The notes below the pieces were generated by a model. The model was given only the letters and a program-made list of their open reading frames with translations. It was not told the origin of the DNA and searched no databases. This document shows positions 1-64,000 of a stretch of DNA of 64,000 nt, piece by piece (positions within the stretch are counted from its first letter, which is position 1; the number at the start of each line of letters is the position of its first letter). The stretch comes from Oscillospiraceae bacterium (lineage in GTDB: Bacteria; Bacillota; Clostridia; Oscillospirales; Oscillospiraceae): contig JAFYHU010000003.1 in NCBI GenBank assembly GCA_017538965.1, positions 1 to 64,000 of the forward strand, in the 5' to 3' direction. The position numbers and the translations under genes were made by a program.

Positions 1-2
1 AA

Positions 3-29
3 AAGCAAAAAAATAACCCCTTCAGGGGT
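3..29 (-). terminator. Terminator for the P-type ATPase transcript
   Basis: Read on the minus strand, a CCCC-TGAA-GGGG hairpin is followed by TTATTTTTTTGC, the form of an intrinsic terminator. It lies about 160 bases beyond the stop of the ATPase gene. Further small hairpins lie at about 67-78 and 91-103, and a perfect 8-bp stem (CCTCCGGC/GCCGGAGG, loop TTA) at 114-132, so the ATPase 3' region carries a run of hairpins. Confidence 0.6.
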
Positions 30-189
30 GGCCTGAGAAAGATATGCGGTCGGCAAACCTTTCAGGCCCCTTTAGGGGTTGCAAGTATAATGCCCTTCTA
101 GGGCTACATCAAGCCTCCGGCTTAGCCGGAGGTCTTGACTCGCAGGCATGAGAGCCCGGATTTCCGAGGGTTCGGCTGATCCTGTCTGA

Positions 190-2907
190 TCAGCTCTGTT
201 TTTTTCTCCTGTTTGCGCGCTGAATGGCTTTGCCCAGTTCAAACACGGGCAGCGTGGAGAGAGACAGACCGACGGAGATCAGCAGCTCCTTTGTACTCAG
301 GGTACCGTGAATTCCGAACAGATTTTTGAAGCCCGGCAGGAAAACCGCCGCCAACGTCATCAGGACGGTTACCGCCATCGCCCCGACCAGCCACCAGTTG
401 GTGTTCTCAAGCATCTCGCGGCGGAAAATTGAGCCGACTCGTGAGCGCATATTCACCGCACACAGCATTTCGGCAAAGCTGACCGTGAGAAAGGCCATCA
501 CGACGGCATTTTCACACCAGCTGCCGTTCACGATGCCGCTGAAGGAGCCGTTCTCCAGAAAATAGCCGATGTAGTACGCCGCAATCTCAATCGCAGCCAG
601 ATAGACGCCCTGCCAGAGCATGCTGATTCCCGTGCCGTTGGCAAAGATGCTTTCGTTCTTCGGGCGGGGTTTCCGCAGCATAAGCTCGCCTTCCGCCTTT
701 TCCATGCCCAGTGCCAGCCCCGGCAGGGTATCGGTGACCATATTGATCCACAGCAGATGGACGGGTGTCAGAATCGTAAAATTCAGAATGGAGGCAAAGA
801 AGATGATCAGCACCTCGGCAAGATTGGTGGAAAGCTGGAACTGCAGCACCTTGCAGATATTATCGTAAATCTTGCGTCCGGCCTCGATCGCGCGAATAAT
901 GGTCGCAAAATTGTCGTCAGCGAGGACCATGTCTGCGGCACTCTTCGTTACCGGGGTTCCGGTGATGCCCATGCCGATGCCGATATCCGCTTTTTTGATG
1001 GATGGCGCGTCATTCACGCCGTCGCCGGTCATGGCAGTTACCATCCCCCTGGTCTGCCAGGCGTTGACGATCCGGGTCTTATGCTCGGGCTGAACGCGCG
1101 CATAGACAGAATACCGCGGCACGACGTCTACCAGTTCCTCGTCGGTGTATTTATCCAGTTCCGAACCCAGGGCAGCCTCGTCGGCTCGGCGGATGATGCC
1201 GAGATCTCTGCCGATGGCGACGGCCGTGTCCTTATGATCTCCGGTGATCATGATGGGGCGGATGCCGGCCGCGCGGCACTTTTCGATCGCGTCTTTCGCC
1301 TCGGGACGGCAGGGATCGATCATGCCGTAGAGGCCGATCAGAATCAGATCCTGCTCGAGGCTGTCAGGTCCGGAGTTCTTCGGAACGGCATCATGTTTCC
1401 GATAAGCTGCCGCGAGCACGCGAAGGGCCTGATCAGCCCAGGATTTGTTCACACGGCGGAGTTCTTCCATCATCCCGTCCGTCATGGGGACGATCTTTCC
1501 GTCCTTCAGGATGCCGCTGCAGCGTTCAAGGACCATGTCACAGGCGCCCTTGGTATATTGAATGAACCCGTTTTCCGTTTGATGCACGGTGGACATCATC
1601 TTGCGGTCGGAATCAAACGGTGCCTCTGCCACACGCGGTTGGGCAGCAGTAAGCTCGTACCGCGGCAGGCCGAGTTTCATCGCATAGTTCACAAGGGCCG
1701 CTTCGGTCGGTTCGCCGGAGGACGACTCTTCACCGGGCTGAAGCTCGGCATCCGAGCAGAGTGCCATTGCGGTTGCCATCAGGGTCGAATTGTCTGTGTA
1801 TTCCTGAACGACTGTCATTTTGTTCTGCGTCAGCGTTCCGGTTTTATCGCTGCAAATAATCTGCGTGCAGCCAAGGGTTTCCACCGCGGTCAGTTTCCGG
1901 ATCAGTGCCTGATGCCGTGCCATGTCGGTTACGCCGATGGACAGCACGATGGTAACAACCGCCGGCAAGCCTTCCGGGATGGCAGCCACGGCCAGCGCGA
2001 TAGCGGCCACAAGGCTGTTCACGGCGCTGGTACCCAGAAGCTCCCAGGAAAACGGCGTATCCGTCAGGATCACAGACTGGATGCAACCAACGGCAAAAAC
2101 GACGACGCAGATTCCGATGACCAGCTTGGTAAGAAAAGCCGACAGTTCGGCCATACGCCTCTGCAGAGGGGTCTGCTCCTTTTCCGCCATGCTCAGAGCG
2201 CCGGCTATCTTTCCCATTTCCGTATCCATGCCGGTGGCCGTCACAACGGCTGTTCCGCGCCCATAGACCACTGTCGAACCGCTGTACAGCATGTTTGCCC
2301 TGTCACCCAGCGGAACATCGTCCTGCCCTTCCCCGCACATCAGCACGTCAACCAGTTTTTCCGCCGCCAGCGGTTCACCGGTCAGGGCTGCTTCCTCTGC
2401 TTTCAGGCTGTAGGATTCCAGAACGCGGCAGTCAGCCGGTACCGTATCGCCGGCTTCGAAGCGGACGATATCCCCGACCACCAGGTCTTCGCTTTTGACG
2501 GAGATGACCGTGCCGTCACGTACAACGCGGGATGTCTCAGCCGTCATCTGCATAAGGGCCGCCATCGCCGCTTCGGCCTTGTTTTCCTGAATAAGGCTCA
2601 TGACCGCATTGATAATCACGACCGCCAGAATGACAAAAACATCCGTGAAGGAGCCAAGAGTAAAATCGCCGTGAGACTCCAGAATCGTAACGATCACCTG
2701 AACCAGCGCCGCGCCAAGCAGCATCAGGATCATCGGATCCGTAATCGAGTCCAGAAACTTCTGCCAGACAGAGCGCTTCTCCTCTTCGATCAGTTTGTTC
2801 TTTCCGTTCTGCTGCAGCCTTGCCGCAGCCTCTTCGGAATGCAGGCCATGCTCCGAGGTATCCAGCTCGCGCAGCACCTTTTCCTTATCTTCCAGATAGT
2901 ATTTCAC
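190..2907 (-). CDS. Calcium-transporting P-type ATPase (P2A-like)
   Basis: This is a 905-residue cation pump of the SERCA/PMCA type that would export Ca2+ (or possibly Mn2+) across the cytoplasmic membrane. The N-terminal cation-ATPase domain is followed by TGEP in the actuator domain, PEGLP in transmembrane helix 4 near residue 312, the phosphorylated aspartate in CSDKTGTLTQ near residue 354, and TGDGVND near 629. A C-terminal block of hydrophobic helices follows. Length is normal for the family. It starts at a GTG with AGAGGAG six bases upstream and has its own promoter and terminator, so it looks like a single-gene unit. Substrate is inferred from family only. Confidence 0.95.
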   Translation of the reverse strand: MKYYLEDKEKVLRELDTSEHGLHSEEAAARLQQNGKNKLIEEEKRSVWQKFLDSITDPMILMLLGAALVQVIVTILESHGDFTLGSFTDVFVILAVVIINAVMSLIQENKAEAAMAALMQMTAETSRVVRDGTVISVKSEDLVVGDIVRFEAGDTVPADCRVLESYSLKAEEAALTGEPLAAEKLVDVLMCGEGQDDVPLGDRANMLYSGSTVVYGRGTAVVTATGMDTEMGKIAGALSMAEKEQTPLQRRMAELSAFLTKLVIGICVVVFAVGCIQSVILTDTPFSWELLGTSAVNSLVAAIALAVAAIPEGLPAVVTIVLSIGVTDMARHQALIRKLTAVETLGCTQIICSDKTGTLTQNKMTVVQEYTDNSTLMATAMALCSDAELQPGEESSSGEPTEAALVNYAMKLGLPRYELTAAQPRVAEAPFDSDRKMMSTVHQTENGFIQYTKGACDMVLERCSGILKDGKIVPMTDGMMEELRRVNKSWADQALRVLAAAYRKHDAVPKNSGPDSLEQDLILIGLYGMIDPCRPEAKDAIEKCRAAGIRPIMITGDHKDTAVAIGRDLGIIRRADEAALGSELDKYTDEELVDVVPRYSVYARVQPEHKTRIVNAWQTRGMVTAMTGDGVNDAPSIKKADIGIGMGITGTPVTKSAADMVLADDNFATIIRAIEAGRKIYDNICKVLQFQLSTNLAEVLIIFFASILNFTILTPVHLLWINMVTDTLPGLALGMEKAEGELMLRKPRPKNESIFANGTGISMLWQGVYLAAIEIAAYYIGYFLENGSFSGIVNGSWCENAVVMAFLTVSFAEMLCAVNMRSRVGSIFRREMLENTNWWLVGAMAVTVLMTLAAVFLPGFKNLFGIHGTLSTKELLISVGLSLSTLPVFELGKAIQRANRRKKQS

Positions 2908-3006
2908 GTGTTTCTCCTCTTCGCGTCAGCTTTGAGCCCTTTCTCCGCGGTCTGACCTGTGCGGCGGGAGCTCCTCTGCCGTCTTCTTCTTTCTCATATG
3001 GGAAAC

Positions 3007-3035
3007 ATTATATTCCACATTTCGGCTTTCGACAA
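3007..3035 (-). promoter_or_regulatory. Promoter of the P-type ATPase gene
   Basis: On the minus strand a TTGTCG -35 box (3030-3035) is followed after exactly 17 bases by a perfect TATAAT -10 box (3007-3012). Transcription would begin near 3000, leaving a leader of about 90 bases before the GTG start at 2907. Confidence 0.7.
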
Positions 3036-3071
3036 CAAAAAAATCAACACCGGCCGTCAAAAGCCGGTGTT
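3036..3071 (-). terminator. Terminator upstream of the ATPase promoter
   Basis: On the minus strand a 9-bp perfect stem AACACCGGC/GCCGGTGTT (3063-3071 with 3046-3054) is followed by GATTTTTTT. It would end a minus-strand transcript that comes from the small gene at 3087 and separates it from the ATPase promoter directly downstream. Confidence 0.75.
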
Positions 3072-3086
3072 GAAGCAGGCTCTGCC

Positions 3087-3299
3087 TTATTCTTTCACTT
3101 CGAATTTGTATTCTACCTCTCGCGTTATTAATCGTACTATTCCGTACAATAACTCCACATTTACCCGTATTTGATTACTTTTATTTGCACTTTTTCTCTT
3201 ATTTCCTTTGTTTCCAAACAGTGATAATCCAAATGCGAGTTTTCTTGCGAGTTGAAAATCTTTTGCGAGTTTTATGTTTTTTGTGTCAAATTCGTCCAT
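3087..3299 (-). CDS. Small basic protein of unknown function
   Basis: A 70-codon reading frame from an ATG at 3299, ending 16 bases before a good intrinsic terminator, which argues that it is transcribed. The product is lysine-rich and has a repeated pattern KLAKDF-QLAR-KLAF near its N terminus, encoded by three GCGAGTT direct repeats. There is no strong ribosome binding site (GGGG close to the ATG), and base composition is more AT-rich than the neighbours. I do not recognise a family. It could be a small DNA-binding or control protein, or a decayed gene. Confidence 0.35.
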   Translation of the reverse strand: MDEFDTKNIKLAKDFQLARKLAFGLSLFGNKGNKRKSANKSNQIRVNVELLYGIVRLITREVEYKFEVKE

Positions 3300-3368
3300 C
3301 GGCCCCATGTCCAATGTGTTCAATCAATCCTTGAAATTTACATAGTCCTATCAGGAAAAAACTCGCAA
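3234..3368. repeat. Repeated TTGCGAGTTTT boxes
   Basis: TGCGAGTTTT occurs at about 3234-3243, TTGCGAGTT at 3245-3253 and TTGCGAGTTTT at 3263-3273. An exact inverted copy, AAAACTCGCAA, lies at 3358-3368. The first three lie inside a small minus-strand reading frame, but the inverted copy is outside it, so coding constraint alone does not explain the set. They may be protein-binding sites of the adjacent control region. Confidence 0.4.
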
Positions 3369-3383
3369 ATAGTAAAATGCTCT

Positions 3384-3413
3384 TATAGTCCACTATATCC
3401 TTTTTATAGTATA
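3384..3413. promoter_or_regulatory. TATAGT-CC-ACTATA palindrome, candidate operator
   Basis: A 14-bp palindrome TATAGTCCACTATA (3384-3397) is followed by a further TATAGTATA half-site (3405-3413). It sits about 120 bases upstream of the first plus-strand gene of the element and just upstream of the tandem 22-bp repeat, as expected for an operator controlling that gene. Confidence 0.4.
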
Positions 3414-3443
3414 CCATCTTGCTCCATAACAATCAACCCATAT

Positions 3444-3487
3444 CGAAAATTGTCGATCATTCATCCGAAAATTGTCGATCATTCATC
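3444..3487. repeat. Exact tandem 22-bp direct repeat (iteron-like)
   Basis: Two identical 22-bp copies lie head to tail at 3444-3465 and 3466-3487, beginning CGAAAATTGTCGATC and ending ATTCATC. Each contains TTGTCGA. The pair ends about 30 bases upstream of the ATG of the next gene. Twenty-two bases is the usual iteron length in theta plasmids, so a replication or autoregulation site is plausible, but two copies is few. Confidence 0.6.
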
Positions 3488-3517
3488 CCAGAATTTTTTA
3501 AGGTTAGGAGGATAATT

Positions 3518-4582
3518 ATGGCCGCATGTCTCTATAAATATAAATGGCTCAAACTGCCTCGCATTGCGTTGCATGTCGGAAAAGGTTTGTTAGGTTACTG
3601 GAGCAGGCTTGCTGCCCGTGCTGCCTTTCGCAAAGGCATCGCCTCCTATTGCGGTCATCGGAATCCTGTTGAAGCGGGAACCTGGGCAGGCGGCATAGTA
3701 GGCCTGAAGAGTATTCTCGGTGTGAAAAAGCGTGAACAGGCTCTCGATATTCTCCGACAGCTCTCAGATCTAGGGTATCTCAGTTTTGAGCTGGACGCTA
3801 AAACGAAGCTGCTGACGTACCGCATTACAGATTATGAGCTGGATTACTGCGGCGCTCCCTGTGATTCCGGCGCCGTATATGCTACCCCCGGCTATGGCTT
3901 TCTTTGTGTCCCCCGGTCCATTACGGAAAGACTTGTAGCTCAAAATTACATATTCAATGAAGCTGACGCATGGCTGGATCTCTGGTGCCACACGGTATCG
4001 ATGGATCCGCACAATGCGTTTTCATTTTTTGCTCCGGTTTGCCAGTACGGCAAAACCGGAGTTTTTTTGACTCTGGAAAACCTGGGACAGCGCTGGCGCT
4101 GGGAAAAGACCAAGGTATGGAGATTCCTGCAAAAGCATAGGGATGTCTTCACTCTGTACCGGCTGCCCGGCTCATTAGGCTGTCTCGTTTTCAATACATC
4201 CTATCCCTGCGATGCAGGCGTCTCCCTGCCCAGCGATGAGCAGATCGCCGATGTGCTTGGCAAGATCAGAGAATACTCCGCCGATGTTGTCAGGCATGAA
4301 GGTCAGCGTGAGCATCTGAGTCGTTTGGTCGTTTGGTACAGCCGCCGCTATCTGCTTTCTGTCGGTCTCATTGCCAAGCAAATTCGACACAATAATCGCG
4401 TTGCACTTTTCTCTTCTTTTAAACGCGCGTATCTTTCTCATTGTTGGATTTGGAAGAATTGTAATTATGACTGCCAGGGTACAGATATAGGACCCCCCCG
4501 GTCAAATGATATTTCTCTTATCAGGGGGCCCTGTATCGTAGACCTGAACATTTTTTCAAAGGAGCTTTTTGCCTATGACTAA
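3518..4582 (+). CDS. Replication/regulation-type protein with winged-helix features
   Basis: A 354-residue protein from the ATG at 3518, preceded by AGGAGG with good spacing. The first in-frame ATG, 99 bases upstream, lies upstream of the repeats and has no Shine-Dalgarno. I do not recognise a named family. Residues around 55-110 read like a helix-turn-helix (KKREQALDILRQLSDLGYLSF) and residues 190-220 like a second winged-helix segment (LENLGQRWRWEKTKVWRFL), an arrangement reminiscent of plasmid replication initiators. Its position next to a tandem 22-bp repeat supports a replication or copy-control role, which remains inference. It overlaps the next gene by 8 bases. Confidence 0.6.
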   Translation: MAACLYKYKWLKLPRIALHVGKGLLGYWSRLAARAAFRKGIASYCGHRNPVEAGTWAGGIVGLKSILGVKKREQALDILRQLSDLGYLSFELDAKTKLLTYRITDYELDYCGAPCDSGAVYATPGYGFLCVPRSITERLVAQNYIFNEADAWLDLWCHTVSMDPHNAFSFFAPVCQYGKTGVFLTLENLGQRWRWEKTKVWRFLQKHRDVFTLYRLPGSLGCLVFNTSYPCDAGVSLPSDEQIADVLGKIREYSADVVRHEGQREHLSRLVVWYSRRYLLSVGLIAKQIRHNNRVALFSSFKRAYLSHCWIWKNCNYDCQGTDIGPPRSNDISLIRGPCIVDLNIFSKELFAYD

Positions 4583-5189
4583 AAATGCTTTTCCCTCCGC
4601 CGCCTCAAACGATGAGGCGGTTCTTTCTTTTCTCCGTGAACGTGGTATTCTTGCAGACGAAAGCATAACGCCACAGCAGGTTGAAGAGAAAAAGCGCAAG
4701 GAGGCATATCATAATACGCTTCTCCTGCTCTCAAACTACAGAAACATTCTCTGGCAGACCGACAGTGAGCTGGACACCATCGCCGCCGAGCTCAACCTCC
4801 CTCTGCAGAAGCTCGACGCTGTTCTGAGCCGGATCGACGCAGAGATCGGCATGGAGAATCGACGCCTCGAGCTTCGTCTGGAAAGGCTGGCCAAGACCCG
4901 CCAGCTCCTGGATCGCATCAACGATGCCCTGACCACCCTCAAATACAAGCCGGATAACGGTCCTCTGCTTTACGATTTGATCTATTTGACCTACATTTCC
5001 GAGGAAAAGCTTCATCAAACAGATGTTCTCTATCGGCTGAACATCTCGAGACGGCATTATTATCGGCTGAAAGAGCAGGCAATCAACATCATTTCTCTCC
5101 GGCTCTGGTCGGTCCCAAGCACAAATATTGACCTCTGGCTTGATCTTGTGTCTATGCTGAGCGGCAGGGCCAAGCCCAGCAGCAGATAA
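4575..5189 (+). CDS. Coiled-coil protein with sigma/ArpU-like C terminus
   Basis: A 204-residue protein starting at ATG 4575 inside the stop region of the previous gene, with AAAGGAG upstream, so the two are probably translationally coupled. The middle is charged and helical. The C-terminal 60 residues (TYISEEKLHQTDVLYRLNIS then RRHYYRLKEQA) resemble the helix-turn-helix tail of phage ArpU/RinA-type transcriptional regulators. It probably acts as a DNA-binding regulator with the preceding protein. This is a similarity by eye only. Confidence 0.6.
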   Translation: MTKNAFPSAASNDEAVLSFLRERGILADESITPQQVEEKKRKEAYHNTLLLLSNYRNILWQTDSELDTIAAELNLPLQKLDAVLSRIDAEIGMENRRLELRLERLAKTRQLLDRINDALTTLKYKPDNGPLLYDLIYLTYISEEKLHQTDVLYRLNISRRHYYRLKEQAINIISLRLWSVPSTNIDLWLDLVSMLSGRAKPSSR

Positions 5190-5194
5190 ACGAC

Positions 5195-5240
5195 ACGGCA
5201 CTCGAACAACCTCAGAGTCATTTCGGGTGCCGTATTCTCT
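5195..5240 (+). terminator. Hairpin after the first plus-strand gene pair
   Basis: ACGGCACTCGAA (5195-5206) pairs with TTCGGGTGCCGT (5222-5233), followed by a pyrimidine-rich but weak T tail. It lies between the convergent ends of the gene at 4575-5189 and the polymerase gene and could terminate both. Confidence 0.45.
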
Positions 5241-5274
5241 CTTCGTTTGGGACAGGGTGTCCGCTCATCTGAAT

Positions 5275-6534
5275 TCACGTTTTGTCCCGCTCGGACTCCT
5301 GTTTGCCCCTGAACTTGCGGGCAACCTGGAGCCCGTCCTTCATCACCGTGCCGCGCTGGATGATATCGGCGCCGAATTTGCTCCGCAAGGCGTCCACCGC
5401 CTTATCCAGCTTCACATCGCGTTCCCGTCTTCCGCTGTCCTCTTCTCCGAAAAGGGACATCTGCCCGCCCTCATCTTCTCTGGTCAGGTTGGAGAGCGCG
5501 ATGCTCATAAGCCGCAGCGGCCTGTGATCTTTCCACAACTCACGGAGAAGCCGTTTCGACAGCTCATAGATTTCCCGCGTGGATTCCATCGGCTGGTCTG
5601 TCTTGCACTGATGCGAGCGGTTTTTGAAGTCCAGATAGCGGATCGATACCGCAACGCAATAGGCCTTTGCCCCGTCACTTCGCATGTGAGCCGAGACACT
5701 GTCCGAAAGAGCCAGAAGGATCGCGTCCGCCGCCTCCAGCGTGGTTACGTTTTCCTCAAGCGTCACGGAATTGCTGTAGCCCTTGGCCTCTTCCGGCTCG
5801 GCACGGACGGGAGAATTGTTAATGCCGTTTGCGTAATTGCGGGCCTGGAGACTCATCTTGTCGCCGAGGATTCTCCGCAGGAGCTCCGGGTCTGCGTGTG
5901 CAAGTTCTCCGATTGTGTAGATATGTTCTTCCCTCAACCGATTTGCGGAAGCGCCGCCCACGAACAGCAGATCCCCCACCGGCAGCGGCCAGAGCTTATC
6001 CGGGATTTCCTCCGGATAGAGCGTGTGTACCCTATCCGGCTTCTCAAAGTCGCTCGCCATCTTGGCACAGAGCTTGTTGCGCCCGATGCCGATATTCACC
6101 GTAAATCCAAGCTCGTCCCGGATCCTGTCCTTGATCGTGTGCGCCAGCGCGACAGGGTCGGGGTACATGTGTCCGGTGCCGGTCATATCCATGAAGCATT
6201 CGTCGATAGAAAACTCCTCTACGACCGGTGCATAGCTGCGGCAGATATCCTTAAATGCCTTGGAACAGGCCGAATACAGCTTGAAATCCGGTTTTGCGAT
6301 CACAAGCTGAGGGCATTTTCTCAGCGCCATGGCGATCGGTTCGCCCGTCTTGATTTTGAACGCCTTCGCCGGGATAGACTTTGCAAGCACAACTCCCCTT
6401 CTGGATTCCGGGTCGCCCCCGATGCAGGATGGAATCAGGCGCAGATCGGGCTCGCCGTTTTTGACGCGCCGCGTTGCCTCCCAGGACAGGAAGGCACTGT
6501 TGACATCCACATGAAAGATAAGCCGTTCATTCAT
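5275..6534 (-). CDS. Y-family DNA polymerase (DinB/UmuC-like)
   Basis: A 419-residue translesion DNA polymerase. The N terminus carries HVDVNSAFLSWEA with the first metal-binding aspartate, and the second catalytic motif reads VEEFSIDECFMDMTG. Helix-hairpin-helix and little-finger regions follow. Length fits Pol IV/UvrX-type enzymes found on conjugative elements and plasmids, where they help repair DNA after single-stranded transfer. The start at 6534 is chosen because GGAGGG lies eight bases upstream; an in-frame ATG 54 bases earlier has no such site. It is divergent from the transfer operon and shares its upstream region. Confidence 0.9.
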   Translation of the reverse strand: MNERLIFHVDVNSAFLSWEATRRVKNGEPDLRLIPSCIGGDPESRRGVVLAKSIPAKAFKIKTGEPIAMALRKCPQLVIAKPDFKLYSACSKAFKDICRSYAPVVEEFSIDECFMDMTGTGHMYPDPVALAHTIKDRIRDELGFTVNIGIGRNKLCAKMASDFEKPDRVHTLYPEEIPDKLWPLPVGDLLFVGGASANRLREEHIYTIGELAHADPELLRRILGDKMSLQARNYANGINNSPVRAEPEEAKGYSNSVTLEENVTTLEAADAILLALSDSVSAHMRSDGAKAYCVAVSIRYLDFKNRSHQCKTDQPMESTREIYELSKRLLRELWKDHRPLRLMSIALSNLTREDEGGQMSLFGEEDSGRRERDVKLDKAVDALRSKFGADIIQRGTVMKDGLQVARKFRGKQESERDKT

Positions 6535-6599
6535 CTCAGTACCCTCCTGTTCCAACAGTTTCCATTCTTCAGTATATTCTCTTTTCACTTTTCTTGCAA

Positions 6600-6648
6600 G
6601 GCACTATGATGGCACAAAGTTGGCACTAAAATGGCACCTCCAAGGCAC
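6600..6648 (+). repeat. Five GGCAC boxes at exact 11-bp spacing
   Basis: GGCAC begins at 6600, 6611, 6622, 6633 and 6644, a perfect 11-bp period. The boxes have partly conserved flanks (TGGCACNAA), and the last one abuts the -35 box of the transfer promoter. Eleven bases is about one helical turn, so a protein could bind all five on one face of the DNA. A regulator array is the simplest reading. Confidence 0.75.
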
Positions 6649-6676
6649 TGACACGGGAATCAATCCGTGGTATATT
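6648..6676 (+). promoter_or_regulatory. Promoter of the conjugative transfer operon
   Basis: CTGACA (6648-6653) and TATATT (6671-6676) are separated by exactly 17 bases. Transcription would start near 6683. The -35 box directly follows the five phased GGCAC boxes, and the transcript begins with a short CCCAAATTGGG palindrome and a terminator-like hairpin before the first gene. Confidence 0.6.
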
Positions 6677-6706
6677 GGTATCGTCCCAAATTGGGACTGG
6701 GCGATG

Positions 6707-6742
6707 AACGCCGCTTCCGGGCTTTCCGGGAGCGGCGTTTTT
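6707..6742 (+). terminator. Leader attenuator before the transfer genes
   Basis: AACGCCGCT (6707-6715) pairs perfectly with AGCGGCGTT (6731-6739), with additional CCGG/CCGG pairing inside, followed by a T tract. It lies between the promoter and the first ribosome binding site, so it would end most transcripts early unless antiterminated. Confidence 0.7.
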
Positions 6743-6774
6743 CATGCCCGCTTATCAGGAAGGAGGTGAGGCTT

Positions 6775-7131
6775 TTGACGAGGAAACATCTGCTGAAGGA
6801 CCACATTGTTACGGCTTACTGGTCGGTGATTTCCATGCTGTCGGCGGGACTGATCACCATGCAGCCGGTCATGGCAGACTCCATCTTTGACCGCATCCGG
6901 TCCATTGTGACGGATATCTACGGTCAGATCGTGGCAATCTCTACGATCGTCGCGGTCACGGTGGCAAGCATTGCCCTGATCGTCCGCATGATCTCCCGCA
7001 ACCAGCGGGCCGTGGATGAGGCGACGAGCTGGCTCAAGCGCATTGTCGTGGCGTGGATCATTCTGAACTCTCTGGGCTTTGTCGTCGCCTATCTGCAGCC
7101 CCTTGTCGCCGGCGGCCAGTACACGGGCTAA
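6775..7131 (+). CDS. VirB2/TrbC-like conjugative pilin (Maff2-type)
   Basis: A 118-residue membrane protein with two hydrophobic segments (about residues 17-35 and 55-75 plus a third near 90-110), the size and shape of the VirB2/TrbC-like subunits that head type IV secretion operons in Firmicutes elements. The start is TTG 6775, with AAGGAGGTGAG five bases upstream. First gene of the transfer operon, 36 bases before the VirB6-like gene. The pilin role is inferred from size, topology and position. Confidence 0.7.
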   Translation: MTRKHLLKDHIVTAYWSVISMLSAGLITMQPVMADSIFDRIRSIVTDIYGQIVAISTIVAVTVASIALIVRMISRNQRAVDEATSWLKRIVVAWIILNSLGFVVAYLQPLVAGGQYTG

Positions 7132-7167
7132 GCTCTCCCGGTCAGGCAGGAACGGAGGTGATAAATC

Positions 7168-9879
7168 TTGCTTGACTGGATCTTTGAAGGCATCGTGACA
7201 TGGATCAGCAGCGTCATGACCTCACTCATGGATGCTGTATCCGGGCTTTTTCTCGATGCGCTCGGCACAGACATGGTGGTCATGGAGGAGTATTTTCCTT
7301 TTGTGACGAAGGCCTTTGGCATTCTCCAGTATACCGCATGGGCGCTCCTTTTTCTCATAACCGCCTGGCAGCTCTTCCGTGCTTTCGGCGGGCCGATCAC
7401 AGACGCAGAGAACCCGCTGACGCTCGTTGCAAGAAGCATTCTCTTTGCCGTGATGATCGGCTATGCCCAGTCCATCTTCCAGATGACGCTGGATATAGCC
7501 CGGGCACCCTATACGGCTCTGATGGAGGTCACCATGACGGCGGAGGACTTTACCTTTGCCGGGATCGAAGAAGCACTGAAAAACGGCCTTGTGACCATTG
7601 TGGCAACCACGTCCATCGTTGGGACGCTGCTGCTTGTGATTCTGGAGATCGCACTTGGCTGGAACTATTTCAAGCTACTGCTTGAGACTGTCGAGCGCTA
7701 TGTGGTGGTCGGTGTCCTCTGTTATACCTCTCCCCTGGCCTTCGCCATGGGCGGCTCGAAAGAGACGAACTCCGTATTCCGCTCCTGGTGCCGCATGGTC
7801 GGCTCCCAACTGATCCTGCTCATTATGAACGTCTGGTTCCTGCGGGCCTTCGGATCGTCCGTCGGCCAGTTTATAGGAAATGGCGGCGCGCTCACAAACG
7901 GTCGGGGAAGCATCTTTCTCTGGCTGTTCTGCGCGCTGGCTTTCCTCAAATGCGCTCAGCGCTTTGACAGCTATCTCTCCTCCATCGGCTTGAACGTCGC
8001 CCAGACCGGGTCCAGTATGGCAATGGAGATGATGATGGCGGCACGGGTGCTCAGCGGTGTCGGCGGAGGACCGAGATCGGCCGGAAGTGTCTTTCGAGGC
8101 TCCGGTGTCGCGGGCAGCTCTGCGACGAGCACGGCTGCCGGGGTTGCCTCCGGATTTGCCAATCGCTTCAAGGGCAATTCTTATGTACGTGACGCTGTGG
8201 TCAATGGCGGTACCCGCATGGGTGCCGGCGGCTCGATCGGGTTTGTGGGCCGTGCCTTCGGAGGGATCGCCGCCAGAAACGGCGCGACACTCTCCGGCGA
8301 ATCCATTTCCTCTGTTGCCTCCCGTCCATCTGCCGTCTCCGGCAGTATTGGCGGAGAGATCGCAGACCGGAGTCTCAAGAACTACATGCCCCAGCTTGGA
8401 AACCGCCAGCTCAAGAACACGCAGATCAGCGGCGGCCGGATCAGTACCACATCGGTCGGCGCGGATGGCAAACAGACTTCTGTGGAGATGTTCAATGCCT
8501 CTCAGTTTGAAAAGCCTGCCGGGCCTCATGCGACGCTGACAGCCTCAGACGGCAGTCAGTGGTATCAGGTGGCAAGCGGACCGGATGCCGCTTCGTTCTA
8601 TGACGCGCCGCATTTCAGCGGCAGCGCCGATGAAAGTGCGCAGGTGGCCTCCTTCTTCCCGGATGCCCCCGACGGAACCGTTCTTCGCAGTGTCGGAGAA
8701 GGCGAGATTCAGGCTACGTCCCCGGACGGGACAAGCTCCATGTGGTATAACAGCGCCATGTTTGAAGAGCCAGACGCTCCCCATTCCATTATGGGTTCTG
8801 CCAACGGCGTGGATTGGTACACCATGCATCCCCATAGTGAAGCGCCCGGTTTTGAATCCGGGTCTGTGGACACATCTCAGTCTGGAGCAACATTTACGGG
8901 GACTTCAGAATCCGGTTTTGGCGAGGCTTCTGTTATCCCATCCGCTCCTGTGGACAACCCGGGCATGGATACCGGCTCTCCCCTGTCTGCACCGTCCGAT
9001 TCTTATTCTTACATGCCGAATACGTCAGGCTTTACGCCGACACCGCCGTTGGAGTCTTCTTCTGAGATATCTGACGCAGCTCTCGGCAATGCCTCCGAAT
9101 CGGTAAGCCTTCCCGCAGATGAGCCGGTTATCGACATGGGCACTCCCCTGCCCAATTCTTCTGTAGAAAACGCTTATTCGTCGGATGATGGAGTTTCCCC
9201 CGTTATGCCGAGAGCGGATAGCGGTTCTCAGTCTTTCTACATGGATTCTGTGTCCGGTTCAAACGACTCTGCATCTTATGCATCCGACGCGCCTTCGGCA
9301 GTCTTTGTCCCTGTGCCGGATTCCAGCTATCATGCTGAAACGCCCGAGGCTCCTGTGGCAACACCCACGTCGGATTATTCGAGCCCTGTTTCTCAATCTG
9401 ACGCTGCCTTTACCCCTGCTGAAAGCACACCTAACACCGACACTGCGTCTTTCTTTACGGATTCCGAGGTCTTTTCGGACTTTTCGGCAGCTTACAACCA
9501 GGCGCTGTTCAAAAACTTCATGCCCGGCTATGAGCAGCCGATCACATCCGTCGATGACTCTGGACGCAGTGATGGCCACTTTGAGGTACGTCATGCGGAC
9601 GGCTCCGGTACCATGTTCTTCGACAGCACACGTTATTCTGAACCCCGCGGAGACTTCCAGACGCTGGAGGACAGCCGCGGCGGCAAGTGGTACGCCGTAT
9701 CCGGGCAGCCTGCTGTTGAGCGGCGGCCTGTTTATGAGAACGGCAAGCCGGTCTATGACGGCGAAAACGTCAAAACAATCTCTGTGGAAACCGTGCGCTA
9801 CCGCAATCTCCCCGCAAAACGCAGTTCTCCCGCACCGCGCCGCCAGCGCGACACTAAGTCACCTAAGAAGAAAACATGA
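7168..9879 (+). CDS. VirB6/TrbL-like channel protein with long Ser-rich tail
   Basis: A 903-residue protein. The first 290 or so residues hold five or more membrane helices and resemble VirB6/TrbL, the polytopic inner channel component of type IV secretion. From about residue 295 a Gly/Ser/Ala-rich linker begins, followed by a low-complexity tail rich in Ser, Pro, Asp and Thr. The tail holds three related copies of a domain with the pattern DGS-x-WY (near residues 455, 545 and 830). The start is TTG 7168 after GGAGGTGAT. The tail is unusually long for the family and may be surface exposed or cytoplasmic. Confidence 0.8.
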   Translation: MLDWIFEGIVTWISSVMTSLMDAVSGLFLDALGTDMVVMEEYFPFVTKAFGILQYTAWALLFLITAWQLFRAFGGPITDAENPLTLVARSILFAVMIGYAQSIFQMTLDIARAPYTALMEVTMTAEDFTFAGIEEALKNGLVTIVATTSIVGTLLLVILEIALGWNYFKLLLETVERYVVVGVLCYTSPLAFAMGGSKETNSVFRSWCRMVGSQLILLIMNVWFLRAFGSSVGQFIGNGGALTNGRGSIFLWLFCALAFLKCAQRFDSYLSSIGLNVAQTGSSMAMEMMMAARVLSGVGGGPRSAGSVFRGSGVAGSSATSTAAGVASGFANRFKGNSYVRDAVVNGGTRMGAGGSIGFVGRAFGGIAARNGATLSGESISSVASRPSAVSGSIGGEIADRSLKNYMPQLGNRQLKNTQISGGRISTTSVGADGKQTSVEMFNASQFEKPAGPHATLTASDGSQWYQVASGPDAASFYDAPHFSGSADESAQVASFFPDAPDGTVLRSVGEGEIQATSPDGTSSMWYNSAMFEEPDAPHSIMGSANGVDWYTMHPHSEAPGFESGSVDTSQSGATFTGTSESGFGEASVIPSAPVDNPGMDTGSPLSAPSDSYSYMPNTSGFTPTPPLESSSEISDAALGNASESVSLPADEPVIDMGTPLPNSSVENAYSSDDGVSPVMPRADSGSQSFYMDSVSGSNDSASYASDAPSAVFVPVPDSSYHAETPEAPVATPTSDYSSPVSQSDAAFTPAESTPNTDTASFFTDSEVFSDFSAAYNQALFKNFMPGYEQPITSVDDSGRSDGHFEVRHADGSGTMFFDSTRYSEPRGDFQTLEDSRGGKWYAVSGQPAVERRPVYENGKPVYDGENVKTISVETVRYRNLPAKRSSPAPRRQRDTKSPKKKT

Positions 9880-9883
9880 TCTC

Positions 9884-9916
9884 AAGGCAGTCGGGCTCAG
9901 GTCCGGCTGCCTTTTT
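9884..9916 (+). terminator. Intra-operon hairpin with T tract
   Basis: AAGGCAG (9884-9890) pairs with CTGCCTT (9907-9913) and ends in five Ts that run directly into the GGAGGTGAG ribosome binding site of the next gene. The position suggests attenuation or an RNA-processing/stability site between the VirB6-like gene and the hydrolase gene. Confidence 0.55.
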
Positions 9917-9930
9917 GGAGGTGAGCATTT

Positions 9931-11922
9931 ATGGCTGAGCCGGACAAGCGTCAACTCGGTGACGGCTCCGACAGCTTTTCAAACGCGGCATCAAACCTTT
10001 CCCGTGCCGTCAACACCATGCGACAGCAGGCCTCGGCCTCCTCTGCCGGAGCAGCCGCGGCCGGTGCCGCGAAAACCGGCAAGGCCATTGCCGGTGCAGC
10101 AAAAGGCGCTGCCGCCGCTGGCCCATGGGGTGCACTTGCCGCTGCCGCATGGTCTGCGCGTCATACCCTGTACAAGATTCTCATCTGCACTGCACTCTTT
10201 TTCACTTTTATCATTGTGACGATCGTTTCTCTCCCCTCCATTGTCACCAACGGCATATTCGGCCTGAACGGGACAAAGCCGGTGGAAGGCGCAACTCTTA
10301 CGGATACATACAGTGAAATGGCAAAGGCAGTCTCCTCCGTCGTGGATTACGGCTACGAATTATCTCTTGCCAGGGTGGACCGCCTGATTGAGGAAGGCGG
10401 ATGTGATTACAAGCTCTCCATGGATTCCCTCATCAACTACGGGCACAGCTCTGCCGGATACGATACCTGCTATGTTCTGGCCGCCTACTCGGCGTCGATG
10501 GAACAGCAGAACACCTCCAAAGAGGACATGATGGCAAAGCTCCAGCGTGTGGCGGACTCCATGTTCCCAGTGACAAGCGAGCGGAAAGAGCATGAGCATC
10601 TGATCCCGGTCACCTATTACAGATATGAGCCTGTAACGCTGACGGTCATATCCTCCGCCGAGATCGTGGACTTCAACGGAGATGATCCTGTTTACAGCTA
10701 TGAGACCGAAACGCGGACCTATTACACGCCCGTTGAGGATCTCAGCAGTGAGGAGGATATCATGGTCCCTGCCTATCGGGAAGTAACCGTGTATCTTCCT
10801 ATATATAATAACGGCTCCATCACAAGCTACTCCACGGCTACTTACTTTGAGGCCGCCGGTGAAGAGATGATCTCGCCGACAATCGAGATGATCCCGTACC
10901 TCGAATGCACGATCCATCCCTTTGATAACTCTGTGATCAATCAGGCATTCGGTGTGAATCCCGATGCGACATACAGCCAGTTCCAAGTCACATATGGTGA
11001 AGCCATTCAAAACATGGCCAACGCCCTGAAGATGACGCTTTACGGCTCTCTGGAGGGCGGCAAGGCTGTCCCCCTTACGGATGAGGAGCTGATTGCCTTT
11101 GTCAACGCCCAGGATTGCAGCCCCGCGCGGAAACACATCATCTCGACCGCACTTTCCCTTGTGGGCAAGGTTCCTTATTTCTGGGGCGGCAAATCCGCTC
11201 CCGGCTGGAACGACGCCTGGAACACGCCGCGGCTCGTCACCTCTGCTGGTTCCTCCAGCACCGGCACGATCCGGCCCTACGGACTTGACTGCAGCGGCTT
11301 TACCTCCTGGGTCTACAATACCGCCGTGGGCGTGGAGATCGGTGCCGGCACCTCCGGTCAGTATCCCAACACGGAGGGAATCGACGCCTCCGAGCTTCTG
11401 CCCGGCGATCTCGCTTTCCTTGCGGGAGATGAAGGATGGGAGCATGTCCTGATCTTTGCCGGTTATGACGTCGGCGGGAACAGGGCCTGGGTCCACTGCA
11501 CAGCCGGCAGCGGCGTTGTCTTCAACACGCCGGACTATGAAGGCTCCCTGGTTTTCAGAAGGCTCACCATTGTGGACTATGACGCGCCGGTATCCGGCGG
11601 GAATGTCTGGGGCGAGCCGCTTTCGGAGCTCACAGTCATTGTGACCCATTATTGTCCCTGCCCCAAGTGCTGCGGAGAGAACTCCGATGGCATCACGGCC
11701 AGCGGCAAGTATGCCCAGCGCGGCATGGTGGCCATGTCCAGCTATTATCCCTTCGGTACGCAGATCATGATCAACGGCGTCATGTATACCGTTGAAGACC
11801 GCGGCGGCACCGGGATCGAAGAAAACATCCACCGTGTGGATATCTTTGTTCCCGACCATCAAGAGGCCCTGCGTCTCGGCACCTACAACACAACCGCATA
11901 CATCTACAGGATGGGGTGGTAA
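9931..11922 (+). CDS. Conjugative NlpC/P60 endopeptidase with 3D domain
   Basis: A 663-residue membrane-anchored cell-wall hydrolase that would open peptidoglycan for the transfer channel (VirB1/CwlT role). An Ala-rich cytoplasmic N terminus is followed by one membrane helix near residues 75-105 and a central domain of unknown type. The NlpC/P60 domain has Cys in LDCSGF (about 454), His in WEHVLIFAG (about 505) and a third polar residue in WVHC. The C-terminal 95 residues form a 3D/RlpA-like beta barrel with VEDRGG and HRVDIFVPD. The ATG at 9931 follows GGAGGTGAG. Confidence 0.9.
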   Translation: MAEPDKRQLGDGSDSFSNAASNLSRAVNTMRQQASASSAGAAAAGAAKTGKAIAGAAKGAAAAGPWGALAAAAWSARHTLYKILICTALFFTFIIVTIVSLPSIVTNGIFGLNGTKPVEGATLTDTYSEMAKAVSSVVDYGYELSLARVDRLIEEGGCDYKLSMDSLINYGHSSAGYDTCYVLAAYSASMEQQNTSKEDMMAKLQRVADSMFPVTSERKEHEHLIPVTYYRYEPVTLTVISSAEIVDFNGDDPVYSYETETRTYYTPVEDLSSEEDIMVPAYREVTVYLPIYNNGSITSYSTATYFEAAGEEMISPTIEMIPYLECTIHPFDNSVINQAFGVNPDATYSQFQVTYGEAIQNMANALKMTLYGSLEGGKAVPLTDEELIAFVNAQDCSPARKHIISTALSLVGKVPYFWGGKSAPGWNDAWNTPRLVTSAGSSSTGTIRPYGLDCSGFTSWVYNTAVGVEIGAGTSGQYPNTEGIDASELLPGDLAFLAGDEGWEHVLIFAGYDVGGNRAWVHCTAGSGVVFNTPDYEGSLVFRRLTIVDYDAPVSGGNVWGEPLSELTVIVTHYCPCPKCCGENSDGITASGKYAQRGMVAMSSYYPFGTQIMINGVMYTVEDRGGTGIEENIHRVDIFVPDHQEALRLGTYNTTAYIYRMGW

Positions 11923-11926
11923 GCAT

Positions 11927-12310
11927 ATAGACAACAACGAATTTAATAATGTCTTCGCCATTCCCGCAAACTATACAGACTCCGGCAAGCTCTTCGGCGG
12001 GATGCTGGAAACGCGAAACACGGTGGAAACCGTGTTCCTGCTCGCCCTTGTGGGCTATCCGGAGCTGTTCTGGCTGTCCATGCCGGCCATGATGCACATT
12101 GTGCTCATGGTGCTGACGCTCATTCCCCTGGCTGTCATCTCCCTGATGGGCATCGACGGGGACTCTCTGCTTCAGTATCTCGGCCATATCATCCGATTCT
12201 TTGTGAATCGGCGAAGACTACATTTCAGGAGGATCGGCTATCACTATGACCCGAAACGCCTCAAGAAACACAAAAAGAAAAAAGCAAAAAAGCAGCACAG
12301 AGCTGCTTGA
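11927..12310 (+). CDS. PrgI/TcpE-like conjugation membrane protein, unusual start
   Basis: About 127 residues with the PrgI-family layout: a short N terminus (AIPANYTDSGKLFGG), two adjacent membrane helices and a very basic tail. In Gram-positive type IV systems this gene precedes virB4, as here. The expected start region has no ATG, GTG or TTG: GGGGTGG lies seven bases before an ATA codon at 11927, four bases after the stop of the previous gene. The first in-frame ATG inside would remove the conserved N terminus, and upstream ATGs lie inside the hydrolase gene. I therefore place the start at the ATA, with doubt. Confidence 0.65.
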   Translation: MDNNEFNNVFAIPANYTDSGKLFGGMLETRNTVETVFLLALVGYPELFWLSMPAMMHIVLMVLTLIPLAVISLMGIDGDSLLQYLGHIIRFFVNRRRLHFRRIGYHYDPKRLKKHKKKKAKKQHRAA

Positions 12311-14798
12311 GTTCGTCCAGGATTTCATCCCGGTCAGGAGTATCCATCACGGGATCATTGAAACAACGGACAATCGCTATATCAAGATCCTGGAGATCGA
12401 GCCCATCAACTTCATGCTGCGCTCGGAGGAGGAGCAGTTCAATATCATCTCCTCCTTTGCCTCCTGGCTGAAGATTTCTCCCCAGCACCTGCAGTTCAAG
12501 AGCATCACACGGAAAGCCGACTCCGATCGGCATGTCCGGCTGCTGCGTCAGGATCTGGAGGGCGAAACCAACGAGGAATGCCGCCGTCAGGCCGAAGGCT
12601 ATATCCGCTTTGTAAGAGATGTGGGCAACCGTGAAGCCCTGACCCGGCGTTTTTTCCTTATTTATCAGTATGAGGAGCAGCGGCGGGGCGACAGTGAGGA
12701 CTTTGGGCTGGTCTACAGCACGATTCAGACGGTGGAGCAAAATGCCCGCGCCTATTTTATGCAGTGCGGCAACACCATTGTGCAGCACAAGGATCCCGAT
12801 CAGGCTACGGCGGAGATCCTGTACATGTTCTTCAACCGCCGTTCCTGTGTGGAAGAACCCTTTGAATCCAGGGTAAACCGCGTTGTCGTGGACAGCATGG
12901 CTGCGCGAAACCTTGTCATCGGGGTCGATGCTGTCCCCAAGATCCGGATAAACCACTTCATCTCCCCACGCGGCATGGACTTCACCCATAATAACTACAT
13001 CATCATGGACGGGCTTTATTACTGCTTTCTTTACATACGCGGCAACGGCTACCCCTCCCGCGTGAGGGCCGGGTGGATGTCCACACTCATCAACGCCGGG
13101 GACGGGATCGATATTGACGTACATCTGCACCGGGAAAACCGCAGCAAGACCATCGATAAAGTGGCCCAGCGCATTCGCCTCAACCGCACCAAGCTCAAGA
13201 GCATGCAGGATACCAGCACGGACTATGAGGAGCTGACAAACTCCATTCAGGCGGGCTACTACATCAAGCAGGGCATCGCCAACTACAACGAGGATCTGTT
13301 TTACCTCTCCGTTTTCGTGACTGTATCCGCCAAAAGCCTCGATGAGCTCATGTGGAGAAAGCAGCAGATGGTGGACATGCTCAAGTCTATGGATATGTAT
13401 GTGAGTGACTGCCGCTTCCAGCAGGAGGCGGCTTTTTCTTCGGTCATGCCCTTTCTGAAGCTTGACCCAAAGTTGGACCGCAAATCCCGCCGCAACGTCC
13501 TGACCAGCGGCGCGGCTTCCTCCTACATGTTCACGAGCTTTGAGATGTCTGACGATGCCGGTGTCCTTCTGGGCATCAACCGGCACAATAACTCCCTCTG
13601 CATCGTGGATCTCTTCAACACGAAGAAAAATAAGAACGCAAATCTCAATATCCTCGGGACCTCCGGCGCCGGAAAGACCTTTACCATGCAGCTTCTCGCC
13701 CTGCGTATGCGTATGCGCGGGATTCAGTGCTTTATCGTGGCGCCGATCAAGGGCCATGAGTTTCGCCGTGCCTGCCGTCAGGTGGGCGGCGAGTTTATCC
13801 GGATTGCGCCCGGCTCCCCGCACTGCATCAACATCATGGAGATTCGGCAGACCATCTCCCCGGAGATGGAGCTCATCGATGAGCTGGATTACAGTGAGCT
13901 GGACTCGATGCTGGCCCGCAAGATCCAGCAGCTGATGATCTTCTTCTCCCTGCTGATCCCGGACATGAACAATGAAGAGGAGCAGATGCTCGATGAAGCG
14001 CTGATCCGCACCTATGCCAAGTTCGGCATCACCCACGAAAACGACTCGCTCTATCTCAGCAAAAGCAGCTTTCCCCCACGGCTCAAGACCATGCCGACGA
14101 TCGGCGACCTGCATGAGGAGCTGCTGACGAACCCTATGACCCAGCGGCTTGCGGTGATCATCAGCCGCTTTGTGACCGGCTCCGCCCAGAGCTTCAATCA
14201 GCAGACCAACGTAGACTTGACGAACAAGTACATTGTACTGGATCTCTCGGAATTGAAGGGCAAGCTTCTGCCGGTCGGCATGTTCATCGCGCTCGACTAT
14301 GTGTGGGACACAGTCAAGGCCGATCGCACGAAGAAGAAAGCGATCATGATCGATGAGATCTGGCAGCTCATCGGTGCAAACTCCAACCGTATGGCGGCGG
14401 AGTTTTGTCTGACGATCTTCAAAACGATCCGCGGCTTCGGCGGGGCGGCAATCTCCGCGACACAGGATCTTTCGGACTTCTTCGGTCTGGAGGACGGCAA
14501 GTACGGCAGAGCCATCATCAACAACTCCAAGAACAAGATCATTCTGAATCTGGAACCGGATGAAGCCAAGACGGTGCAGGAGGTTTTGAAGCTCACAAAA
14601 ACCGAGCTTCGATCAATCACCCAGTTTGAACGAGGCGAGGCGCTGATCTGCTCCAACAATAACAAGGTCCCCGTGGTCATCAAGGCCTCCAAGGAGGAAC
14701 AGGAGATGATCACGACTGATCGCGCTGAGCTGGAAGCAATACTAAAAGAAAAGAGCAGCAGTCCATCCATCTCCGGTCGTGATCAAAAGCTCATTTAA
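12246..14798 (+). CDS. VirB4/TraE-family conjugation ATPase
   Basis: An 850-residue ATPase that energises assembly and substrate passage of the type IV secretion channel. The N-terminal VirB4 domain is followed by Walker A GTSGAGKT near residues 470-477 and Walker B AIMIDE near 699-704, with the conserved SATQDLSDF motif further on. Length is standard. The gene overlaps the PrgI-like gene by 65 bases, and GGAGG lies 15 bases before the ATG, so translation is probably coupled. Strongest marker of the conjugation system. Confidence 0.95.
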   Translation: MTRNASRNTKRKKQKSSTELLEFVQDFIPVRSIHHGIIETTDNRYIKILEIEPINFMLRSEEEQFNIISSFASWLKISPQHLQFKSITRKADSDRHVRLLRQDLEGETNEECRRQAEGYIRFVRDVGNREALTRRFFLIYQYEEQRRGDSEDFGLVYSTIQTVEQNARAYFMQCGNTIVQHKDPDQATAEILYMFFNRRSCVEEPFESRVNRVVVDSMAARNLVIGVDAVPKIRINHFISPRGMDFTHNNYIIMDGLYYCFLYIRGNGYPSRVRAGWMSTLINAGDGIDIDVHLHRENRSKTIDKVAQRIRLNRTKLKSMQDTSTDYEELTNSIQAGYYIKQGIANYNEDLFYLSVFVTVSAKSLDELMWRKQQMVDMLKSMDMYVSDCRFQQEAAFSSVMPFLKLDPKLDRKSRRNVLTSGAASSYMFTSFEMSDDAGVLLGINRHNNSLCIVDLFNTKKNKNANLNILGTSGAGKTFTMQLLALRMRMRGIQCFIVAPIKGHEFRRACRQVGGEFIRIAPGSPHCINIMEIRQTISPEMELIDELDYSELDSMLARKIQQLMIFFSLLIPDMNNEEEQMLDEALIRTYAKFGITHENDSLYLSKSSFPPRLKTMPTIGDLHEELLTNPMTQRLAVIISRFVTGSAQSFNQQTNVDLTNKYIVLDLSELKGKLLPVGMFIALDYVWDTVKADRTKKKAIMIDEIWQLIGANSNRMAAEFCLTIFKTIRGFGGAAISATQDLSDFFGLEDGKYGRAIINNSKNKIILNLEPDEAKTVQEVLKLTKTELRSITQFERGEALICSNNNKVPVVIKASKEEQEMITTDRAELEAILKEKSSSPSISGRDQKLI

Positions 14799-14802
14799 GC
14801 CA

Positions 14803-15030
14803 GTACGCATTGTATGCGCATTATGTGCGTTTTCAATGCGCATTACCCCACTTGCGCGCACTGTATGCGTTTCTAATGCGCATTAATCTACTTGTGCGCA
14901 TTGTATGCGTTTTCAATGCGCATTAATCTACCTGTGCGCATTGTATGCGCATTATGTGCGTTTTTAATACACATTACCCCACTTGTGCGCATTGTACGCG
15001 CATTGTATGCGTTTTCAATGCGCACACCCA
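14803..15030. repeat. Array of five palindromic 40/51-bp repeats
   Basis: Five related units lie head to tail: 14803-14853 (51 bp), 14854-14893 (40), 14894-14933 (40), 14934-14984 (51) and 14985-15030 (46, diverged end). The core is the 9-bp inverted repeat TGCGCATTG/CAATGCGCA around a TATGCGTTTT loop, with linkers TAATCTACTT or TACCCCACTT. The long units differ from the short ones by an 11-bp insertion, and the unit with the insertion keeps its linker type. The array fills the gap between virB4 and the next gene and is not coding. Confidence 0.85.
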
Positions 15031-15060
15031 ACACCGAAGAACCTTTAAGGGGGTGATCAT

Positions 15061-15609
15061 CTGCTGCTTGAAGATGAATCCCATGTGATCAAATGGCTCT
15101 CTCAATATGGTGCCCTGCCTAAAACTCAGCTTATCAGGATGCTGCGCAAGCCGCCAAGGACAGCGGAGAAGATTCTGGACAACCTCAAACGGGACATGCG
15201 GATCGCGGACATCGGAGACGGTTATTACTGCGCTCTTGACCCGTTGGCAAAGCCCGATCAGCGCATTGTCCTGGCGGTCTGGGTGCTGCTGCAATTCATA
15301 GACTTTGTGGAGCCTATGGCCCATTATCCGGCCGTTTACCCGTCGCAGCTCTTCTTTTTGAAAGAAAACATGGGTTATGAGATCGTCGTACTGTACGAAG
15401 GCGAGAAAAATCTTCTGAGACTGCTTCAGCCGCAGGAGGATCTGAAATACGTCATTGTCCTTCCCCGTATATCCATGGTTGCTGAATTGCGGCTTCCGAA
15501 GGCCCCCTGTCTCTTCGCAACAGTCGAATTTCAGGGGGCGGATGAGCCAAATGTACTTTTTTATACAGAGGAGATACTTCAGGATGCTGCCAACCAACAC
15601 CTTTACTGA
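15061..15609 (+). CDS. DUF5697-like mobile-element protein
   Basis: A protein of about 182 residues resembling the DUF5697 family that accompanies Firmicutes conjugative elements: an N-terminal winged-helix-like stretch (LSQYGALPKTQLIRMLRKPP), then VEPMAHYPAVYPSQLFFLKE and an acidic C terminus. Function unknown. AAGGGGGTGAT lies a few bases before CTG codons at 15061/15064, while the first ordinary start, GTG 15085, has no ribosome binding site and would cut into the conserved N terminus. I use CTG 15061. The 3' end overlaps the next gene by 26 bases. Confidence 0.7.
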   Translation: MLLEDESHVIKWLSQYGALPKTQLIRMLRKPPRTAEKILDNLKRDMRIADIGDGYYCALDPLAKPDQRIVLAVWVLLQFIDFVEPMAHYPAVYPSQLFFLKENMGYEIVVLYEGEKNLLRLLQPQEDLKYVIVLPRISMVAELRLPKAPCLFATVEFQGADEPNVLFYTEEILQDAANQHLY

Positions 15610-16255
15610 TGTCCTGTCTTCGATTGAGCAGAAAATCAACCGTCTGAATGCCGAAACGCGCCTGATCCGGCAGCTCCTCGATCAAGGCTATCTGGAAGAG
15701 GCCTATTCTGTATCTCTTCGTCTGGCAAGGTATGCGGAGCAGACCACACTGTTGACCCGCAAGCTCCCTGTCTACACCGGCAAGCCCAGCGCCTATCAGG
15801 ATGTTGAGGATGTAGTATGCAGCGCTGTTCCCGTTAAGATTTCCATAACAAAGGAAAATTGGTTTTATGTAAATCTTCCAACCTTGCTTCCGAAGAAGGA
15901 AATGGAGTCGCGCAGTTATATCCGCGCCTACCTCTACCCGGCTCTGCAGAGATATTTTTCCGACCATGAACCGCTTCACTATGCGGATGCCGTACTCATC
16001 TTCCGCCATGTATATGACCGGAAACGGCCTGAGCGCCGGAAGCGGGATCACGATAACATTGAGGTCAATACAGTGGCCGATGCCATTGCCCTCTTTGTTT
16101 TGACCGATGACGGCCCGGCGGTATGCTCTCACTACTACTGCAGCGCAGCCGGCGATGAGGACTGCACAGAAGTCTTCGTCGTGCCCCGGTGGGACTTCCC
16201 TCTCTGGCTCGAACAGGAGCAAAAAGTTACGAAAAACGCTGCTCAAGTCAGTTGA
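15584..16255 (+). CDS. Element-specific protein of unknown function (DUF6100-like)
   Basis: A 223-residue soluble protein. The ATG at 15584 follows an AGGAGAT...CAGG region and lies within the end of the previous gene. The first 40 residues are helical (LSSIEQKINRLNAETRLIRQ), the rest mixed. RRKRDHDNIEVNTVADAIA is a notable polar segment that resembles the metal-binding DHDN motif of RusA-type Holliday junction resolvases. That resemblance is by eye. It belongs to the transfer operon. Similar genes are commonly found beside DUF5697 genes in related elements. Confidence 0.65.
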   Translation: MLPTNTFTDVLSSIEQKINRLNAETRLIRQLLDQGYLEEAYSVSLRLARYAEQTTLLTRKLPVYTGKPSAYQDVEDVVCSAVPVKISITKENWFYVNLPTLLPKKEMESRSYIRAYLYPALQRYFSDHEPLHYADAVLIFRHVYDRKRPERRKRDHDNIEVNTVADAIALFVLTDDGPAVCSHYYCSAAGDEDCTEVFVVPRWDFPLWLEQEQKVTKNAAQVS

Positions 16256-16418
16256 AAACAGGTGCAAAACTCCATGCCGAATTTTCTTCATTTTCTGTAC
16301 CTGTTTTTAGCGGTGGTTTTTGTCTGTAAATTAGGCTATTGGGCCGCTCTGGCACTTCACTTTTTCGGTCAAGAGGAGAAACCATTGACCGATTTTTCTT
16401 TATACAAGAGGATACGCA

Positions 16419-17564
16419 ATGATGTACTTTTCTCCCGGCAGTCATCTCTTCCGTCTCGTGACCGTCCTCTCTCTTGTGGGCGAGTATCCGACGACTTCGC
16501 TGTATCTTCTCGGAGACAGACAGGAGCTCGGCAGGCTGGTTCAGAAGCTGACACAGCCTCAGCTGATCCGGAACTCTGCGACCGGTGAAAAGCTGTGCGT
16601 GAAGGTGATCAACCTCTCAGGCAAGTCACCCTTTACGACCATTCGCCTGTCAAACTTCGCCCTTCCCTTGCTCGACTGGAGCGGGACGCGGGAATACTAC
16701 GAATCCAGATTCACCCGCTCAGGCATGTCAAGCAGCAAAACGCATCATGAGCGCTCTTATCGGGTGGCCGAGACTGCTGTAATGCTCCTTCGGGCAGGCA
16801 TCGAGTGCAGACCATGGATGCTTCCGGCGCTTCAGATGCGGCGTCGGGCGCTGATCATAGATCGCCCGATGGCGCTTCTGGCAAGGGATGTCAAGCAAGT
16901 CGAGCCCGAATCAGTGAACAAAACCAAATACGCCCGCTATACAGGCGCTCTGTTTACACCCGGAAGCTGCATGGTCATCTATAATACCCGAAATGCCGTC
17001 ATGCGCTGGAATGGTGAGGGTGAATTTAAGGCAAGGCAGGATCTGATTCAGATTGCCCGGAACAATTCTGGATGCTCGCAGATAGACACTGCAGTTCTTC
17101 TCGGGCAGGATTACCCGGTTGCGCTTGACACGATACGCTGCAAAGACACCTGGAAAGGAAAACTGCAGCGGTTCGACAGCATTTATCCCCATGTCTGCTT
17201 TGTCCCCCTGCAGGATTTTGGCGTAAGACAGCTTGCAATCATGCAGCTGCCGGACTGGAAAGAACAGATCCTGGATTTGCTCTTTGATGAGGATACACGA
17301 TCAGATAACAAGGGTGCGTTTGAATATGACGCCATTGAGGATAACATCTATCTATTCTCATTTCTTGACGGAGACATTGCCAGACTGATTCGCTTTCATG
17401 ATGCCATACGGAATACGAAGCTGCATTGCAAAGTCATTGCGTATCCCGAGCAGATCAGCTTTCTGCAAAGCTGCCTTCCGGCTTCTGTTGAATACTGGGA
17501 TATACCCATTGACCGGATCGAACAGGGGCTTGAGGTAAAAGCAAGGAGTCTGCTGGATGGATAA
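16419..17564 (+). CDS. Unknown conjugative-element protein, 381 residues
   Basis: A soluble protein without a family I can name. It starts at tandem ATGs (16419, 16422) behind AGAGGAT and overlaps the coupling-protein gene by 8 bases, so both are likely made together. The N terminus looks like a winged helix (FRLVTVLSLVGEYPTTSLYL), and the region SSKTHHERSYRVAETAVMLL recalls replication-relaxation/MobC-type accessory proteins that help a relaxase at oriT. Position directly upstream of virD4 fits such a role, but this is inference. Confidence 0.65.
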   Translation: MMYFSPGSHLFRLVTVLSLVGEYPTTSLYLLGDRQELGRLVQKLTQPQLIRNSATGEKLCVKVINLSGKSPFTTIRLSNFALPLLDWSGTREYYESRFTRSGMSSSKTHHERSYRVAETAVMLLRAGIECRPWMLPALQMRRRALIIDRPMALLARDVKQVEPESVNKTKYARYTGALFTPGSCMVIYNTRNAVMRWNGEGEFKARQDLIQIARNNSGCSQIDTAVLLGQDYPVALDTIRCKDTWKGKLQRFDSIYPHVCFVPLQDFGVRQLAIMQLPDWKEQILDLLFDEDTRSDNKGAFEYDAIEDNIYLFSFLDGDIARLIRFHDAIRNTKLHCKVIAYPEQISFLQSCLPASVEYWDIPIDRIEQGLEVKARSLLDG

Positions 17565-19458
17565 GAAGAAGCCATTACTCTTAGCAGTAATCACCATTCC
17601 CGGCCTTGCTGTTCTTGCTTACCTGTCCGGTCTGCTGGCGCAGTTGCTTGCAAACTATGCGCTCTGGCAGGAGCTCGGCGGCATGAACAGTCCCGAATCG
17701 ATCCAGGCACCAAGCCTTGATCCGGGCGTGTGCTTCCCTGCTCTGCTCTCGATTCACGGTCTGAAAAGTGTCCTGCTCATACTGGGAATCCTCAGCGCAA
17801 TTATCCTCTATATCCGTTTTCATGACCGATTTGGCAGCGGGAGCGAAGATCCGCGCGGCTTCGACACCAGCAAGTCCGGCATCTACGGGACCGCATCCTG
17901 GATGACCGAGTCTGAGATGCGGGAGATTCTCGAGATCAATCCGATCGACAAGGCAGAAGGCACCATTCTCGGTGAGTACCGTGGGAAAGCGGTCTGTATG
18001 CCAAAGGACACCAGACTTAACCGGCACATCGCCATCTTCGGCGCATCCGGCACAATGAAGTCCCGCGCCATCATCCGCAACGCTCTGTTTCAGGATATCA
18101 AGCGCGGCGAGTCTGTGATCATCACAGACAGCAAGGGCGAGCTATACGCGGATACTTCGGAGCTGTTCCGCAAAAACGGGTATGACGTGAAGGTTTTTAA
18201 CCTGGTAAACCCGGAACACGGCGATTCCTGGAACTGTATGGCGGATCTCAACGGCGACACCCTCATGGCCCAGATCCTCACCAATGTCATCATCGGCAAT
18301 ACAAGCTCCGGAAAAGGCGATCATTTCTGGGACGGCGGTGAGGGTAATCTTCTCAAAGCCCTGATATTGTATGTGGATCAGGATCCAACCCGCGATCCGG
18401 AAGAAAAACACCTGAGCGCAGCTTACAGGCTGCTGACCCAGAATACCGAGCAGCAGCTCACGGCGATCTTTGACAGGCTGCCGCTGAGTCATCCTGCCCG
18501 ACCCCCATACTCACTTTTTGCACAGGCCAGCGAGACGGTGAAATCCGGGATCATTATTGGACTCGGCACGCGTCTGCAGGTCCTGCAGAATGAGGCTGTA
18601 CAGCGGATCACAAGTCAGTCTGACATTGACCTGACTGCGCCCGCGAAGCACAAATGCGCTTACTATATCGTATTAAGCGATCAGGACTCCAGCATGGCGT
18701 TCCTGTCTTCCCTGTTCTTCTCTTTCCTCTTCATTAAACTGACCAGATACGCTGACAGCCGTCCTTCAGGCGCCTGCGACGTACCTGTCAATCTCATCCT
18801 CGATGAGTTCAATAACATCGGTCGTATCGGCGGCGCTGCCGACGGCTCGGACTTTGCACGCACTCTTAGCGTGATCCGATCCCGAGATATCCGGGTCATG
18901 CTGGCCATTCAGAGTCTTGGACAGCTCCAAAACCGCTATGCCAACAATCTCTGGGCAGAAATCATCGGCAACTGCGATATTCAACTCATGCTCGGCTGCA
19001 CCGACGGTGTGACAGCCGAGTATTTTTCTGCCCGCAGCGGAGATATGAGTGTCACGATCAAGTCCACCATGACCGTAAGGCAGACGATGGCCGTTGCCCA
19101 GATGATCCCCCAGTATCGCCAAACAGAAGGCCAGGGACGGAGGCGGCTGCTGACCCCGGATGAGGTTCTGCGGCTGCCAAACACGGATCTGCTTTGTGTG
19201 ATCCGCGGCTGCAATATGCTCAGACTGAAAAAGCTGGATTACACCGGTCACCGTATGTCCAAGGAGCTGCAGCATTGCTCGATTCTGGACTATACGCCCA
19301 TGATCCATGTGCCCAGAAAACCCGAACTTCCTCAGCAGCCGTCCATGCCGAGTTCTGATGCCGCCTTACCGGAACAATCTGGCTCTGACGGTGAGAAGAA
19401 AGTGAAGAAGAAACGAGAGAAACTGTACAGCTCTTCTAAGCCACCCCAAAATTTTTAA
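17557..19458 (+). CDS. VirD4/TraG-type coupling protein
   Basis: A 633-residue type IV coupling protein that would bring the relaxosome to the channel. Two N-terminal membrane helices (about residues 8-30 and 65-88) precede the ATPase domain with Walker A FGASGTMKS near 161-169 and Walker B LILDEFNN near 413-420. ITDSKGELY and the C-terminal TraG-like region are also present. AAGGAG lies upstream of ATG 17557. The Walker A has Thr-Met where many ATPases have Gly-x-Gly, which is usual in Firmicutes TcpA/VirD4 relatives. Confidence 0.93.
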   Translation: MDKKKPLLLAVITIPGLAVLAYLSGLLAQLLANYALWQELGGMNSPESIQAPSLDPGVCFPALLSIHGLKSVLLILGILSAIILYIRFHDRFGSGSEDPRGFDTSKSGIYGTASWMTESEMREILEINPIDKAEGTILGEYRGKAVCMPKDTRLNRHIAIFGASGTMKSRAIIRNALFQDIKRGESVIITDSKGELYADTSELFRKNGYDVKVFNLVNPEHGDSWNCMADLNGDTLMAQILTNVIIGNTSSGKGDHFWDGGEGNLLKALILYVDQDPTRDPEEKHLSAAYRLLTQNTEQQLTAIFDRLPLSHPARPPYSLFAQASETVKSGIIIGLGTRLQVLQNEAVQRITSQSDIDLTAPAKHKCAYYIVLSDQDSSMAFLSSLFFSFLFIKLTRYADSRPSGACDVPVNLILDEFNNIGRIGGAADGSDFARTLSVIRSRDIRVMLAIQSLGQLQNRYANNLWAEIIGNCDIQLMLGCTDGVTAEYFSARSGDMSVTIKSTMTVRQTMAVAQMIPQYRQTEGQGRRRLLTPDEVLRLPNTDLLCVIRGCNMLRLKKLDYTGHRMSKELQHCSILDYTPMIHVPRKPELPQQPSMPSSDAALPEQSGSDGEKKVKKKREKLYSSSKPPQNF

Positions 19459-19476
19459 TATTCAGGAGGTACTTGA

Positions 19477-20562
19477 ATGCACGAAAACGAACCCCAGCAA
19501 TTCCCCGCATCTCAGACTGAATTCGACATTCCCCAGACTGAGTCTGTTCCTGATGAAGATTCTCTCGAAGATCTCCAGACTGACTCTGAAGCCGATGTCA
19601 CTGCTCAGAAGCAGACTCGGTCTGACACACCTGTCCGCGCAAGTCATCGGGTCACAGTCACCCGGCGAAATCCCGATGTCATCCCGATTGGCCTCACACG
19701 AACCGTCCAGACTGACGCCGACAAAGACCGCAGCGATCTGCTGGACTTGCTTGAATCCCAGCGCAGCAAACGTATTCTGGCCGGCATCATTCAGGGCGTT
19801 GAAGGCGGGCCGGGTACCGAAGAGGTCTCCCGGGCAGTCATCTATCACGGAGACTATAAGGTCGCCATCCCGGCTGAGATGGCCGTCTGTCCGCCCGAAG
19901 ATTCCCGCGGCCGCGACGCTTCGGATGTAATGCATCAGATGCTCACCCGCAGGCTCGGTGCGGAAGTGGATTATATTGTGAAAGCCGTTGATCCCAAATA
20001 CCACGTCGCTGTGGGCAACAGGCTTGAGGCCATGCTGGCAAAGCGCAGCCTGTATTACACCAGAAACCGTGACGGAAACCGCCGGGTACGTGCAGGCGCG
20101 TGCGCCGAAGCTCGCGTCGTCTCGGTAATTCGCCCAGGAATCTTTGTGGATATCTTCGGTGTGGAAACCTTTGTCCCGCTCGCCGAGCTGAGCTACCAGA
20201 GAATGATGGATGCCACGACCGCCTTCCAGCCCGGGCAGCGTGTCCTTGTACGTATCCTTCGTATTCAGGGGCAGCGTCCGAGCGAGATCACGGTGGAGGC
20301 CTCCGTCAAGCAGGCGGGCGAAAACCCCTATGAGAAGGCTGTGCGCAAGTATTCTGTCGGGAACCGCTATGTCGGCACCGTGAGCATGGTCAACACCACC
20401 GGTGTCTTTGTAGCACTCGACGGCGGGATCGACTGTCTCTGCAACTACCCAAGGCGCGGCCGTCCCCCGAGAGGCGCACGCGCTACCGTCAAAATTCTCG
20501 GCATCAGTCAGGACACCAACCGGATATGGGGCGTCATCACGCATATCGCCCTTCCTCAATAA
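19477..20562 (+). CDS. Protein with two S1 RNA-binding domains
   Basis: A 361-residue protein with an acidic, Gln/Ser/Asp-rich disordered N terminus (about 70 residues), a middle domain of unknown type (HGDYKVAIPAEMA) and two S1 OB-folds. The first S1 spans about 205-275 (ARVVSVIRPGIFVDIFGVET) and the second about 290-350 (VGNRYVGTVSMVNTTGVFVA). It would bind single-stranded RNA or DNA. ATTCAGGAGGTACTTGA precedes the ATG. It sits between the coupling protein and small unknown genes. A role in transfer-operon translation or in coating transferred strand is conceivable but not shown. Confidence 0.8.
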   Translation: MHENEPQQFPASQTEFDIPQTESVPDEDSLEDLQTDSEADVTAQKQTRSDTPVRASHRVTVTRRNPDVIPIGLTRTVQTDADKDRSDLLDLLESQRSKRILAGIIQGVEGGPGTEEVSRAVIYHGDYKVAIPAEMAVCPPEDSRGRDASDVMHQMLTRRLGAEVDYIVKAVDPKYHVAVGNRLEAMLAKRSLYYTRNRDGNRRVRAGACAEARVVSVIRPGIFVDIFGVETFVPLAELSYQRMMDATTAFQPGQRVLVRILRIQGQRPSEITVEASVKQAGENPYEKAVRKYSVGNRYVGTVSMVNTTGVFVALDGGIDCLCNYPRRGRPPRGARATVKILGISQDTNRIWGVITHIALPQ

Positions 20563-20565
20563 GCC

Positions 20566-20991
20566 ATGAAAGATACTATTTTCAATCTGACCGATGACGA
20601 AATCCTTCATCACCACATACATGTGGATAATGCCCGCTCGCTCATTCAAGCCCAACTGGGTCTGGGAGCAGAGGAAGACGGCACGCTGAGCGGATACTAT
20701 GGCGGCTTCTACCTGATCGTAGGCTTTTCTCATCTGCACCCGCTCATGGTCTTCTCATTCTGCAGACCCTTTACGTCAAAGGCGACGGTGAACACATACC
20801 GGGCCCTAAACCGGGCGAATATAAGCAGCATTCTCGGCAGCCATTCCCTCAATCTGGACATTGGCTGCTATTGTTTTCGCGCAACACACTGGCTGTTTGA
20901 GGATCTTTCCTCCATACAGCTTCAGCGTTTTATGGATCGATGTCTGGCCGACGCGCAGAAAGGCTATTGCGCCCTTCTGCGCAAGGAATAA
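20566..20991 (+). CDS. Small protein with YbjN-like fold, unknown role
   Basis: A 141-residue protein beginning four bases after the stop of the S1 protein gene, without a clear ribosome binding site, so probably coupled. The N terminus is histidine-rich (EILHHHIHVDN). The pattern GGFYLIVGFSHLHPLMVFSF followed by helices is weakly reminiscent of YbjN/type III chaperone-like folds. No confident family. Confidence 0.6.
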   Translation: MKDTIFNLTDDEILHHHIHVDNARSLIQAQLGLGAEEDGTLSGYYGGFYLIVGFSHLHPLMVFSFCRPFTSKATVNTYRALNRANISSILGSHSLNLDIGCYCFRATHWLFEDLSSIQLQRFMDRCLADAQKGYCALLRKE

Positions 20992-21012
20992 GGAAAAACT
21001 GGAGGTTAAATC

Positions 21013-21513
21013 ATGAACAAGGCCCAGCAATTTGAACAGAACATCCGCGAACTTCTGGAAAATACCACATCCTTTGATCTGGAGCATCTCTCCCTGATGG
21101 AGCAGATGGACTTTACCGCTCTGATGCAGGCAATACGGCATCGCGCAGAAACGGTCTTTGTCTACCGGGTCAACAGTGCACACGATATTGGACGGGACTA
21201 CCGCAGTACGGAACTGTTCCCTGTCCGGGCGACACTGCTGTATTCACGGCTTGCCCCGTATTCCGACAGGGATCACGGCGCTGTCCGGCTGCTTGAGCTC
21301 TGGATGCTCACCGACGGCAGCTTCGCCGTTGTGGCCAACATGCAGCTTGTGATCGGCAGCGGTGTGATCATAAGCGAGTACCGGACGGTGAGAACCACAG
21401 ATATTGCGGCACTCCGTGCAGAAATGCCCATTGATCGCACAGCGCTCACCAGGAGTCTGCTTGAAGTCAGCAGGGCCTACCTTCAGTCGTCCCTTCCCCG
21501 CTATGAACTTTAA
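21013..21513 (+). CDS. Unknown protein of the transfer operon, 166 residues
   Basis: Starts at ATG 21013 with a strong CTGGAGG site 9 bases upstream. The N-terminal third is helical and acidic, the middle contains two beta-rich stretches (ELWMLTDGSFAVVANMQLVI), and the C terminus is helical. No motif is recognised. Its position just before the adhesin gene, with an AAAGGAG site overlapping its stop, suggests it is the last gene of the core transfer operon. Confidence 0.6.
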   Translation: MNKAQQFEQNIRELLENTTSFDLEHLSLMEQMDFTALMQAIRHRAETVFVYRVNSAHDIGRDYRSTELFPVRATLLYSRLAPYSDRDHGAVRLLELWMLTDGSFAVVANMQLVIGSGVIISEYRTVRTTDIAALRAEMPIDRTALTRSLLEVSRAYLQSSLPRYEL

Positions 21514-21622
21514 AGGAGACAAAACCATGAATGGCCGCTCCCCTCCTCGTCTCCCCCGCGCACCTCCTGTAATACTTGAGGATAATAACATGCTCATTCA
21601 GAAATGTATTCAGGAGGTACAC

Positions 21623-24600
21623 TTGCAACACATGAAAACACCTTTGCGCAGAAGAGTGTTCTCTCTCTTCTGCGCTGTTCTTTTATTCTGTTCCCTGCTT
21701 GCTCCGGCTGTATATGCAGATAACGCGGTCATCTCGACCACCACGATGTATTCGTACTTTCAGACCTACAACACTTCCGGAACCTGGGTCGATCTGCAGA
21801 CCCCGGCACACTGGATCACGAGTACCGGCGAAGTGGCGTACTGTCTCCAGACCAGCAAGGACAATCCGTATAACGCCGCCTACACCAGTATAGACGGCGA
21901 GCTGGTCTACGACGATTATGTACTCGCGGGTCTTCGTGCGATCCTGACCCATGGCTATCCCGCCGATGACGGCGGCTTCGGTGACCAGCCCGCGAGATAC
22001 GCGACTGCCAACGCCATCAGATTCTGGCTGGCCGAATGCCACGCGGACGGAGTTCCGCAGTATCTGAATCTGACGGTAAACGGTCAGTGGATACGCGGAA
22101 AGTCCGGCTGTGAGGATCTCTTTGACTGGTCCCTTTGGCTGCTCGAGCTTGCGCGCTCTCAGTCCATTGCCATGAGCGACGGCAGCCTTACCTTCAGCCC
22201 CTCGGAGATCAATCTTGTCCAGAACGGTCAGTATTTTACCGGCACCACTTACCTGACCAAGAACATTTCCGGCGAGTACAGTCTGATGGATGACATGCCC
22301 GACGGCAAGATCATCACCGGCCACACCGGGGTGCAGAGTGAAAACCTGACAATACAGATCCCGATCAGCTACCCGAACAGCAGCTATACACTGTGCGCAT
22401 ACGGCTTTGATGAAACTCCCGCTGCGAGGCTGTTTTTCTGGGCGCCTGCCTCCGCGAGCCAGCAAAGGATCGTGACCTATGTTCTCGACGACATGGAGAA
22501 GACCTTTATACGTGGTTTTCTGAAGGTAAATACCCCGGGCGCAGTCGTCCAGCCTCAGGAGGGATCTCTGCAGATCACCAAGACTGACACCAATGGCAAT
22601 CCCCTGTCCGGTGTCGGCTTCACGCTGTATGACAGCAGCAAGCAGGCGATCACCGCGAAAACGACCAACGGATCCGGTGTCGTGATATTTAGTGGCCTCG
22701 AGCTCGGCAGCTACTATTACGCCGAAACGTCCGCTCTTCCCGGTTATGTGCAGGATTCGACGCTCTATCCCGTGTCCATTTCCTCTGCCGGGCAGACGGT
22801 ACAGAAGACCATGACCAACAGCATGGGCCAGGGCAGCCTAAAGATCGTCAAGACCGATGAAAACGGTAACCCCCTCAAGGGCGTCAGCTTCAACTTGCTG
22901 GACAGCTCCCAAGGCGTCTGCGGCAACGGCATCACCGACGATAACGGCGAGATGTTCTTCCCGATACTCTCACTGGGCGAATACTATATTCAGGAGACCG
23001 AGACCCTTCCCGGCTTCATCCTGGATACAACGCTGATCCCGGTGTCCATCACGACCGGCGGGCAGACCGTGACCAAGACCGTGGTGAACCATGGAGGCCG
23101 CGGCAGTCTGCGCCTTCTGAAGACCGATGAAAACGGCACGCCGCTCAAGGGCGTGGGCTTCAATCTTTATGACAGCAACCAGGAGAGGCTCACGTTTGGG
23201 TATACGGACGATGACGGTATCCTGGTCTTTGACGATTTGCCGCTCGGCACCTATTACTATGCCGAGGGCTTTACTATCCCGGGTTATGCCGCCGACGATA
23301 CGAAATATCCCGTCCAGATCACCGAGAACGGTCAGGTCGTCTCCAAGACGGTTGTAAACTACAAATCCGCCGGCACTTTGAAGATCCTCAAGGTCGACTC
23401 TGAGACCAACACGCCGCTGAAGGGCGCTGAGTTCACAGTCTATGACATGTCCTTCCACGAGGTCGCCAAAGGTACTACGGATGAGACCGGCATGGTCGTT
23501 TTCCCCGGGCTCCCGCTCGGATACTACAACTATCAGGAGACAAAAGCCCCTGACGGCTATGTTCCCACCGGCAGCGCCGAGCAGATACTTTTTTCCGCAA
23601 ATGGGCAGGTTGTTACCAGAACGGCTCTGAATAAGCCCGCACGCGGTTCCATCAAGATCACCAAGCAGAACGATAAGGGCGAGGTCCTCAGCGGGGTCGT
23701 TTTCACGCTCTATGATGAAAACAAGAACGAGCTTCGCACCGGCACAACGGATGAAAACGGCGTCGTTCTCTTTGAAAATCTCCCAGTCGGCAACTATTTC
23801 TATGCCGAGACTTCGGAACTCCCCGGCTATATTCCCTTCCACTCGCTCATGTCAGCCAGAGTCGGGTACGCGGGCGCTGTTGAAGAGATTACTTTCACGA
23901 ATCACACCGCCTATGCGCATATCCGTGTCATCAAGACCGATGAGTACGGCGTTCCTCTCACCGGCGTCCATTTCATTCTCACGGATGCGGACGGGACAAA
24001 AGTAAACGAGGGCGACACCGACAAGGACGGCAAGGTGCTCTTTGCCTCTCTTCCGCTTGGGACATATTTCCTCAAGGAGACCTCTGCTCCTGCAGGTTAT
24101 GAGCTTGACGATACGCCGATACAGATCGATCTGACTCAGAACGGTGATCTCATCACCAAGACGATCACCAACTCTCACAGTACCGGCAGCGTCTCCATCC
24201 TCAAGACCGACTCCGTGACCGGAGCCGCTCTGGCGGGTGCCCACTTCAAGCTCACAGACGCATCCAGGAATCTTGTCAAAGAGGGAGATACCGGATCTGA
24301 CGGTAAGCTGACCTTCAGCGGGATCCCTCTCGGGACTTACTACCTGAGCGAGACCGCAGCTCCGAACGGCTACGTTCTGGATTCCACCCCGGTCACTGTT
24401 GAAATAACGACCGGCGGCCAGACTGTGAGCAAGACCTTTGTAAACGCTCCCGCTGTCGGCAGCATCGCTGTCACAAAGACCGACGCCGCCAGCGGTGCAG
24501 CTCTGGCCGGCGTGCATTTCAAGCTTGTCGATACAAACGGCAGCACCGTCAAAGAGGGCGATACCGACTCCAACGGCAATCTTTCCTTTAACGATGTGCC

Positions 24601-25750
24601 TCTTGGGAGCTATCAGCTGATCGAAACGGCGACCGTTGACGGCTATGTGCTCGACAGCACCCCTATTGCCGTTGAGCTTACGCAGGCCGATCAGACCGTG
24701 ACGAAGAATCTCACCAATGCCAGAGCGCGCGGAAACGTTCTCATCCGCAAGACCGCGTCGGATACCGGGTATGCGCTGCCCGGCGTGCAGTTTGAGCTTC
24801 TGGATCAGTCCGGGGCCGTCGCTGCAAGTGGCACGACTGGGTCTGACGGCACACTGCTTCTGGATAACCTGCCTCTCGGTTCCTACTCTCTCAAAGAGAC
24901 TCAGACCGTTTCTGGGTATGCGCTCAAGGCCGAAAGTATTCCTGTAAGCATCACGCAGAACGGCCAGACAGTCGAAGTATCTGTGACCAATGATCCGGTT
25001 ATCGGCAGTCTGAAGATCATCAAGAAGGCAGCCGGTGAGAATACGCCTCTCTCCGGAGCCGGTTACAGGCTCTTCAGTCAGGACGGCACGAAGCTCAGTG
25101 AAGGCTATACGAACGACGCCGGTGAGCTCCTCTTTGAGGGCATTCCTTATGGCAGCGGCTATTACTATCAGGAGTTTGCCGCCCCCAAAGGCTTTGTCCT
25201 GGATGAAGGCAAATATCCCCTTGCGGTCACGGAAACCGAGTCTGCCGTTGTAAAGACGCACGAAAACCGCCGCCGCGAAGGCACCCTGCAGGTACTGAAG
25301 CAGGACCACCAGGGGCAGCCCCTGAGCAATGCCATGTTCCTGCTGGAGTACTCTCAGGATAACGGAAAAACCTGGACGCCGGTCACAAGCCGCGCATCCG
25401 GCGATGCCGTCACTCTCGGCGGCTGCACCAGCTTCGGTCTGACAAACGGCCAGCTCGTTTCCGGTACCGACGGCAAGGCAGTTTTCACCGGCCTGCGCGC
25501 GGACGGCAGCACCATCTACCGTGTAACCGAGACGCGGGCGCCGCAGGGTTATTCCCTGATGGCGGATCCCCTGTATGTCGGCACGCTTCCCGTCGCCGTT
25601 TCCGATGCGAACATCGCGGATTCCGAGACCGTTGACGGCACTGTCTATACCTATTCCCTGTATATAACCGCGACAGACAATCCCATCTATCGCCTGCCTG
25701 AAACCGGCGGTCACGGCTTCAGGCTCTTCCCCATCGGGCTGTTCTTCTGA
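21623..25750 (+). CDS. Large SpaA/Cna-B repeat adhesin with thioester-like head
   Basis: A surface protein of about 1,375 residues: signal peptide (CAVLLFCSLLAPAVYA), an N-terminal thioester-type domain (GEVAYCLQTSK, later YATANAIRFWLAE), then eleven tandem SpaA/Cna-B domains of about 84 residues, each opening like GSLKIVKTDENGNPL and ending with PGY/NGY...VTK. Repeats 7 and 8 are nearly alike. It ends RLPETGGHG plus ten residues and stops, so the hydrophobic and basic parts of the sorting signal are missing. TTG 21623 is five bases from GGAGG; ATG 21632 is a weaker choice, and an in-frame ATG 21527 behind AAAGGAG would add a 32-residue leader. Likely the pilus tip or a contact adhesin. Confidence 0.85.
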   Translation: MQHMKTPLRRRVFSLFCAVLLFCSLLAPAVYADNAVISTTTMYSYFQTYNTSGTWVDLQTPAHWITSTGEVAYCLQTSKDNPYNAAYTSIDGELVYDDYVLAGLRAILTHGYPADDGGFGDQPARYATANAIRFWLAECHADGVPQYLNLTVNGQWIRGKSGCEDLFDWSLWLLELARSQSIAMSDGSLTFSPSEINLVQNGQYFTGTTYLTKNISGEYSLMDDMPDGKIITGHTGVQSENLTIQIPISYPNSSYTLCAYGFDETPAARLFFWAPASASQQRIVTYVLDDMEKTFIRGFLKVNTPGAVVQPQEGSLQITKTDTNGNPLSGVGFTLYDSSKQAITAKTTNGSGVVIFSGLELGSYYYAETSALPGYVQDSTLYPVSISSAGQTVQKTMTNSMGQGSLKIVKTDENGNPLKGVSFNLLDSSQGVCGNGITDDNGEMFFPILSLGEYYIQETETLPGFILDTTLIPVSITTGGQTVTKTVVNHGGRGSLRLLKTDENGTPLKGVGFNLYDSNQERLTFGYTDDDGILVFDDLPLGTYYYAEGFTIPGYAADDTKYPVQITENGQVVSKTVVNYKSAGTLKILKVDSETNTPLKGAEFTVYDMSFHEVAKGTTDETGMVVFPGLPLGYYNYQETKAPDGYVPTGSAEQILFSANGQVVTRTALNKPARGSIKITKQNDKGEVLSGVVFTLYDENKNELRTGTTDENGVVLFENLPVGNYFYAETSELPGYIPFHSLMSARVGYAGAVEEITFTNHTAYAHIRVIKTDEYGVPLTGVHFILTDADGTKVNEGDTDKDGKVLFASLPLGTYFLKETSAPAGYELDDTPIQIDLTQNGDLITKTITNSHSTGSVSILKTDSVTGAALAGAHFKLTDASRNLVKEGDTGSDGKLTFSGIPLGTYYLSETAAPNGYVLDSTPVTVEITTGGQTVSKTFVNAPAVGSIAVTKTDAASGAALAGVHFKLVDTNGSTVKEGDTDSNGNLSFNDVPLGSYQLIETATVDGYVLDSTPIAVELTQADQTVTKNLTNARARGNVLIRKTASDTGYALPGVQFELLDQSGAVAASGTTGSDGTLLLDNLPLGSYSLKETQTVSGYALKAESIPVSITQNGQTVEVSVTNDPVIGSLKIIKKAAGENTPLSGAGYRLFSQDGTKLSEGYTNDAGELLFEGIPYGSGYYYQEFAAPKGFVLDEGKYPLAVTETESAVVKTHENRRREGTLQVLKQDHQGQPLSNAMFLLEYSQDNGKTWTPVTSRASGDAVTLGGCTSFGLTNGQLVSGTDGKAVFTGLRADGSTIYRVTETRAPQGYSLMADPLYVGTLPVAVSDANIADSETVDGTVYTYSLYITATDNPIYRLPETGGHGFRLFPIGLFF

Positions 25751-25794
25751 GCAGCCCCTTTTCATTACTTGTTTATTTTTAAGGAGAAACGCCT

Positions 25795-27867
25795 ATGAAA
25801 ACTCTAAAAAAAGCCCTCGCACTCATCATGTCCCTCGCCATTCTCTGCTCCATTCCCATCACCGCCTCGGCAGCACCGGTTCCCGAGGCCACGATCGACA
25901 CCACCAAAACCGGCAGTCTGAGCCTCTTCAAGTATGACCTCACCTCGGCTGAGAAGGACGGCATCTGGGATTCCTCCTATGTCAGCACCGGTGTCAAGGA
26001 TGAGGATGGTGTTGAAGCCATCCTCGGCAATCCCAGCCGGGTATCCTCTCTCAATGCAAACGGTACTGCCTACGGTTACGCCGTGCCGGGCGTCGAGTTC
26101 ACTTATCTGAAGGTTGCGGATATCCATACCTATACCAAGACTGAGGAAGGCACCACCAATACGGAGCTACTCTATGGGATCGAACCCTCGGAGAAAAGCA
26201 ACGTTTTCCTCGCCATTCTCGGTCTGACGACCGAAGATCGGTATAAGCCTGCGGATGAGACTGCCGGCGGCCAGTCTATGTATTACTATCAGTCGGACAA
26301 GCTGATCTCCGGTCTTCAGAAGGTTCTGGCGGACAATTCCACTGCCGTAAAGAACGCGCTGGAACAGTATATCCACACCTGCGGCGGCACTGCCTTGGCG
26401 GAAACCGATGCTTACGGCCATACCGCCGCAGATAATCTGCCCCTCGGCCTGTACCTGCTTGTTGAGACCCGCGTTCCCGAATCTGTGATCGACACGACCG
26501 ATCCCTTCCTGGTCTCTCTGCCCATGACGGCCGTCAACGGCTCGAACGCCGAAAACGGCGGCGATGCCTGGCTGTACGATGTGACGCTGTATCCCAAAAA
26601 CCTGACCGGCATTCCCAGTCTGGAGAAAACCCTGCGTGAAGCCAGAATCGACACCGGGAAGAACCACGGCAGCACCTCGGATATTGCAGACGGTTACGCC
26701 CATACTGCGACCGCTTCCGGCGGCGACCTGATCGACTACCAGATCATCTCCACCCTCCCCAGCATCACCTCGCAGGCAAGCTACCTGAGCGAGTACACCT
26801 TTGTGGATACCCTGTCCAAGGGCATCAGCTATAAGAAGAACGATGTCCTGATCGAGTTTTTCAAGGATGCCAAATGCACCGACCATATCTGTTCCTGGGA
26901 CGCAAACAGCGGGAAATTCACGGTCGCATATAATACCGGGGCCGACGGGAAGAACGTGATGACGATCTCCATGACGGCAGCCGGCCTCGCGGACATCAAC
27001 AGCAGCAATGCGGTCTACACCGGCGTGGATATGGTCAATTCCGGCTACTCCGACTGCACGATGCGCATCACCTACCAGGCGAAGCTCAATTCGGACAATA
27101 CCGTGAGCTACGGTGACGCCGGCAACAGCAATGCCGTCGCGCTCCAGTGGAAACGCAGCAACACCAGCTACTATGACACCCTTGTGGACGACTGCCATCT
27201 CTATGTCTACGGCATCGACGCGGTCAAACGCTTCTCCGACGGCCAGGGAGATTTCTCCAAGGTTGCCTTTGTCATCCACAACGATACGGACAACTGCTTT
27301 GTGACCGCCGCCTTCAACACCACGGAAAAGGTCTGGTATGCAGTCGGCCATGCTGCCGAGGCGACCTCCGCCACCCGCTTTGTCCCGGACGCCTCCGGCA
27401 AGCTGATTATCAAGGGACTAGAGGATGACACCTACTCGATCACCGAGGTCACGACCAGCAACGGCTATTCCCTGCTCAAGAACAGCGTGAAGCTGGTTAT
27501 TGCAGACACTGAAGCCGCGGCAGCCTGCGGGATCTACTCTACCGACGCGCTCGGCCTCATCCAGAACGATCCCCGCTATGCCTCTGTCAATCCCGGCCTA
27601 TATAAAAACATGCCCCAGAAGCATCTGGAGCACAAGCCGCTCACCGCGGCGGCAACCGTTGACGGCAATCCGGTGAACATGAAGCCCGACGGCGAGTCCG
27701 GCAATGCATTTGTTCCCTTCGTCTGCGTGAACACGAAGGGCTTTGATCTGCCCCAGACCGGCGGTCACGGTTCCTATTGGTTCCCCATCATCGGCCTTTC
27801 CGGACTGGCTCTGGCCGTGTTCGGCATCGTGCTTCTCAGCAGGAAGAAGACTGCCAAAGACAATTAA
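25795..27867 (+). CDS. LPQTG major pilin (SpaA/FimA-type backbone)
   Basis: A 690-residue sortase substrate with a signal peptide (LALIMSLAILCSIPITASA), a long isopeptide-type backbone with Cna-B-like domains, EVTTSNGYSLL near the C terminus and a full sorting signal: LPQTG near residue 652, a hydrophobic helix, then RKKTAKDN. AAGGAG lies upstream of ATG 25795. It follows the adhesin by 44 bases and is followed by two sortases, the usual order of a Gram-positive pilus operon. It would be polymerised through a pilin lysine, not identified here. Confidence 0.88.
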   Translation: MKTLKKALALIMSLAILCSIPITASAAPVPEATIDTTKTGSLSLFKYDLTSAEKDGIWDSSYVSTGVKDEDGVEAILGNPSRVSSLNANGTAYGYAVPGVEFTYLKVADIHTYTKTEEGTTNTELLYGIEPSEKSNVFLAILGLTTEDRYKPADETAGGQSMYYYQSDKLISGLQKVLADNSTAVKNALEQYIHTCGGTALAETDAYGHTAADNLPLGLYLLVETRVPESVIDTTDPFLVSLPMTAVNGSNAENGGDAWLYDVTLYPKNLTGIPSLEKTLREARIDTGKNHGSTSDIADGYAHTATASGGDLIDYQIISTLPSITSQASYLSEYTFVDTLSKGISYKKNDVLIEFFKDAKCTDHICSWDANSGKFTVAYNTGADGKNVMTISMTAAGLADINSSNAVYTGVDMVNSGYSDCTMRITYQAKLNSDNTVSYGDAGNSNAVALQWKRSNTSYYDTLVDDCHLYVYGIDAVKRFSDGQGDFSKVAFVIHNDTDNCFVTAAFNTTEKVWYAVGHAAEATSATRFVPDASGKLIIKGLEDDTYSITEVTTSNGYSLLKNSVKLVIADTEAAAACGIYSTDALGLIQNDPRYASVNPGLYKNMPQKHLEHKPLTAAATVDGNPVNMKPDGESGNAFVPFVCVNTKGFDLPQTGGHGSYWFPIIGLSGLALAVFGIVLLSRKKTAKDN

Positions 27868-27877
27868 ATAATCCGTA

Positions 27878-27909
27878 GCGGAGAGGCTTTCGGGCCTCTC
27901 CGCTTTTTT
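27878..27909 (+). terminator. Terminator between pilin and sortase genes
   Basis: A perfect 9-bp stem GCGGAGAGG/CCTCTCCGC (27878-27886 with 27895-27903) is followed by six Ts. The AGGAGG site of the sortase gene starts one base after the T tract. It would make pilin mRNA more abundant than sortase mRNA, a common stoichiometric device in pilus operons. Confidence 0.8.
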
Positions 27910-27921
27910 CAGGAGGATCGC

Positions 27922-28836
27922 ATGAAAAGAACCGTCCAATTCGCACTCCTTGCCGTGGCTGTCCTGCTGGCCGTCGGCATCACGCTCTATCCCCTTATAG
28001 CAAACGCCTATACCGAAAGAAACCGCAGTCTGATCGAGACCGAGTATACCGAAGCAATAAGCCAGATGGACAACACGGCTCTGGAAAACGCCATGCAGGC
28101 AGCGAGGGCGTATAACGCCTCCCTGCGGGGTGTAACCGGCATGACCTTTTCCAAGGAGGCGGTGGAGTATGCCTCCGCAAGCTATGAGCAGCTGCTGAAT
28201 GTCCATCAGGACGGGATCATGGCCTATGTGGAGATCCCGAAGATCTCCGCCAATCTCCCGATCTATCATGGGGCTGGGGATGATTCCCTGAACCGTGGTG
28301 TCGGACATCTGCTGGGCTCAGCTCTCCCGGTCGGCGGCGAGGCCACCCACTGCATCCTCACCGGACATTCCGGTCTTGCAAAGGATAAGCTTTTCTCGGA
28401 TCTGGACAAGCTGGAGGTCGGAGACATGTTCTTTATCCATGTTCTGAACGACACGCTGGCTTACCGGGTAAAGGAGCTTTTCACCGTACTGCCCGAGGAT
28501 ACCTCCCGTCTTCTGATCGAAGGGCAGCATGATTACTGTACGCTCATCACCTGCACGCCGCTGGGCGTCAACACCCACCGCCTCCTTGTACGGGGTGAGC
28601 GCGTGGAATACGCGGCTCCCGAAGAGCTTGTGGGAATGACCGCTTCGCAGATCCCGGATACGCCCGCGGGCTCGACCTGGCTCAATGCCTATCTCCGCGG
28701 CGTATTCCTCGCGCTGCTTGTTATCGTCACTCTGGTGATCGTTGTTCTAACCCTGCGCGGCCTGATCCTTTTCCGCCTCGGCAGAGCGTACCGCCGGCCG
28801 TTCGGCAGGAAGAGAGGCCGCCACGAAGTATATTAA
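27922..28836 (+). CDS. Class C (pilin) sortase
   Basis: A 304-residue membrane transpeptidase that joins pilin subunits. It has an N-terminal membrane helix, the catalytic His in LTGHSGL (about 149), the catalytic Cys in LITCTPLG (about 211) and Arg in NTHRLLVRG, then a second C-terminal membrane helix typical of class C. A lid-like segment precedes the catalytic core (YHGAGDDSLNRGVGHLLG) but has no clear DPW/DPF motif. AGGAGG precedes ATG 27922. Confidence 0.9.
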   Translation: MKRTVQFALLAVAVLLAVGITLYPLIANAYTERNRSLIETEYTEAISQMDNTALENAMQAARAYNASLRGVTGMTFSKEAVEYASASYEQLLNVHQDGIMAYVEIPKISANLPIYHGAGDDSLNRGVGHLLGSALPVGGEATHCILTGHSGLAKDKLFSDLDKLEVGDMFFIHVLNDTLAYRVKELFTVLPEDTSRLLIEGQHDYCTLITCTPLGVNTHRLLVRGERVEYAAPEELVGMTASQIPDTPAGSTWLNAYLRGVFLALLVIVTLVIVVLTLRGLILFRLGRAYRRPFGRKRGRHEVY

Positions 28837-29599
28837 AGCATTCCTTCTGGTGCTGCTCATGATCCTCGCCGCCCTGAGCGCCTATTTTGCCTTGACGCCC
28901 CTGATCTACAGCGCCCAGAAAACACGCCAGATGAAGGAGGACACGCAGGCCTTCTATGAGCAGCTTGAGAGTATGCAGATGGAGCAGGAGCCGCCGCGCA
29001 CAAATCCGAACGATCATGTGCCCATCCCCTACGAGAATCTCTATCTGGACATGCGGGACTACAACAAATGGCTTGACGCCACAAAGCAGTCCGGTCTCAA
29101 CAGCCGGGAGGCTTACCAGGACTCCTACTTTGATCTCACTGCATACGGTCTTCCCGATCAGGTCTTCGGCGTGATCCGCATCCCAAGAATGGATCTGGAG
29201 ATGCCCCTGTACCTCGGTGCCAGCTACGAAAACATGTCAAACGGCGCAAGTGTCCTCGCGCAGACCAGCATCCCGATCGGCGGTGAAAACTGCAACAGTG
29301 TGATCGCCGGGCACAGGAGCTGGAACGGGTATAAGTATTTTCTGGATATAGAGCTGCTGCAATACGGGGATGAGGTTTACATAACTAATCTTTGGGAGAC
29401 CCTGACTTACAAAGTCGTGGATATAAAGATCATCAACCCCAATGATGTGAACGCCATCCTGATCCAGAAGGACCGGGATCTTGTAACGCTGCTCACCTGC
29501 CACCCCTATGGCTCCGGCGGATTGTACCGTTATCTTGTCTTCTGTGAACGGGTAAAAGAAACAGCGCCCGCAAACACGGGCGCCGAACCTTTACAATAG
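28823..29599 (+). CDS. Second sortase, start codon uncertain
   Basis: A sortase with one N-terminal membrane helix and no C-terminal one. It has the catalytic His in IAGHRSWNG, the catalytic Cys in LLTCHPYG and the Arg in LYRYLVFCER, so it may anchor the finished pilus to the wall. No ATG, GTG or TTG lies at the ribosome binding distance: GAGAGG is followed after five bases by ACG (28823). GTG 28850 is the first ordinary start but lacks a site and would remove the basic residues before the membrane helix. The gene overlaps the class C sortase end by 14 bases. Subclass is not certain. Confidence 0.85.
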   Translation, partial: TKYIKAFLLVLLMILAALSAYFALTPLIYSAQKTRQMKEDTQAFYEQLESMQMEQEPPRTNPNDHVPIPYENLYLDMRDYNKWLDATKQSGLNSREAYQDSYFDLTAYGLPDQVFGVIRIPRMDLEMPLYLGASYENMSNGASVLAQTSIPIGGENCNSVIAGHRSWNGYKYFLDIELLQYGDEVYITNLWETLTYKVVDIKIINPNDVNAILIQKDRDLVTLLTCHPYGSGGLYRYLVFCERVKETAPANTGAEPLQ

Positions 29600-29890
29600 C
29601 AGCTTATAATCCCTGCGGCCATACAGGATCCTTCTGATCTGTACCGTTTCGCCGGATACCACATAGAAAACCAGATAGTTGCCTACGATGAGATATCTGT
29701 ACCCCTTTGCCGCAAGAGCAAGGTCGCGCGGACGCGGACAGCGCTCCGGCATCTCGCGAAGACTCAGGATTTCCTCTGTGAGAAGGTCATAATACTTCAG
29801 CGCGGCTTCCTGGGACAGGGTATTCAGATAATCTACGATGTCTGACAGATCCTGTCTGGCGGCCGGATAGATCTTCACCTTATACACCAT
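29591..29890 (-). CDS. RelE/ParE-family toxin
   Basis: A 99-residue toxin of the RelE/ParE superfamily: YKVKIYPAARQDLSDIVDYL at the N terminus and YRYLIVGNYLVFYVV with RRILYGRRDY at the C terminus, the classic pattern. The C-terminal YGRRDY fits ParE-like gyrase poisons or RelE-like mRNA interferases, which I cannot distinguish. It overlaps the antitoxin end by 11 bases. It lies opposite to the transfer operon, with its 3' end overlapping the end of the second sortase gene by 9 bases. Confidence 0.88.
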   Translation of the reverse strand: MVYKVKIYPAARQDLSDIVDYLNTLSQEAALKYYDLLTEEILSLREMPERCPRPRDLALAAKGYRYLIVGNYLVFYVVSGETVQIRRILYGRRDYKLLL

Positions 29891-30149
29891 GGACACGTCC
29901 CCGCATCTCTTTGGCAACGGCATCAAAATCCTCGCCCTCCGCGCCATCTGCAATCTGCTGCTCGGCGATGGCGAGCTTGCCGTAGAGATCGATGGTGGCC
30001 ATCTGGCGCTCGTACTCCTCCAGATTCATGACGACCATGTCTCCGGTACCGTTGCGTGTTATGAAGACGGGCTCTCTGGTCTGACGGCAAAAATCTGAGA
30101 TTTCGTTGGCGTTATTCCGCAAATCCGAGATCGGTCGAATACTCGGCAT
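29880..30149 (-). CDS. Phd/YefM-type antitoxin
   Basis: An 89-residue antitoxin with the Phd/YefM DNA-binding N terminus (RPISDLRNNANEISDFCRQT, EPVFITRNGTGDMVVMNLEEY) and a helical toxin-binding tail. ATG 30149 is preferred because AAAGGGG lies eight bases upstream; a GTG nine bases earlier is weaker. It would neutralise the ParE-like toxin and repress the shared promoter. Confidence 0.88.
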   Translation of the reverse strand: MPSIRPISDLRNNANEISDFCRQTREPVFITRNGTGDMVVMNLEEYERQMATIDLYGKLAIAEQQIADGAEGEDFDAVAKEMRGRVHGV

Positions 30150-30169
30150 ATTCAACACCCCTTTCCCAA

Positions 30170-30202
30170 GCTCATATTAGCATTATTATGAGCATATTTC
30201 AA
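30170..30202 (-). promoter_or_regulatory. Promoter and operator of the toxin-antitoxin pair
   Basis: On the minus strand TTGAAA (30197-30202) and TAATAT (30174-30179) are exactly 17 bases apart. The inverted repeat GCTCATA/TATGAGC (30170-30176 and 30187-30193) covers the -10 region and spacer, as expected for antitoxin autorepression. Confidence 0.7.
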
Positions 30203-30238
30203 TATATATTTTGCTAATTAACTTTGCAGGAGGATAAC

Positions 30239-30940
30239 TTGAAAAGAAAATTCCAAAGCCTTTTTCTGCCCCTTGCGCTGCTGTTTGTTTTTCACCTTCT
30301 CCACTCTCCGCCCGCCTTTGCCGATACCGACGGCAGTGAGATCCAGGTTGTAAGTCCGTCGTATCTGGAGGTTCAGCTGGGTCCGGCCTTTGCCGGAACG
30401 GAGTTTCAGTTCCGCACAGATACCGGGATCTATCCCGGCCTGATTCAAGTTGGCGAGGACGGTGTTCTTCGTCTGGAGATCGGCGGCAGCAGCCATTATA
30501 TTCTGTCCAGTGTCGGTACCGGCATGACGACACAGGGCTATATTCCGCAGCCGGAAATCACTTTTCCGCCGTTGAGCACACCCTATGTGCCGGACTACCA
30601 GCCGGCCGCTCAAATTGCGCCGGCCACGCATGTCGAATCCGGAGTACCGACCACCCCAGACACTCAGACAGATCCCGGTAATCCGATTCAAACAGCTCAA
30701 AGTACTCCCCTGCCTGTTCAATCTGTCCCGGAAGAGTACGTTCCGGAGCAGATAAGCTATGAACAGCCTGTCGAGGACATTGTCTATTATGAGGAAGAAG
30801 AATATTACCCGACTATTCCGATGGAGTCCTTGATCATACTCCTTGTCGGTTTACTGGTATGCATTGCAGTGCTGATCGGGCTAAAACTCGCGTCGCCCAA
30901 GAGCTCGGACGACGATGATTTTGATGATTATGACGAATAA
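30239..30940 (+). CDS. Secreted membrane-anchored protein with acidic tail
   Basis: A 233-residue protein from TTG 30239, with AGGAGG upstream. A signal peptide (LFLPLALLFVFHLLHSPPAFA) is followed by a small beta domain, a Pro/Thr/Gln-rich linker, a membrane helix near residues 195-218 and a very acidic cytoplasmic end (DDDDFDDYDE). It is exported with the C terminus inside. Function unknown; the position suggests a structural partner of the transfer or pilus apparatus. Confidence 0.7.
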   Translation: MKRKFQSLFLPLALLFVFHLLHSPPAFADTDGSEIQVVSPSYLEVQLGPAFAGTEFQFRTDTGIYPGLIQVGEDGVLRLEIGGSSHYILSSVGTGMTTQGYIPQPEITFPPLSTPYVPDYQPAAQIAPATHVESGVPTTPDTQTDPGNPIQTAQSTPLPVQSVPEEYVPEQISYEQPVEDIVYYEEEEYYPTIPMESLIILLVGLLVCIAVLIGLKLASPKSSDDDDFDDYDE

Positions 30941-31013
30941 GGCTTCCTCAGACTGAGATGGATGCTCCTTCTTGTTGAAACCGCCGATTTGTCCTTGATA
31001 ATTATAAATTTCA

Positions 31014-31042
31014 TTGACTTTCAGCACTTTTAATAGTATTAT
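31014..31042 (+). promoter_or_regulatory. Promoter of the structured RNA
   Basis: TTGACT (31014-31019) and TATTAT (31037-31042) are separated by exactly 17 bases, a near-consensus housekeeping promoter. Transcription would start near 31049-31050, directly before the 5' strand of the closing helix of the RNA. Confidence 0.75.
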
Positions 31043-31048
31043 GAGGAT

Positions 31049-31250
31049 GAAAAGAGACCTGCGTCCAGGCTCTCGATACTTCGGAAGAGCTCCCGGAGTC
31101 AGACTCCTTCAGGTGGAAGGAGGAATCGTTACAGACGCATGAAGAATGACGTCTACAATGTCGTGGGTCTCTTGTTCAAAGCCGTAAAGGCACAATAACG
31201 CTTACAGAGTCATCAACCGGGTTTCGTCCCGGTCTGATGGCTCTGTTTGC
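31049..31250 (+). ncRNA. Structured noncoding RNA, about 200 nt
   Basis: An 8-bp closing helix AAGAGACC (31052-31059) / GGTCTCTT (31166-31173) encloses TGCGTC/GACGCA (31060-31065 with 31134-31139), a GCTCT/AGAGC hairpin, and two mutually exclusive hairpins: GGAGT/ACTCC and CTCCTTC/GAAGGAG. A 3' tail with a GCCGTAAAGGC hairpin follows, then a long terminator stem (31204-31246). It has its own promoter and no ORF. Overall size and layout recall the raiA-type or similar Firmicutes RNA motifs, but I cannot assign a class by eye. It could also act as a leader for the downstream zinc-finger gene. Confidence 0.65.
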
Positions 31251-31252
31251 AT
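31204..31252 (+). terminator. Terminator at the 3' end of the structured RNA
   Basis: ACAGAG-T-CATCA pairs with TGATG-G-CTCTGT (31204-31214 with 31235-31246), with an inner CCGGG/CCCGG stem, followed by TTTGCATTT. The T tail is interrupted, so termination may be partial and allow readthrough to the next gene. Confidence 0.6.
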
Positions 31253-31289
31253 TTGCGCCCCTGTGGCTTTTTCTATTACGGAGGGAAAA

Positions 31290-31772
31290 GTGAAAACCAA
31301 AAAAATAACGTCAAAAAAGGCCGCCCGTCGCAGACGCATGCACTGTCCCTATTGCGGCAGTCCGGTGATTTACCGCACTGCCGACGGGATCTATAAGGAA
31401 AACGCAAAGCGTGCGATGCTTTTTGTCTGCTCCCGCTACCCTGCCTGTAATGCCTATGTGCGGGCCAACAAGGTAACGAAGAAGCCGATCGGCACACTGG
31501 CCGATCCTTCGCTCCGGCGGCTGCGCAATCAGGCACACAGGTTTTTCAATCGCCTGTATGAGTCCGGGCTTATGTCCAAGGGCGAGGCATATAACTGGCT
31601 CTCGGTTCTGACCGGGATGCCTGAGAGCATGGCCCATATAGGGTTCATGGGTGAATACAACTGCAGGCTCATCATCGACGAGTCCAAAAGACTGTTGAAG
31701 AGCCAGCACATCTCTTACTGGAGAGGAGGAAACCGATATGGCACTAACCGAAGAGCAGAGACTGCAGGTTGA
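31290..31772 (+). CDS. Zinc-finger protein (DUF3268-like)
   Basis: A 160-residue protein from GTG 31290 with GGAGGG upstream. A very basic N terminus precedes MHCPYCGSPVIYR and FVCSRYPACNAYV, a four-cysteine zinc ribbon as in topoisomerase I C-terminal fingers and the DUF3268 family. The rest is helical (RRLRNQAHRFFNRLYESGLM). It probably binds nucleic acid. It overlaps the sigma-like gene by 35 bases, so the three genes 31290-32669 form a compact unit. Confidence 0.75.
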   Translation: MKTKKITSKKAARRRRMHCPYCGSPVIYRTADGIYKENAKRAMLFVCSRYPACNAYVRANKVTKKPIGTLADPSLRRLRNQAHRFFNRLYESGLMSKGEAYNWLSVLTGMPESMAHIGFMGEYNCRLIIDESKRLLKSQHISYWRGGNRYGTNRRAETAG

Positions 31773-32289
31773 AGCCAATATGGGCCTGATTGGAAAGGTC
31801 CTTAAGGACAAGCTGCGCGGGAGCTCCGCGCTGGGAGTCTACACACATGAGGATTTGTTTCAGATCGGCTGTGTCGGTCTGTGCAAAGCTGTTGCTGAGG
31901 ATAAAAAGACCGGCTGCTTCTCCACCTTCGCCTATCGTCTGATCTGGAATGAGATCTGCGATGCCCTGGTGCTCGGCAATCGCTACGCGATGCACGAGGC
32001 GCCGACGGAGGATTTATCTGATACACATCCCAGAGCAAGTGAATTTGCATCCTCTAATTCACGCCTTGAGCTGGAAGAGCTTCAGCGGCGTTTATCCAGG
32101 GATGCGCCAGCAGGGATCCGGAAAGGTATGCAGGTGCTGATCCTCAAAGCTCACGGATACACCAGCAAAGAAATTGGGGTTCAGCTGCAGCTGCCGGCCA
32201 ATGCCGTGCGCACGCTTGCTTCCCGTACACGCGCGTATATCCGGAAACTCCCGGAATACGCGGCCTATGTTGAAGGAGGCCTCGTTTGA
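31738..32289 (+). CDS. Element-encoded sigma-70-like factor
   Basis: A 183-residue protein with sigma region 2 (HEDLFQIGCVGLCKAV and FSTFAYRLIWNEICDAL) and a C-terminal helix-turn-helix like region 4 (GYTSKEIGVQLQLPANAVRT). Region 4 is spaced by a short linker, giving the size of alternative sigma factors. AGAGGAGG precedes ATG 31738. Probably directs host RNA polymerase to element promoters; the target promoters are unknown. Its stop overlaps the start of the signal peptidase gene (TTGA). Confidence 0.82.
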   Translation: MALTEEQRLQVEANMGLIGKVLKDKLRGSSALGVYTHEDLFQIGCVGLCKAVAEDKKTGCFSTFAYRLIWNEICDALVLGNRYAMHEAPTEDLSDTHPRASEFASSNSRLELEELQRRLSRDAPAGIRKGMQVLILKAHGYTSKEIGVQLQLPANAVRTLASRTRAYIRKLPEYAAYVEGGLV

Positions 32290-32669
32290 AATTCGCGGCA
32301 CGGCTTCTGGTTCCCCTGCTGACGCTGGCGGTCTGTGTCACCGTCCTCAAGTCTGTTTTCTTCTGGGGTTATGTCCCCAGCTCATCCATGGAGCCCACGC
32401 TCAAGCGCGGCAGTATCATCTTCGGCTATTGCCATTTCAAGGAGCTGAAGACCGGAGATATTATTGCGTTTGAGCACGATCACAAGCTTCTGGTTAAGCG
32501 CATAGCCGCCTGCGGCGGCGACATTATCATCATAAACGATAAAAGCTGCACCGTCCCGGAAGATAGCTTCTTTGTACTGGGTGACAATGTGGATAATTCT
32601 CTGGACTCTCGCTACTGGTCTGACCCGTTTGTCCCGCTTAAGGACGTTGTTGCCCGCGTCTTTGCATAG
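32286..32669 (+). CDS. Small signal peptidase I
   Basis: A 127-residue signal peptidase I: one N-terminal membrane helix, the catalytic Ser in SSSMEPTL near residue 36, the catalytic Lys in LVKRIAACGGD near 65, and GDNVDNSLDSRYW near the C terminus. All three boxes are present although the protein is shorter than most. TTG 32286 overlaps the preceding stop, with GAAGGAGG upstream. On this element it may process the adhesin, pilin and secreted proteins upstream. Confidence 0.9.
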   Translation: MKFAARLLVPLLTLAVCVTVLKSVFFWGYVPSSSMEPTLKRGSIIFGYCHFKELKTGDIIAFEHDHKLLVKRIAACGGDIIIINDKSCTVPEDSFFVLGDNVDNSLDSRYWSDPFVPLKDVVARVFA

Positions 32670-32672
32670 TTT

Positions 32673-32719
32673 ACGCCCGTTGGCTGCTTTGAAATATAAG
32701 CAGTCGGCGGGCGTTTTTT
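32673..32719 (+). terminator. Terminator after the signal peptidase gene
   Basis: ACGCCCG...CTGCTT pairs with AAGCAG...CGGGCGT, followed by six Ts, directly after the peptidase stop. It ends the plus-strand unit and separates it from the convergent cargo genes. Confidence 0.88.
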
Positions 32720-32784
32720 CGTTTAATCTATATAAATCATGTTCTCGCGCGGCATGCCTCCAAATATTCATACACAATGGAGAC

Positions 32785-33591
32785 TCAGCTTTTCATCAAC
32801 GCCTCTTCAAAATACATCTCAAAGATTTTTATTGCCCGACGGCTGAGCTCGTCCTCAGGCCACAGCATATCAAAGGCATGCCTGTTCGTGTGATATACAT
32901 CCACTTCCGCTTTCACGCCGGCTTTGCGCAGATCATCCACATATTTCAGGGTTTCGTCATAGAACGGTTCCCCATCTCCCACGAATGTATAACAAGGCGG
33001 CAGATTTGTATAATCTGTCTGCCGGGATGGGGCGGCATAGGGAGAGACTTTCTTTTTGGCGTCTGCTCGAAGGTATAGTTTCCATCCCAGATGATTGCGC
33101 CGTGTGTTCCACACGCGGCCGTGATTGCTGCGGGAGCTGTCTGTATCGAAGTTACTGAGCATCGGATAAAGCGGCATCTGAAAAGACACGTTGATTCCCT
33201 GATCGCGCGCCATCATGCATACCGCAGCGCAGAGCCCGCCTCCGGCGCTCTCTCCACCGACCATCAAGCGGTCGAATCCCAGCTCATCTTTATTGTCTTC
33301 CATATAGCGCAGGACCGCATAGCAGTCCTCCACTGCGGCAGGATAAGGCCTGAGCCATGCCAACCGATATCCGGGAGACAGGACCGTCACGCCATACCTT
33401 TTCACAAGGTTCAGCGCCCGCCCCATATAGACCATTTCCTTCATACCGAGGATGTAGCCGCCGCCATGAATCCACAAAAGGCCAACTTTTATCGGCTTTA
33501 TATCCTTTGGCCGCAGGATCAGGACCAGGACGCGCCCGATTCTTGTTTTCTCAACCCTAATATCTTTGTCCGGAGTCAGTTTGATATTCAC
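32785..33591 (-). CDS. Alpha/beta hydrolase, acetyl-esterase (HSL) type
   Basis: A 268-residue esterase with the oxyanion-hole motif HGGGYILG, the nucleophile elbow GGESAGGGL and a late His (NRHAFDM) with upstream Asp (VGDGEPFYD), the hormone-sensitive-lipase pattern. It would hydrolyse small ester substrates in the cytoplasm. GTG start with GGAAAG upstream, overlapping the end of the YciI-like gene by four bases, so part of the cargo operon running 36618 to 32785. Confidence 0.88.
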   Translation of the reverse strand: MNIKLTPDKDIRVEKTRIGRVLVLILRPKDIKPIKVGLLWIHGGGYILGMKEMVYMGRALNLVKRYGVTVLSPGYRLAWLRPYPAAVEDCYAVLRYMEDNKDELGFDRLMVGGESAGGGLCAAVCMMARDQGINVSFQMPLYPMLSNFDTDSSRSNHGRVWNTRRNHLGWKLYLRADAKKKVSPYAAPSRQTDYTNLPPCYTFVGDGEPFYDETLKYVDDLRKAGVKAEVDVYHTNRHAFDMLWPEDELSRRAIKIFEMYFEEALMKS

Positions 33592-33878
33592 GTTTTCTTT
33601 CCGTTGGCAATGACCACATTCATGGATTCAACCTCGATCTTCTGCCACACATTTTCAAGGACATACGGTTCTGCCGCAAGATATATGTCCAGCTCGGCGC
33701 GGCTGTCGAAATCCATAATCAGGACCGAGCCTTTCATCTTTCCCTCTTCGTCAAGCAGACCGCCGGCACAGATGATATGCTCGCTCAGCCTGCTCATTCC
33801 TTCCAGATGCCGGGGCCGAACCTCCATCCGTTTTTCCAACATGTTTGGACCGTCGTAGGCTTTGATCAAAAATTGCAT
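33588..33878 (-). CDS. YciI-like protein
   Basis: A 96-residue YCII-domain protein (MQFLIKAYDG, RPRHLEGMSRL, DEEGKMKGSVLIMDF, AAEPYVLENVW). The family has a ferredoxin-like fold, often with a His/Asp pair and unclear enzymatic role. ATG 33878 is chosen because AAGGAGAG lies eight bases upstream. Sits between the esterase and metallo-hydrolase genes. Confidence 0.85.
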   Translation of the reverse strand: MQFLIKAYDGPNMLEKRMEVRPRHLEGMSRLSEHIICAGGLLDEEGKMKGSVLIMDFDSRAELDIYLAAEPYVLENVWQKIEVESMNVVIANGKKT

Positions 33879-33896
33879 ACAGGTCACTCTCCTTCT

Positions 33897-34589
33897 TTAT
33901 CTGTCGCACAACATGGTACAGAAGCCCAGGTCATACGCGACAATGCTTTGCCCGTGAAGTTCTTCCGGCTTTCCCTGTACGTTTCCTGCCAGGATTTCCT
34001 TCGCGCCGTCATGGAGCTTTCGGATCGTCTCCAGAGGGATCGGGAGCTCCGCATGGGACGGCCAGATCTCATCAAACTGCGGCATATACGTCTCCAAATG
34101 CTCCAGGCTCTGAATATACTGATCCATATTCCGGTGTGATCCGAACATATAGATTCTGCCGTGCTGCTGTATCGGATCCCCGCTTATTAATACCCGGTTC
34201 TCCGTATCGAGTACAGCGATGCTGCCGGGTGTGTGCCCGGGCAGCTCTATGATAAGCAGCTTTCGCTGTCCGAGATCAAGGGTATCGCCCTCTTGGACGG
34301 GGATAATGCTCCCCCGCTTTCCGGAGCGGCGATAGACCGGCTCCTCCGCCGGATGCATATAAAAAGATTCAAACTGTTCGTTGTTGCCGATATGATCTCT
34401 GTCCGCATGCGTATTGAGAAGGCTGATCGGAAGGTTTGTCAGGCCAGCCGCAATCTCTTTGGCATTGTTTACGGTCATGCCGGAATCGATCAGCAGCGCC
34501 TTGTCCGTACCTGTGAGGAGGAAGAAGCGGACGCCCATATCCTCGATTCTCCAGGTATTCTCATTCATTTGGATTACTTCGTAACTCAT
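33897..34589 (-). CDS. MBL-fold metallo-hydrolase
   Basis: A 230-residue metallo-beta-lactamase-fold enzyme with the metal motif HADRDHIG, further ligands in PGHTPGSIAVLD and the late WPSHAELP His. Substrate cannot be told; the family includes glyoxalase-II-like, lactonase and quorum-quenching hydrolases. GGAGG precedes ATG 34589. Cargo operon member. Confidence 0.88.
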   Translation of the reverse strand: MSYEVIQMNENTWRIEDMGVRFFLLTGTDKALLIDSGMTVNNAKEIAAGLTNLPISLLNTHADRDHIGNNEQFESFYMHPAEEPVYRRSGKRGSIIPVQEGDTLDLGQRKLLIIELPGHTPGSIAVLDTENRVLISGDPIQQHGRIYMFGSHRNMDQYIQSLEHLETYMPQFDEIWPSHAELPIPLETIRKLHDGAKEILAGNVQGKPEELHGQSIVAYDLGFCTMLCDR

Positions 34590-34609
34590 CAGTCTGCACC
34601 TCCGGTTGA

Positions 34610-35107
34610 TCAGGCAATATAATGGATCCTGCTCTGATCAAAACGATCCTGCTGCTTTCTTTTTTCAGCCGGGTAGCCATACGGGAAGATTGCAAAGGCT
34701 CGCACGCTGTCCGGCAAGTCCAGAATCTGCTCAACCGCTTTCATGCGGTCCTCGATCGGCGCAATCCCGAGCCATACACCGCCCAGTCCCTGCGCATCTG
34801 TCTCCAGCCACATGTTTTCCATTGCAATGGACATGTCGATCTGCGCATAGTCAGGGACAAGGCTATCTTTCCGGTATACGGAGACAATTGCAGCAGGCGC
34901 ATTTTTTGTCATCCCGGAGTAGGGACTGACATGCGACAGCGCTTCCAGCTTTTCCTTATTGGTGACCACATAGAATTCCCAAGGCTGCTGATTGACTGCG
35001 GAAGGTGCCTGCATCGCAGCGCGGAGGATCGCTTCCGTTTTTTCTTTTTCCACCGGCCTATCCTTGTATTTCCGGATGCTGACTCTTGAAAAAATACTGT
35101 TCATCAA
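34610..35107 (-). CDS. Nitroreductase-family flavoprotein
   Basis: A 165-residue FMN-dependent nitroreductase with FSRVSIRKYKDRPVE, AMQAPSAVNQQPWEFYVV, the QGLGGVWLG motif near the C terminus and a short form typical of anaerobic Firmicutes. It would reduce nitro or quinone substrates with NAD(P)H. AGGGGGAT precedes ATG 35107. Confidence 0.9.
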   Translation of the reverse strand: MMNSIFSRVSIRKYKDRPVEKEKTEAILRAAMQAPSAVNQQPWEFYVVTNKEKLEALSHVSPYSGMTKNAPAAIVSVYRKDSLVPDYAQIDMSIAMENMWLETDAQGLGGVWLGIAPIEDRMKAVEQILDLPDSVRAFAIFPYGYPAEKRKQQDRFDQSRIHYIA

Positions 35108-35123
35108 ATCATCCCCCTTTTCG

Positions 35124-35636
35124 TTACGCCTCGATCATATACGCAGCTACGATCTCTCCGTAGTAAGCGATGTGATCCTCCGTCTCGATTGCATAAAACT
35201 GTCTGCGGATATCCTCCGGCAATCTGGAGGCATCCTGCTCTTCGCGATACAGTACTCGGCATTCTAAAGTAAGCGGAAATTCCCTGATTGCCGGGACTGA
35301 GACCACCTCCGGCTCCACCAGTGTAAGGCCGGCTTCTGTGATCTTGTCCGTGTCTCTGCCGCTTTTCCCGCCGCAAACAGCAAGAGCACGTTTATCGTAG
35401 CCCTTCACAGGGACATTGACCGTAAACTCCGGGTTTGCATCCAGCATCTCTCTGGTATAGCGGCAATCCCTCACATAAGCGACAAACACCGGGCGCTCCC
35501 AGATACGGCCGATATGGCCCCAGCCGATCGCCATGGTATTGACCTTGTCTCCACACTTCGTTGTCAGAAAAGCGGCTTTCTTCAGCGCCTGTGCGATCTC
35601 TGCAGAATAAGCCAGTGCATCGATTTTCTTTTTCAT
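35124..35636 (-). CDS. Flavin reductase-like protein
   Basis: A 170-residue protein with the split-barrel FMN-binding fold of flavin reductase (DIM6/NTAB-like) proteins: TTKCGDKVNTMAIGWGHIG, RPVFVAYVRDCRYTREML and EFTVNVP. It would bind FMN and supply reduced flavin, fitting its flavoenzyme neighbours. GGAGGAACTG precedes ATG 35636, and it starts one base after the end of the next gene upstream. Confidence 0.88.
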   Translation of the reverse strand: MKKKIDALAYSAEIAQALKKAAFLTTKCGDKVNTMAIGWGHIGRIWERPVFVAYVRDCRYTREMLDANPEFTVNVPVKGYDKRALAVCGGKSGRDTDKITEAGLTLVEPEVVSVPAIREFPLTLECRVLYREEQDASRLPEDIRRQFYAIETEDHIAYYGEIVAAYMIEA

Positions 35637-35637
35637 T

Positions 35638-36069
35638 TCACAGTTCCTCCAAGCTATGTCTTCTTTTCAGGAGCTCAAAGCGCAGCAGCTCATAACGTGC
35701 CCTTTTTTCGTCCTTGGCAAAGTGAGCACTGCGCTCCTGTTTAGGGCAGTTTACATAATTTAGTTTTTTCGTTCCAAACTGCTCGCTTGTCAGGTCAAAT
35801 ACACAGTCCCCTATCACATTAAAGCAATGATAATTTCCGTCACCTAGGGGTACGCCGTAAACCTCACCGCCATAGATGTCCTGCAGGAGAAACGCCGTGA
35901 TGGAGCACTGCCCCAGCGTCTTATTCTCCGGTGACCAGTTCTGCCGCATCCTCGGCGCACAGGTATCTGCGCTCCAGATCTGACTCAGCAGATCATAATA
36001 ATCCCGGGGTGTAAGGCCAAGTTCATCCTGAATCGTGGCATCTTGCCAGCCATAGAAACCGTATGCCAT
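35638..36069 (-). CDS. YunG-like protein of unknown function
   Basis: A 143-residue protein with the YunG pattern: SQIWSADTCAPRMRQNWSPE, NKTLGQCSITAFLLQDIYGG, YHCFNVI and DLTSEQF. The conserved Cys, His and Asp suggest a papain-like or transglutaminase-like catalytic triad, unproven. GGAG precedes ATG 36069. Confidence 0.8.
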   Translation of the reverse strand: MAYGFYGWQDATIQDELGLTPRDYYDLLSQIWSADTCAPRMRQNWSPENKTLGQCSITAFLLQDIYGGEVYGVPLGDGNYHCFNVIGDCVFDLTSEQFGTKKLNYVNCPKQERSAHFAKDEKRARYELLRFELLKRRHSLEEL

Positions 36070-36084
36070 CTGTTTTTCTCCTTC

Positions 36085-36618
36085 TCAAGACAGTGTCTCG
36101 CCAAAGTGCCGGATTTCCTCGAGCTTGCTCTCCGGCACCCCCGGATCATAGGCCTGAAGCGTAAAGACGCCCATGCCCTCAAGGCCGAGATAATCCAGGA
36201 AATCCCCGTTATAAGAAAACAGTGCCCCGTCATACATGTCCGGATCACCGGAGCTCAGGATCATCGCAATCTTTGTAAGCTTTTCAGGCTTCTCGGGATA
36301 AAGCACAGCGTAAAAACGGTCGATGCAGCATTTCATCTGGCCGCTCAGGCCATGATAATAGATCGGCGCGGCAAGTACCAGCATCTCTGCCGTTTTAAGA
36401 AGCGCATACACGTTTTGCATATCGTCCTTCTGGACGCAGCTCCCCGCTCCTTTTCCGTGGCAATACTCGCAGGCGAGACATCCGTGGATATTCATCCGGG
36501 CTACATTTACCACGTCCCATTCATGCCCGGCTTTCTTCAGCCCCTCACAGAGGGCATCGATCATCTGTTTTGTGTTTCCGTTCGGTCTCGGGCTGCCGTT
36601 TAATATCAGAATCTTCAT
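36085..36618 (-). CDS. NADPH-dependent FMN reductase / flavodoxin-fold protein
   Basis: A 177-residue flavodoxin-fold oxidoreductase starting ILILNGSPRPNGNTKQMIDA, with a two-cysteine motif (GCLACEYCHGKGAGSC) and SAAPIYYHGLSGQMK-type FMN contacts (here LAAPIYYHGLS). The motif is typical of iron-sulfur-flavoprotein-like and multimeric flavodoxin reductases in anaerobes. It is the first gene of the cargo operon; TGAGG lies upstream of ATG 36618. Confidence 0.88.
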   Translation of the reverse strand: MKILILNGSPRPNGNTKQMIDALCEGLKKAGHEWDVVNVARMNIHGCLACEYCHGKGAGSCVQKDDMQNVYALLKTAEMLVLAAPIYYHGLSGQMKCCIDRFYAVLYPEKPEKLTKIAMILSSGDPDMYDGALFSYNGDFLDYLGLEGMGVFTLQAYDPGVPESKLEEIRHFGETLS

Positions 36619-36798
36619 TGTTACCTCAATCAGTTCTTTCCGAGCTGTTACTCAGTTTTAATATTACTTTAGGCTTGCTTGGAGTGTTCTGGTTTATATT
36701 ACTCAATAATTATTGTACCCGAAGCGGCTTTTTCCGTCAACTTCAATGCTTCGCTTTATAGCACTTTCATCCCCTCTTTTACGGCATCCCCTTGAAAT

Positions 36799-36827
36799 TT
36801 GCATCCTAAGCTCAAATATGTTATTCT
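36799..36827 (+). promoter_or_regulatory. Promoter in the 36.6-37.1 kb gap
   Basis: TTGCAT (36799-36804) and TATTCT (36822-36827) are exactly 17 bases apart. It would start a transcript near 36834 that reaches the terminator at 36878-36914. Confidence 0.4.
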
Positions 36828-36833
36828 TACATC

Positions 36834-36914
36834 ATCAGTATCCGAATACCGGCAAGGTATTACAGTCTCACGTTTTCAAAGTGTCTGAAGAATCATCTCT
36901 TCAGGCACTTTTTG
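36834..36914 (+). ncRNA. Possible 80-nt small RNA
   Basis: Between a candidate promoter and a good intrinsic terminator (AAAGTG-T-CTGAAGA pairs with TCTTCAG-G-CACTTT, then TTTTTG, 36878-36914) lie about 45 bases with no reading frame, including a GTATCCGAATACCGGCAAGG stretch. The arrangement fits a small RNA or a short attenuated leader. It lies between the cargo block and the small-gene operon. Confidence 0.4.
36878..36914 (+). terminator. Intrinsic terminator in the 36.6-37.1 kb gap
   Basis: A 14-bp stem with one mismatch is followed by TTTTTGTTTC. The rest of the gap to 37156 holds a GTGATC/GATCAC hairpin (about 36991-37008) and GGCTCCCCC/CGGGGAGCC (37061-37089) in the leader of the next gene, and nothing else that I can name. 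Confidence 0.75.
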
Positions 36915-37156
36915 TTTCTTCTGCCCCTTGACAAAGGGGCACAGCGACATGCGGCTCATGGCAAAGGGCTTTCCCCTTCCGCCGCAGTTTCGTGATCTTC
37001 AGATCACAGGCGTTCGGAGTTTTCCGCTCTTTCGCGCTTTTATATAGATTGGAGCTTTGCGGCTCCCCCAACTTTTTTACCGGGGAGCCTCAGGCTTTCC
37101 GTACATATATCTCTCTCCGCACAGAATCCATATCATAACGAAGGAGAATAAAGAAT

Positions 37157-37390
37157 ATGTCCAGAATTACAGATTCCATCTATTACACGCTACTCTCCGA
37201 CGGGTGCTCCAGTGAGCAGGCCGCCCAGTCAGCCCGATTTTTTTATGATCCCTTCCATGTGGATCGCTTTGATTCCTATCCCCTGGTATCTTCCCGGGAG
37301 GAACGCAGGATCATGAGAAGATCAACCGAAGCTGCGGTCAAAGGCAATCCCGGTCACCCCGGCTGCTTTGCCATGTACAGCTTTCGCTAA
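37157..37390 (+). CDS. Small unknown protein, 77 residues
   Basis: A short soluble protein with a good AAGGAG site before ATG 37157. It contains SSEQAAQSARFFYDPFHVDR and a basic segment SSREERRIMRRS. No family recognised. It opens the plus-strand block of small element genes and is separated from the next by a terminator-like hairpin. Confidence 0.55.
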   Translation: MSRITDSIYYTLLSDGCSSEQAAQSARFFYDPFHVDRFDSYPLVSSREERRIMRRSTEAAVKGNPGHPGCFAMYSFR

Positions 37391-37427
37391 ACCGGCACAT
37401 CTAAATCAATCGGTCTTTTGACCATAA

Positions 37428-37466
37428 GGCACTCAGAGATTGTTTCTCCGGGTGCCGTCATTTTTA
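37428..37466 (+). terminator. Intra-operon terminator-like hairpin
   Basis: GGCACTCAGAGA pairs with TCTCCGGGTGCC (with one or two mismatches) around 37428-37456, followed by GTCATTTTT. It lies between the 77-residue gene and the next gene, whose ribosome binding region follows within a few bases, as at 9884 and 27878. Confidence 0.5.
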
Positions 37467-37484
37467 TCAAGGATGGTGAAAACA

Positions 37485-38018
37485 ATGTCCGCTGTAAAGA
37501 CGCAAGTCACCCCGGATGTCTCTGAACTTAGTCCAGAAGCACCGGATTCGGATCGAACTCTCAGTCTCCCGGAAGATGACAAGAACCCATTCCCGCATGA
37601 CATCAGTCCTTCCGTCGCGCTTGCCCCGTACTTTGCGGAGCTGATCTGCTCCGAGGGCATCACGGAAAAGGTCTTTGCGCTTCGGTTTGACGCGCTCAAG
37701 ATGCTGCAGGGGCTGATTCATCACTATGATGAACGCGGTTACACAGAAAAGCTGCTCAACGGCATTGCCGAGAAAAAGGGCGTGATGATCATGTCCGCCT
37801 CCAGCAAGACGGAAATGGATAAGATCCTCAAGCCCAAGGTGCCGCACTTTGACGGTGTGCGTTTTATCGCCGACCGGTATCTTCTTCCCGAAGAGGAGCT
37901 GATTTGCTGGTCGGAGGCATCACTGCGCGCACCGCTCAACGAATATGCCTTTCGCCGATATATGGAACTGTTTTGCCGCATGTTTCCGGAGGAGAGCGAG
38001 GCGCTGCACATTGCCTGA
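37485..38018 (+). CDS. Unknown element protein, 177 residues
   Basis: Starts at ATG 37485 behind AAGGATGG; other in-frame ATGs (37473) are too close to the site. A Pro/Ser/Asp-rich disordered N terminus of about 45 residues precedes a helical domain (EKVFALRFDALKMLQGLIHH) and an alpha/beta C terminus. No recognised family. First of a chain of nine tightly linked genes to 42267. Confidence 0.6.
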   Translation: MSAVKTQVTPDVSELSPEAPDSDRTLSLPEDDKNPFPHDISPSVALAPYFAELICSEGITEKVFALRFDALKMLQGLIHHYDERGYTEKLLNGIAEKKGVMIMSASSKTEMDKILKPKVPHFDGVRFIADRYLLPEEELICWSEASLRAPLNEYAFRRYMELFCRMFPEESEALHIA

Positions 38019-38466
38019 CCTCGCTCCTGTCAATAACGACGCCATACTGATCAACGGCGTCGAGTATCTTGTGTCTGATCTGAGCTTTTCAGATCTGCGT
38101 GTTCACTATTTTACCGGCGTCTCAGTTCGCAGGCTCGGTGACCAGCACAGCAAATCCAGCGGCTATCGGAACGGTGTCATGACCGGGATCGGCGACCTTG
38201 AATTTCCGGTCTGGGAAACTCTGATCAGGGATCTGATCCATCGCTCCGGCGAAGACGAGCTGCTGAACTCGCTGATTGCCTGGCTTGAAGGTACGCCCTG
38301 GCTGCGCACGAAGCGTGAAGTGGAGCTTTATGCTTTGGAGCTTCATGCCGGCCGCATTTTCGATAACCCCGACTGGGTCGATTACGTCACATTCAACCGA
38401 AAATATCGCCCAGGCATATTACAAGGAGATGAATACTCACATGAATCAGGAAAAGAAAACCCTTGA
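38011..38466 (+). CDS. Unknown element protein, 151 residues
   Basis: Begins at TTG 38011, overlapping the previous stop by 8 bases, with GAGGCG upstream. Contents include ILINGVEYLVSDLSFSDLRV, LEFPVWETLIRDLIHRSGED and DNPDWVDYVTFNRKYRPG. Overlap on both sides points to coupled translation. No family recognised. Confidence 0.6.
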   Translation: MPDLAPVNNDAILINGVEYLVSDLSFSDLRVHYFTGVSVRRLGDQHSKSSGYRNGVMTGIGDLEFPVWETLIRDLIHRSGEDELLNSLIAWLEGTPWLRTKREVELYALELHAGRIFDNPDWVDYVTFNRKYRPGILQGDEYSHESGKENP

Positions 38467-38650
38467 GATCACAGGTCTTCCTCTGATCCCGCTCTCCGTC
38501 GGGCGCTCCGCCTACATCTTTGAGTCTGACGGCACCCGCAGGACAAGCCGCGTTCTGGCTATCCAGCACAGCTCCCAGACCGAGATAGATTTTGAGACGC
38601 TGAATACCCACTATCTTCTGCATGTCAGAGAGATCGGAGGACACACATGA
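38441..38650 (+). CDS. Small unknown protein, 69 residues
   Basis: From ATG 38441 with AAGGAG twelve bases upstream, overlapping the previous gene by 26 bases and the next by four (ATGA). Predicted beta-rich: LEITGLPLIPLSVGRSAYIF then SRVLAIQHSSQTEIDFETL. Possibly a small beta-barrel. Function unknown. Confidence 0.55.
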   Translation: MNQEKKTLEITGLPLIPLSVGRSAYIFESDGTRRTSRVLAIQHSSQTEIDFETLNTHYLLHVREIGGHT

Positions 38651-39144
38651 AAGAGACACGCTCCATACGCTTTAAGCGACTTGCCGAGGCAAGGGTCAAC
38701 AAGATCATCAAAATGGTCCGCCTCCTGGGCAATCTCTCGGTAACCACGATCTACGCCTATGAGCCGGATCAGATCGTACAGATCTTCACCGCCATTCAGG
38801 ATGAGCTGAACAAAGCCCGTTCCCGCTTCTATGAAACCGGGAAGCAGAGCCGGAAGCGCTTCACCCTGTCAGATCCTCCCGTGTCCGATCTTTCGGAGGA
38901 GCGTGAGCCGAATTTTGAAGTCATGCTGCCGGACGGCACAATGCTGCGGGCAGTCGGCTTTGAAGAGGACGAGTATCCGGGTATCTGCATCTATGCGCGC
39001 AGTCCCGGCAAGCCGCCGGCGATCATCTGTCTCACCGAATACAATCCGGAGAAAAACGCGGGGCACCGGCTTTATATCGGCGCCTATCAGAGTCATCTCG
39101 ATGACCCCAAATACTATGAGCCCTATGTGGCAGAAAGGAATTAA
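38647..39144 (+). CDS. Unknown element protein, 165 residues
   Basis: The N terminus is basic and helical (FKRLAEARVNKIIKMVRLLG NLS-type segment), which is common in element-encoded accessory proteins that bind nucleic acid or other basic-helix partners. A beta-rich C terminus with DGTMLRAVGFEEDEYPGICI follows. Overlaps the previous gene by four bases; the next starts two bases after its stop. No confident family. Confidence 0.6.
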   Translation: MKETRSIRFKRLAEARVNKIIKMVRLLGNLSVTTIYAYEPDQIVQIFTAIQDELNKARSRFYETGKQSRKRFTLSDPPVSDLSEEREPNFEVMLPDGTMLRAVGFEEDEYPGICIYARSPGKPPAIICLTEYNPEKNAGHRLYIGAYQSHLDDPKYYEPYVAERN

Positions 39145-39145
39145 G

Positions 39146-39955
39146 ATGTCCACCCCCACGCTCTGTCATACCCTTCGGCTGGAGCTTCCCGTCGTCGCAG
39201 AATGGCTCAGCAGGAAGATCTCCGCGCTGCTTCAGCGTGAGATTCACTGTGAGGCGACTGTTGACGATTACGACTATTGGGCACTCAAATGCACGAATGA
39301 CCGGTTCAGTCTGGCAGATCTCAGTCTGCTGCTGGCGCATGTGAAGGCATCCCGCGAGGTTGCCATTCAGGCAATCCCGTCAGACGCAGACTCCACCTGT
39401 GGGATCGATCTTTTGCTGTCCAATGAGCTGCTGAAGGAAGTCCTCAACACCGGCTGGGAACAACAGCTTGTCTGTGACACCACGCTCTATCTCATCGGTG
39501 TCTCCCGTGAGGCGCTCACCTTCCCCTATTCCTCCCCGGACATTTTCCAGATCGGTTCTCTGACAGTTCAAAGGAATCTGCTTTTCAGCAAGGACGAGTT
39601 TCTTCACAAGCTCCATGAGGGCGGCGACTGCTACTCAACACTCGCCTCCCTGTCTGCGAGATATGTGGATCTGTTCCAAAATGAGCTGCATTGGCACTAC
39701 CCCATCTCGGACGACCGACACACCGGTCTGTACTTCATTCTGGTACAGGAAGGTGTACTCTGTCTCCCCTACGACTATGTAACGCAGGATGACTTTGAAC
39801 TCTTTGAGCCGGACGCGGCCCATCTGTGTACGGCTGAGGAGATGCAGGTCTATCTGGATGATTGGGAGCGGCAGACAAGCTATCTCACCGAGACCATGCG
39901 TTCGCTGCAGGCAAATCTTATCTTCCGGGAGGTCATCCATGGAAAGAAAGATTGA
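39146..39955 (+). CDS. Unknown element protein, 269 residues
   Basis: Starts at ATG 39146 with AGGAATTAAG upstream, one base after the previous stop. A mixed alpha/beta protein with several hydrophobic patches (FSLADLSLLLAHVKASREVA) but no membrane helix and no known motif. The next gene overlaps its end by 17 bases. Not recognised. Confidence 0.6.
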   Translation: MSTPTLCHTLRLELPVVAEWLSRKISALLQREIHCEATVDDYDYWALKCTNDRFSLADLSLLLAHVKASREVAIQAIPSDADSTCGIDLLLSNELLKEVLNTGWEQQLVCDTTLYLIGVSREALTFPYSSPDIFQIGSLTVQRNLLFSKDEFLHKLHEGGDCYSTLASLSARYVDLFQNELHWHYPISDDRHTGLYFILVQEGVLCLPYDYVTQDDFELFEPDAAHLCTAEEMQVYLDDWERQTSYLTETMRSLQANLIFREVIHGKKD

Positions 39956-40382
39956 CTGGGTCATCCACTATGTGGCCAACGGCGCTGTCTGTGAGAAATG
40001 CGGCAGAATCGAAAACGGTTTCATCAATGGCTTCTGCAACGCCCACACGCACGGGATGGAGAAATACCGGCACCCGGACTTCCAGCTTGTGCTGGATTTT
40101 GAGGTACGGGAGATCTGTCGGATTCTCAACACCTTCTGCTGCGCGGTACAGAATGGCTCCAGGTTTCACGACGGTCAGTACGTGACCGGGATCTATGAGG
40201 ATTGCGCGGTAAAGTTGCTGGAATACGAGGAATGTGGTCGCAGGGTATTGCGCGTCATCATCCCGGATAAGTCCAACCGTTTTCCCGATGAGCGCGACTG
40301 TGAGCTCCCCTATGCGATGCAGCTCATGGAAACTGACGCTTACAACCTGTTTGCCGGACATGAGGATGCGTGCGATGGCTGA
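39939..40382 (+). CDS. DUF4262-like protein
   Basis: A 147-residue protein with the DUF4262 signature: an N-terminal IHYVANGAVCEKCGRI followed by NAHTHGMEKYRHPDFQLVL, where the family usually has the pattern T-x-G-x-x-x-x-x-HPEL. Two cysteines in CEKC may bind metal. The family occurs widely on plasmids and phages; function unknown. GGAGGTCATCC precedes ATG 39939. Confidence 0.7.
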   Translation: MERKIDWVIHYVANGAVCEKCGRIENGFINGFCNAHTHGMEKYRHPDFQLVLDFEVREICRILNTFCCAVQNGSRFHDGQYVTGIYEDCAVKLLEYEECGRRVLRVIIPDKSNRFPDERDCELPYAMQLMETDAYNLFAGHEDACDG

Positions 40383-40575
40383 AGAAGTGATCGTTTTCAT
40401 CCATGACGGTATCGTCGAAGGCGTTTTTGCCACATCCGCAGATACGCATGTCTGTATCGTAGATTTCGATAAAGACAGCGGCGATCAGGACTATGAGAAC
40501 GCCCTCTGGGCCACCTGCCGTGAACGCGGGCTGAAGCTCATAGGGCCGGAGTTTGATCATTGCGACGGAGTCTGA
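40375..40575 (+). CDS. Small unknown protein, 66 residues
   Basis: From ATG 40375 with GAGG nine bases upstream, overlapping the DUF4262 stop by 8 bases. Acidic, with a short beta pattern EEVIVFIHDGIVEGVFATSA then HVCIVDFDKDSGD, a layout common in small element proteins found next to YodL/PcfJ genes. Function unknown. Confidence 0.5.
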   Translation: MAEEVIVFIHDGIVEGVFATSADTHVCIVDFDKDSGDQDYENALWATCRERGLKLIGPEFDHCDGV

Positions 40576-40594
40576 ATCTCCAGAAAGGAATCAC

Positions 40595-41959
40595 ATGGAA
40601 AACATAAAAGACTATATCCTCAAGACCGAGGTTGAAGAGATCAATGCAGCAGTGCCCGCTCCCAAGGCCAAACCCAAAGTCTCCTATGAGACGGTGTTCG
40701 CCTCCGGGCCGGACTTCGCTGTCCGCAGAAAGACGCCCAAAACCAGCATGGTGATGGTGATTATCGTCTCCAAGGGCCAGTTCTATATCAAGGACGAGAG
40801 CGGCGGCGGGACCGTGCAGAATCTGTATGAGGATTCTCTGCAGAAGTTTGTCTCCGGCATACCCGACGGCGGCTATGCTATCCGGGATGCCGACGGGAAC
40901 ACACCGAACTGGATCACAACGCTTCAGAGGGATTCCTGCTGGCGGGACACGCTTCTGCAGACGATAAACGACGAAGGCCTTCACCCCTATATGAAGAACG
41001 ACATGTTCGATATCCGGGAAGTCGAGAACAGTTACCGTCCGGATATCCCGCATGCGGAGTTCTCCGCCGTCAAGTTTGCCTTTGGCATAGTCGCGGAACA
41101 TCTCGGCAAAGCTGAGGCCAAGCATCTTGTGCTGTCCCCCTCCGGTGTGATTCACAGCCTGTTCTATGCCTATCGGAGTTTTAACAACAACGTTGAGAAT
41201 GTGACGCTCTCCTCCTTTGAGCAGATCCACGCCCGCTGGGGCATTGAGGGTGTCCGCCAGTTTCTCACGATGTACCTGGAAACTCCCGTTCTCGCGTTTC
41301 CTGAGGGCTCTGTCTTCAAGAACCTCTTTGCGCGCTTTGATCCCACGCAAAAATATAACCGCTATATTGCGCAAAAGCAGGTTGCGGAGACTGTGTTTGA
41401 CCTTCAGTCCATGGTCGATTACATGTTCTGCGAATGCACCAGGCAGGGCTATGCGGAAAACCCGTCCGGCTTCTGGGCCCAGTGGAGCGATTATATGAAT
41501 CAGCAGTATCTGCTCTACGGTGAGGTGCGGGACAAGTATTCCGAGCACCTGGCCAGTGATGAGCAGGTGCTGAGCTATCGCTGCAGCAAGCTGAAGATGC
41601 AGGCATCCATGGAGCAGTTTCAGAAGGCTTCGGAATTTCTCACCAACTTTGAGTATTCCAACGGAGCTTACTGCATGCTTGCTCCCAGGAAACCGGATGA
41701 TCTGATCGAGGAAGGCCGGCAGCTCTCCCATTGCGTCGGCTCCTATACGGATCGTGTTGCCGCCCTGGATACCTTTATTTTCTTTCTTCGGAGGTTATCT
41801 GATCCCGACCGTTCCCTCGTCACCGTCCAGGTCAACACCGACGGCAGACTCGGTCAGGTGCGCGGGCGTTTCAATCGTCAGCCTACGCCGGAGCAGATGC
41901 GCTTTGTTGAAAAATGGCACGAGAAATTCTTCAAGAATGCCGAGGTGAAGGTCGCATGA
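40595..41959 (+). CDS. PcfJ-like protein
   Basis: A 454-residue protein whose C terminus has the PcfJ motif: RQLSHCVGSYTDRVA near residue 378, then SLVTVQVNTDGRLGQVRG and RFNRQPTPEQM. PcfJ is encoded on conjugative plasmids such as enterococcal pCF10; its function is not established, though the Cys/His signature looks catalytic. The N-terminal half is unrecognised. AGAAAGGAATCAC precedes ATG 40595, and the 3' end overlaps the YodL-like gene by four bases. Confidence 0.8.
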   Translation: MENIKDYILKTEVEEINAAVPAPKAKPKVSYETVFASGPDFAVRRKTPKTSMVMVIIVSKGQFYIKDESGGGTVQNLYEDSLQKFVSGIPDGGYAIRDADGNTPNWITTLQRDSCWRDTLLQTINDEGLHPYMKNDMFDIREVENSYRPDIPHAEFSAVKFAFGIVAEHLGKAEAKHLVLSPSGVIHSLFYAYRSFNNNVENVTLSSFEQIHARWGIEGVRQFLTMYLETPVLAFPEGSVFKNLFARFDPTQKYNRYIAQKQVAETVFDLQSMVDYMFCECTRQGYAENPSGFWAQWSDYMNQQYLLYGEVRDKYSEHLASDEQVLSYRCSKLKMQASMEQFQKASEFLTNFEYSNGAYCMLAPRKPDDLIEEGRQLSHCVGSYTDRVAALDTFIFFLRRLSDPDRSLVTVQVNTDGRLGQVRGRFNRQPTPEQMRFVEKWHEKFFKNAEVKVA

Positions 41960-42267
41960 AGGCACATATCTACCAGATTGACTTAGAGCTCGATGATAAA
42001 CGCATCTGTTTCATGCCCTATGAGACGGTTTTGCGTGAGTATGGTAGCCATTTTCCGGCTGAGAAATATGCTCTTGTGTACAGTCTGGAAACGGATGAAG
42101 AGGACCCGGAGAGTATCTTCGCCCTCCTGAATCTCCATCGTCCCGCAGACTATACCGCGCGCTCGCTGTCTGTCTCGGATGTTGTTGAATACGAGTATGA
42201 TGACGGCAGCCGCACAGCGTATTTCTGCGACACGGTCGGATTTGTCCGGATGCCAGTGTTCAAGTAA
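41956..42267 (+). CDS. YodL-like protein
   Basis: A 103-residue protein resembling the YodL domain: IYQIDLELDDKRICFMPYET at the start, the central ARSLSVSDVVEYEYDDGS and a terminal AYFCDTVGFVRMPVF. YodL domains often sit next to antirestriction (ArdA-like) and PcfJ proteins on elements. Function unknown; an anti-defence role is plausible from context only. Confidence 0.75.
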   Translation: MKAHIYQIDLELDDKRICFMPYETVLREYGSHFPAEKYALVYSLETDEEDPESIFALLNLHRPADYTARSLSVSDVVEYEYDDGSRTAYFCDTVGFVRMPVFK

Positions 42268-42284
42268 TGCTTTTGGCAAAAAAG

Positions 42285-42311
42285 AGAGACGCCAACTCCC
42301 GGCGTCTCTCA
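42285..42311 (-). terminator. Hairpin oriented to stop antisense transcription
   Basis: A perfect 10-bp stem GAGAGACGCC/GGCGTCTCTC (42285-42294 with 42302-42311) has six As before it on the plus strand and no Ts after it. Read on the minus strand it is a textbook terminator with TTTTTT, although no minus-strand gene lies nearby. In the plus direction it may shape the intergenic mRNA. Confidence 0.5.
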
Positions 42312-42332
42312 CTGTATTCAGGAGGATAGAAT

Positions 42333-43007
42333 ATGTCCACTCCAAATCTCCCCCAGGATCGACCGGTCTCCTTGAATGACCGGTTTCAATTTCACTGCAC
42401 CGGCTGCGCCGCCTGCTGCAGGCATATCAAAGAAGGCGTCCCGCTGGACAGTCTCGACGCATACCGCCTGACAAAATATCTGCGGTCACAGGGTATCGGG
42501 CCGACATGCACGGACGATGTGCTCATGCGTTTTGGGGAGCCAGTACCGATCACCGATTCCGGGTACTTCAGTTATTTTCTGAAAACCGTCGGTGACGATG
42601 ACTCCTGCATCTTTCTCAATGGGAACCGCTGTGCCGTCCACGAGGCGAAGCCCACAGCATGCCGGCTTTATCCCATTGAGGCCGCGCCGGAAAAGGACGG
42701 CGTCTTCCAGATCGTCCTCTGCACGGAGAAGCCCCATCATTTCAGCGGCTCCACGCATAAGGTGAAAAACTGGTTTTACAGGAACATGCCTGAGGATGTG
42801 CGCGCCTTCTACCGCTTTGATTTCGAGCACGCCCCGAAGATTCACCTTCTCCTCATGGCTGTCCCCGATGAGAAAAAGGCAGCGGCCCTGCTGCTGTTTC
42901 ACAAATACCGGTATTCGGACTTTGCGCTGGACAAGCCCTTCATGCCCCAGTTTATGGCCAACATAAAAAATCTTATTTGCGAGCTTGAAAAGCTCGTACA
43001 GGAATAA
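42333..43007 (+). CDS. YkgJ-family cysteine-cluster protein 1
   Basis: A 224-residue protein with the YkgJ pattern: FHCTGCAACCRH near residue 20-30, then CIFLNGNRCAVHEAKPTACR with the terminal RLYPI. The eight or so cysteines are thought to bind zinc or an iron-sulfur cluster; the family is found as putative oxidoreductases or metal-binding factors. A strong AGGAGG site precedes ATG 42333. It is followed by a paralogue. Confidence 0.85.
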   Translation: MSTPNLPQDRPVSLNDRFQFHCTGCAACCRHIKEGVPLDSLDAYRLTKYLRSQGIGPTCTDDVLMRFGEPVPITDSGYFSYFLKTVGDDDSCIFLNGNRCAVHEAKPTACRLYPIEAAPEKDGVFQIVLCTEKPHHFSGSTHKVKNWFYRNMPEDVRAFYRFDFEHAPKIHLLLMAVPDEKKAAALLLFHKYRYSDFALDKPFMPQFMANIKNLICELEKLVQE

Positions 43008-43021
43008 CAGGAGGTATCTCT

Positions 43022-43747
43022 ATGGACCCCAGACTGAAAACCATTGCGGAAAACCTGGACTCGTGGAAGCTCGGCCTTGACGACAGCTTTCAGTTCCACT
43101 GCACAGCCTGCGGCAAGTGCTGCATCGACCGTGAGGACATTCTTCTCACACCCCGCGACCTGTATAATGCCTCAAAGGCACTGAACCTGGCTCCGACGGA
43201 GTTCGTGAACACATACTGCGAGTGCTACATCGGTCAGGATTCCCGTATCCCGATCGTGCGCCTCAAGCCCAGAGGGAGCATCAAGCGCTGCCCGCTGCTG
43301 AAGGATCACAAATGCTCGATCCACAGCGCAAAGCCGGCAGTCTGCGCTCTGTACCCGCTCGGCCGCGCCATGTCCTTTGAGAAAGGCTCGTACAATCATG
43401 ACGGAGTCGCCGGCGGGAAGATCCAGTACTTCATCTCCCCTTTCAACTGCGGAGACAAGTCTGAGATGCATACGGTCCGCGAATGGCTCACCGACTTCAA
43501 TCTCCCTATCGAGGACAGGTATTTCCTGAGCTGGCACGCCTTCATCTCTGAGGTCTGCCTTTTCATCCGGAAGATCGAAGGCAAGGTCTCAGATAAGCTG
43601 CTGGACACAATCTGGACGACCATCTACCAGCTGATCTATCTCTGTTATGACACCGGAGAGGATTTCATGACCCAGTTTGAGCGAAACAAGACCGCTCTTC
43701 TGGAGATCATCCAGAAATCCGAAAAGGAGCTGGGTGATGTTACATGA
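43022..43747 (+). CDS. YkgJ-family cysteine-cluster protein 2
   Basis: A 241-residue paralogue of the preceding protein: FQFHCTACGKCCIDREDILL, a middle CYIGQDSRIPIVRL, then CPLLKDHKCSIHSAKPAVCA and LYPLGRAM. AGGAGGTAT precedes ATG 43022. Two YkgJ genes in tandem on one element is notable; they may form a heteromer. The next gene overlaps its end by four bases. Confidence 0.85.
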   Translation: MDPRLKTIAENLDSWKLGLDDSFQFHCTACGKCCIDREDILLTPRDLYNASKALNLAPTEFVNTYCECYIGQDSRIPIVRLKPRGSIKRCPLLKDHKCSIHSAKPAVCALYPLGRAMSFEKGSYNHDGVAGGKIQYFISPFNCGDKSEMHTVREWLTDFNLPIEDRYFLSWHAFISEVCLFIRKIEGKVSDKLLDTIWTTIYQLIYLCYDTGEDFMTQFERNKTALLEIIQKSEKELGDVT

Positions 43748-44463
43748 CAGACGACCGGAATCGTTACCAGATCACGCGGATCGACGCGAAGAACTGCTTT
43801 GTGGAGAGCCTTTCAGACACCTTCAGTTACGGCAAGGCTCACCTGACCTTCTGTACCTATGACAAGAGCAGACCGGAGGGGCAGCGCATGACCGCGAATA
43901 TCCAGATCTACATCGACATTGCCGACTGGCTGGAGCTTTGCCGCATGCTCGACAGCGGAGAGCTTCGTGCTACTGTTGCTGCCCAGAACCGGAGCGGCAG
44001 CCGCGATCCTATCAAAGAGTGGCTCGGCGGGACATCCGCGAAGAAGCTGGCGAAGCTCGGGAAGCCCCGTGAAGACGGGAAAAGCCTGTCACGTACAGCG
44101 CAACTATATGCCGCCAGGAATGCCGGAAGTGTACTGTTCGCCGCCAGCAGCGGCCCGGGTGAGGAAAACGCCACCGGCCTGATCGTGCCAAAGTTCGGGA
44201 AAAATCCCGAGCAGCATGTGGCCGTCAGCATGACTCTGGATAACCTGAGCAAGCTGCTCCTTCTGACCAGGATCCACTACACCGCATGGCTCACCGCCGC
44301 TTATATGAGGCAGGACAGCAGCAGCCGGGAACAAGCTGCGCCTTCGGCTTCAGCATATTCAAGGGCTGAGCGCATCCCGCAGCAGGCATCAAGGCAGATA
44401 CAGCCGCGCACATTACAGACGCAATCCAAACCTACATTTCAATCCTCTGTCGCCATGTTCTGA
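43744..44463 (+). CDS. Unknown element protein, 239 residues
   Basis: Starts at ATG 43744, overlapping the YkgJ-2 stop by four bases. It has an N-terminal beta-rich domain (NCFVESLSDTFSYGKAHLTF, MTANIQIYIDIADWLELC), a middle AARNAGSVLFAASSGPGEEN and a Gln/Ser-rich disordered tail ending SSVAMF. The ending is acidic-poor but recalls single-strand-binding-like proteins with a free C-terminal tail. No family assigned. Confidence 0.6.
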   Translation: MTDDRNRYQITRIDAKNCFVESLSDTFSYGKAHLTFCTYDKSRPEGQRMTANIQIYIDIADWLELCRMLDSGELRATVAAQNRSGSRDPIKEWLGGTSAKKLAKLGKPREDGKSLSRTAQLYAARNAGSVLFAASSGPGEENATGLIVPKFGKNPEQHVAVSMTLDNLSKLLLLTRIHYTAWLTAAYMRQDSSSREQAAPSASAYSRAERIPQQASRQIQPRTLQTQSKPTFQSSVAMF

Positions 44464-44480
44464 AAGGCGGCAAAACAAAT

Positions 44481-44512
44481 GGTGGGCTCCGCTCCGGAGT
44501 CCACCAAATCTT
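44481..44512 (+). terminator. Weak hairpin after the small-gene operon
   Basis: GGTGGGCTCCG pairs with CGGAGTCCACC (one G-T pair) at 44481-44505, followed by AAATCTTTAAT, a weak T tail. It lies between the 239-residue gene and the truncated coding start at 44530. Confidence 0.4.
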
Positions 44513-44529
44513 TAATAAGGAGAATCTCT

Positions 44530-44565
44530 ATGGGATACCACTCCTGCTCAATCCGTCTTAGCTGA
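44530..44565 (+). pseudogene. Truncated gene start, 11 codons
   Basis: A full AAGGAGAATCTCT ribosome binding site precedes ATG 44530, which reads 11 codons (MGYHSCSIRLS) and then TGA. The reading frame runs into the 3' end of a minus-strand gene. It looks like the 5' stub of an element gene cut when the sigma/PepSY/sulfatase cassette entered. Confidence 0.4.
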
Positions 44566-44838
44566 GATGATTTCCCCTGTATAAGCGTTAATTTTATATT
44601 CGTACTCTGTTCTCCCACTTTCGAAATCTATCTCATACCGGGCAGAATGGAAAAGACTCCGCTCCAACTCGATGTCAATGTCAGAGACTTGCTCAGGGGT
44701 AAGTTCAGCATCCTTCAGCGCAATTTCAAGTGCCGCATCCTTTCCGATTTTTTCCTTGCTTCCGAAAATAAAGCCGCAAGCGGTAAAAACAAATGCAAAA
44801 ACCATTACAATCAAAATAAGCTTCTTGATATTCTTCAT
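44548..44838 (-). CDS. PepSY-domain lipoprotein
   Basis: A 96-residue lipoprotein: signal peptide with lipobox FVFTACG, then one PepSY domain (IGKDAALEIALKDAELTPEQ, YEIDFESGRTEYEYKINAYT, GEIIS). PepSY domains bind or inhibit proteases and act as sensors. ATG 44838 is nine bases from AGAGG; an ATG six bases earlier is too close. Last gene of a minus-strand sigma operon with two more PepSY-type proteins. Confidence 0.82.
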   Translation of the reverse strand: MKNIKKLILIVMVFAFVFTACGFIFGSKEKIGKDAALEIALKDAELTPEQVSDIDIELERSLFHSARYEIDFESGRTEYEYKINAYTGEIISAKTD

Positions 44839-44863
44839 AGTCATTTTCCTCTATCCGTTTCGG

Positions 44864-45133
44864 TCATGCCACTGCGGGCTGTACGTCATCGTCGCGCTCG
44901 CAGAAAAGCAGGGCTTCAGGATACAGCAGCGGTTCCGTGTCGATTCCCAGAACAGTACCGTCCTCGGCGTCCACATAGAATTCGTATTTGAGGTAGGCCG
45001 TTGTTACGACGAAATGGTACAGTCCGTCCTTGCAGCTGCTGAAAAGGCAACGCAGATCTTCATTTTCAATCCGTGTATAAATCAGTGCGCGACCCATCGC
45101 CTGTTCTGTTGTCAGGTTCTTCTTGGTGTTCAT
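44864..45133 (-). CDS. Small PepSY-like protein
   Basis: An 89-residue protein with an early TTEQAMGRALIYTRIENEDL and YEFYVDAEDGTVLGIDTEPL, the PepSY sequence pattern, and no signal peptide. ATG 45133 is seven bases from GGAG. Lies between two other PepSY-containing genes. Cytoplasmic location is inferred from the missing signal peptide. Confidence 0.65.
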   Translation of the reverse strand: MNTKKNLTTEQAMGRALIYTRIENEDLRCLFSSCKDGLYHFVVTTAYLKYEFYVDAEDGTVLGIDTEPLLYPEALLFCERDDDVQPAVA

Positions 45134-45217
45134 GTTCATGCTCCTTTCGTTTTGTGCTTTCATACAGTTGACGCGAAAGCACGGAAAAGGTTACAGCACA
45201 AAAGAACATCTTTTTTA

Positions 45218-45763
45218 TTAGCCGAGATCAATATCCCGAATTACCGCATAGCCGGAATTGCTGTTAACCTCAATCTCATACTCTCGACCGTACACATCTT
45301 CAAATTCCACCTTATAAACATAGATCGCGTCGAAGATGCTGCCGACATAGCGCAGATGACGATGCGCGTAATCCACATAAAAATGCTGCGCTTGCTCTTC
45401 TCCAACTTGCTCGACCAAGCAGGCATATGCTCTGCCAACAGCCTGATCCTTTGTATATTTCTGCTTGCCCGCGGCGGATACATTTGAAGGAATAAACAGG
45501 ATCGCACAGATGATTGCCGCAACAGCCAGCAGGCTGCAAAGCACAATTATAACGGTGCGGATCAGGGTCTTTTGGTTGAAGCTTTTTCTGGCTTTCTGTA
45601 CCGTTGCGGCCTCGGCGGGGCCGATCCCCGGATCGGACAGTGCGGGATTATCCAGTATCGCGCTGATCTTTCGGACATTTTCGAGTTCGCGCGCCACAAA
45701 AGCGGCTTCCTCATCCGTCGCAGTGCCTTCACGCAGTTTCTGATAGGCTTCTTCAAAGTTCAT
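45218..45763 (-). CDS. Anti-sigma-like membrane protein with PepSY domain
   Basis: A 181-residue protein: a cytoplasmic helical N terminus (AYQKLREGTATDEEAAFVAR) suited to bind a sigma factor, one membrane helix near residues 68-90, and an outer PepSY domain (YTKDQAVGRAYACLVEQVGE, YKVEFEDVYGREYEIEVNSN). GGAGG precedes ATG 45763, which overlaps the sigma-factor stop by four bases. Sensor of an ECF pair by context. Confidence 0.8.
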   Translation of the reverse strand: MNFEEAYQKLREGTATDEEAAFVARELENVRKISAILDNPALSDPGIGPAEAATVQKARKSFNQKTLIRTVIIVLCSLLAVAAIICAILFIPSNVSAAGKQKYTKDQAVGRAYACLVEQVGEEQAQHFYVDYAHRHLRYVGSIFDAIYVYKVEFEDVYGREYEIEVNSNSGYAVIRDIDLG

Positions 45764-46248
45764 CGCTCTTCCTCCATGATTTTCCTGAGTCTTTCCCTCG
45801 CTCTGCAAAGCAGAACTTTTGTGTTTGTCTCGCTTTTTCCGGTAACTTCTGCGATCGTTTTGATGGGGAGCCCCGAAAAGTAAAATAGCAATACGGCTTC
45901 CCTCTGCGTGTCTGGCAGCAATTCAATCGCACGGTAAAGGGAGCGGTATTCTTCCTTGCGAATAATGCTCTCTATCACTTCTTCACGATCATCCGCCAGA
46001 TCCTCCGGGATTTCTTCGCCGGTAAAGCGGCTGTTTTTCCGGCAGATACTGATAAACTCATTCCGGCAGACCGTGAGGAGCCAGGGCTTAAAATCGCGGA
46101 TCGAATCATCGGACAGTGTCAGTGCTTTGAAGAACGCATTGGATACGATGTCTTCCGCCGCGGTCCGGTTCCGACACAGAGAAATCGTAAACAGGAGAGC
46201 CTCGTTATAATATTGTGAAAACAGCAGATCGATGTTGTCCGCTTTCAT
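45760..46248 (-). CDS. ECF-type RNA polymerase sigma factor
   Basis: A 162-residue sigma factor with region 2 (YYNEALLFTISLCRNRTAAE, DIVSNAFFKAL, FKPWLLTVCRNEFISICRK) and region 4 (LPDTQREAVLLFYFSGLPIK then TIAEVTGKSETNTKVLLCRA). It directs transcription of its operon and possibly others, held by the anti-sigma-like protein downstream. No strong ribosome binding site is visible before ATG 46248. Confidence 0.9.
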   Translation of the reverse strand: MKADNIDLLFSQYYNEALLFTISLCRNRTAAEDIVSNAFFKALTLSDDSIRDFKPWLLTVCRNEFISICRKNSRFTGEEIPEDLADDREEVIESIIRKEEYRSLYRAIELLPDTQREAVLLFYFSGLPIKTIAEVTGKSETNTKVLLCRARERLRKIMEEER

Positions 46249-46361
46249 AACCCTGTCATCACATCTTCCTGATCAGTCCTGTAGATAAGACGCAGTCATA
46301 GAAATAAGGTTACACTGGAGCACATAAATGGAAATTTTCCGTACAAAAACGATGTAGCCCG

Positions 46362-46379
46362 ATGAACCGTGAAACGGTT
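46362..46379 (-). terminator. Weak hairpin after the sulfatase gene
   Basis: AACCGT-TTC-ACGGTT on the minus strand is followed later by TTTTTG. It lies between the sulfatase end (46392) and the sigma gene start (46248), so it may limit readthrough. Confidence 0.35.
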
Positions 46380-46391
46380 TGAGGCCCTGCG

Positions 46392-47894
46392 TCAGTTTTC
46401 AAGCAGAAGCAGTTCTTTATCATAGAAGTCCGATTGCTTTTGCAGTTCTCCAACCAGATACGCATAGCCGAATTGTTCGGTCAATGTTGCTTTGTCCGAA
46501 AACAGATTTGTGCCCAGTGCCAACCGCCCCCCCTTGATCTCCACGCCCAGAGCAGCCAGCGTTGTGGGATACAGATCAAACGTTCCAAACTGCCGTTTTT
46601 TCTCTTTCACCGGTTTTGCCGCGGAGTTGATAAAACAGTTATAGATTGTTCTGGTATAATTTGGATTGACCTGATCCATGAATCCGGCATCCATTGTCAG
46701 GTGGTCGCCGCTGATGACGATGGTGGTGTTTTCATAAAAGGGCTGTTCTTTGATCCATTCTATAAAATCATTCACCTGACGCGAGGAACAGGCCAGAACA
46801 TTGGCATATGGTTCCTCGTAAAGCTCCTCGCACAGGTCACAATGACAGCCATCCGGGAAATGCGTATCAGCCGTAAGCATTGTGAAATTGAATGGCTCTC
46901 CCGCGGCCGCGAGGCGGGTCACTTCCTCCTTGGCATAGGAAAACAGCTTTTCATCTTCAAACCCCCACCATTCGTTATAATCCTCCGGCAGACGCCCAGA
47001 CGCTTTCAGCGCGTCTGTATCAAGTATACTGTAATTGCCATGCTCCGTAAAATAAATTTCGCGTCCGTGGAATTCCGCATTGGAACCTAAAAGCAGGACT
47101 TGGTTATATCCCATCTCATCCAAAAACTGTCCTATGGAGGTGACTCCGGGAAGAAACACGTCCCCCGCGCCATAGGTATCCGCCTTGAGCGAGACCTTGA
47201 TAACGACGCCTGACGTCTGCGCCACCATGGCGGCCGCTGTTCAGGTAGTGCCGGGAAAAGAGAGAGCTCCGCCGAAGCCGCTGGTATGAGAGAAATTCAC
47301 GTTGTTTTCCGCCAAGGATTTCAGTTCGGGAATATAGCATGCTGTGATTGATTCCCCGGCTGCCGGATCCGCATAGGTACACTCCATAGATTCCAGAATG
47401 ATGTAAATCAAATTGCGCTTTTGCTCGGGAAACCGCAGGATGCTGTTGTCAGGCTTCACATAGTGTGTCTGGATGAATGTTGAGTCCGTGGCATCAGCTT
47501 TCAAGTACGGTATAATTTCCATACGAATACTGAAAACGGCAAGCGTGATGAAAAAGATCGCGGACGCGACAGACAGTGCGTGCTTATGAAGGGTTTGAAA
47601 TCTGGGAAGCTTTGATGTGCATTTTCCTGACAGGAAGAAATACAGTACCGCTTGCAAAGCAGTGACCCACACAGAGATAACGCCGACATAGAATGCCGCA
47701 CTGGCTGAAAGGGCGCCGTGGACGCCTGTTGAAGAAGATTTCAGCAGGAAAAGGATCTGATCAAATCTGACCCTGTCATAGGTATGATCCATCCACAGCA
47801 TCAGGCAGATAAGCAGATTGGAGAGGAGCAGCAGCAAAGCTGCCGCCTTCTCTTTCTTTGAAAAGAAGATTCTGGTCATTTTGAAGTCTCGCAT
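46392..47894 (-). pseudogene. LTA-synthase-like sulfatase split by one TGA
   Basis: Two consecutive reading frames in the same frame encode one alkaline-phosphatase-fold phosphoglycerol transferase. The N-terminal part (47894 to 47241) has four membrane helices and LIYIILESMECTYADPAAG with the catalytic-site region, ending GGALSFPGTT-TGA. The second part (from 47228) continues TAAAMVAQTSGVVIK, with TADTHFPDG, VISGDHLTMD and the late metal ligands. The TGA lies where family members have Trp, in the pattern G-T-x-W-T, and one base (TGG to TGA) explains it. Probably a recent nonsense mutation. Substrate (lipoteichoic-acid-type polymer) is inferred from family. Confidence 0.75.
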
Positions 47895-48214
47895 TGTTTT
47901 TTATATCTTGAAAAGCCGCAGGGATTGTCTTTCTTAGCTATTATGCCTCATATAGCAACGATTTGCAACTCGTTTTTTTCTGACGGTATGTCTCCCTGCG
48001 CGCGTTTGAGCCATTTCGTAAAAGGCGATGGAGGTGTTCGACCAGAACAATTACCCCACAATCACGACCATATAAAGAGGCGTTGCCTCTTTATAGCTTT
48101 CTTCGCTATTTTGAGACATCGCCTTCTTTTCTTCGGGACATCTTGCTTATCACGTTGCACTATTACCTCCGGATAAGTGTAATACAGGTGAATCTACCAT
48201 TCAGGAGGTACTTA
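47895..48214. other. Intergenic gap between the sulfatase cassette and lipoprotein gene
   Basis: About 320 bases. A perfect ATAAAGAGGC-GTT-GCCTCTTTAT hairpin lies near 48072-48095, followed by AGCTTTC, not a T run. No gene or clear promoter was seen. The lipoprotein ribosome binding site is at its right end. The lower GC suggests the boundary of the inserted minus-strand cassette. Confidence 0.4.
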
Positions 48215-49198
48215 ATGAAGAAAAACCTGCTTGCAATCACCTGTCTTACCCTTTCCGTCATCCTGCTGTCCGGCTGCGGCGCGAAGAAGAAGTCGCCCCA
48301 GGTCGTAAAGACCACCGCTCCTCCGGCGGCAACCAGCGTCCCCATCTCAACCGCAGTCCCGACCTATGCTCCAGCGCCGACCCTCGTGCCCACGCCGGTA
48401 CCGACCATCATCCCGGCGCCGGTCCCTACGATTCTGCCGACACCCATACCCACATTTGTACCGACGCCTGTCGTCACCCCTGCTCAGAACCCGGTCCAGA
48501 CCGGGCTTCCCAAGGTCACCAAGGATCCCACGGATGAAACCGTGCCTGTAAACGGAAGCTGCCAGTTTATTGCACGTTACGAGAACGCCGAGCTTGCGGA
48601 ATGGCATTTTGTGAGCCCCGACGGTTCGCTGGATGTGGATTACTCGGTCGTACAGAACCAGTTCCCCACGCTGAAAATCATCGGGGGTGATTCAAAGGAT
48701 CTTACCCTGTCCGGTATCCCCCAGGCTCTCAACGGCTGCAGGGTCTACTGCAAGTTCAGCAACAGCGCGGGCTCCGTAAAAACCGCCTCGGCTCTCATCA
48801 CTGTCAAGTCTGCTCCCGGCTATACTGCTCCGACTATACCGGGCAGTACTTCGGTGAGCGCACAGTACCAGAGCTTTATTGGCCGCTGGGCTGAAGAGCT
48901 TGTCGGCCGCTGCCAGGTTAATATCACCTACAAGACGCAGGGCAGCGCGAATGTGGACATCAGCTGGTCCAACTCCGCGTGGTCCAAATCTCGCTGGCAG
49001 ATGACGGCCTATGTGTACAAGGATGGGATCATGGCCTATGATGATGCCCACTCCTGGGTCGAGTCCTACGTTGATGGCTACAATCCCATTGTGAGCGATG
49101 AATCCTATGGCGGCACCGGCAGCCTGTATATGCAGGACGGCAAGCTCCACTGGTATAACGATGTGACCGGTCAGCTTACCGTGCTTGTCCCTGCCTGA
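48215..49198 (+). CDS. Lipoprotein with Thr-Pro linker and Ig-like domain
   Basis: A 327-residue lipoprotein: lipobox VILLSGCG, a long Pro/Thr/Val linker made of repeated PTxVPT-type units (to about residue 100), an Ig-like domain (VNGSCQFIARYENAELAEWH, VYCKFSNSAGSVKTASALIT) and a C-terminal domain. It is exported and would span the wall. AGGAGGTACTTA precedes ATG 48215. A paralogue with the same linker and Ig-like fold lies at 56476-57321. Confidence 0.78.
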   Translation: MKKNLLAITCLTLSVILLSGCGAKKKSPQVVKTTAPPAATSVPISTAVPTYAPAPTLVPTPVPTIIPAPVPTILPTPIPTFVPTPVVTPAQNPVQTGLPKVTKDPTDETVPVNGSCQFIARYENAELAEWHFVSPDGSLDVDYSVVQNQFPTLKIIGGDSKDLTLSGIPQALNGCRVYCKFSNSAGSVKTASALITVKSAPGYTAPTIPGSTSVSAQYQSFIGRWAEELVGRCQVNITYKTQGSANVDISWSNSAWSKSRWQMTAYVYKDGIMAYDDAHSWVESYVDGYNPIVSDESYGGTGSLYMQDGKLHWYNDVTGQLTVLVPA

Positions 49199-49219
49199 TT
49201 TATGTGGTAATTTCTGGAC

Positions 49220-49248
49220 TTGCCCAAACGGCGGATTTGTGCTATCCT
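49220..49248 (+). promoter_or_regulatory. Promoter for the 30-codon ORF
   Basis: TTGCCC (49220-49225) and TATCCT (49243-49248) are exactly 17 bases apart, just after the lipoprotein stop. A CTCGTG/CACGAG inverted pair flanks the leader and may mask the ribosome binding region of the small ORF. Confidence 0.4.
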
Positions 49249-49307
49249 CTTGTCTCGTGGTTTGCGTCATTGACGTATTTGATGATCACGAGGAGAGTGA
49301 AAGTCTT

Positions 49308-49400
49308 ATGAATTCTGCTTCAACCGCAGAAACGCAAGGCCAGCAGCCCTCTGATGATGATTTCATCTATGAGCTGCTGGCCGAGATGAGACTGCCATAG
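49308..49400 (+). CDS. Small acidic peptide, 30 residues
   Basis: Thirty codons from ATG 49308 to TAG 49400, acidic and Gln/Ser-rich (ending YELLAEMRLP), with GAGGAG twelve bases upstream, a promoter at 49220 and a terminator at 49450. It is short but has complete expression signals. Could be a small regulatory peptide or a chance frame. Confidence 0.35.
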   Translation: MNSASTAETQGQQPSDDDFIYELLAEMRLP

Positions 49401-49449
49401 CCGATTCCTTTGATAGCAGCCTCCGCGCGCACAATACTGACACAACCAT

Positions 49450-49493
49450 GAGCCGGTACCGTTTTAATGCGGTTCCGGCTCTCTTTTGTTTTA
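49450..49493 (+). terminator. Terminator closing the plus-strand element region
   Basis: GAGCCGGTACCG pairs with CGGTTCCGGCTC (with mismatches near the loop), followed by TCTTTTGTTTTAT. It ends plus-strand transcription; beyond it genes are on the minus strand. Confidence 0.82.
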
Positions 49494-49533
49494 TCTGAAT
49501 TCATGAAACACAGCTTTCATAATTATTCTTTGA

Positions 49534-50745
49534 TCATGAAATACTGTATTTTTGTCCCATAATGTTAATTTGAGCGACTTTAGTAATATCAATCGTACCC
49601 GGCCATTCGGTGAATAGAATTACAGCATTCCCCTCAAAATCGGCCCACGGTGATCTTGCCATTTTGATTGTACTTCCATCCTCAAATGTGAGATATGCAC
49701 TGTTCATATGCTCATCGTAGAAGTCATACCATTCAACAGGATTTGCGCACATATCATCATGGCTAAGTCTCCATTCCGCGCAATTTGCTGACAGGCGAAC
49801 GCTCAAAACTTTACATTGACCGCCGGTTGTCTCATTGTACAGAGCGATAGGCGTTCTAAAATTCACTGATACAAAGACTGTTTCCGCACCTCGCAGAATT
49901 GTAGTCCCGTAATCATTGGAGTAAACCGGATCACCGAGTTCAAACGCAGTCGGGTGTTCTGTTACAGTATAAACTTCTCCGGGGATTCGCATAGATTCAA
50001 AATTCAAACATCGGACCGAAAAATACACCGGCATGGAGAAGTCCACATTATTCCTGTTGACATAGCTTTGAAGCATCAGGCTTTGCGTTTCTGCATCGTA
50101 ACAGCGCGACATAATGGCAGCTTTTGTTTGTTCCGGGTCTATTGCAGTAGTGTTTATTGCTGCTTCATTCGCGTCTGTATCAGTAGCCAGCATGATCATC
50201 GCCGGATCAGCGAAGTTTTTAGACGAATCCCTACCCCGTTCGGAATCGTTCATCCAGTAGGCTTCTGGGATAGGTTTATTGCTGGCAAGACTTACAAAAG
50301 CGGTCACAAAGCTGTCATAGATATAACTGTGGGCTTCTTCCTCCGTGACAGGCGCAACGCTGAAATAGACAAGCTGATTCTCTCCCTGCTGGATTGAGGA
50401 GATCAGTTGAATATGAGGGACTATATCGGAAGCTGCCGTTTTATTGGCTTGGACAGTTCCGGCATTAGTTTCAGTGTATTCCGTATAACCTTCCACGGAG
50501 TTGCTTTCGATCTGCAAGGCGGCTTTCAATTCAATCTGCCGTCTTTGGTGAATTGTGTACCCAACTGCACAGGCTGTCAAAAGTGCGGCTATGATTGCAG
50601 CAATCAATACGATATGCCACATTTTTCTGCTCTTATACCCATGATAGGGCTGATTGTCCATTAGGCGTAGTGCCTTTATAGTATCCAAAACATGATCTTC
50701 CCGGATTCCATCCACAGCACATAAAAGGGTAATAGAATTTAACAT
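49534..50745 (-). CDS. Anti-sigma-like membrane protein, copy 2 (DUF4179-like)
   Basis: A 403-residue paralogue of the protein at 50899-52014: the same opening (SITLLCAVDGIREDHVLDTI), one membrane helix near residue 45-67, and a large outer domain with similar end (GTIDITKVAQINIMGQKYSI). It would sense an outside signal and hold the neighbouring sigma factor. RBS AGGAG precedes ATG 50745. Confidence 0.7.
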   Translation of the reverse strand: MLNSITLLCAVDGIREDHVLDTIKALRLMDNQPYHGYKSRKMWHIVLIAAIIAALLTACAVGYTIHQRRQIELKAALQIESNSVEGYTEYTETNAGTVQANKTAASDIVPHIQLISSIQQGENQLVYFSVAPVTEEEAHSYIYDSFVTAFVSLASNKPIPEAYWMNDSERGRDSSKNFADPAMIMLATDTDANEAAINTTAIDPEQTKAAIMSRCYDAETQSLMLQSYVNRNNVDFSMPVYFSVRCLNFESMRIPGEVYTVTEHPTAFELGDPVYSNDYGTTILRGAETVFVSVNFRTPIALYNETTGGQCKVLSVRLSANCAEWRLSHDDMCANPVEWYDFYDEHMNSAYLTFEDGSTIKMARSPWADFEGNAVILFTEWPGTIDITKVAQINIMGQKYSIS

Positions 50746-50756
50746 AAGTTCTCCTT

Positions 50757-50890
50757 TCAGTCCTGACTTTCCACAATGGACGACAAGGGAAAAGTTCTGT
50801 CTGCGACGGTGACGGAAGCACGCTCATACATGTCGATGACCGATCCACCGCCTCCCTCAACGGTATGGTATACTTTCAACAGTTGGTAAT
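50757..50890 (-). pseudogene. C-terminal remnant of a third anti-sigma paralogue
   Basis: Between the two full paralogues a reading frame without start encodes GGGSVIDMYERASVTVADRT then FPLSS, aligning with GTINLYQVVSITIGGKTFSF and GTIDITKVAQINIMGQKYSI at the ends of both neighbours. Only about 40 codons remain. A third tandem copy has decayed or was lost by recombination. Confidence 0.5.
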
Positions 50891-50898
50891 GGATAGTG

Positions 50899-52014
50899 TC
50901 ATTCAAACGAAAATGTCTTTCCTCCGATGGTAATGCTGACGACCTGATACAAATTGATTGTGCCCCGACCACAGGGGCAGTGGTCCTTGACGATGTCTCC
51001 CTCCGACAAGCTGCTGCTCAGAGGCAGACCTACCTCCCGGCTGCTCCCGTCGGCAAAACGGATAACTGCACCGCGTTCCAGCCCTTCAATCACCGCAAGC
51101 CAGCTTTGCTCCATCTCCCAATAAGTTTGCTTCTCCGCTTCATCGGAAAACTCATGGCTGCGATACATCTGGCTGACGCCATCGTGGCGCAAAATCCAAT
51201 TTATACCCGAGGCTGTAATCTCCGCACCCAAAAACTCGCCCTTGCCATAGGAGCCGTTTTCAAAGGGGACAGGCTCCGGGAACCAGACGACGCGGATAGC
51301 CTGCCCAGTGCGCTCCACCTCCACGCTGCCGAATTGGCACACGATTTCTGCCTCGCTGTGATCCAGTTCATAATCAATATGATCCAACATCACAAAGCTC
51401 AGAATTACTTTTTTACCTTCCTCCAAGTCAAGCAGCGGGATGTCACATTCCGTCATCAAAGTCTGGCTCTCTGAATCGTAGCCATCGAGGACGTGCGTAG
51501 TCATGGCTTCAAAGTAGCTTTCTCCGTCCAAAGTTGCGTGGATTCTACAGTAACGGTGACCATTTAAAGGCAGCGACTGTCCTGCCCAGTCAACTTGCTC
51601 CGATGACATAAGGCGCTCGATCATCTCCGTTGTCACGCCGTTAATCACTACCCAGAGCCGCTGAAATTCTCCATCGTTTATGGTGGACAAGATTGTAACC
51701 CCTTCCGTGGGTGTATTCTCCGGCTCTTCGACCAGAGGGTATTCCACATAGTCGGTTACGTAGTTTTCATCAATCTGGAGCGTGTTGCGGAGCTCTTCTT
51801 GACGCTGGCGTTGGATGCTCTTTCCAATCGCATAAGCGGTGGCCCCCATCAAAGCGGCAATGATCGCCGCGATCATGATTACTCGCAATACTTTTCTGTA
51901 TTTATGCTGCTGATGAGGCTGATCATCGAGAAGGTGTAATACTCTGATCGTATCTAAAACACTTTCTTCCCTGATTTCCCCCACAGCACGCAAAAGGGTA
52001 ATAGAATCTAACAC
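50899..52014 (-). CDS. Anti-sigma-like membrane protein, copy 1 (DUF4179-like)
   Basis: A 371-residue protein starting with a cytoplasmic helical tail (SITLLRAVGEIREESVLDTI), a membrane helix (VIMIAAIIAALMGATAYAIG near 50-70) and an outer domain. Its ATG 52014 overlaps the sigma-factor end by seven bases, a clear sign of partner proteins. The outer domain has CPCGRG near the end. By context it is the anti-sigma of the ECF pair. Confidence 0.78.
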   Translation of the reverse strand: MLDSITLLRAVGEIREESVLDTIRVLHLLDDQPHQQHKYRKVLRVIMIAAIIAALMGATAYAIGKSIQRQRQEELRNTLQIDENYVTDYVEYPLVEEPENTPTEGVTILSTINDGEFQRLWVVINGVTTEMIERLMSSEQVDWAGQSLPLNGHRYCRIHATLDGESYFEAMTTHVLDGYDSESQTLMTECDIPLLDLEEGKKVILSFVMLDHIDYELDHSEAEIVCQFGSVEVERTGQAIRVVWFPEPVPFENGSYGKGEFLGAEITASGINWILRHDGVSQMYRSHEFSDEAEKQTYWEMEQSWLAVIEGLERGAVIRFADGSSREVGLPLSSSLSEGDIVKDHCPCGRGTINLYQVVSITIGGKTFSFE

Positions 52015-52565
52015 AAGCCTTCCCCCTGTAAATACGTGCGCAGTTTGTTTCTTGTCCGATAGAGTGTTGTTTTCGTCTTGCTCTGGCTACAGCCCATGCG
52101 TTCTGAAATTTCAGCAACGGGGATTAAGAACCAGTATCGGGCAATAAACATTCTTCGTTCCGTGTCCGACAGGCCGCTCACAAAAGCATCAACCGCAGAT
52201 TCCAATTCCTTTTGTTCAATCTCCTGGGCTGGATCGACAGGAGAAGAAATACATTCTTCCAGCTCATCCAGAGCAAGAGGCATCTCGCCCCCGCCCCGTT
52301 TCCGGGCATTATTTAGCTTAAATCGGTCAATGGCAAAATTTCGTGTGATGTACCCCAAGAACGTCGAGAGAATGGAAGGACGCTTGTCCGGCATGGAGTT
52401 CCATGCGCTGAACCATGTATCGTTCACACATTCCTCCGCGTCTTCGTTATCTGCGCAAATGTTATATGCGATAGTATGACAATACCTGCCATACTTGCGG
52501 TCTGTCTCGGATATTGCCTGTTCAGAACGTTGCCAGTACAGATCAACAATCGCTGAATCTTCCAT
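52008..52565 (-). CDS. ECF-type sigma factor 2
   Basis: A 185-residue sigma factor: region 2 (YGRYCHTIAYNICADNEDAE ECVNDTWFSAW) and region 4 (LSDTERRMFIARYWFLIPVA EISERMGCSQSKTKTTLYRT). ATG 52565 is chosen with AAGGAGGATC seven bases upstream; an upstream in-frame ATG is weaker. It belongs to the same unit as the two anti-sigma-like proteins. Its regulon is unknown. Confidence 0.9.
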   Translation of the reverse strand: MEDSAIVDLYWQRSEQAISETDRKYGRYCHTIAYNICADNEDAEECVNDTWFSAWNSMPDKRPSILSTFLGYITRNFAIDRFKLNNARKRGGGEMPLALDELEECISSPVDPAQEIEQKELESAVDAFVSGLSDTERRMFIARYWFLIPVAEISERMGCSQSKTKTTLYRTRNKLRTYLQGEGLC

Positions 52566-52707
52566 ACTGATCCTCCTTGTATAAGTGTTCTCAACCATAT
52601 ATTACGAGAATCAATCCGCTTGGTCACAAAGGAAAATGAAAAAATTGGGGTTAAGCACAGCGGTATAATTTGTTTTGCAGGAATCATTCATAACGGATAT
52701 CAACTTT

Positions 52708-54027
52708 TTATTCTTTGACTTCCCATATATATCGTATAAATCCAGCTTCTGCGCCATCATTTGCAGACAGGCCCAGCTTTTCACAGATATGGATTAATAC
52801 AGCATGGTTTACGGGCACGTCCAGGTAAGCTCCCTGCCCAGCGTGGGAAAGACCGTTTTGTATCAACAGCGTACCGAAACCATGATTTCGCAGGTCTCCT
52901 TGGATATAGAGATCTTCCAGCAGGTGTTCCCGCACCGTCAGCACGCCGGCCATAACGCCGCCGTATGTAAGCTGCAGGATTATTCCGCCGTCCTTCTCCG
53001 CAGCCAGCGCCCGCTCCGCGATGGCTTCCGTCAGCCGGTAAAAACGCTCCCTGTTTTCCTGCTTTGTCAGTCTATGGTCATACTCGCCGTAAGAAATTGC
53101 GTCGTACACAAGTTCACGATATACTCGCCCAAAGCCCTGGTATATAGATATAAGCGGCTCTTTTCCCATAGCGGCAAGCAATTCGGAATCTGCGTTCACC
53201 CATGGACGGTTGATGCCGAAGAACACGCAGGCGGTGGAATTGAAATCCAGGTCCAAGTCTTTCAACGAGGAAACGTCATTTCCGAGAACCCGTGCTTGTC
53301 GGTGTTTGAAATAATACATACTGCTTTCGCAATAGAAATAGGGGCTGAATTTGCTGTTGCAGATGAACTCAGCGGGCTTTAATGTCCGTACGTTCACAGC
53401 TTCGGGCGGCTCGTCATATACGCCGTCAAAGAGGCGGAAGGTCGCCCAATGGTCCCCGACCTCCGGCACAAGGGCTGAGTGCCAGCTTGGTTTGCATTCA
53501 ACCAGCTGCATGAGGACAAACTTCCCGTCGCATGCGTGAAACGCATCCTCCGTCATGGCTCTCACTGTGTTTTTGGTATAGAGCTTCCCGGCTGTTTGCA
53601 GCTCGATAGCAATAATGTCCCCATCGTTGAAAATGCGCTCAGCATGGATGTTCGGCTTGATCTTCTTTTTAGGCGGTTGGGGAGAAAGCAGCTTTTCCCG
53701 AAATTCAGCAAGGACTTTTTTCCGCGATTGCAAGGTCTTTTCCCCGGCTTCTTCCCATAGGTCCAGGCCAAAGCCGCTGTCGATCATGGCAACCGCTTTG
53801 TCCCGCACCTCGTCGGTAAGAATACCCTTTTTCCACATGAAATCCGCGAGAGAGTAATAATAGTTAACCCATTCCTCCGGATCGGATTCGTCGAAATCCT
53901 GCCGCACATATTCATCAAGCAGCCGCAGCGCCTCCGGGACCTCAAACTTCCAGAATGCCACGGTGTATTCCTGCTTCAAATCTTCCGCCGTATCGTTGCC
54001 GTTGATACTTGTACCCCATGCGCCCAT
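52708..54027 (-). CDS. DUF4259-like protein with GNAT-like C terminus
   Basis: A 439-residue protein. The first 90 residues begin MGAWGTSINGNDTAEDL as in DUF4259 proteins, a domain often seen in phage- or immunity-linked genes. The last 110 residues (GGIILQLTYGGVMAGVLTV, then EDLYIQGDLRNHGFGTLLIQ) resemble a GNAT acetyltransferase with its RG-x-G acetyl-CoA loop (RNHGFGT). The middle is unrecognised. First gene of the long minus-strand accessory array. Confidence 0.6.
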   Translation of the reverse strand: MGAWGTSINGNDTAEDLKQEYTVAFWKFEVPEALRLLDEYVRQDFDESDPEEWVNYYYSLADFMWKKGILTDEVRDKAVAMIDSGFGLDLWEEAGEKTLQSRKKVLAEFREKLLSPQPPKKKIKPNIHAERIFNDGDIIAIELQTAGKLYTKNTVRAMTEDAFHACDGKFVLMQLVECKPSWHSALVPEVGDHWATFRLFDGVYDEPPEAVNVRTLKPAEFICNSKFSPYFYCESSMYYFKHRQARVLGNDVSSLKDLDLDFNSTACVFFGINRPWVNADSELLAAMGKEPLISIYQGFGRVYRELVYDAISYGEYDHRLTKQENRERFYRLTEAIAERALAAEKDGGIILQLTYGGVMAGVLTVREHLLEDLYIQGDLRNHGFGTLLIQNGLSHAGQGAYLDVPVNHAVLIHICEKLGLSANDGAEAGFIRYIWEVKE

Positions 54028-54048
54028 GTTCGTCAGCTCCTTTTGTAA

Positions 54049-54555
54049 CTAACTATGATTCTGATCAGCCCGCCATTTGTTATACTCTGCCAGATAGTAA
54101 TACCACCTGTCCTCAGTTAAAGGCTCAATTTCTGTCTGAAACTCAGCCTCCGGTTGTTTATTCGGAACCACGGCAAACAGCAGCCCGGCGTCTGCCTCAT
54201 CTCTTGTTCTTTTCCAGAGCATAAACTGAATGCTGTTCTTGCTTGTGTCCTTATAGATATCAATACAGCCGTCACGGAATATGGTATTAAGGCTCTTTAA
54301 GACAGCATCATCTTCTATTTTGATCTGCACCAAATTCGCCAACGCCGTCCCGTCTGCGCGGTCAATATAGATTGTGCTGTAATTCTGTTTAACCAGATAT
54401 TCGGCCAATATCTGCAATTCTTCTTTGTGGCCGGTAAGAAAATGTTCGGCGGTATCTGCTTTCGGAAGTGTCATCAAAGCCGTGCAGCTTTGACAAATAA
54501 CGACTATCATAAGCAAAATACCCAGCACCTTTATCAGCAGTGTTATCCTTTTCAT
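54049..54555 (-). CDS. Putative lipoprotein of unknown function
   Basis: A 168-residue exported protein: a membrane helix or lipoprotein signal (LGILLMIVVICQSCTALM, with Cys in VICQSC) and a small domain with YLVKQNYSTIYIDRADGTAL and LTEDRWYYYLAEYNKWR. GGAGGG precedes ATG 54555, overlapping the upstream gene by four bases. No family identified. Confidence 0.6.
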   Translation of the reverse strand: MKRITLLIKVLGILLMIVVICQSCTALMTLPKADTAEHFLTGHKEELQILAEYLVKQNYSTIYIDRADGTALANLVQIKIEDDAVLKSLNTIFRDGCIDIYKDTSKNSIQFMLWKRTRDEADAGLLFAVVPNKQPEAEFQTEIEPLTEDRWYYYLAEYNKWRADQNHS

Positions 54556-55052
54556 AGTCCCTCCGCTTCCAGGCGCAGGCGATAAAAGAACTGCACCCAC
54601 TCCGGCTCTCCGTCAAAGCCGCGCTCTTTGATGCCAGCGAGACGGCGCTTGCCGACGCGCCGGTCAAGGATGGCGAGAACGCGCACAAGGGCGTACTTGC
54701 TTTCAAGACTCTGTTCAATGCTCTGCGTGTCGTACTCGCGGAAAGCGTAATAGAACGCGTGATCTGAAGCAGCGCCTTCCGTAATCAACAGCTCGTTTTC
54801 CTTGTTCCAACGGTCCCGGCCTGTCATCGCCGGGTACTGCTCGTCTATGCAGCGCTCGATTTCCCGGTTCAGCTTGAACACATCGAAAATGCTGGACTTG
54901 AAGACTTCTTCTCCATCCACCCTGATGGAGATCCGACCGTGGTCGTCATGCGCCTCGCGGTATCGTGTAATGAAATACTGCACCCGCCCGCGCAGAGGCG
55001 GCGCAAGCCTGTCCTGTTCCAGTATTTTGCGAATATCGCTCCAGCTTTTCAT
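54552..55052 (-). CDS. SF0329-like small protein
   Basis: A 166-residue protein with the pattern MKSWSDIRKILEQDRLAPPL and RGRVQYFITRYREAHDDHGR then ISIRVDGEEV, recalling the poorly known SF0329 family found next to toxin/immunity genes. ATG 55052 follows GGAGGACGCC. A partial copy of its start region lies at 56000-56047. Confidence 0.6.
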   Translation of the reverse strand: MKSWSDIRKILEQDRLAPPLRGRVQYFITRYREAHDDHGRISIRVDGEEVFKSSIFDVFKLNREIERCIDEQYPAMTGRDRWNKENELLITEGAASDHAFYYAFREYDTQSIEQSLESKYALVRVLAILDRRVGKRRLAGIKERGFDGEPEWVQFFYRLRLEAEGL

Positions 55053-55080
55053 GGCGTCCTCCAACGCAAAACAATTATTT

Positions 55081-55626
55081 TTATCCGTTGTCTGACCTCA
55101 TGGAATCAATGGCGTTCATAGCCCTTCGCACATCCGGCAGGCCAACAAGGGAAAAGCCGTCCGAATCCGTCAAAAAGGAGAAACCGCCCGTTCTCATTTT
55201 CTCCTCTGTGGAAAAACGGATCGTGCCGGAACCGTCCTCTCTCTGCTCCACCTTCATGGGCGGCAGCGCAAAGCCCTGCAGCATATCTATTTTTCCCCCG
55301 ACTTTTCGGATGATCTTTCGATTTGTGATCACATAAGTACTGTGCCGAAGCTGATAACGCCTATAGAGAAAACGGCCGAACACCATGTACAGCCCGACGC
55401 AGGCAAAGGGGATTCCCCACAGGCGAAACAGGAGCGGCGCCCCGCTGATAATCACAGAGAGCTCCCAAAAGATTGCAAAGCCGCACCATAATATGCTAAA
55501 GGGGATCATGAAAGAGTCTTTTTTGTTCAAAAGGGAAAAGCGCTCCGGTTTCCCTCGCCATAATATTTGTTCCCCTTGGCTGAGGCAGGAATTGATCCAG
55601 GAATAATCCTCCATGTTGTCCATCAT
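55081..55626 (-). CDS. PH-domain membrane protein
   Basis: A 181-residue protein beginning GEQILWRGKPERFSLLNKKD, the typical start of small PH-domain (bPH/YdbT-like) membrane proteins, with two membrane helices (FMIPFSILWCGFAIFWELSV and a second near 70-90) and STYVITNRKIIRKVG. AGGAGAG precedes ATG 55626; the next codon is another ATG. Confidence 0.7.
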   Translation of the reverse strand: MMDNMEDYSWINSCLSQGEQILWRGKPERFSLLNKKDSFMIPFSILWCGFAIFWELSVIISGAPLLFRLWGIPFACVGLYMVFGRFLYRRYQLRHSTYVITNRKIIRKVGGKIDMLQGFALPPMKVEQREDGSGTIRFSTEEKMRTGGFSFLTDSDGFSLVGLPDVRRAMNAIDSMRSDNG

Positions 55627-55658
55627 GTTTTCTCTCCTCAAATATCTATGGATTATAG

Positions 55659-55940
55659 TCAAAAAGATATAGAGAACTTTATTGGTTTCCTAACTTTTTC
55701 TATTGTGATCAAATATGCTTTTTCCTTGCTGTCACACAGTAAAACAGAATTGAGATACTTAATGATATCTTCATCGCTATAGCTGACAGCTGCTCTCTCA
55801 TCTTTTGTGATGACGATATTTTCTGGCTGATCCTCCACCCAGGACAGAAACGATTCCTGCAATTCTTTTCCATTCGTAATGTATCCGTCAGGAACAGACG
55901 CAAAAGACGAATGATGATCAAATCGTAATTCAATTATCAT
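55659..55940 (-). CDS. Small unknown protein, 93 residues
   Basis: A short acidic protein with IIELRFDHHSSFASVPDGYI, an ITKDERAAVSYSDEDIIKYL segment and a hydrophobic end. AGAGGATC lies upstream of ATG 55940. No family recognised; size and neighbourhood suggest an immunity-like role, unproven. Confidence 0.5.
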   Translation of the reverse strand: MIIELRFDHHSSFASVPDGYITNGKELQESFLSWVEDQPENIVITKDERAAVSYSDEDIIKYLNSVLLCDSKEKAYLITIEKVRKPIKFSISF

Positions 55941-55999
55941 ATCATCAGATCCTCTCTTTTTCTCTCGCTTCAGCTTTCCAAACTCCCGAACAGGAACGA

Positions 56000-56052
56000 C
56001 GGTGTCCTGTTCCGGCGTTTTTGCGAATATCGCTCCAGCTCTTCATAGCGTC
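56000..56052 (-). pseudogene. Duplicated 5' fragment of the SF0329-like gene
   Basis: From 56052 down, GGAGGACGCTATG, AAGAGCTGGAGCGATATTCG and a following AAAA-x-x-CC-x-GAACAGGACA copy the ribosome binding site and first dozen codons of the gene starting at 55052 with few changes, then the match ends. It encodes MKSWSDIRK and goes out of register. A partial duplication or recombination scar. Confidence 0.55.
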
Positions 56053-56069
56053 CTCCGGAAATGGTAAAG

Positions 56070-56121
56070 TTATAATTAGTCTAATTATAATGGTTGAATT
56101 TTACCTAATTCGGTGTATAAT
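56070..56121 (+). promoter_or_regulatory. Promoter and 21-bp palindromic operator of the Phd gene
   Basis: TTATAATTAG-T-CTAATTATAA (56070-56090) is a perfect 21-bp palindrome. Directly after it come TTGAAT (56094-56099) and TATAAT (56116-56121), 16 bases apart, with another CTAATT half-site between them. Strong layout for autorepression by the Phd-type antitoxin. Confidence 0.75.
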
Positions 56122-56139
56122 GAATTTGAGGTGATTATC

Positions 56140-56382
56140 ATGACGATTGATACAAACACGATTGTCTCTGTCAGCGAGGCCAATCAGAATTTCTCCCGCG
56201 TAACCAGGATCGCGGACAAGAGCGGGCAAGCTGTGATTTTCAAGAACAATAAACCAAAGTATCTCCTGCTCGACCTGGAGAGTAATCCCCAGATTGACAT
56301 GACCGACGATGAAAAGATTGATTTTGTGGCGGCGCGAATCTTGAAAAAGTATAAGCCCGCCTTTCTGGAACTGGCAAAATGA
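56140..56382 (+). CDS. Phd-type antitoxin without its toxin
   Basis: An 80-residue Phd/YefM antitoxin: VSEANQNFSRVTRIADKSGQ and AVIFKNNKPKYLLLDLES, then DEKIDFVAARILKKYKPAFL, the Doc-binding tail. GAGGTGATTATC precedes ATG 56140. Its stop overlaps a start codon at 56379 of what was a Doc toxin gene, now truncated. The antitoxin may still repress its own promoter. Confidence 0.85.
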   Translation: MTIDTNTIVSVSEANQNFSRVTRIADKSGQAVIFKNNKPKYLLLDLESNPQIDMTDDEKIDFVAARILKKYKPAFLELAK

Positions 56383-56420
56383 TCAAGTTCTCCAAGGAAA
56401 AGGTTCTGCTCCTGCAGCCG
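56379..56420 (+). pseudogene. Stub of a Doc toxin gene
   Basis: The ATG at 56379 overlaps the antitoxin stop by four bases and reads MIKFSKEKVLLL, the opening typical of Doc (Fic-family) toxins partnered with this antitoxin type. After about 13 codons the similarity ends, and the sequence continues into intergenic DNA before the minus-strand lipoprotein gene. Confidence 0.55.
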
Positions 56421-56475
56421 AGGTTCACGCTTTGCGGTGTGGGCCTTTTCTTTATGGATTGCAACATTTTCCCTG

Positions 56476-57321
56476 TCAAGGCAAACAATACCCGCAGTAG
56501 GGGCAAATACGCGTGGTGGGAACCTGGCTTACGGGAATCGTATTTCCGCATACGTAACAGTGAACGTCCCGCTTATTATATTCCTCCCAGGTCATGTTGT
56601 GCAATTCCTCGCCGCCGTAATATCCTCCGGTTGCAATGGTGCCGTATACCGTTCCGCGTATGTTTCCGCCACAGGCGGGGCACTCCTCCGAATCGGCCGG
56701 GACAAGATTGCCGCAGGTCTTGCAGTTGACGTACATTTCGCCCCCTCCGCTGTAGGGCTGCGGGTCCATCCCGATGACGACGAGCGGGGCGCTCTCGGTG
56801 AGCGTGACCGCGCCGTCAAGACCGAATGCGCAGAAAAATGTCCAGCCGTTCATATCTGTGGACAGGTTTGTGATCCTGAGCTCCTTGCCGTAGACACCCT
56901 CAACCTGACAGGATGGGAAATAGTTTCGGAAAGCATCCATTGTGATTTGATTTCCGTCTGGAGCGTTGGCAACCCAGCAAATGGCGTCATAGGGTTCGGC
57001 GTTGGCGGTAAATACCGCGCTGCCGCCCACGGGCCGTTCTTCGCCTCCGGGGTGCTTGTAAATGATCGGGGCCGGGCCTGCGGGCTCCGTTTCCGGTTCG
57101 ATTGTGGGCTCCGGGGTGAGTTCAGGCGTAGATTCCGGCGTGGGTGCGGGAGTAGGCTCTGCGGTTGGTTCGGGCGTTGGGGGCAGTGTTGGTTCAGGTG
57201 TCGGAGGCGCAGTCACAGTAGGCAGCGGTTCCGGCGTCGGCGCAGGTCTTGAGCCCATGCAGCCCGTGAACGCCAGCATCATAAGGATTGACAGCACAAT
57301 GCAAATGATTCTTTTATTCAT
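56476..57321 (-). CDS. Lipoprotein with Thr-Pro linker, Ig-like domain and zinc ribbons
   Basis: A 281-residue lipoprotein: lipobox LMMLAFTGCMG, a PTPEP-type linker to about residue 75, an Ig-like domain (GGSAVFTANAEPYDAICWVA, GWTFFCAFGLDGAVTLTESA) and two C-terminal zinc ribbons (CKTC-x-CPAC, CYVC-x-CPYC). The linker plus Ig-like fold matches the lipoprotein at 48215. Zinc ribbons on an exported lipoprotein are unusual. GGAG precedes ATG 57321. Confidence 0.75.
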   Translation of the reverse strand: MNKRIICIVLSILMMLAFTGCMGSRPAPTPEPLPTVTAPPTPEPTLPPTPEPTAEPTPAPTPESTPELTPEPTIEPETEPAGPAPIIYKHPGGEERPVGGSAVFTANAEPYDAICWVANAPDGNQITMDAFRNYFPSCQVEGVYGKELRITNLSTDMNGWTFFCAFGLDGAVTLTESAPLVVIGMDPQPYSGGGEMYVNCKTCGNLVPADSEECPACGGNIRGTVYGTIATGGYYGGEELHNMTWEEYNKRDVHCYVCGNTIPVSQVPTTRICPYCGYCLP

Positions 57322-57330
57322 TTTCTCCTC

Positions 57331-58731
57331 CTACAGCTTGTCCACAAACTCTCGAATCTCCATATAACAATCCCATCGGCATTCTTCGATCAGCTCCGGT
57401 GTCAGCAGGCCGCGCGGCTGCATCAGTTCCAGCAAACAGAGCCGGCACCAGGAACAATAACCCTCGTGCAGCATATAAGGCAGCAGCGCTTCAGAGAGTT
57501 CTTTATCTGCTCCATGGTCGCGGTAGATCAACTCGCGTACCCCCGAGAACACTCCATGCCATGCTCCATTGTTTTCGTTGAGCGAAACGGATTTCACCAG
57601 GGAAATCAAACGCTTGCCGTCACCGGGTTCATAATTTGTGATCAGCATGAGCAGAGCGTCAGTATCCTTCGGCTGCTGTTCCAACCGCTGCAGCGCATAA
57701 GCGCGCACAAGCTGTCCGCGTGTCTCTTGCAGAGCGGTCAGCGCTTCTTCCCTGAGCGTTTCATTCTCGCTCTCTGCGTCGGAAATCATCCGTATGATCC
57801 CATTGTCATCAAAGGCCGACATACTGTCGGAAATGCGGAACAAGCGAAGGATACGTGCTCGCAGTTCCTCCCGCTCCTCATTTGCGTATAAACGGGCGAG
57901 CTTCTCAACTTCTTCCTGTCCGCACTTTCGCAGGATCCTCCTCAAACGAGTAATTTGTGTACAATCCTCAACGCACAGCTTTTCGTACAGGCTTTCGGCT
58001 GTTTTGGTCTTCAGTGTTTCGGCTTGTATTACAGCTTGATAGCTTTCACGTTTCGCTGCCCGCTGTCTGTTGTTTTCCAGATACCGGGCAATGTCCGGAT
58101 CACTGGATTTCTGCGCAAGCAGCTCATGGATACGTGTTTCTCCGATATCCTCCTCTGCCACCATTTCAAACCACTTGTCCTCACAGTGGACGCCAAATGT
58201 CGGTTTACGCGCGAGTATTTTCCCGTAGTCAACCAGTACCCGCAGGTAAAAGGCTTCCCGATCCTCCTGCGTTTGCATGACATTCGTCAGAATTGAAACG
58301 CATATTCGGCTGAAATTGTCCATTGCCGCCCAAATCCCGTTTCCCGATGGGCGTCCCCTCTGAACCGCACGCAGCAGCAGCTCATAGAGTTCGTCCATTG
58401 TTTCCTGCGCCGGAGCATACCCTGCCCCTGCCATCAGCGCGAGGATTTCCTCGTAATGAAAGAAACGCCAGCCGGGGTCCTTGATATTCCTTTTTGCGCT
58501 GTCAGCTATCAGAGTATAAAACTCTGACCAATCGTCAAAAAGCTCAATCATGTCAAAGAAATAAATTGCCCGCGTTCCTTCACACTGGGCGTCATAAGCC
58601 AGCGCATGCTGTATACCCCACAGTATGTCCTGCCGATATTCTTCGATATCGGTACAACGCCTCAGTTCAAGCTGGCAGCTTCCCAGCCCCCGGCGCATAT
58701 CATGCCGAAACTGTTTTTTTGTCATTTTCAT
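57331..58731 (-). CDS. HEAT-repeat-like protein of unknown function
   Basis: A 466-residue, almost entirely helical protein with repeated short helices in its second half (EEVEKLARLYANEEREELRA RILRLFRISDSM; ENETLREEALTALQETRGQL), suggesting a HEAT/armadillo-like scaffold. GGAG lies eight bases before ATG 58731. Not recognised as a known family. Member of the minus-strand accessory array. Confidence 0.55.
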   Translation of the reverse strand: MKMTKKQFRHDMRRGLGSCQLELRRCTDIEEYRQDILWGIQHALAYDAQCEGTRAIYFFDMIELFDDWSEFYTLIADSAKRNIKDPGWRFFHYEEILALMAGAGYAPAQETMDELYELLLRAVQRGRPSGNGIWAAMDNFSRICVSILTNVMQTQEDREAFYLRVLVDYGKILARKPTFGVHCEDKWFEMVAEEDIGETRIHELLAQKSSDPDIARYLENNRQRAAKRESYQAVIQAETLKTKTAESLYEKLCVEDCTQITRLRRILRKCGQEEVEKLARLYANEEREELRARILRLFRISDSMSAFDDNGIIRMISDAESENETLREEALTALQETRGQLVRAYALQRLEQQPKDTDALLMLITNYEPGDGKRLISLVKSVSLNENNGAWHGVFSGVRELIYRDHGADKELSEALLPYMLHEGYCSWCRLCLLELMQPRGLLTPELIEECRWDCYMEIREFVDKL

Positions 58732-58871
58732 TTCAATTACTCCAGATTGTACTGCCTACATCAGCGACGAATTCAAGATCCCAGATATCCTGACGCTCCG
58801 CTTGTCCGCAAATCGTCAGATGGAAGTTTTGGCAGTTGCCAAAAGCATGATGCCCAACTGTCAGCATAGGC

Positions 58872-59375
58872 TTAGTTTTCCGGTGTTTCCTTTTCAACAG
58901 AAAGAATATATCCGCTTTTGGGCAGGAAAGAAATAACAACGGGATCTCCTTGTGTCAGTGTCCCGATCTCAGGAGCTTTGAAATCCATATTGTCCACAGC
59001 GATTTCATACCCATATATGCTTGTATTGTTCACGTTGCTATATTCTTTATGATATTTGCTGATATTGGGGAAATGGCATTGGTCGCAGGGGACAATTTTC
59101 TCTATCACCCCTCTGTGCGAAATCGCGTCAGCGGGCTTTTCCTGGAGCATATATAAGCCGCCATTCAATAAACGGCCTCCATCCAGCCTGATAAAAAAAC
59201 CTCCGATCAGCAAGCACATCAATAGTGTCAGAACCTTTTCGACCGTTGCTCCCTTTCGGGCAATATCCTTTACTGCTTTATATGCCCCTCCCGCAAAAAT
59301 GGCCCCTGTCAAAAAAAGTGTGATAAGGGGTATGACCATACAATGAAAATGGTAGTCGCTGTATGAAAAAGTCAT
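58872..59375 (-). CDS. Membrane protein of unknown function, 167 residues
   Basis: From ATG 59375, with GGAGGG nine bases upstream. Two membrane helices near the N terminus (FHCMVIPLITLFLTGAIFAGG and VEKVLTLLMCLLIGGFFIRL) precede a small beta-rich domain (DQCHFPNISKYH, YGYEIAVDN, VISFLPKSGYILSV). It overlaps the stop of the Imm44-like gene by one base, so the two are coupled. Confidence 0.6.
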   Translation of the reverse strand: MTFSYSDYHFHCMVIPLITLFLTGAIFAGGAYKAVKDIARKGATVEKVLTLLMCLLIGGFFIRLDGGRLLNGGLYMLQEKPADAISHRGVIEKIVPCDQCHFPNISKYHKEYSNVNNTSIYGYEIAVDNMDFKAPEIGTLTQGDPVVISFLPKSGYILSVEKETPEN

Positions 59376-59818
59376 CACAGCTGTCCCTCCTCTTCTTTCC
59401 AATTGCGCTGATCGCAGTTGTTTTCTCTCATACACAAAGCTTGTTTTACATCCTCTTCTAATCTTGGGTAATCGAAATCCGGCTCCAGCTTCTTTTGAAG
59501 TGTTCTGATTGACTGCACAATATGATTATAGTAAATGTTCAGACGTTCTTCCTCTGAAGCATGTATGAATTGGTTATAATCAATTCTCAGTCTGACATCA
59601 GCCTCTTTCGTCTTTCTTTTATATAGTTTTCTTTCCCGATATCCGCCTTCATCATAGAAGCTGGTCGGGACAATGATGGATATAATGGCAATGGACTTCA
59701 ACTCGTCTCCGTAGTCCTTTTCCCGCAGTGTCTCTAATTGCTTTTCAGTTTGGATTCTCAACGGCCTCCACCTGCTGTATGCGGCGCCATAGACTTCAGC
59801 ACTCAGGAAGAAATTCAT
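59375..59818 (-). CDS. Imm44-like immunity protein
   Basis: A 147-residue protein resembling the immunity protein 44 family: MNFFLSAEVYGAAYSRWRPL, YGDELKSIAIISIIVPTSFY, then EADVRLRIDYNQF and a helical end. ATG 59818 is nine bases from AAGGTG; earlier ATGs (59827, 59830) are nearer the site. Immunity proteins protect against a cognate toxin; no such toxin gene is present nearby. Confidence 0.65.
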   Translation of the reverse strand: MNFFLSAEVYGAAYSRWRPLRIQTEKQLETLREKDYGDELKSIAIISIIVPTSFYDEGGYRERKLYKRKTKEADVRLRIDYNQFIHASEEERLNIYYNHIVQSIRTLQKKLEPDFDYPRLEEDVKQALCMRENNCDQRNWKEEEGQL

Positions 59819-59831
59819 TGTTTTCATCACC

Positions 59832-60989
59832 TTACCTTATCTCTTCTTCCGCAAGGTGCTCCACCAGATACAGCGCCATGGCTTCGCGCAGCTCCGGCAT
59901 AGCGGTTTTGGATATTCTGGTTTCCGCGCGGTTGAACCTGTCGATCCGTTTCCGCATGGCTTCGATCTGCTCGTCGCTCAGCGGCAACGATACATCCGCA
60001 AACTGCGCTATCATGTCGCGCAGGAATTTTTCATATTCCGTCGCGCCGACCTCGTGCAGAGCTTCCGCCATCTCATGGATATAGGGCGAGTACAAAATTT
60101 CATCCATGTCCTCAACGATATCGTTCCAGAATTCCCTGCACAGAGCGAGAGTCTGCTCCGGTTTGGTCAGTGTCTCGAGCTTTTCGTCCATGATGGCCGC
60201 GACCATGTTTCCAGTTGGAAATGGCGTCAAGGCGATTTCTCCGCCCGCTGTTTTTTGATAAAAGCGCATTTCAGGGGGCAGTTTCCAACCGCCCTGCATT
60301 TTGCATGTCAGCTCATAGAAGCCTTGTCCGTTATCATGCAGGATTGCGTTGCCTGAATCTGTTTCCAGATAATATGCCTTTGCACGCGGCACATGGGTCT
60401 CGACGTGACCGCCGTCAAGCAGTTCTCCGGCACGCGTACCGTTTATATATATCCGCTGCGGTAACAGCATTTCCGGAAAGGCGATCTTTCGACGGATCAC
60501 AAAGCGCACCATATCGGTGCCGGTTTTGTCATACAGGAATCTGCGGAAGATGCTCCGGAAGCATGCTTCGCTGATAATATGGTCTTTGTATGCCGCTTCA
60601 TAAAAGTCAGGCATCTCGTACATGGTCGCCCAGGGCTCAAAATCTCTCCACCAATCGCTGTCCCGCGCAATATCATGCATGACCATGGTGAAGGCTTCGA
60701 GGTCCGTGTCCGGGTTCTGTTCATAGCGTTCCCGCAGTTCATCCGCCACAAAGGAGAACACCGCGTCCTTGTCGATCTCTTCCGGCGCTGTGTTCAGGAT
60801 GTACTCATTCAAAATGTGTACCTGTTCCTCTCTCTTTCCGCCGCAGGTTGAAAGTGCCAGCGTGAGATCACTGAGCGGATTCTCCCGTTCAAGGCGTTCG
60901 TCCAGATCCCGGTCAAAGTGCTCGGTCAAGCCGTTTTGGAGGAACAGCTTATGATATGCAGCCTGTTCGACTGTCATGGTTTCTTTCAT
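59832..60989 (-). CDS. Unknown protein, 385 residues
   Basis: An acidic, largely helical protein with a central beta segment (GGHVETHVPRAKAYYLETDS, GQGFYELTCKMQGGWKLPPE). Its ATG 60989 overlaps the stop of a decayed upstream gene (TGA 60986-60988), so it was translationally coupled to it. Not recognised. Confidence 0.55.
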   Translation of the reverse strand: MKETMTVEQAAYHKLFLQNGLTEHFDRDLDERLERENPLSDLTLALSTCGGKREEQVHILNEYILNTAPEEIDKDAVFSFVADELRERYEQNPDTDLEAFTMVMHDIARDSDWWRDFEPWATMYEMPDFYEAAYKDHIISEACFRSIFRRFLYDKTGTDMVRFVIRRKIAFPEMLLPQRIYINGTRAGELLDGGHVETHVPRAKAYYLETDSGNAILHDNGQGFYELTCKMQGGWKLPPEMRFYQKTAGGEIALTPFPTGNMVAAIMDEKLETLTKPEQTLALCREFWNDIVEDMDEILYSPYIHEMAEALHEVGATEYEKFLRDMIAQFADVSLPLSDEQIEAMRKRIDRFNRAETRISKTAMPELREAMALYLVEHLAEEEIR

Positions 60990-61220
60990 TGTTCCGTCTT
61001 TCCTTTGTCGTCATTCAGCCAGTTTATCAATCCTTCTAAATCAGATAAATGCGCTTTGACACTAATCAATTTATAAATTCTACAGGAGCTGTTGGCCTGC
61101 AATATCAGAATAGAGTATCTTTTGCACTTATAATCAGTACTTCCTGTGGAATCATTCTGATTCGCCTTTCAGATTATTCTCTGTTTCCCCTTTGGAACCT
61201 CATACACATAACCGTTTTAA
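60986..61220 (-). pseudogene. C-terminal remnant of a coding gene with internal stop
   Basis: Going down from 61171, a frame open for 60 codons encodes YKCKRYSILILQANSSCR and SVKAHLSDLEGLINWLNDDK, ending GKTEQ with TGA overlapping the next gene's ATG. The same frame upstream reads YVYEVPKGKQRII but is cut by TGA at 61169-61171 and TAA near 61217. No start codon remains. A decayed accessory gene, identity unknown. Confidence 0.45.
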
Positions 61221-61233
61221 GAATGATAAGTGC

Positions 61234-61860
61234 TCACGATTCTGCTCCCGGCGACAAAAAAACTATTGTCACGGTCTCTCTCTTCTTGTCCACAACTATG
61301 CTTCCGTGATAGTCTTCATAGCCGTCGTAAAAGTCTTTATGTGCCAGATATTCTTCGTAGGTTATTGTTAGAGCACCCTTTCCGGCAAGGGTGTTACCCT
61401 TGTTTTTCCGATAATCCTCTGAGTACGGATCAATGCCCGGCAGCCCGAGAAGACGCAGAAGTTGATCACGCAGTCTCTCATCCGTATCTCCGAAGGTCCA
61501 TTCATTCACTCGGTTTTGAAGAGCGGACAAACCTCCGTCGATATACTGCTTACAAGTCTTCGTCAGTCGGTTTGCCGCAGATATGATCGCCTCATCGCTA
61601 TAGTCTTTGGTTGAGGCATAAGCCAGTTCATAGGCAAAGCCATACTGCCGCAGCTGAGCATGGGACAGCAGCCCGTCAAACGCACCATAATCCGCGAGCT
61701 GCGCGCCAATGATAAATCCCTTGTTTCCGTCAGGAATCCTTACGATCAGCTTAACTTGCCCGTCATTGGACAGACGCGCATAGTCATCGTTTTTCACATG
61801 GGTAAAGCCTATACCGTATAGCACCTCACGAATTGGCTTTTGCAGTAAAGCTTTTTTCAT
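61234..61860 (-). CDS. Unknown protein, 208 residues
   Basis: A soluble protein with KKALLQKPIREVLYGIGFTH, two cores (DGNKGFIIGAQLADYGAFDG and DYSDEAIISAANRLTKTCKQ) and TITYEEYLAHKDFYDGYEDY near the end. No strong Shine-Dalgarno before ATG 61860 (AGGATAGGAGAACAG supplies GGAG). Looks like an immunity-type protein of the array. No family is assigned. Confidence 0.55.
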   Translation of the reverse strand: MKKALLQKPIREVLYGIGFTHVKNDDYARLSNDGQVKLIVRIPDGNKGFIIGAQLADYGAFDGLLSHAQLRQYGFAYELAYASTKDYSDEAIISAANRLTKTCKQYIDGGLSALQNRVNEWTFGDTDERLRDQLLRLLGLPGIDPYSEDYRKNKGNTLAGKGALTITYEEYLAHKDFYDGYEDYHGSIVVDKKRETVTIVFLSPGAES

Positions 61861-61987
61861 CTGTTCTCCTATCCTTTCTGAGAAATACTGGATGATTTGA
61901 GTCAGACGCTCCCCGGACTTTTGTTATGCGCTCAAATCCCAAGGAAATATAATCCATTGCAAGCTGAATACTTTGAAATTTACCATT

Positions 61988-62416
61988 CTATTGAAAATAC
62001 AGCCGGTAGTCACCGTGTGCTTTGTTTTGAATATCTTCTTTCGATGTAAAAGCAACCGTGGCTTTGCAATTTTTTAAAACTGCCTTTAGCTCTTTCGCTT
62101 TCCTTTGATTGCCGCGGATCGTGATCTTTCCAAGGGATAGCGGCTCAGGCACTTCAAAGGCTTCCACAGGGTATCCATGATCTTTCAGGTGTTGAACGGT
62201 GGAGCACCTGATTCTTTCGCACAGGCCGGACGCCTGCGCTTCTGCCAGATCAGAATCCCGGTCAAACAAATACCAAATGACAAGATACTGAGGTGCAAGT
62301 TCAATTGCTCCATAGAAAAAATGCTCAATGATTTTCGGTAAGGATGCCGAATACTCGCTTACCGTTTCTTCGATAGACTTTTTGATTTTCTTTTCCAGTC
62401 TTGCTCTGAACATCAT
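61988..62416 (-). CDS. Unknown protein, 142 residues
   Basis: A basic N terminus (FRARLEKKIKKSIEETVSEY), then a mixed domain with YLVIWYLFDRDSDLAEAQAS and a C terminus ending YRLYFQ. It starts at tandem ATGs (62416, 62413) abutting the stop of the DUF3885-like gene, so the two are coupled. Immunity-type size and context; no family identified. Confidence 0.55.
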   Translation of the reverse strand: MMFRARLEKKIKKSIEETVSEYSASLPKIIEHFFYGAIELAPQYLVIWYLFDRDSDLAEAQASGLCERIRCSTVQHLKDHGYPVEAFEVPEPLSLGKITIRGNQRKAKELKAVLKNCKATVAFTSKEDIQNKAHGDYRLYFQ

Positions 62417-62749
62417 TTATCCCTGCTTTCTGTTTTGAAGCCGTCTTTCCATTTCTGCCAAATCATAGTCCAGAAAATAGGGCTGAAGCAGGGGATAAAA
62501 GGCTTTCATTTTTTCGTAAACTGTGAGCACAATATCGCAGCCCCTGTCGTCGTAAACGGAAAAAATACATTCGTTCTCAAACGATATGAGACTGATTTCC
62601 GGGCTGTCGCTGTTGCTGATCTGCTTTTCAATAAGACCGTGATCGTCAAAACCAGTGCCGTCGGAATAACAGACAATTCGATGCCGACGTCGTGAATCGT
62701 AATCCGGATCACCCGGCTCCTCGTAAGTTTTGAGATTCTTGACCGCCAA
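62417..62749 (-). CDS. DUF3885-like protein, possibly 5'-truncated
   Basis: A 110-codon frame from TTG 62749 whose last 40 residues read FSVYDDRGCDIVLTVYEKMK and DYDLAEMERR, the DUF3885 pattern (family genes are longer and sit beside toxin/immunity loci). The upstream 60 bases contain a GGGGCCAAAAGGC stretch with small inverted repeats and no other coding sign, so the 5' end may have been lost. Confidence 0.6.
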   Translation of the reverse strand: MAVKNLKTYEEPGDPDYDSRRRHRIVCYSDGTGFDDHGLIEKQISNSDSPEISLISFENECIFSVYDDRGCDIVLTVYEKMKAFYPLLQPYFLDYDLAEMERRLQNRKQG

Positions 62750-62855
62750 GCATCGCCTTTTGGGGCCAAAAGGCTAATAGTTGGGATTATCCCAAGGCCT
62801 TAATGGTTGTCGAAAAAAAGCGTTTAGTGGCAACAAAACACGCGAGCTGGTTTAT

Positions 62856-63248
62856 TTAAGGCAACAGCACCTCTTTAATCCTCTCAAACAAGTGGGGGGG
62901 GATAAGAGACTCTGATTTTTCAACAGCAGTTATTATCTTATGGACGTTAGGAGATTTGGAAAGAGTCTGAAAACTCTTTATTATTTCCGACTCATCTATT
63001 CTGACGTTAGCAAGATTGTAAACAAGCCATATATCCTCCCCATTTTGAACTTCTTTCACTAAAGAATCCAAGATGATTTTACTCCATTCTTGCTCAAGCG
63101 TATTGGGTATTGAATATTTCATATATTCTTCATACTCGCCGTTTCTCTTCATATTTCCATAGTTAGCATAGTTTGAAAAATAAAGCCTTTTCGCTCTATA
63201 TATATCAGACGATATATTTGATTTCTGCGTTTTATTTGAGAACAACAT
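62856..63248 (-). CDS. Unknown protein, 130 residues
   Basis: A soluble, helical protein (SIPNTLEQEWSKIILDSLVK, then EDIWLVYNLANVRIDESEII). AAAGGGG lies nine bases before ATG 63248. Its base composition is AT-richer than the transfer genes. A tiny frame of eight codons overlaps its ribosome binding region. Not recognised. Confidence 0.55.
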   Translation of the reverse strand: MLFSNKTQKSNISSDIYRAKRLYFSNYANYGNMKRNGEYEEYMKYSIPNTLEQEWSKIILDSLVKEVQNGEDIWLVYNLANVRIDESEIIKSFQTLSKSPNVHKIITAVEKSESLIPPHLFERIKEVLLP

Positions 63249-63279
63249 AGCTAACCCCTTTCATCGCTAAATATCATAA

Positions 63280-63447
63280 TCATTCTCCTTTATGGTTTTG
63301 CTGCTCGTGCTTTGATCTCAGCGCACCATGTATCAAGTGTTGTCTTAACGTTTCTAATTCCATCCAAATGCTGTAGTCATTTTGATTGAAAGAACAGTGT
63401 ATTCTCAGACTCACTGATCTATTTCGAATTTTTTTCAAACTAGACAT
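63280..63447 (-). CDS. Small unknown protein, 55 residues
   Basis: From ATG 63447 to TGA 63280 a frame encodes a basic peptide with RIHCSFNQNDYSIWMELETL and RQHLIHGALRSKHEQQ, which looks like real coding. Only a weak ribosome binding region is seen, and the frame is short. It lies 31 bases upstream of the 130-residue gene on the same strand. Family unknown. Confidence 0.35.
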   Translation of the reverse strand: MSSLKKIRNRSVSLRIHCSFNQNDYSIWMELETLRQHLIHGALRSKHEQQNHKGE

Positions 63448-63525
63448 AGAACAGTGAATGGTATTGAAGCCACCACCAGAAGTTATATCAGCAGGGTGCA
63501 GCCACTGCTTTCAGCGCCAATTTCC

Positions 63526-63616
63526 GCGCGCTATCTGTAAGATTCAAGAGGTTATCTTAGCGCGCGCCAAAATGGCAGGTAGCAGACTGCGGAATAATTG
63601 CAGTCTACTACCTGCC
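63526..63616. repeat. Two adjacent long inverted repeats
   Basis: First: GCGCGCTA (63526-63533) with TAGCGCGC (63558-63565), and inner AAGAT/ATCTT. Second: GGCAGGTAG-C-AGACTGC (63574-63590) with GCAGTCT-A-CTACCTGCC (63600-63616), 16 of 17 pairs around a 9-base loop. No T run follows either. They may be termini of a small element, transfer or recombination sites, or a structured RNA. Confidence 0.6.
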
Positions 63617-63681
63617 AATATTAATTGGGGTAATGCACAAATTAGCTAATGGGGCAAGATTCGCGCAATAAATGACAGAAG

Positions 63682-64000
63682 TCAAGGCGAATCAGTAAAA
63701 GAACCGTCACCGTGTTTGAGGACAAATCTGCCTTTTTGTGTTGCACATTTTTCGTAGATCTTAGCAAAACGCGATTTCTCGCTCGGATTGCATCCCGACT
63801 TGATGAATTCTCGTTGCGTCGTGCCATCTGTTTTGTCTCTGATTTTGCTTAACTTAATGGCATTGTCTCCGTCCCCGTGTTTACTGCGTTTTCCCGCAGG
63901 CTTAGGAGAATGCTTTGCTCTTCCGCGTTCAGCTCGGACAAGTCCAGAACGGTGACGGCTATGTCCGAAAAACGCCTCCCGACGTAGTCCTCTAACAGCT
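63682..64000 (-). pseudogene. Gene at the right edge, frameshifted by a 5-bp duplication
   Basis: From the edge, one frame reads protein-like (DYVGRRFSDIAVTVLDLSEL, NAEEQSILLSLREN) to MPLS and TAA at 63849. The frame two bases off then continues KIRDKTDGTTQREFIKSGCN and FAKIYEKCATQKGRFVLKHG to TGA 63682. The junction holds a tandem TTAAG-TTAAG duplication; removing one copy joins them as MPLSKIRDKT. The gene runs off the window, so length and identity are unknown. Confidence 0.55.

Follow-up and report, generated by a model that had tools for sequence, protein, structure and literature searches.

A repeat array upstream of the DUF5697 gene in an Oscillospiraceae transfer operon: a probable expanded form of a recurrent leader box, possibly a protein-binding site

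Introduction

What is a regular array of short, partly palindromic repeats doing between two genes of a transfer operon? The question is raised by the window analysed here, a stretch of 64,000 nucleotides from an Oscillospiraceae bacterium (part of contig C40 in a genome of 3.39 Mb), in which such an array separates the gene of a VirB4-like transfer ATPase from that of a DUF5697 protein. An earlier note on this DNA had proposed several roles, among them a multi-hairpin mRNA stabiliser, a protein-binding array and an oriT-like locus. The array is undescribed in the literature searched, and DUF5697 is not named there. In the following, the array is compared with the leaders of related DUF5697 genes, and the possible roles are weighed where the evidence bears on them.

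The array and its surroundings

The presence of a repeat array behind the VirB4-like gene was borne out. Tandem Repeats Finder returned periods of 40 (3.4 copies) and 51 (2.5 copies), and repeated 7-mers, counted on both strands, amounted to 343 pairs versus 17.8 in dinucleotide shuffles. Five head-to-tail units can be read directly from the sequence (Table 1). Their lengths had been given as 51, 40, 40, 51 and 46 bp, of which the first four hold; the last unit measures 44 bp. A 9-bp inverted repeat had been ascribed to every unit, but only units 3 and 5 have two perfect arms (TGCGCATTG and CAATGCGCA); in each of the remaining three at least one arm has diverged. The 11-bp difference between long and short units, taken for an extension of one arm, proved instead to be one additional copy of an 11-bp sub-repeat. 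Each unit consists of 11-mers resembling RTRCGYATTNN, three or four in tandem and in most units followed by a 7-bp spacer, giving 40 as 3x11+7 and 51 as 4x11+7; unit 1 reads GTACGCATTGT ATGCGCATTAT GTGCGTTTTCA ATGCGCATTAC, then CCCACTT.

Table 1. Positions in the window of the array, its units and the neighbouring genes
Feature	Position	Strand	Remarks
VirB4-like transfer ATPase	12246..14798	+	
Hypervariable segment	14744..15041	.	No DNA homology to loci L027 or L028
Array	14803..15028	+	18 tandem 11-mers in five groups; 7-bp spacer after four groups
Unit 1	14803..14853	+	51 = 4x11+7
Unit 2	14854..14893	+	40 = 3x11+7
Unit 3	14894..14933	+	40; perfect 9-bp inverted repeat 14895-14922, 10-nt loop
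Unit 4	14934..14984	+	51
Unit 5	14985..15028	+	4x11, without spacer; perfect 9-bp arms 14986-15024, 21-nt loop; 3' end AATGCGCACA
Shine-Dalgarno of DUF5697, AAGGGGG	15047..15053	+	Also in relatives
DUF5697 (PF18954, E 3.6e-32)	15061..15609	+	Weakly predicted N-terminal winged helix; probable CTG start; candidate binder
DUF6100 open reading frame	15455..16255	+	Provisional start
Conserved 381-aa protein	16419..17564	+	Window copy without Pfam family
VirD4-like coupling protein (CD1115 family)	17557..19458	+	

The DUF5697 gene probably starts at the CTG at 15061-15063, behind the AAGGGGG at 15047-15053. The CTG is common to two close relatives (L027 and L028), and most relatives have ATG, GTG or TTG there. 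The gene order VirB4-DUF5697-DUF6100-hypothetical-VirD4-S1-pilins-sortases is found as here in plasmid pMM35_02 of Vescimonas fastidiosa, which has a box leader of its own. By eye, a hairpin, GGCAGTCGGGCTCAGGTCCGGCTGCC and then a T-run, was also seen at 9850-9931, in the leader of an NlpC/P60 gene inside the operon.

The array is single-copy in its own genome, and no DNA match to it was found in the other 294 of the 295 genomes of the order that were searched. Rfam 15, at gathering score, left it unmatched; the sole match in the window is a DUF3268 RNA (RF02966) at 31050-31169, shortly 5' of a DUF3268 gene. At the DNA level, plasmids gave no match and phages a single one, a 7.7-kb record labelled 'Bacteriophage sp.' that shares the VirB4-DUF5697 junction and is probably a mobile element filed in the wrong place. 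At the protein level, similarity extended to three phage records and two plasmid records. Viral contigs searched with VirB4 (as single protein and as alignment), with a DUF5697 alignment and with an exact 22-mer yielded nothing confirmed, the 22-mer being absent.

A recurrent box in front of DUF5697

A scan for VirB4 relatives provided 80 loci (the best 80 of 151), from which, together with the window, a script cut 61 leaders, 51 of them unique. These leaders revealed a recurrent short box with the core TRCGYA and the full palindrome AATRCGYATT; 22 of the 51 unique leaders from the window and these best 80 of 151 loci contain the latter, with 36 copies in all versus 0.13 in shuffles. In the usual leader, three boxes begin near positions -61, -43 and -25 relative to the start codon, at intervals of 18-19 bp, and the last box, often AATACGCACA, lies a few nucleotides 5' of the Shine-Dalgarno AAGGAGGTG. 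When sites matching AATRYRYATT at 8 or more of 10 positions are taken, a value of 18 or 19 accounts for 66 of the 108 consecutive spacings that do not exceed 70 nt. All four combinations occur at the R/Y positions of the box, three of them in a single distant locus (L023), which is compatible with a palindromic site bound by a dimer. No earlier description of this leader family was found.

The window array ends in AATGCGCACA, much like the AATACGCACA that forms the last box in many relatives, and it is therefore read as an expansion of a three-box leader. On these grounds of sequence, the array would be an overgrown local form of the recurrent DUF5697 leader box, derived from a three-box ancestor.

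The leaders gave little sign of an ordinary promoter. No promoter-like word stands among the 30 commonest 6-mers and 8-mers of the 51 leaders, and a consensus promoter scan of the array found no site on the plus strand and three promoter-like sites (9-10 of 12) on the minus strand, along with one terminator-like site at 14945-14961. Over the 8-kb region both counts are at the shuffled level (promoter-like, 5 versus 5.5; terminator-like, 6 versus 6.8).

The boxes are linked to the DUF5697 gene. This was assessed in the 90 nt upstream of each gene, a box being TACGCA, TGCGTA, TACGTA, TGCGCA, TACTCA or TGAGTA. At least two boxes are present in 35 of 59 unique DUF5697 leaders, one in eight and none in 16, whereas of 209 leaders of five neighbouring genes taken together (NlpC, VirB4, DUF6100, the 381-aa gene and VirD4), 0 have at least two boxes and 8 have a single one. 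Among the 16 boxless leaders, those of L027, L028 and L077 have GTAC-centred variants and others have displaced or diverged copies; no box was visible on inspection in L064, L067, L090, L093 and L105. Further, where 497-2773 nt separate VirB4 from DUF5697 (eight loci), six loci have two boxes within 110 nt 5' of DUF5697 (L084, L085, L087, L092, L099 and L100); the exceptions are L104, with three boxes at the VirB4 end, and the boxless L093. The boxes thus adjoin the gene of the protein that may bind them, as is expected of an autoregulatory operator (35/59 versus 0/209; 6/8 separated loci). No DUF5697 is visible in 12 of the best 80 of 151 loci, ten of which extend less than 900 nt beyond VirB4; the two with about 4 kb after VirB4 have two boxes (L047) or none (L055). 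Where DUF5697 stands in other contexts, 250 nt hold zero or one box, both after VirD4-S1 (L108, L111 and L119) and in other arrangements (L120-L123 and L126).

Behind more distant VirB4 genes, DUF5697 leaders are also repetitive, with other words: AAACGTT in L116, ACGTTTA in L117, GGCGTCA in L016 and L017, and AATACTC with ACGCGTA in L118. In L023, whose VirB4 is 37% identical, 13 TRCGYA boxes, 8 of them within TTGTRCGYACAA, are spaced 21-43 bp apart and precede a very divergent DUF5697 homologue (hhalign probability 95.3, E 2e-8, 141 columns). Of 19 longer arrays picked and cut by hand, 18 are repetitive (p<0.05) but only four exceed chance in 8-bp palindromes (p<0.06), so that palindromy was rejected as a universal feature of the arrays. 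Two other distant DUF5697 leaders (L103 and L063) show a long hairpin, TACTCATAA / TTATGAGTA, with flanks GGGCGTT / AACGCCC and fold z of -6.5 and -5.5.

Turnover between close relatives

The exact 40/51 array is not conserved. In L027 and L028 the 5.5-6.5 kb before this segment and the 2.7-3.8 kb after it are 93.7-95.8% identical to the window, these lengths being set by the extent of the retrieved loci. Homology nevertheless ends at 14743 and restarts at 15042 (L027) or 15047 (L028), with unrelated sequence from about VirB4 codon 833 to the DUF5697 Shine-Dalgarno. The L027 segment has ATGTACAT palindromes and that of L028 has AATGTACATT-like copies, the two being different from each other as well. 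Absence of the array from close relatives, which the earlier note had regarded as evidence against a function, is therefore what is seen for the 40/51 array, gone at about 95% DNA identity; other repeated, partly palindromic words are nonetheless found in its place.

Comparison over longer stretches places this segment among the breaks of the element. The G669 relative (L129-L133), compared with the window over 3.6-32.7 kb, has three breaks: the array segment, a 2.4-kb insertion at 5174-5290, and about 75 bp in place of about 120 bp at 9163-9286, in a Ser/Ala-rich stretch of a 903-aa open reading frame. In the G668 relative (L127 and L128) the array segment is the only break within a shorter overlap, 3.6-17.8 kb. 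It seems unusual for a mating-pore operon that non-coding sequence should turn over much faster than the surrounding transfer genes while a putative binding core recurs.

Such turnover could be that of a repeat-prone spacer which grew neutrally, leaving the multiplied form without function. Tandem 11-mers are prone to slippage, the 40/51 array was found in one genome only, its exact 22-mer is missing from the viral contigs, and relatives with three boxes or none exist. Other lineages (L029, L058, L118 and L023) also have expanded arrays at this place, which argues against such a reading, and neutral drift does not explain a contrast of 35/59 with 0/209; we consider it improbable.

DNA or RNA as the ligand

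A recurrent word directly upstream of a Shine-Dalgarno may act in the DNA or in the mRNA. In the latter case, the boxes would set DUF5697 translation, either by forming hairpins or by offering a single-stranded motif to a protein or a small RNA. The main facts in favour of an RNA role are the position beside the Shine-Dalgarno, the last box ending a few nucleotides 5' of it and starts peaking at -25, -43 and -61; the orientation of the boxes in short leaders, 67 AC versus 15 GT; and the window's own fold, with z of -6.4 on the transcribed strand versus -2.7 on the antisense strand. In this fold the Shine-Dalgarno region pairs with the array spacer TTACCCC.

Several results weigh on the other side. 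The spacer TTACCCC is absent from the L027 and L028 leaders. Over 65 leaders the antisense strand folds equally well, with a mean z of -1.75 versus -1.43 for the transcribed strand and 27 leaders below -2 versus 20. Compensating changes in paired arms, which the earlier note had named as support for function, do not exceed shuffles: of 46 adjacent box pairs, 13 are fully complementary, versus 10.7 when shuffled, with 0.22 of the shuffles at or above the observed number. Translational control through the boxes is held to be unlikely.

The same folding bears on a role in mRNA stability or processing, with the array as a multi-hairpin element between virB4 and the genes that follow. The window array does fold strongly; however, the arrangement found most often for adjacent boxes, AC followed by AC (17 of 46, 17-19 nt apart), pairs incompletely, and in six of the eight loci with an inserted gene the boxes stand before DUF5697 rather than at the 3' end of virB4. 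A stabiliser is scarcely probable.

Covariation of the kind lacking for the leader boxes is clear in another hairpin of the operon, at 16363-16393, 5' of the 381-aa gene. This conserved hairpin, with a loop that is mostly AAAGAGAGCAGTCA, has no Rfam match. Nineteen sequences, 18 of them distinct, were hand-picked from 50 unique leaders (17 of 35 matches to the loop pattern and 2 of 15 non-matches, the window and L029). Paired cells make up 86.8% versus 74.0% in shuffles, and changes on both sides number 20 versus 7.9 (0 of 500 shuffles in each case). Two of the five measures are at the shuffle level, namely double-change pairs (4 versus 3.5) and further pair types (9 versus 8.3).

The spacing of the boxes in two expanded arrays, L023 and L029, points to DNA. 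Their 18 spacings fit periods of 10.5-11 best (R 0.70), with a phase of about 0 at 10.5, and over periods of 9-14 a fraction of 0.0006 of random spacing sets was equally good; the two arrays had been selected after inspection for clean palindromic boxes, and the phasing is shown in these two only. The common spacing of 18-19 bp does not correspond to whole turns of the helix. A helical-phase test on the whole set also gave a best period of 10.5, but was dropped as evidence because the dominant 18-nt spacing sets the phase. Since boxes follow the helix in two expanded arrays and pairs do not covary, double-stranded DNA is favoured as the form in which the boxes would be recognised. Of the roles offered in the earlier note, the protein-binding array is thus best supported, and the RNA-hairpin role is weakened by the folding of the 65 leaders and by the lack of box covariation, though the window's transcribed strand does fold better.

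Candidate binder and comparison with known systems

The reading we place first, tentatively and at a little less than an even chance, is that the array consists of double-stranded-DNA binding boxes of the DUF5697 5' leader, serving a regulator encoded by the element and most likely DUF5697 itself. The boxes would have been multiplied and homogenised into 11-mers within the 40/51-bp units in the window element. They would be occupied by a dimeric DNA-binding protein of the element, with the predicted winged helix of DUF5697 as the likeliest candidate, and their occupancy may adjust expression of DUF5697-DUF6100-X-VirD4, or a complex may assemble there. Regulation would be the outcome of binding.

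DUF5697 appears the best candidate binder through the linkage of its gene to the boxes and through a weakly predicted winged helix. The signal is weak for XylR (E 0.017), and the winged-helix families TrmB (best E 0.0064) and MarR (E 0.049) are each matched by two of 51 members. The DUF5697 proteins of L027 and L028 have six differences each from that of the window, of which one, I25L, lies in the predicted winged-helix part. The stretch taken as the recognition helix is unchanged in both, while the box centre has gone from CG to TA. As the protein is near-identical in all three elements, changes in the box centre would either be tolerated or be read by another protein.

Iteron and multi-box operator arrays of plasmids likewise place short boxes, repeated at nearly constant intervals, next to the gene that encodes a DNA-binding protein. 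In contrast to these, no replication initiator is recognised here, and box number and sequence vary between close relatives. A partition site is not favoured, because the ParM gene lies about 28 kb from DUF5697 in pMM35_02.

An oriT normally lies beside a relaxase gene. A Pfam scan of 44 distinct open reading frames of the window matched no relaxase family, and PF03432 is matched once in the genome, on a different contig (C46). The suggestion of an oriT-like locus retains some probability, but no relaxase is recognised nearby. The closest analogue of the boxes is nevertheless of this kind. A study of plasmid pCW3 of Clostridium perfringens describes TcpK, a winged-helix protein of 102 aa that binds tandem 9-nt boxes (GGAACTTTA) in oriT (PMC6137059). 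Both systems would combine a winged-helix protein of the conjugation region, weakly predicted in the case of DUF5697, with short tandem DNA boxes adjoining its gene (PMC6137059). The boxes described here differ in being palindromic (TRCGYA), 5' of the gene, in the middle of an operon and without a recognised relaxase, and TcpK, which is deposited in the PDB, was not among the PDB sequences that a profile search listed for DUF5697. By analogy with TcpK, a winged-helix accessory protein on the boxes could position an unrecognised relaxase. The location inside the transfer operon and the rapid turnover agree with such a relaxosome site; the missing adjacent relaxase gene and the boxless leaders of L064, L067, L105 and L137, in which the VirB4-DUF5697 junction is intact, do not, and this role is rather improbable.

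A second parallel is TraN of pIP501. It is a winged-helix protein of a Gram-positive transfer operon and a candidate repressor, proposed to bind DNA at a site near oriT and repress transfer (PMC4981023).

Implications

In a more far-reaching reading, which we regard as very doubtful, the array would be a fast-evolving, element-specific site in widespread conjugative elements of Clostridia, combining the DUF5697 operator with a loading site for transfer by an unrecognised relaxase. If this were true, concerted evolution, by which elements about 95% identical came to carry arrays that look unrelated, would allow co-resident elements to recognise their own DNA. The box family itself links DUF5697, an uncharacterised gene of the transfer operon, with a specific candidate target sequence, and makes its function directly testable.
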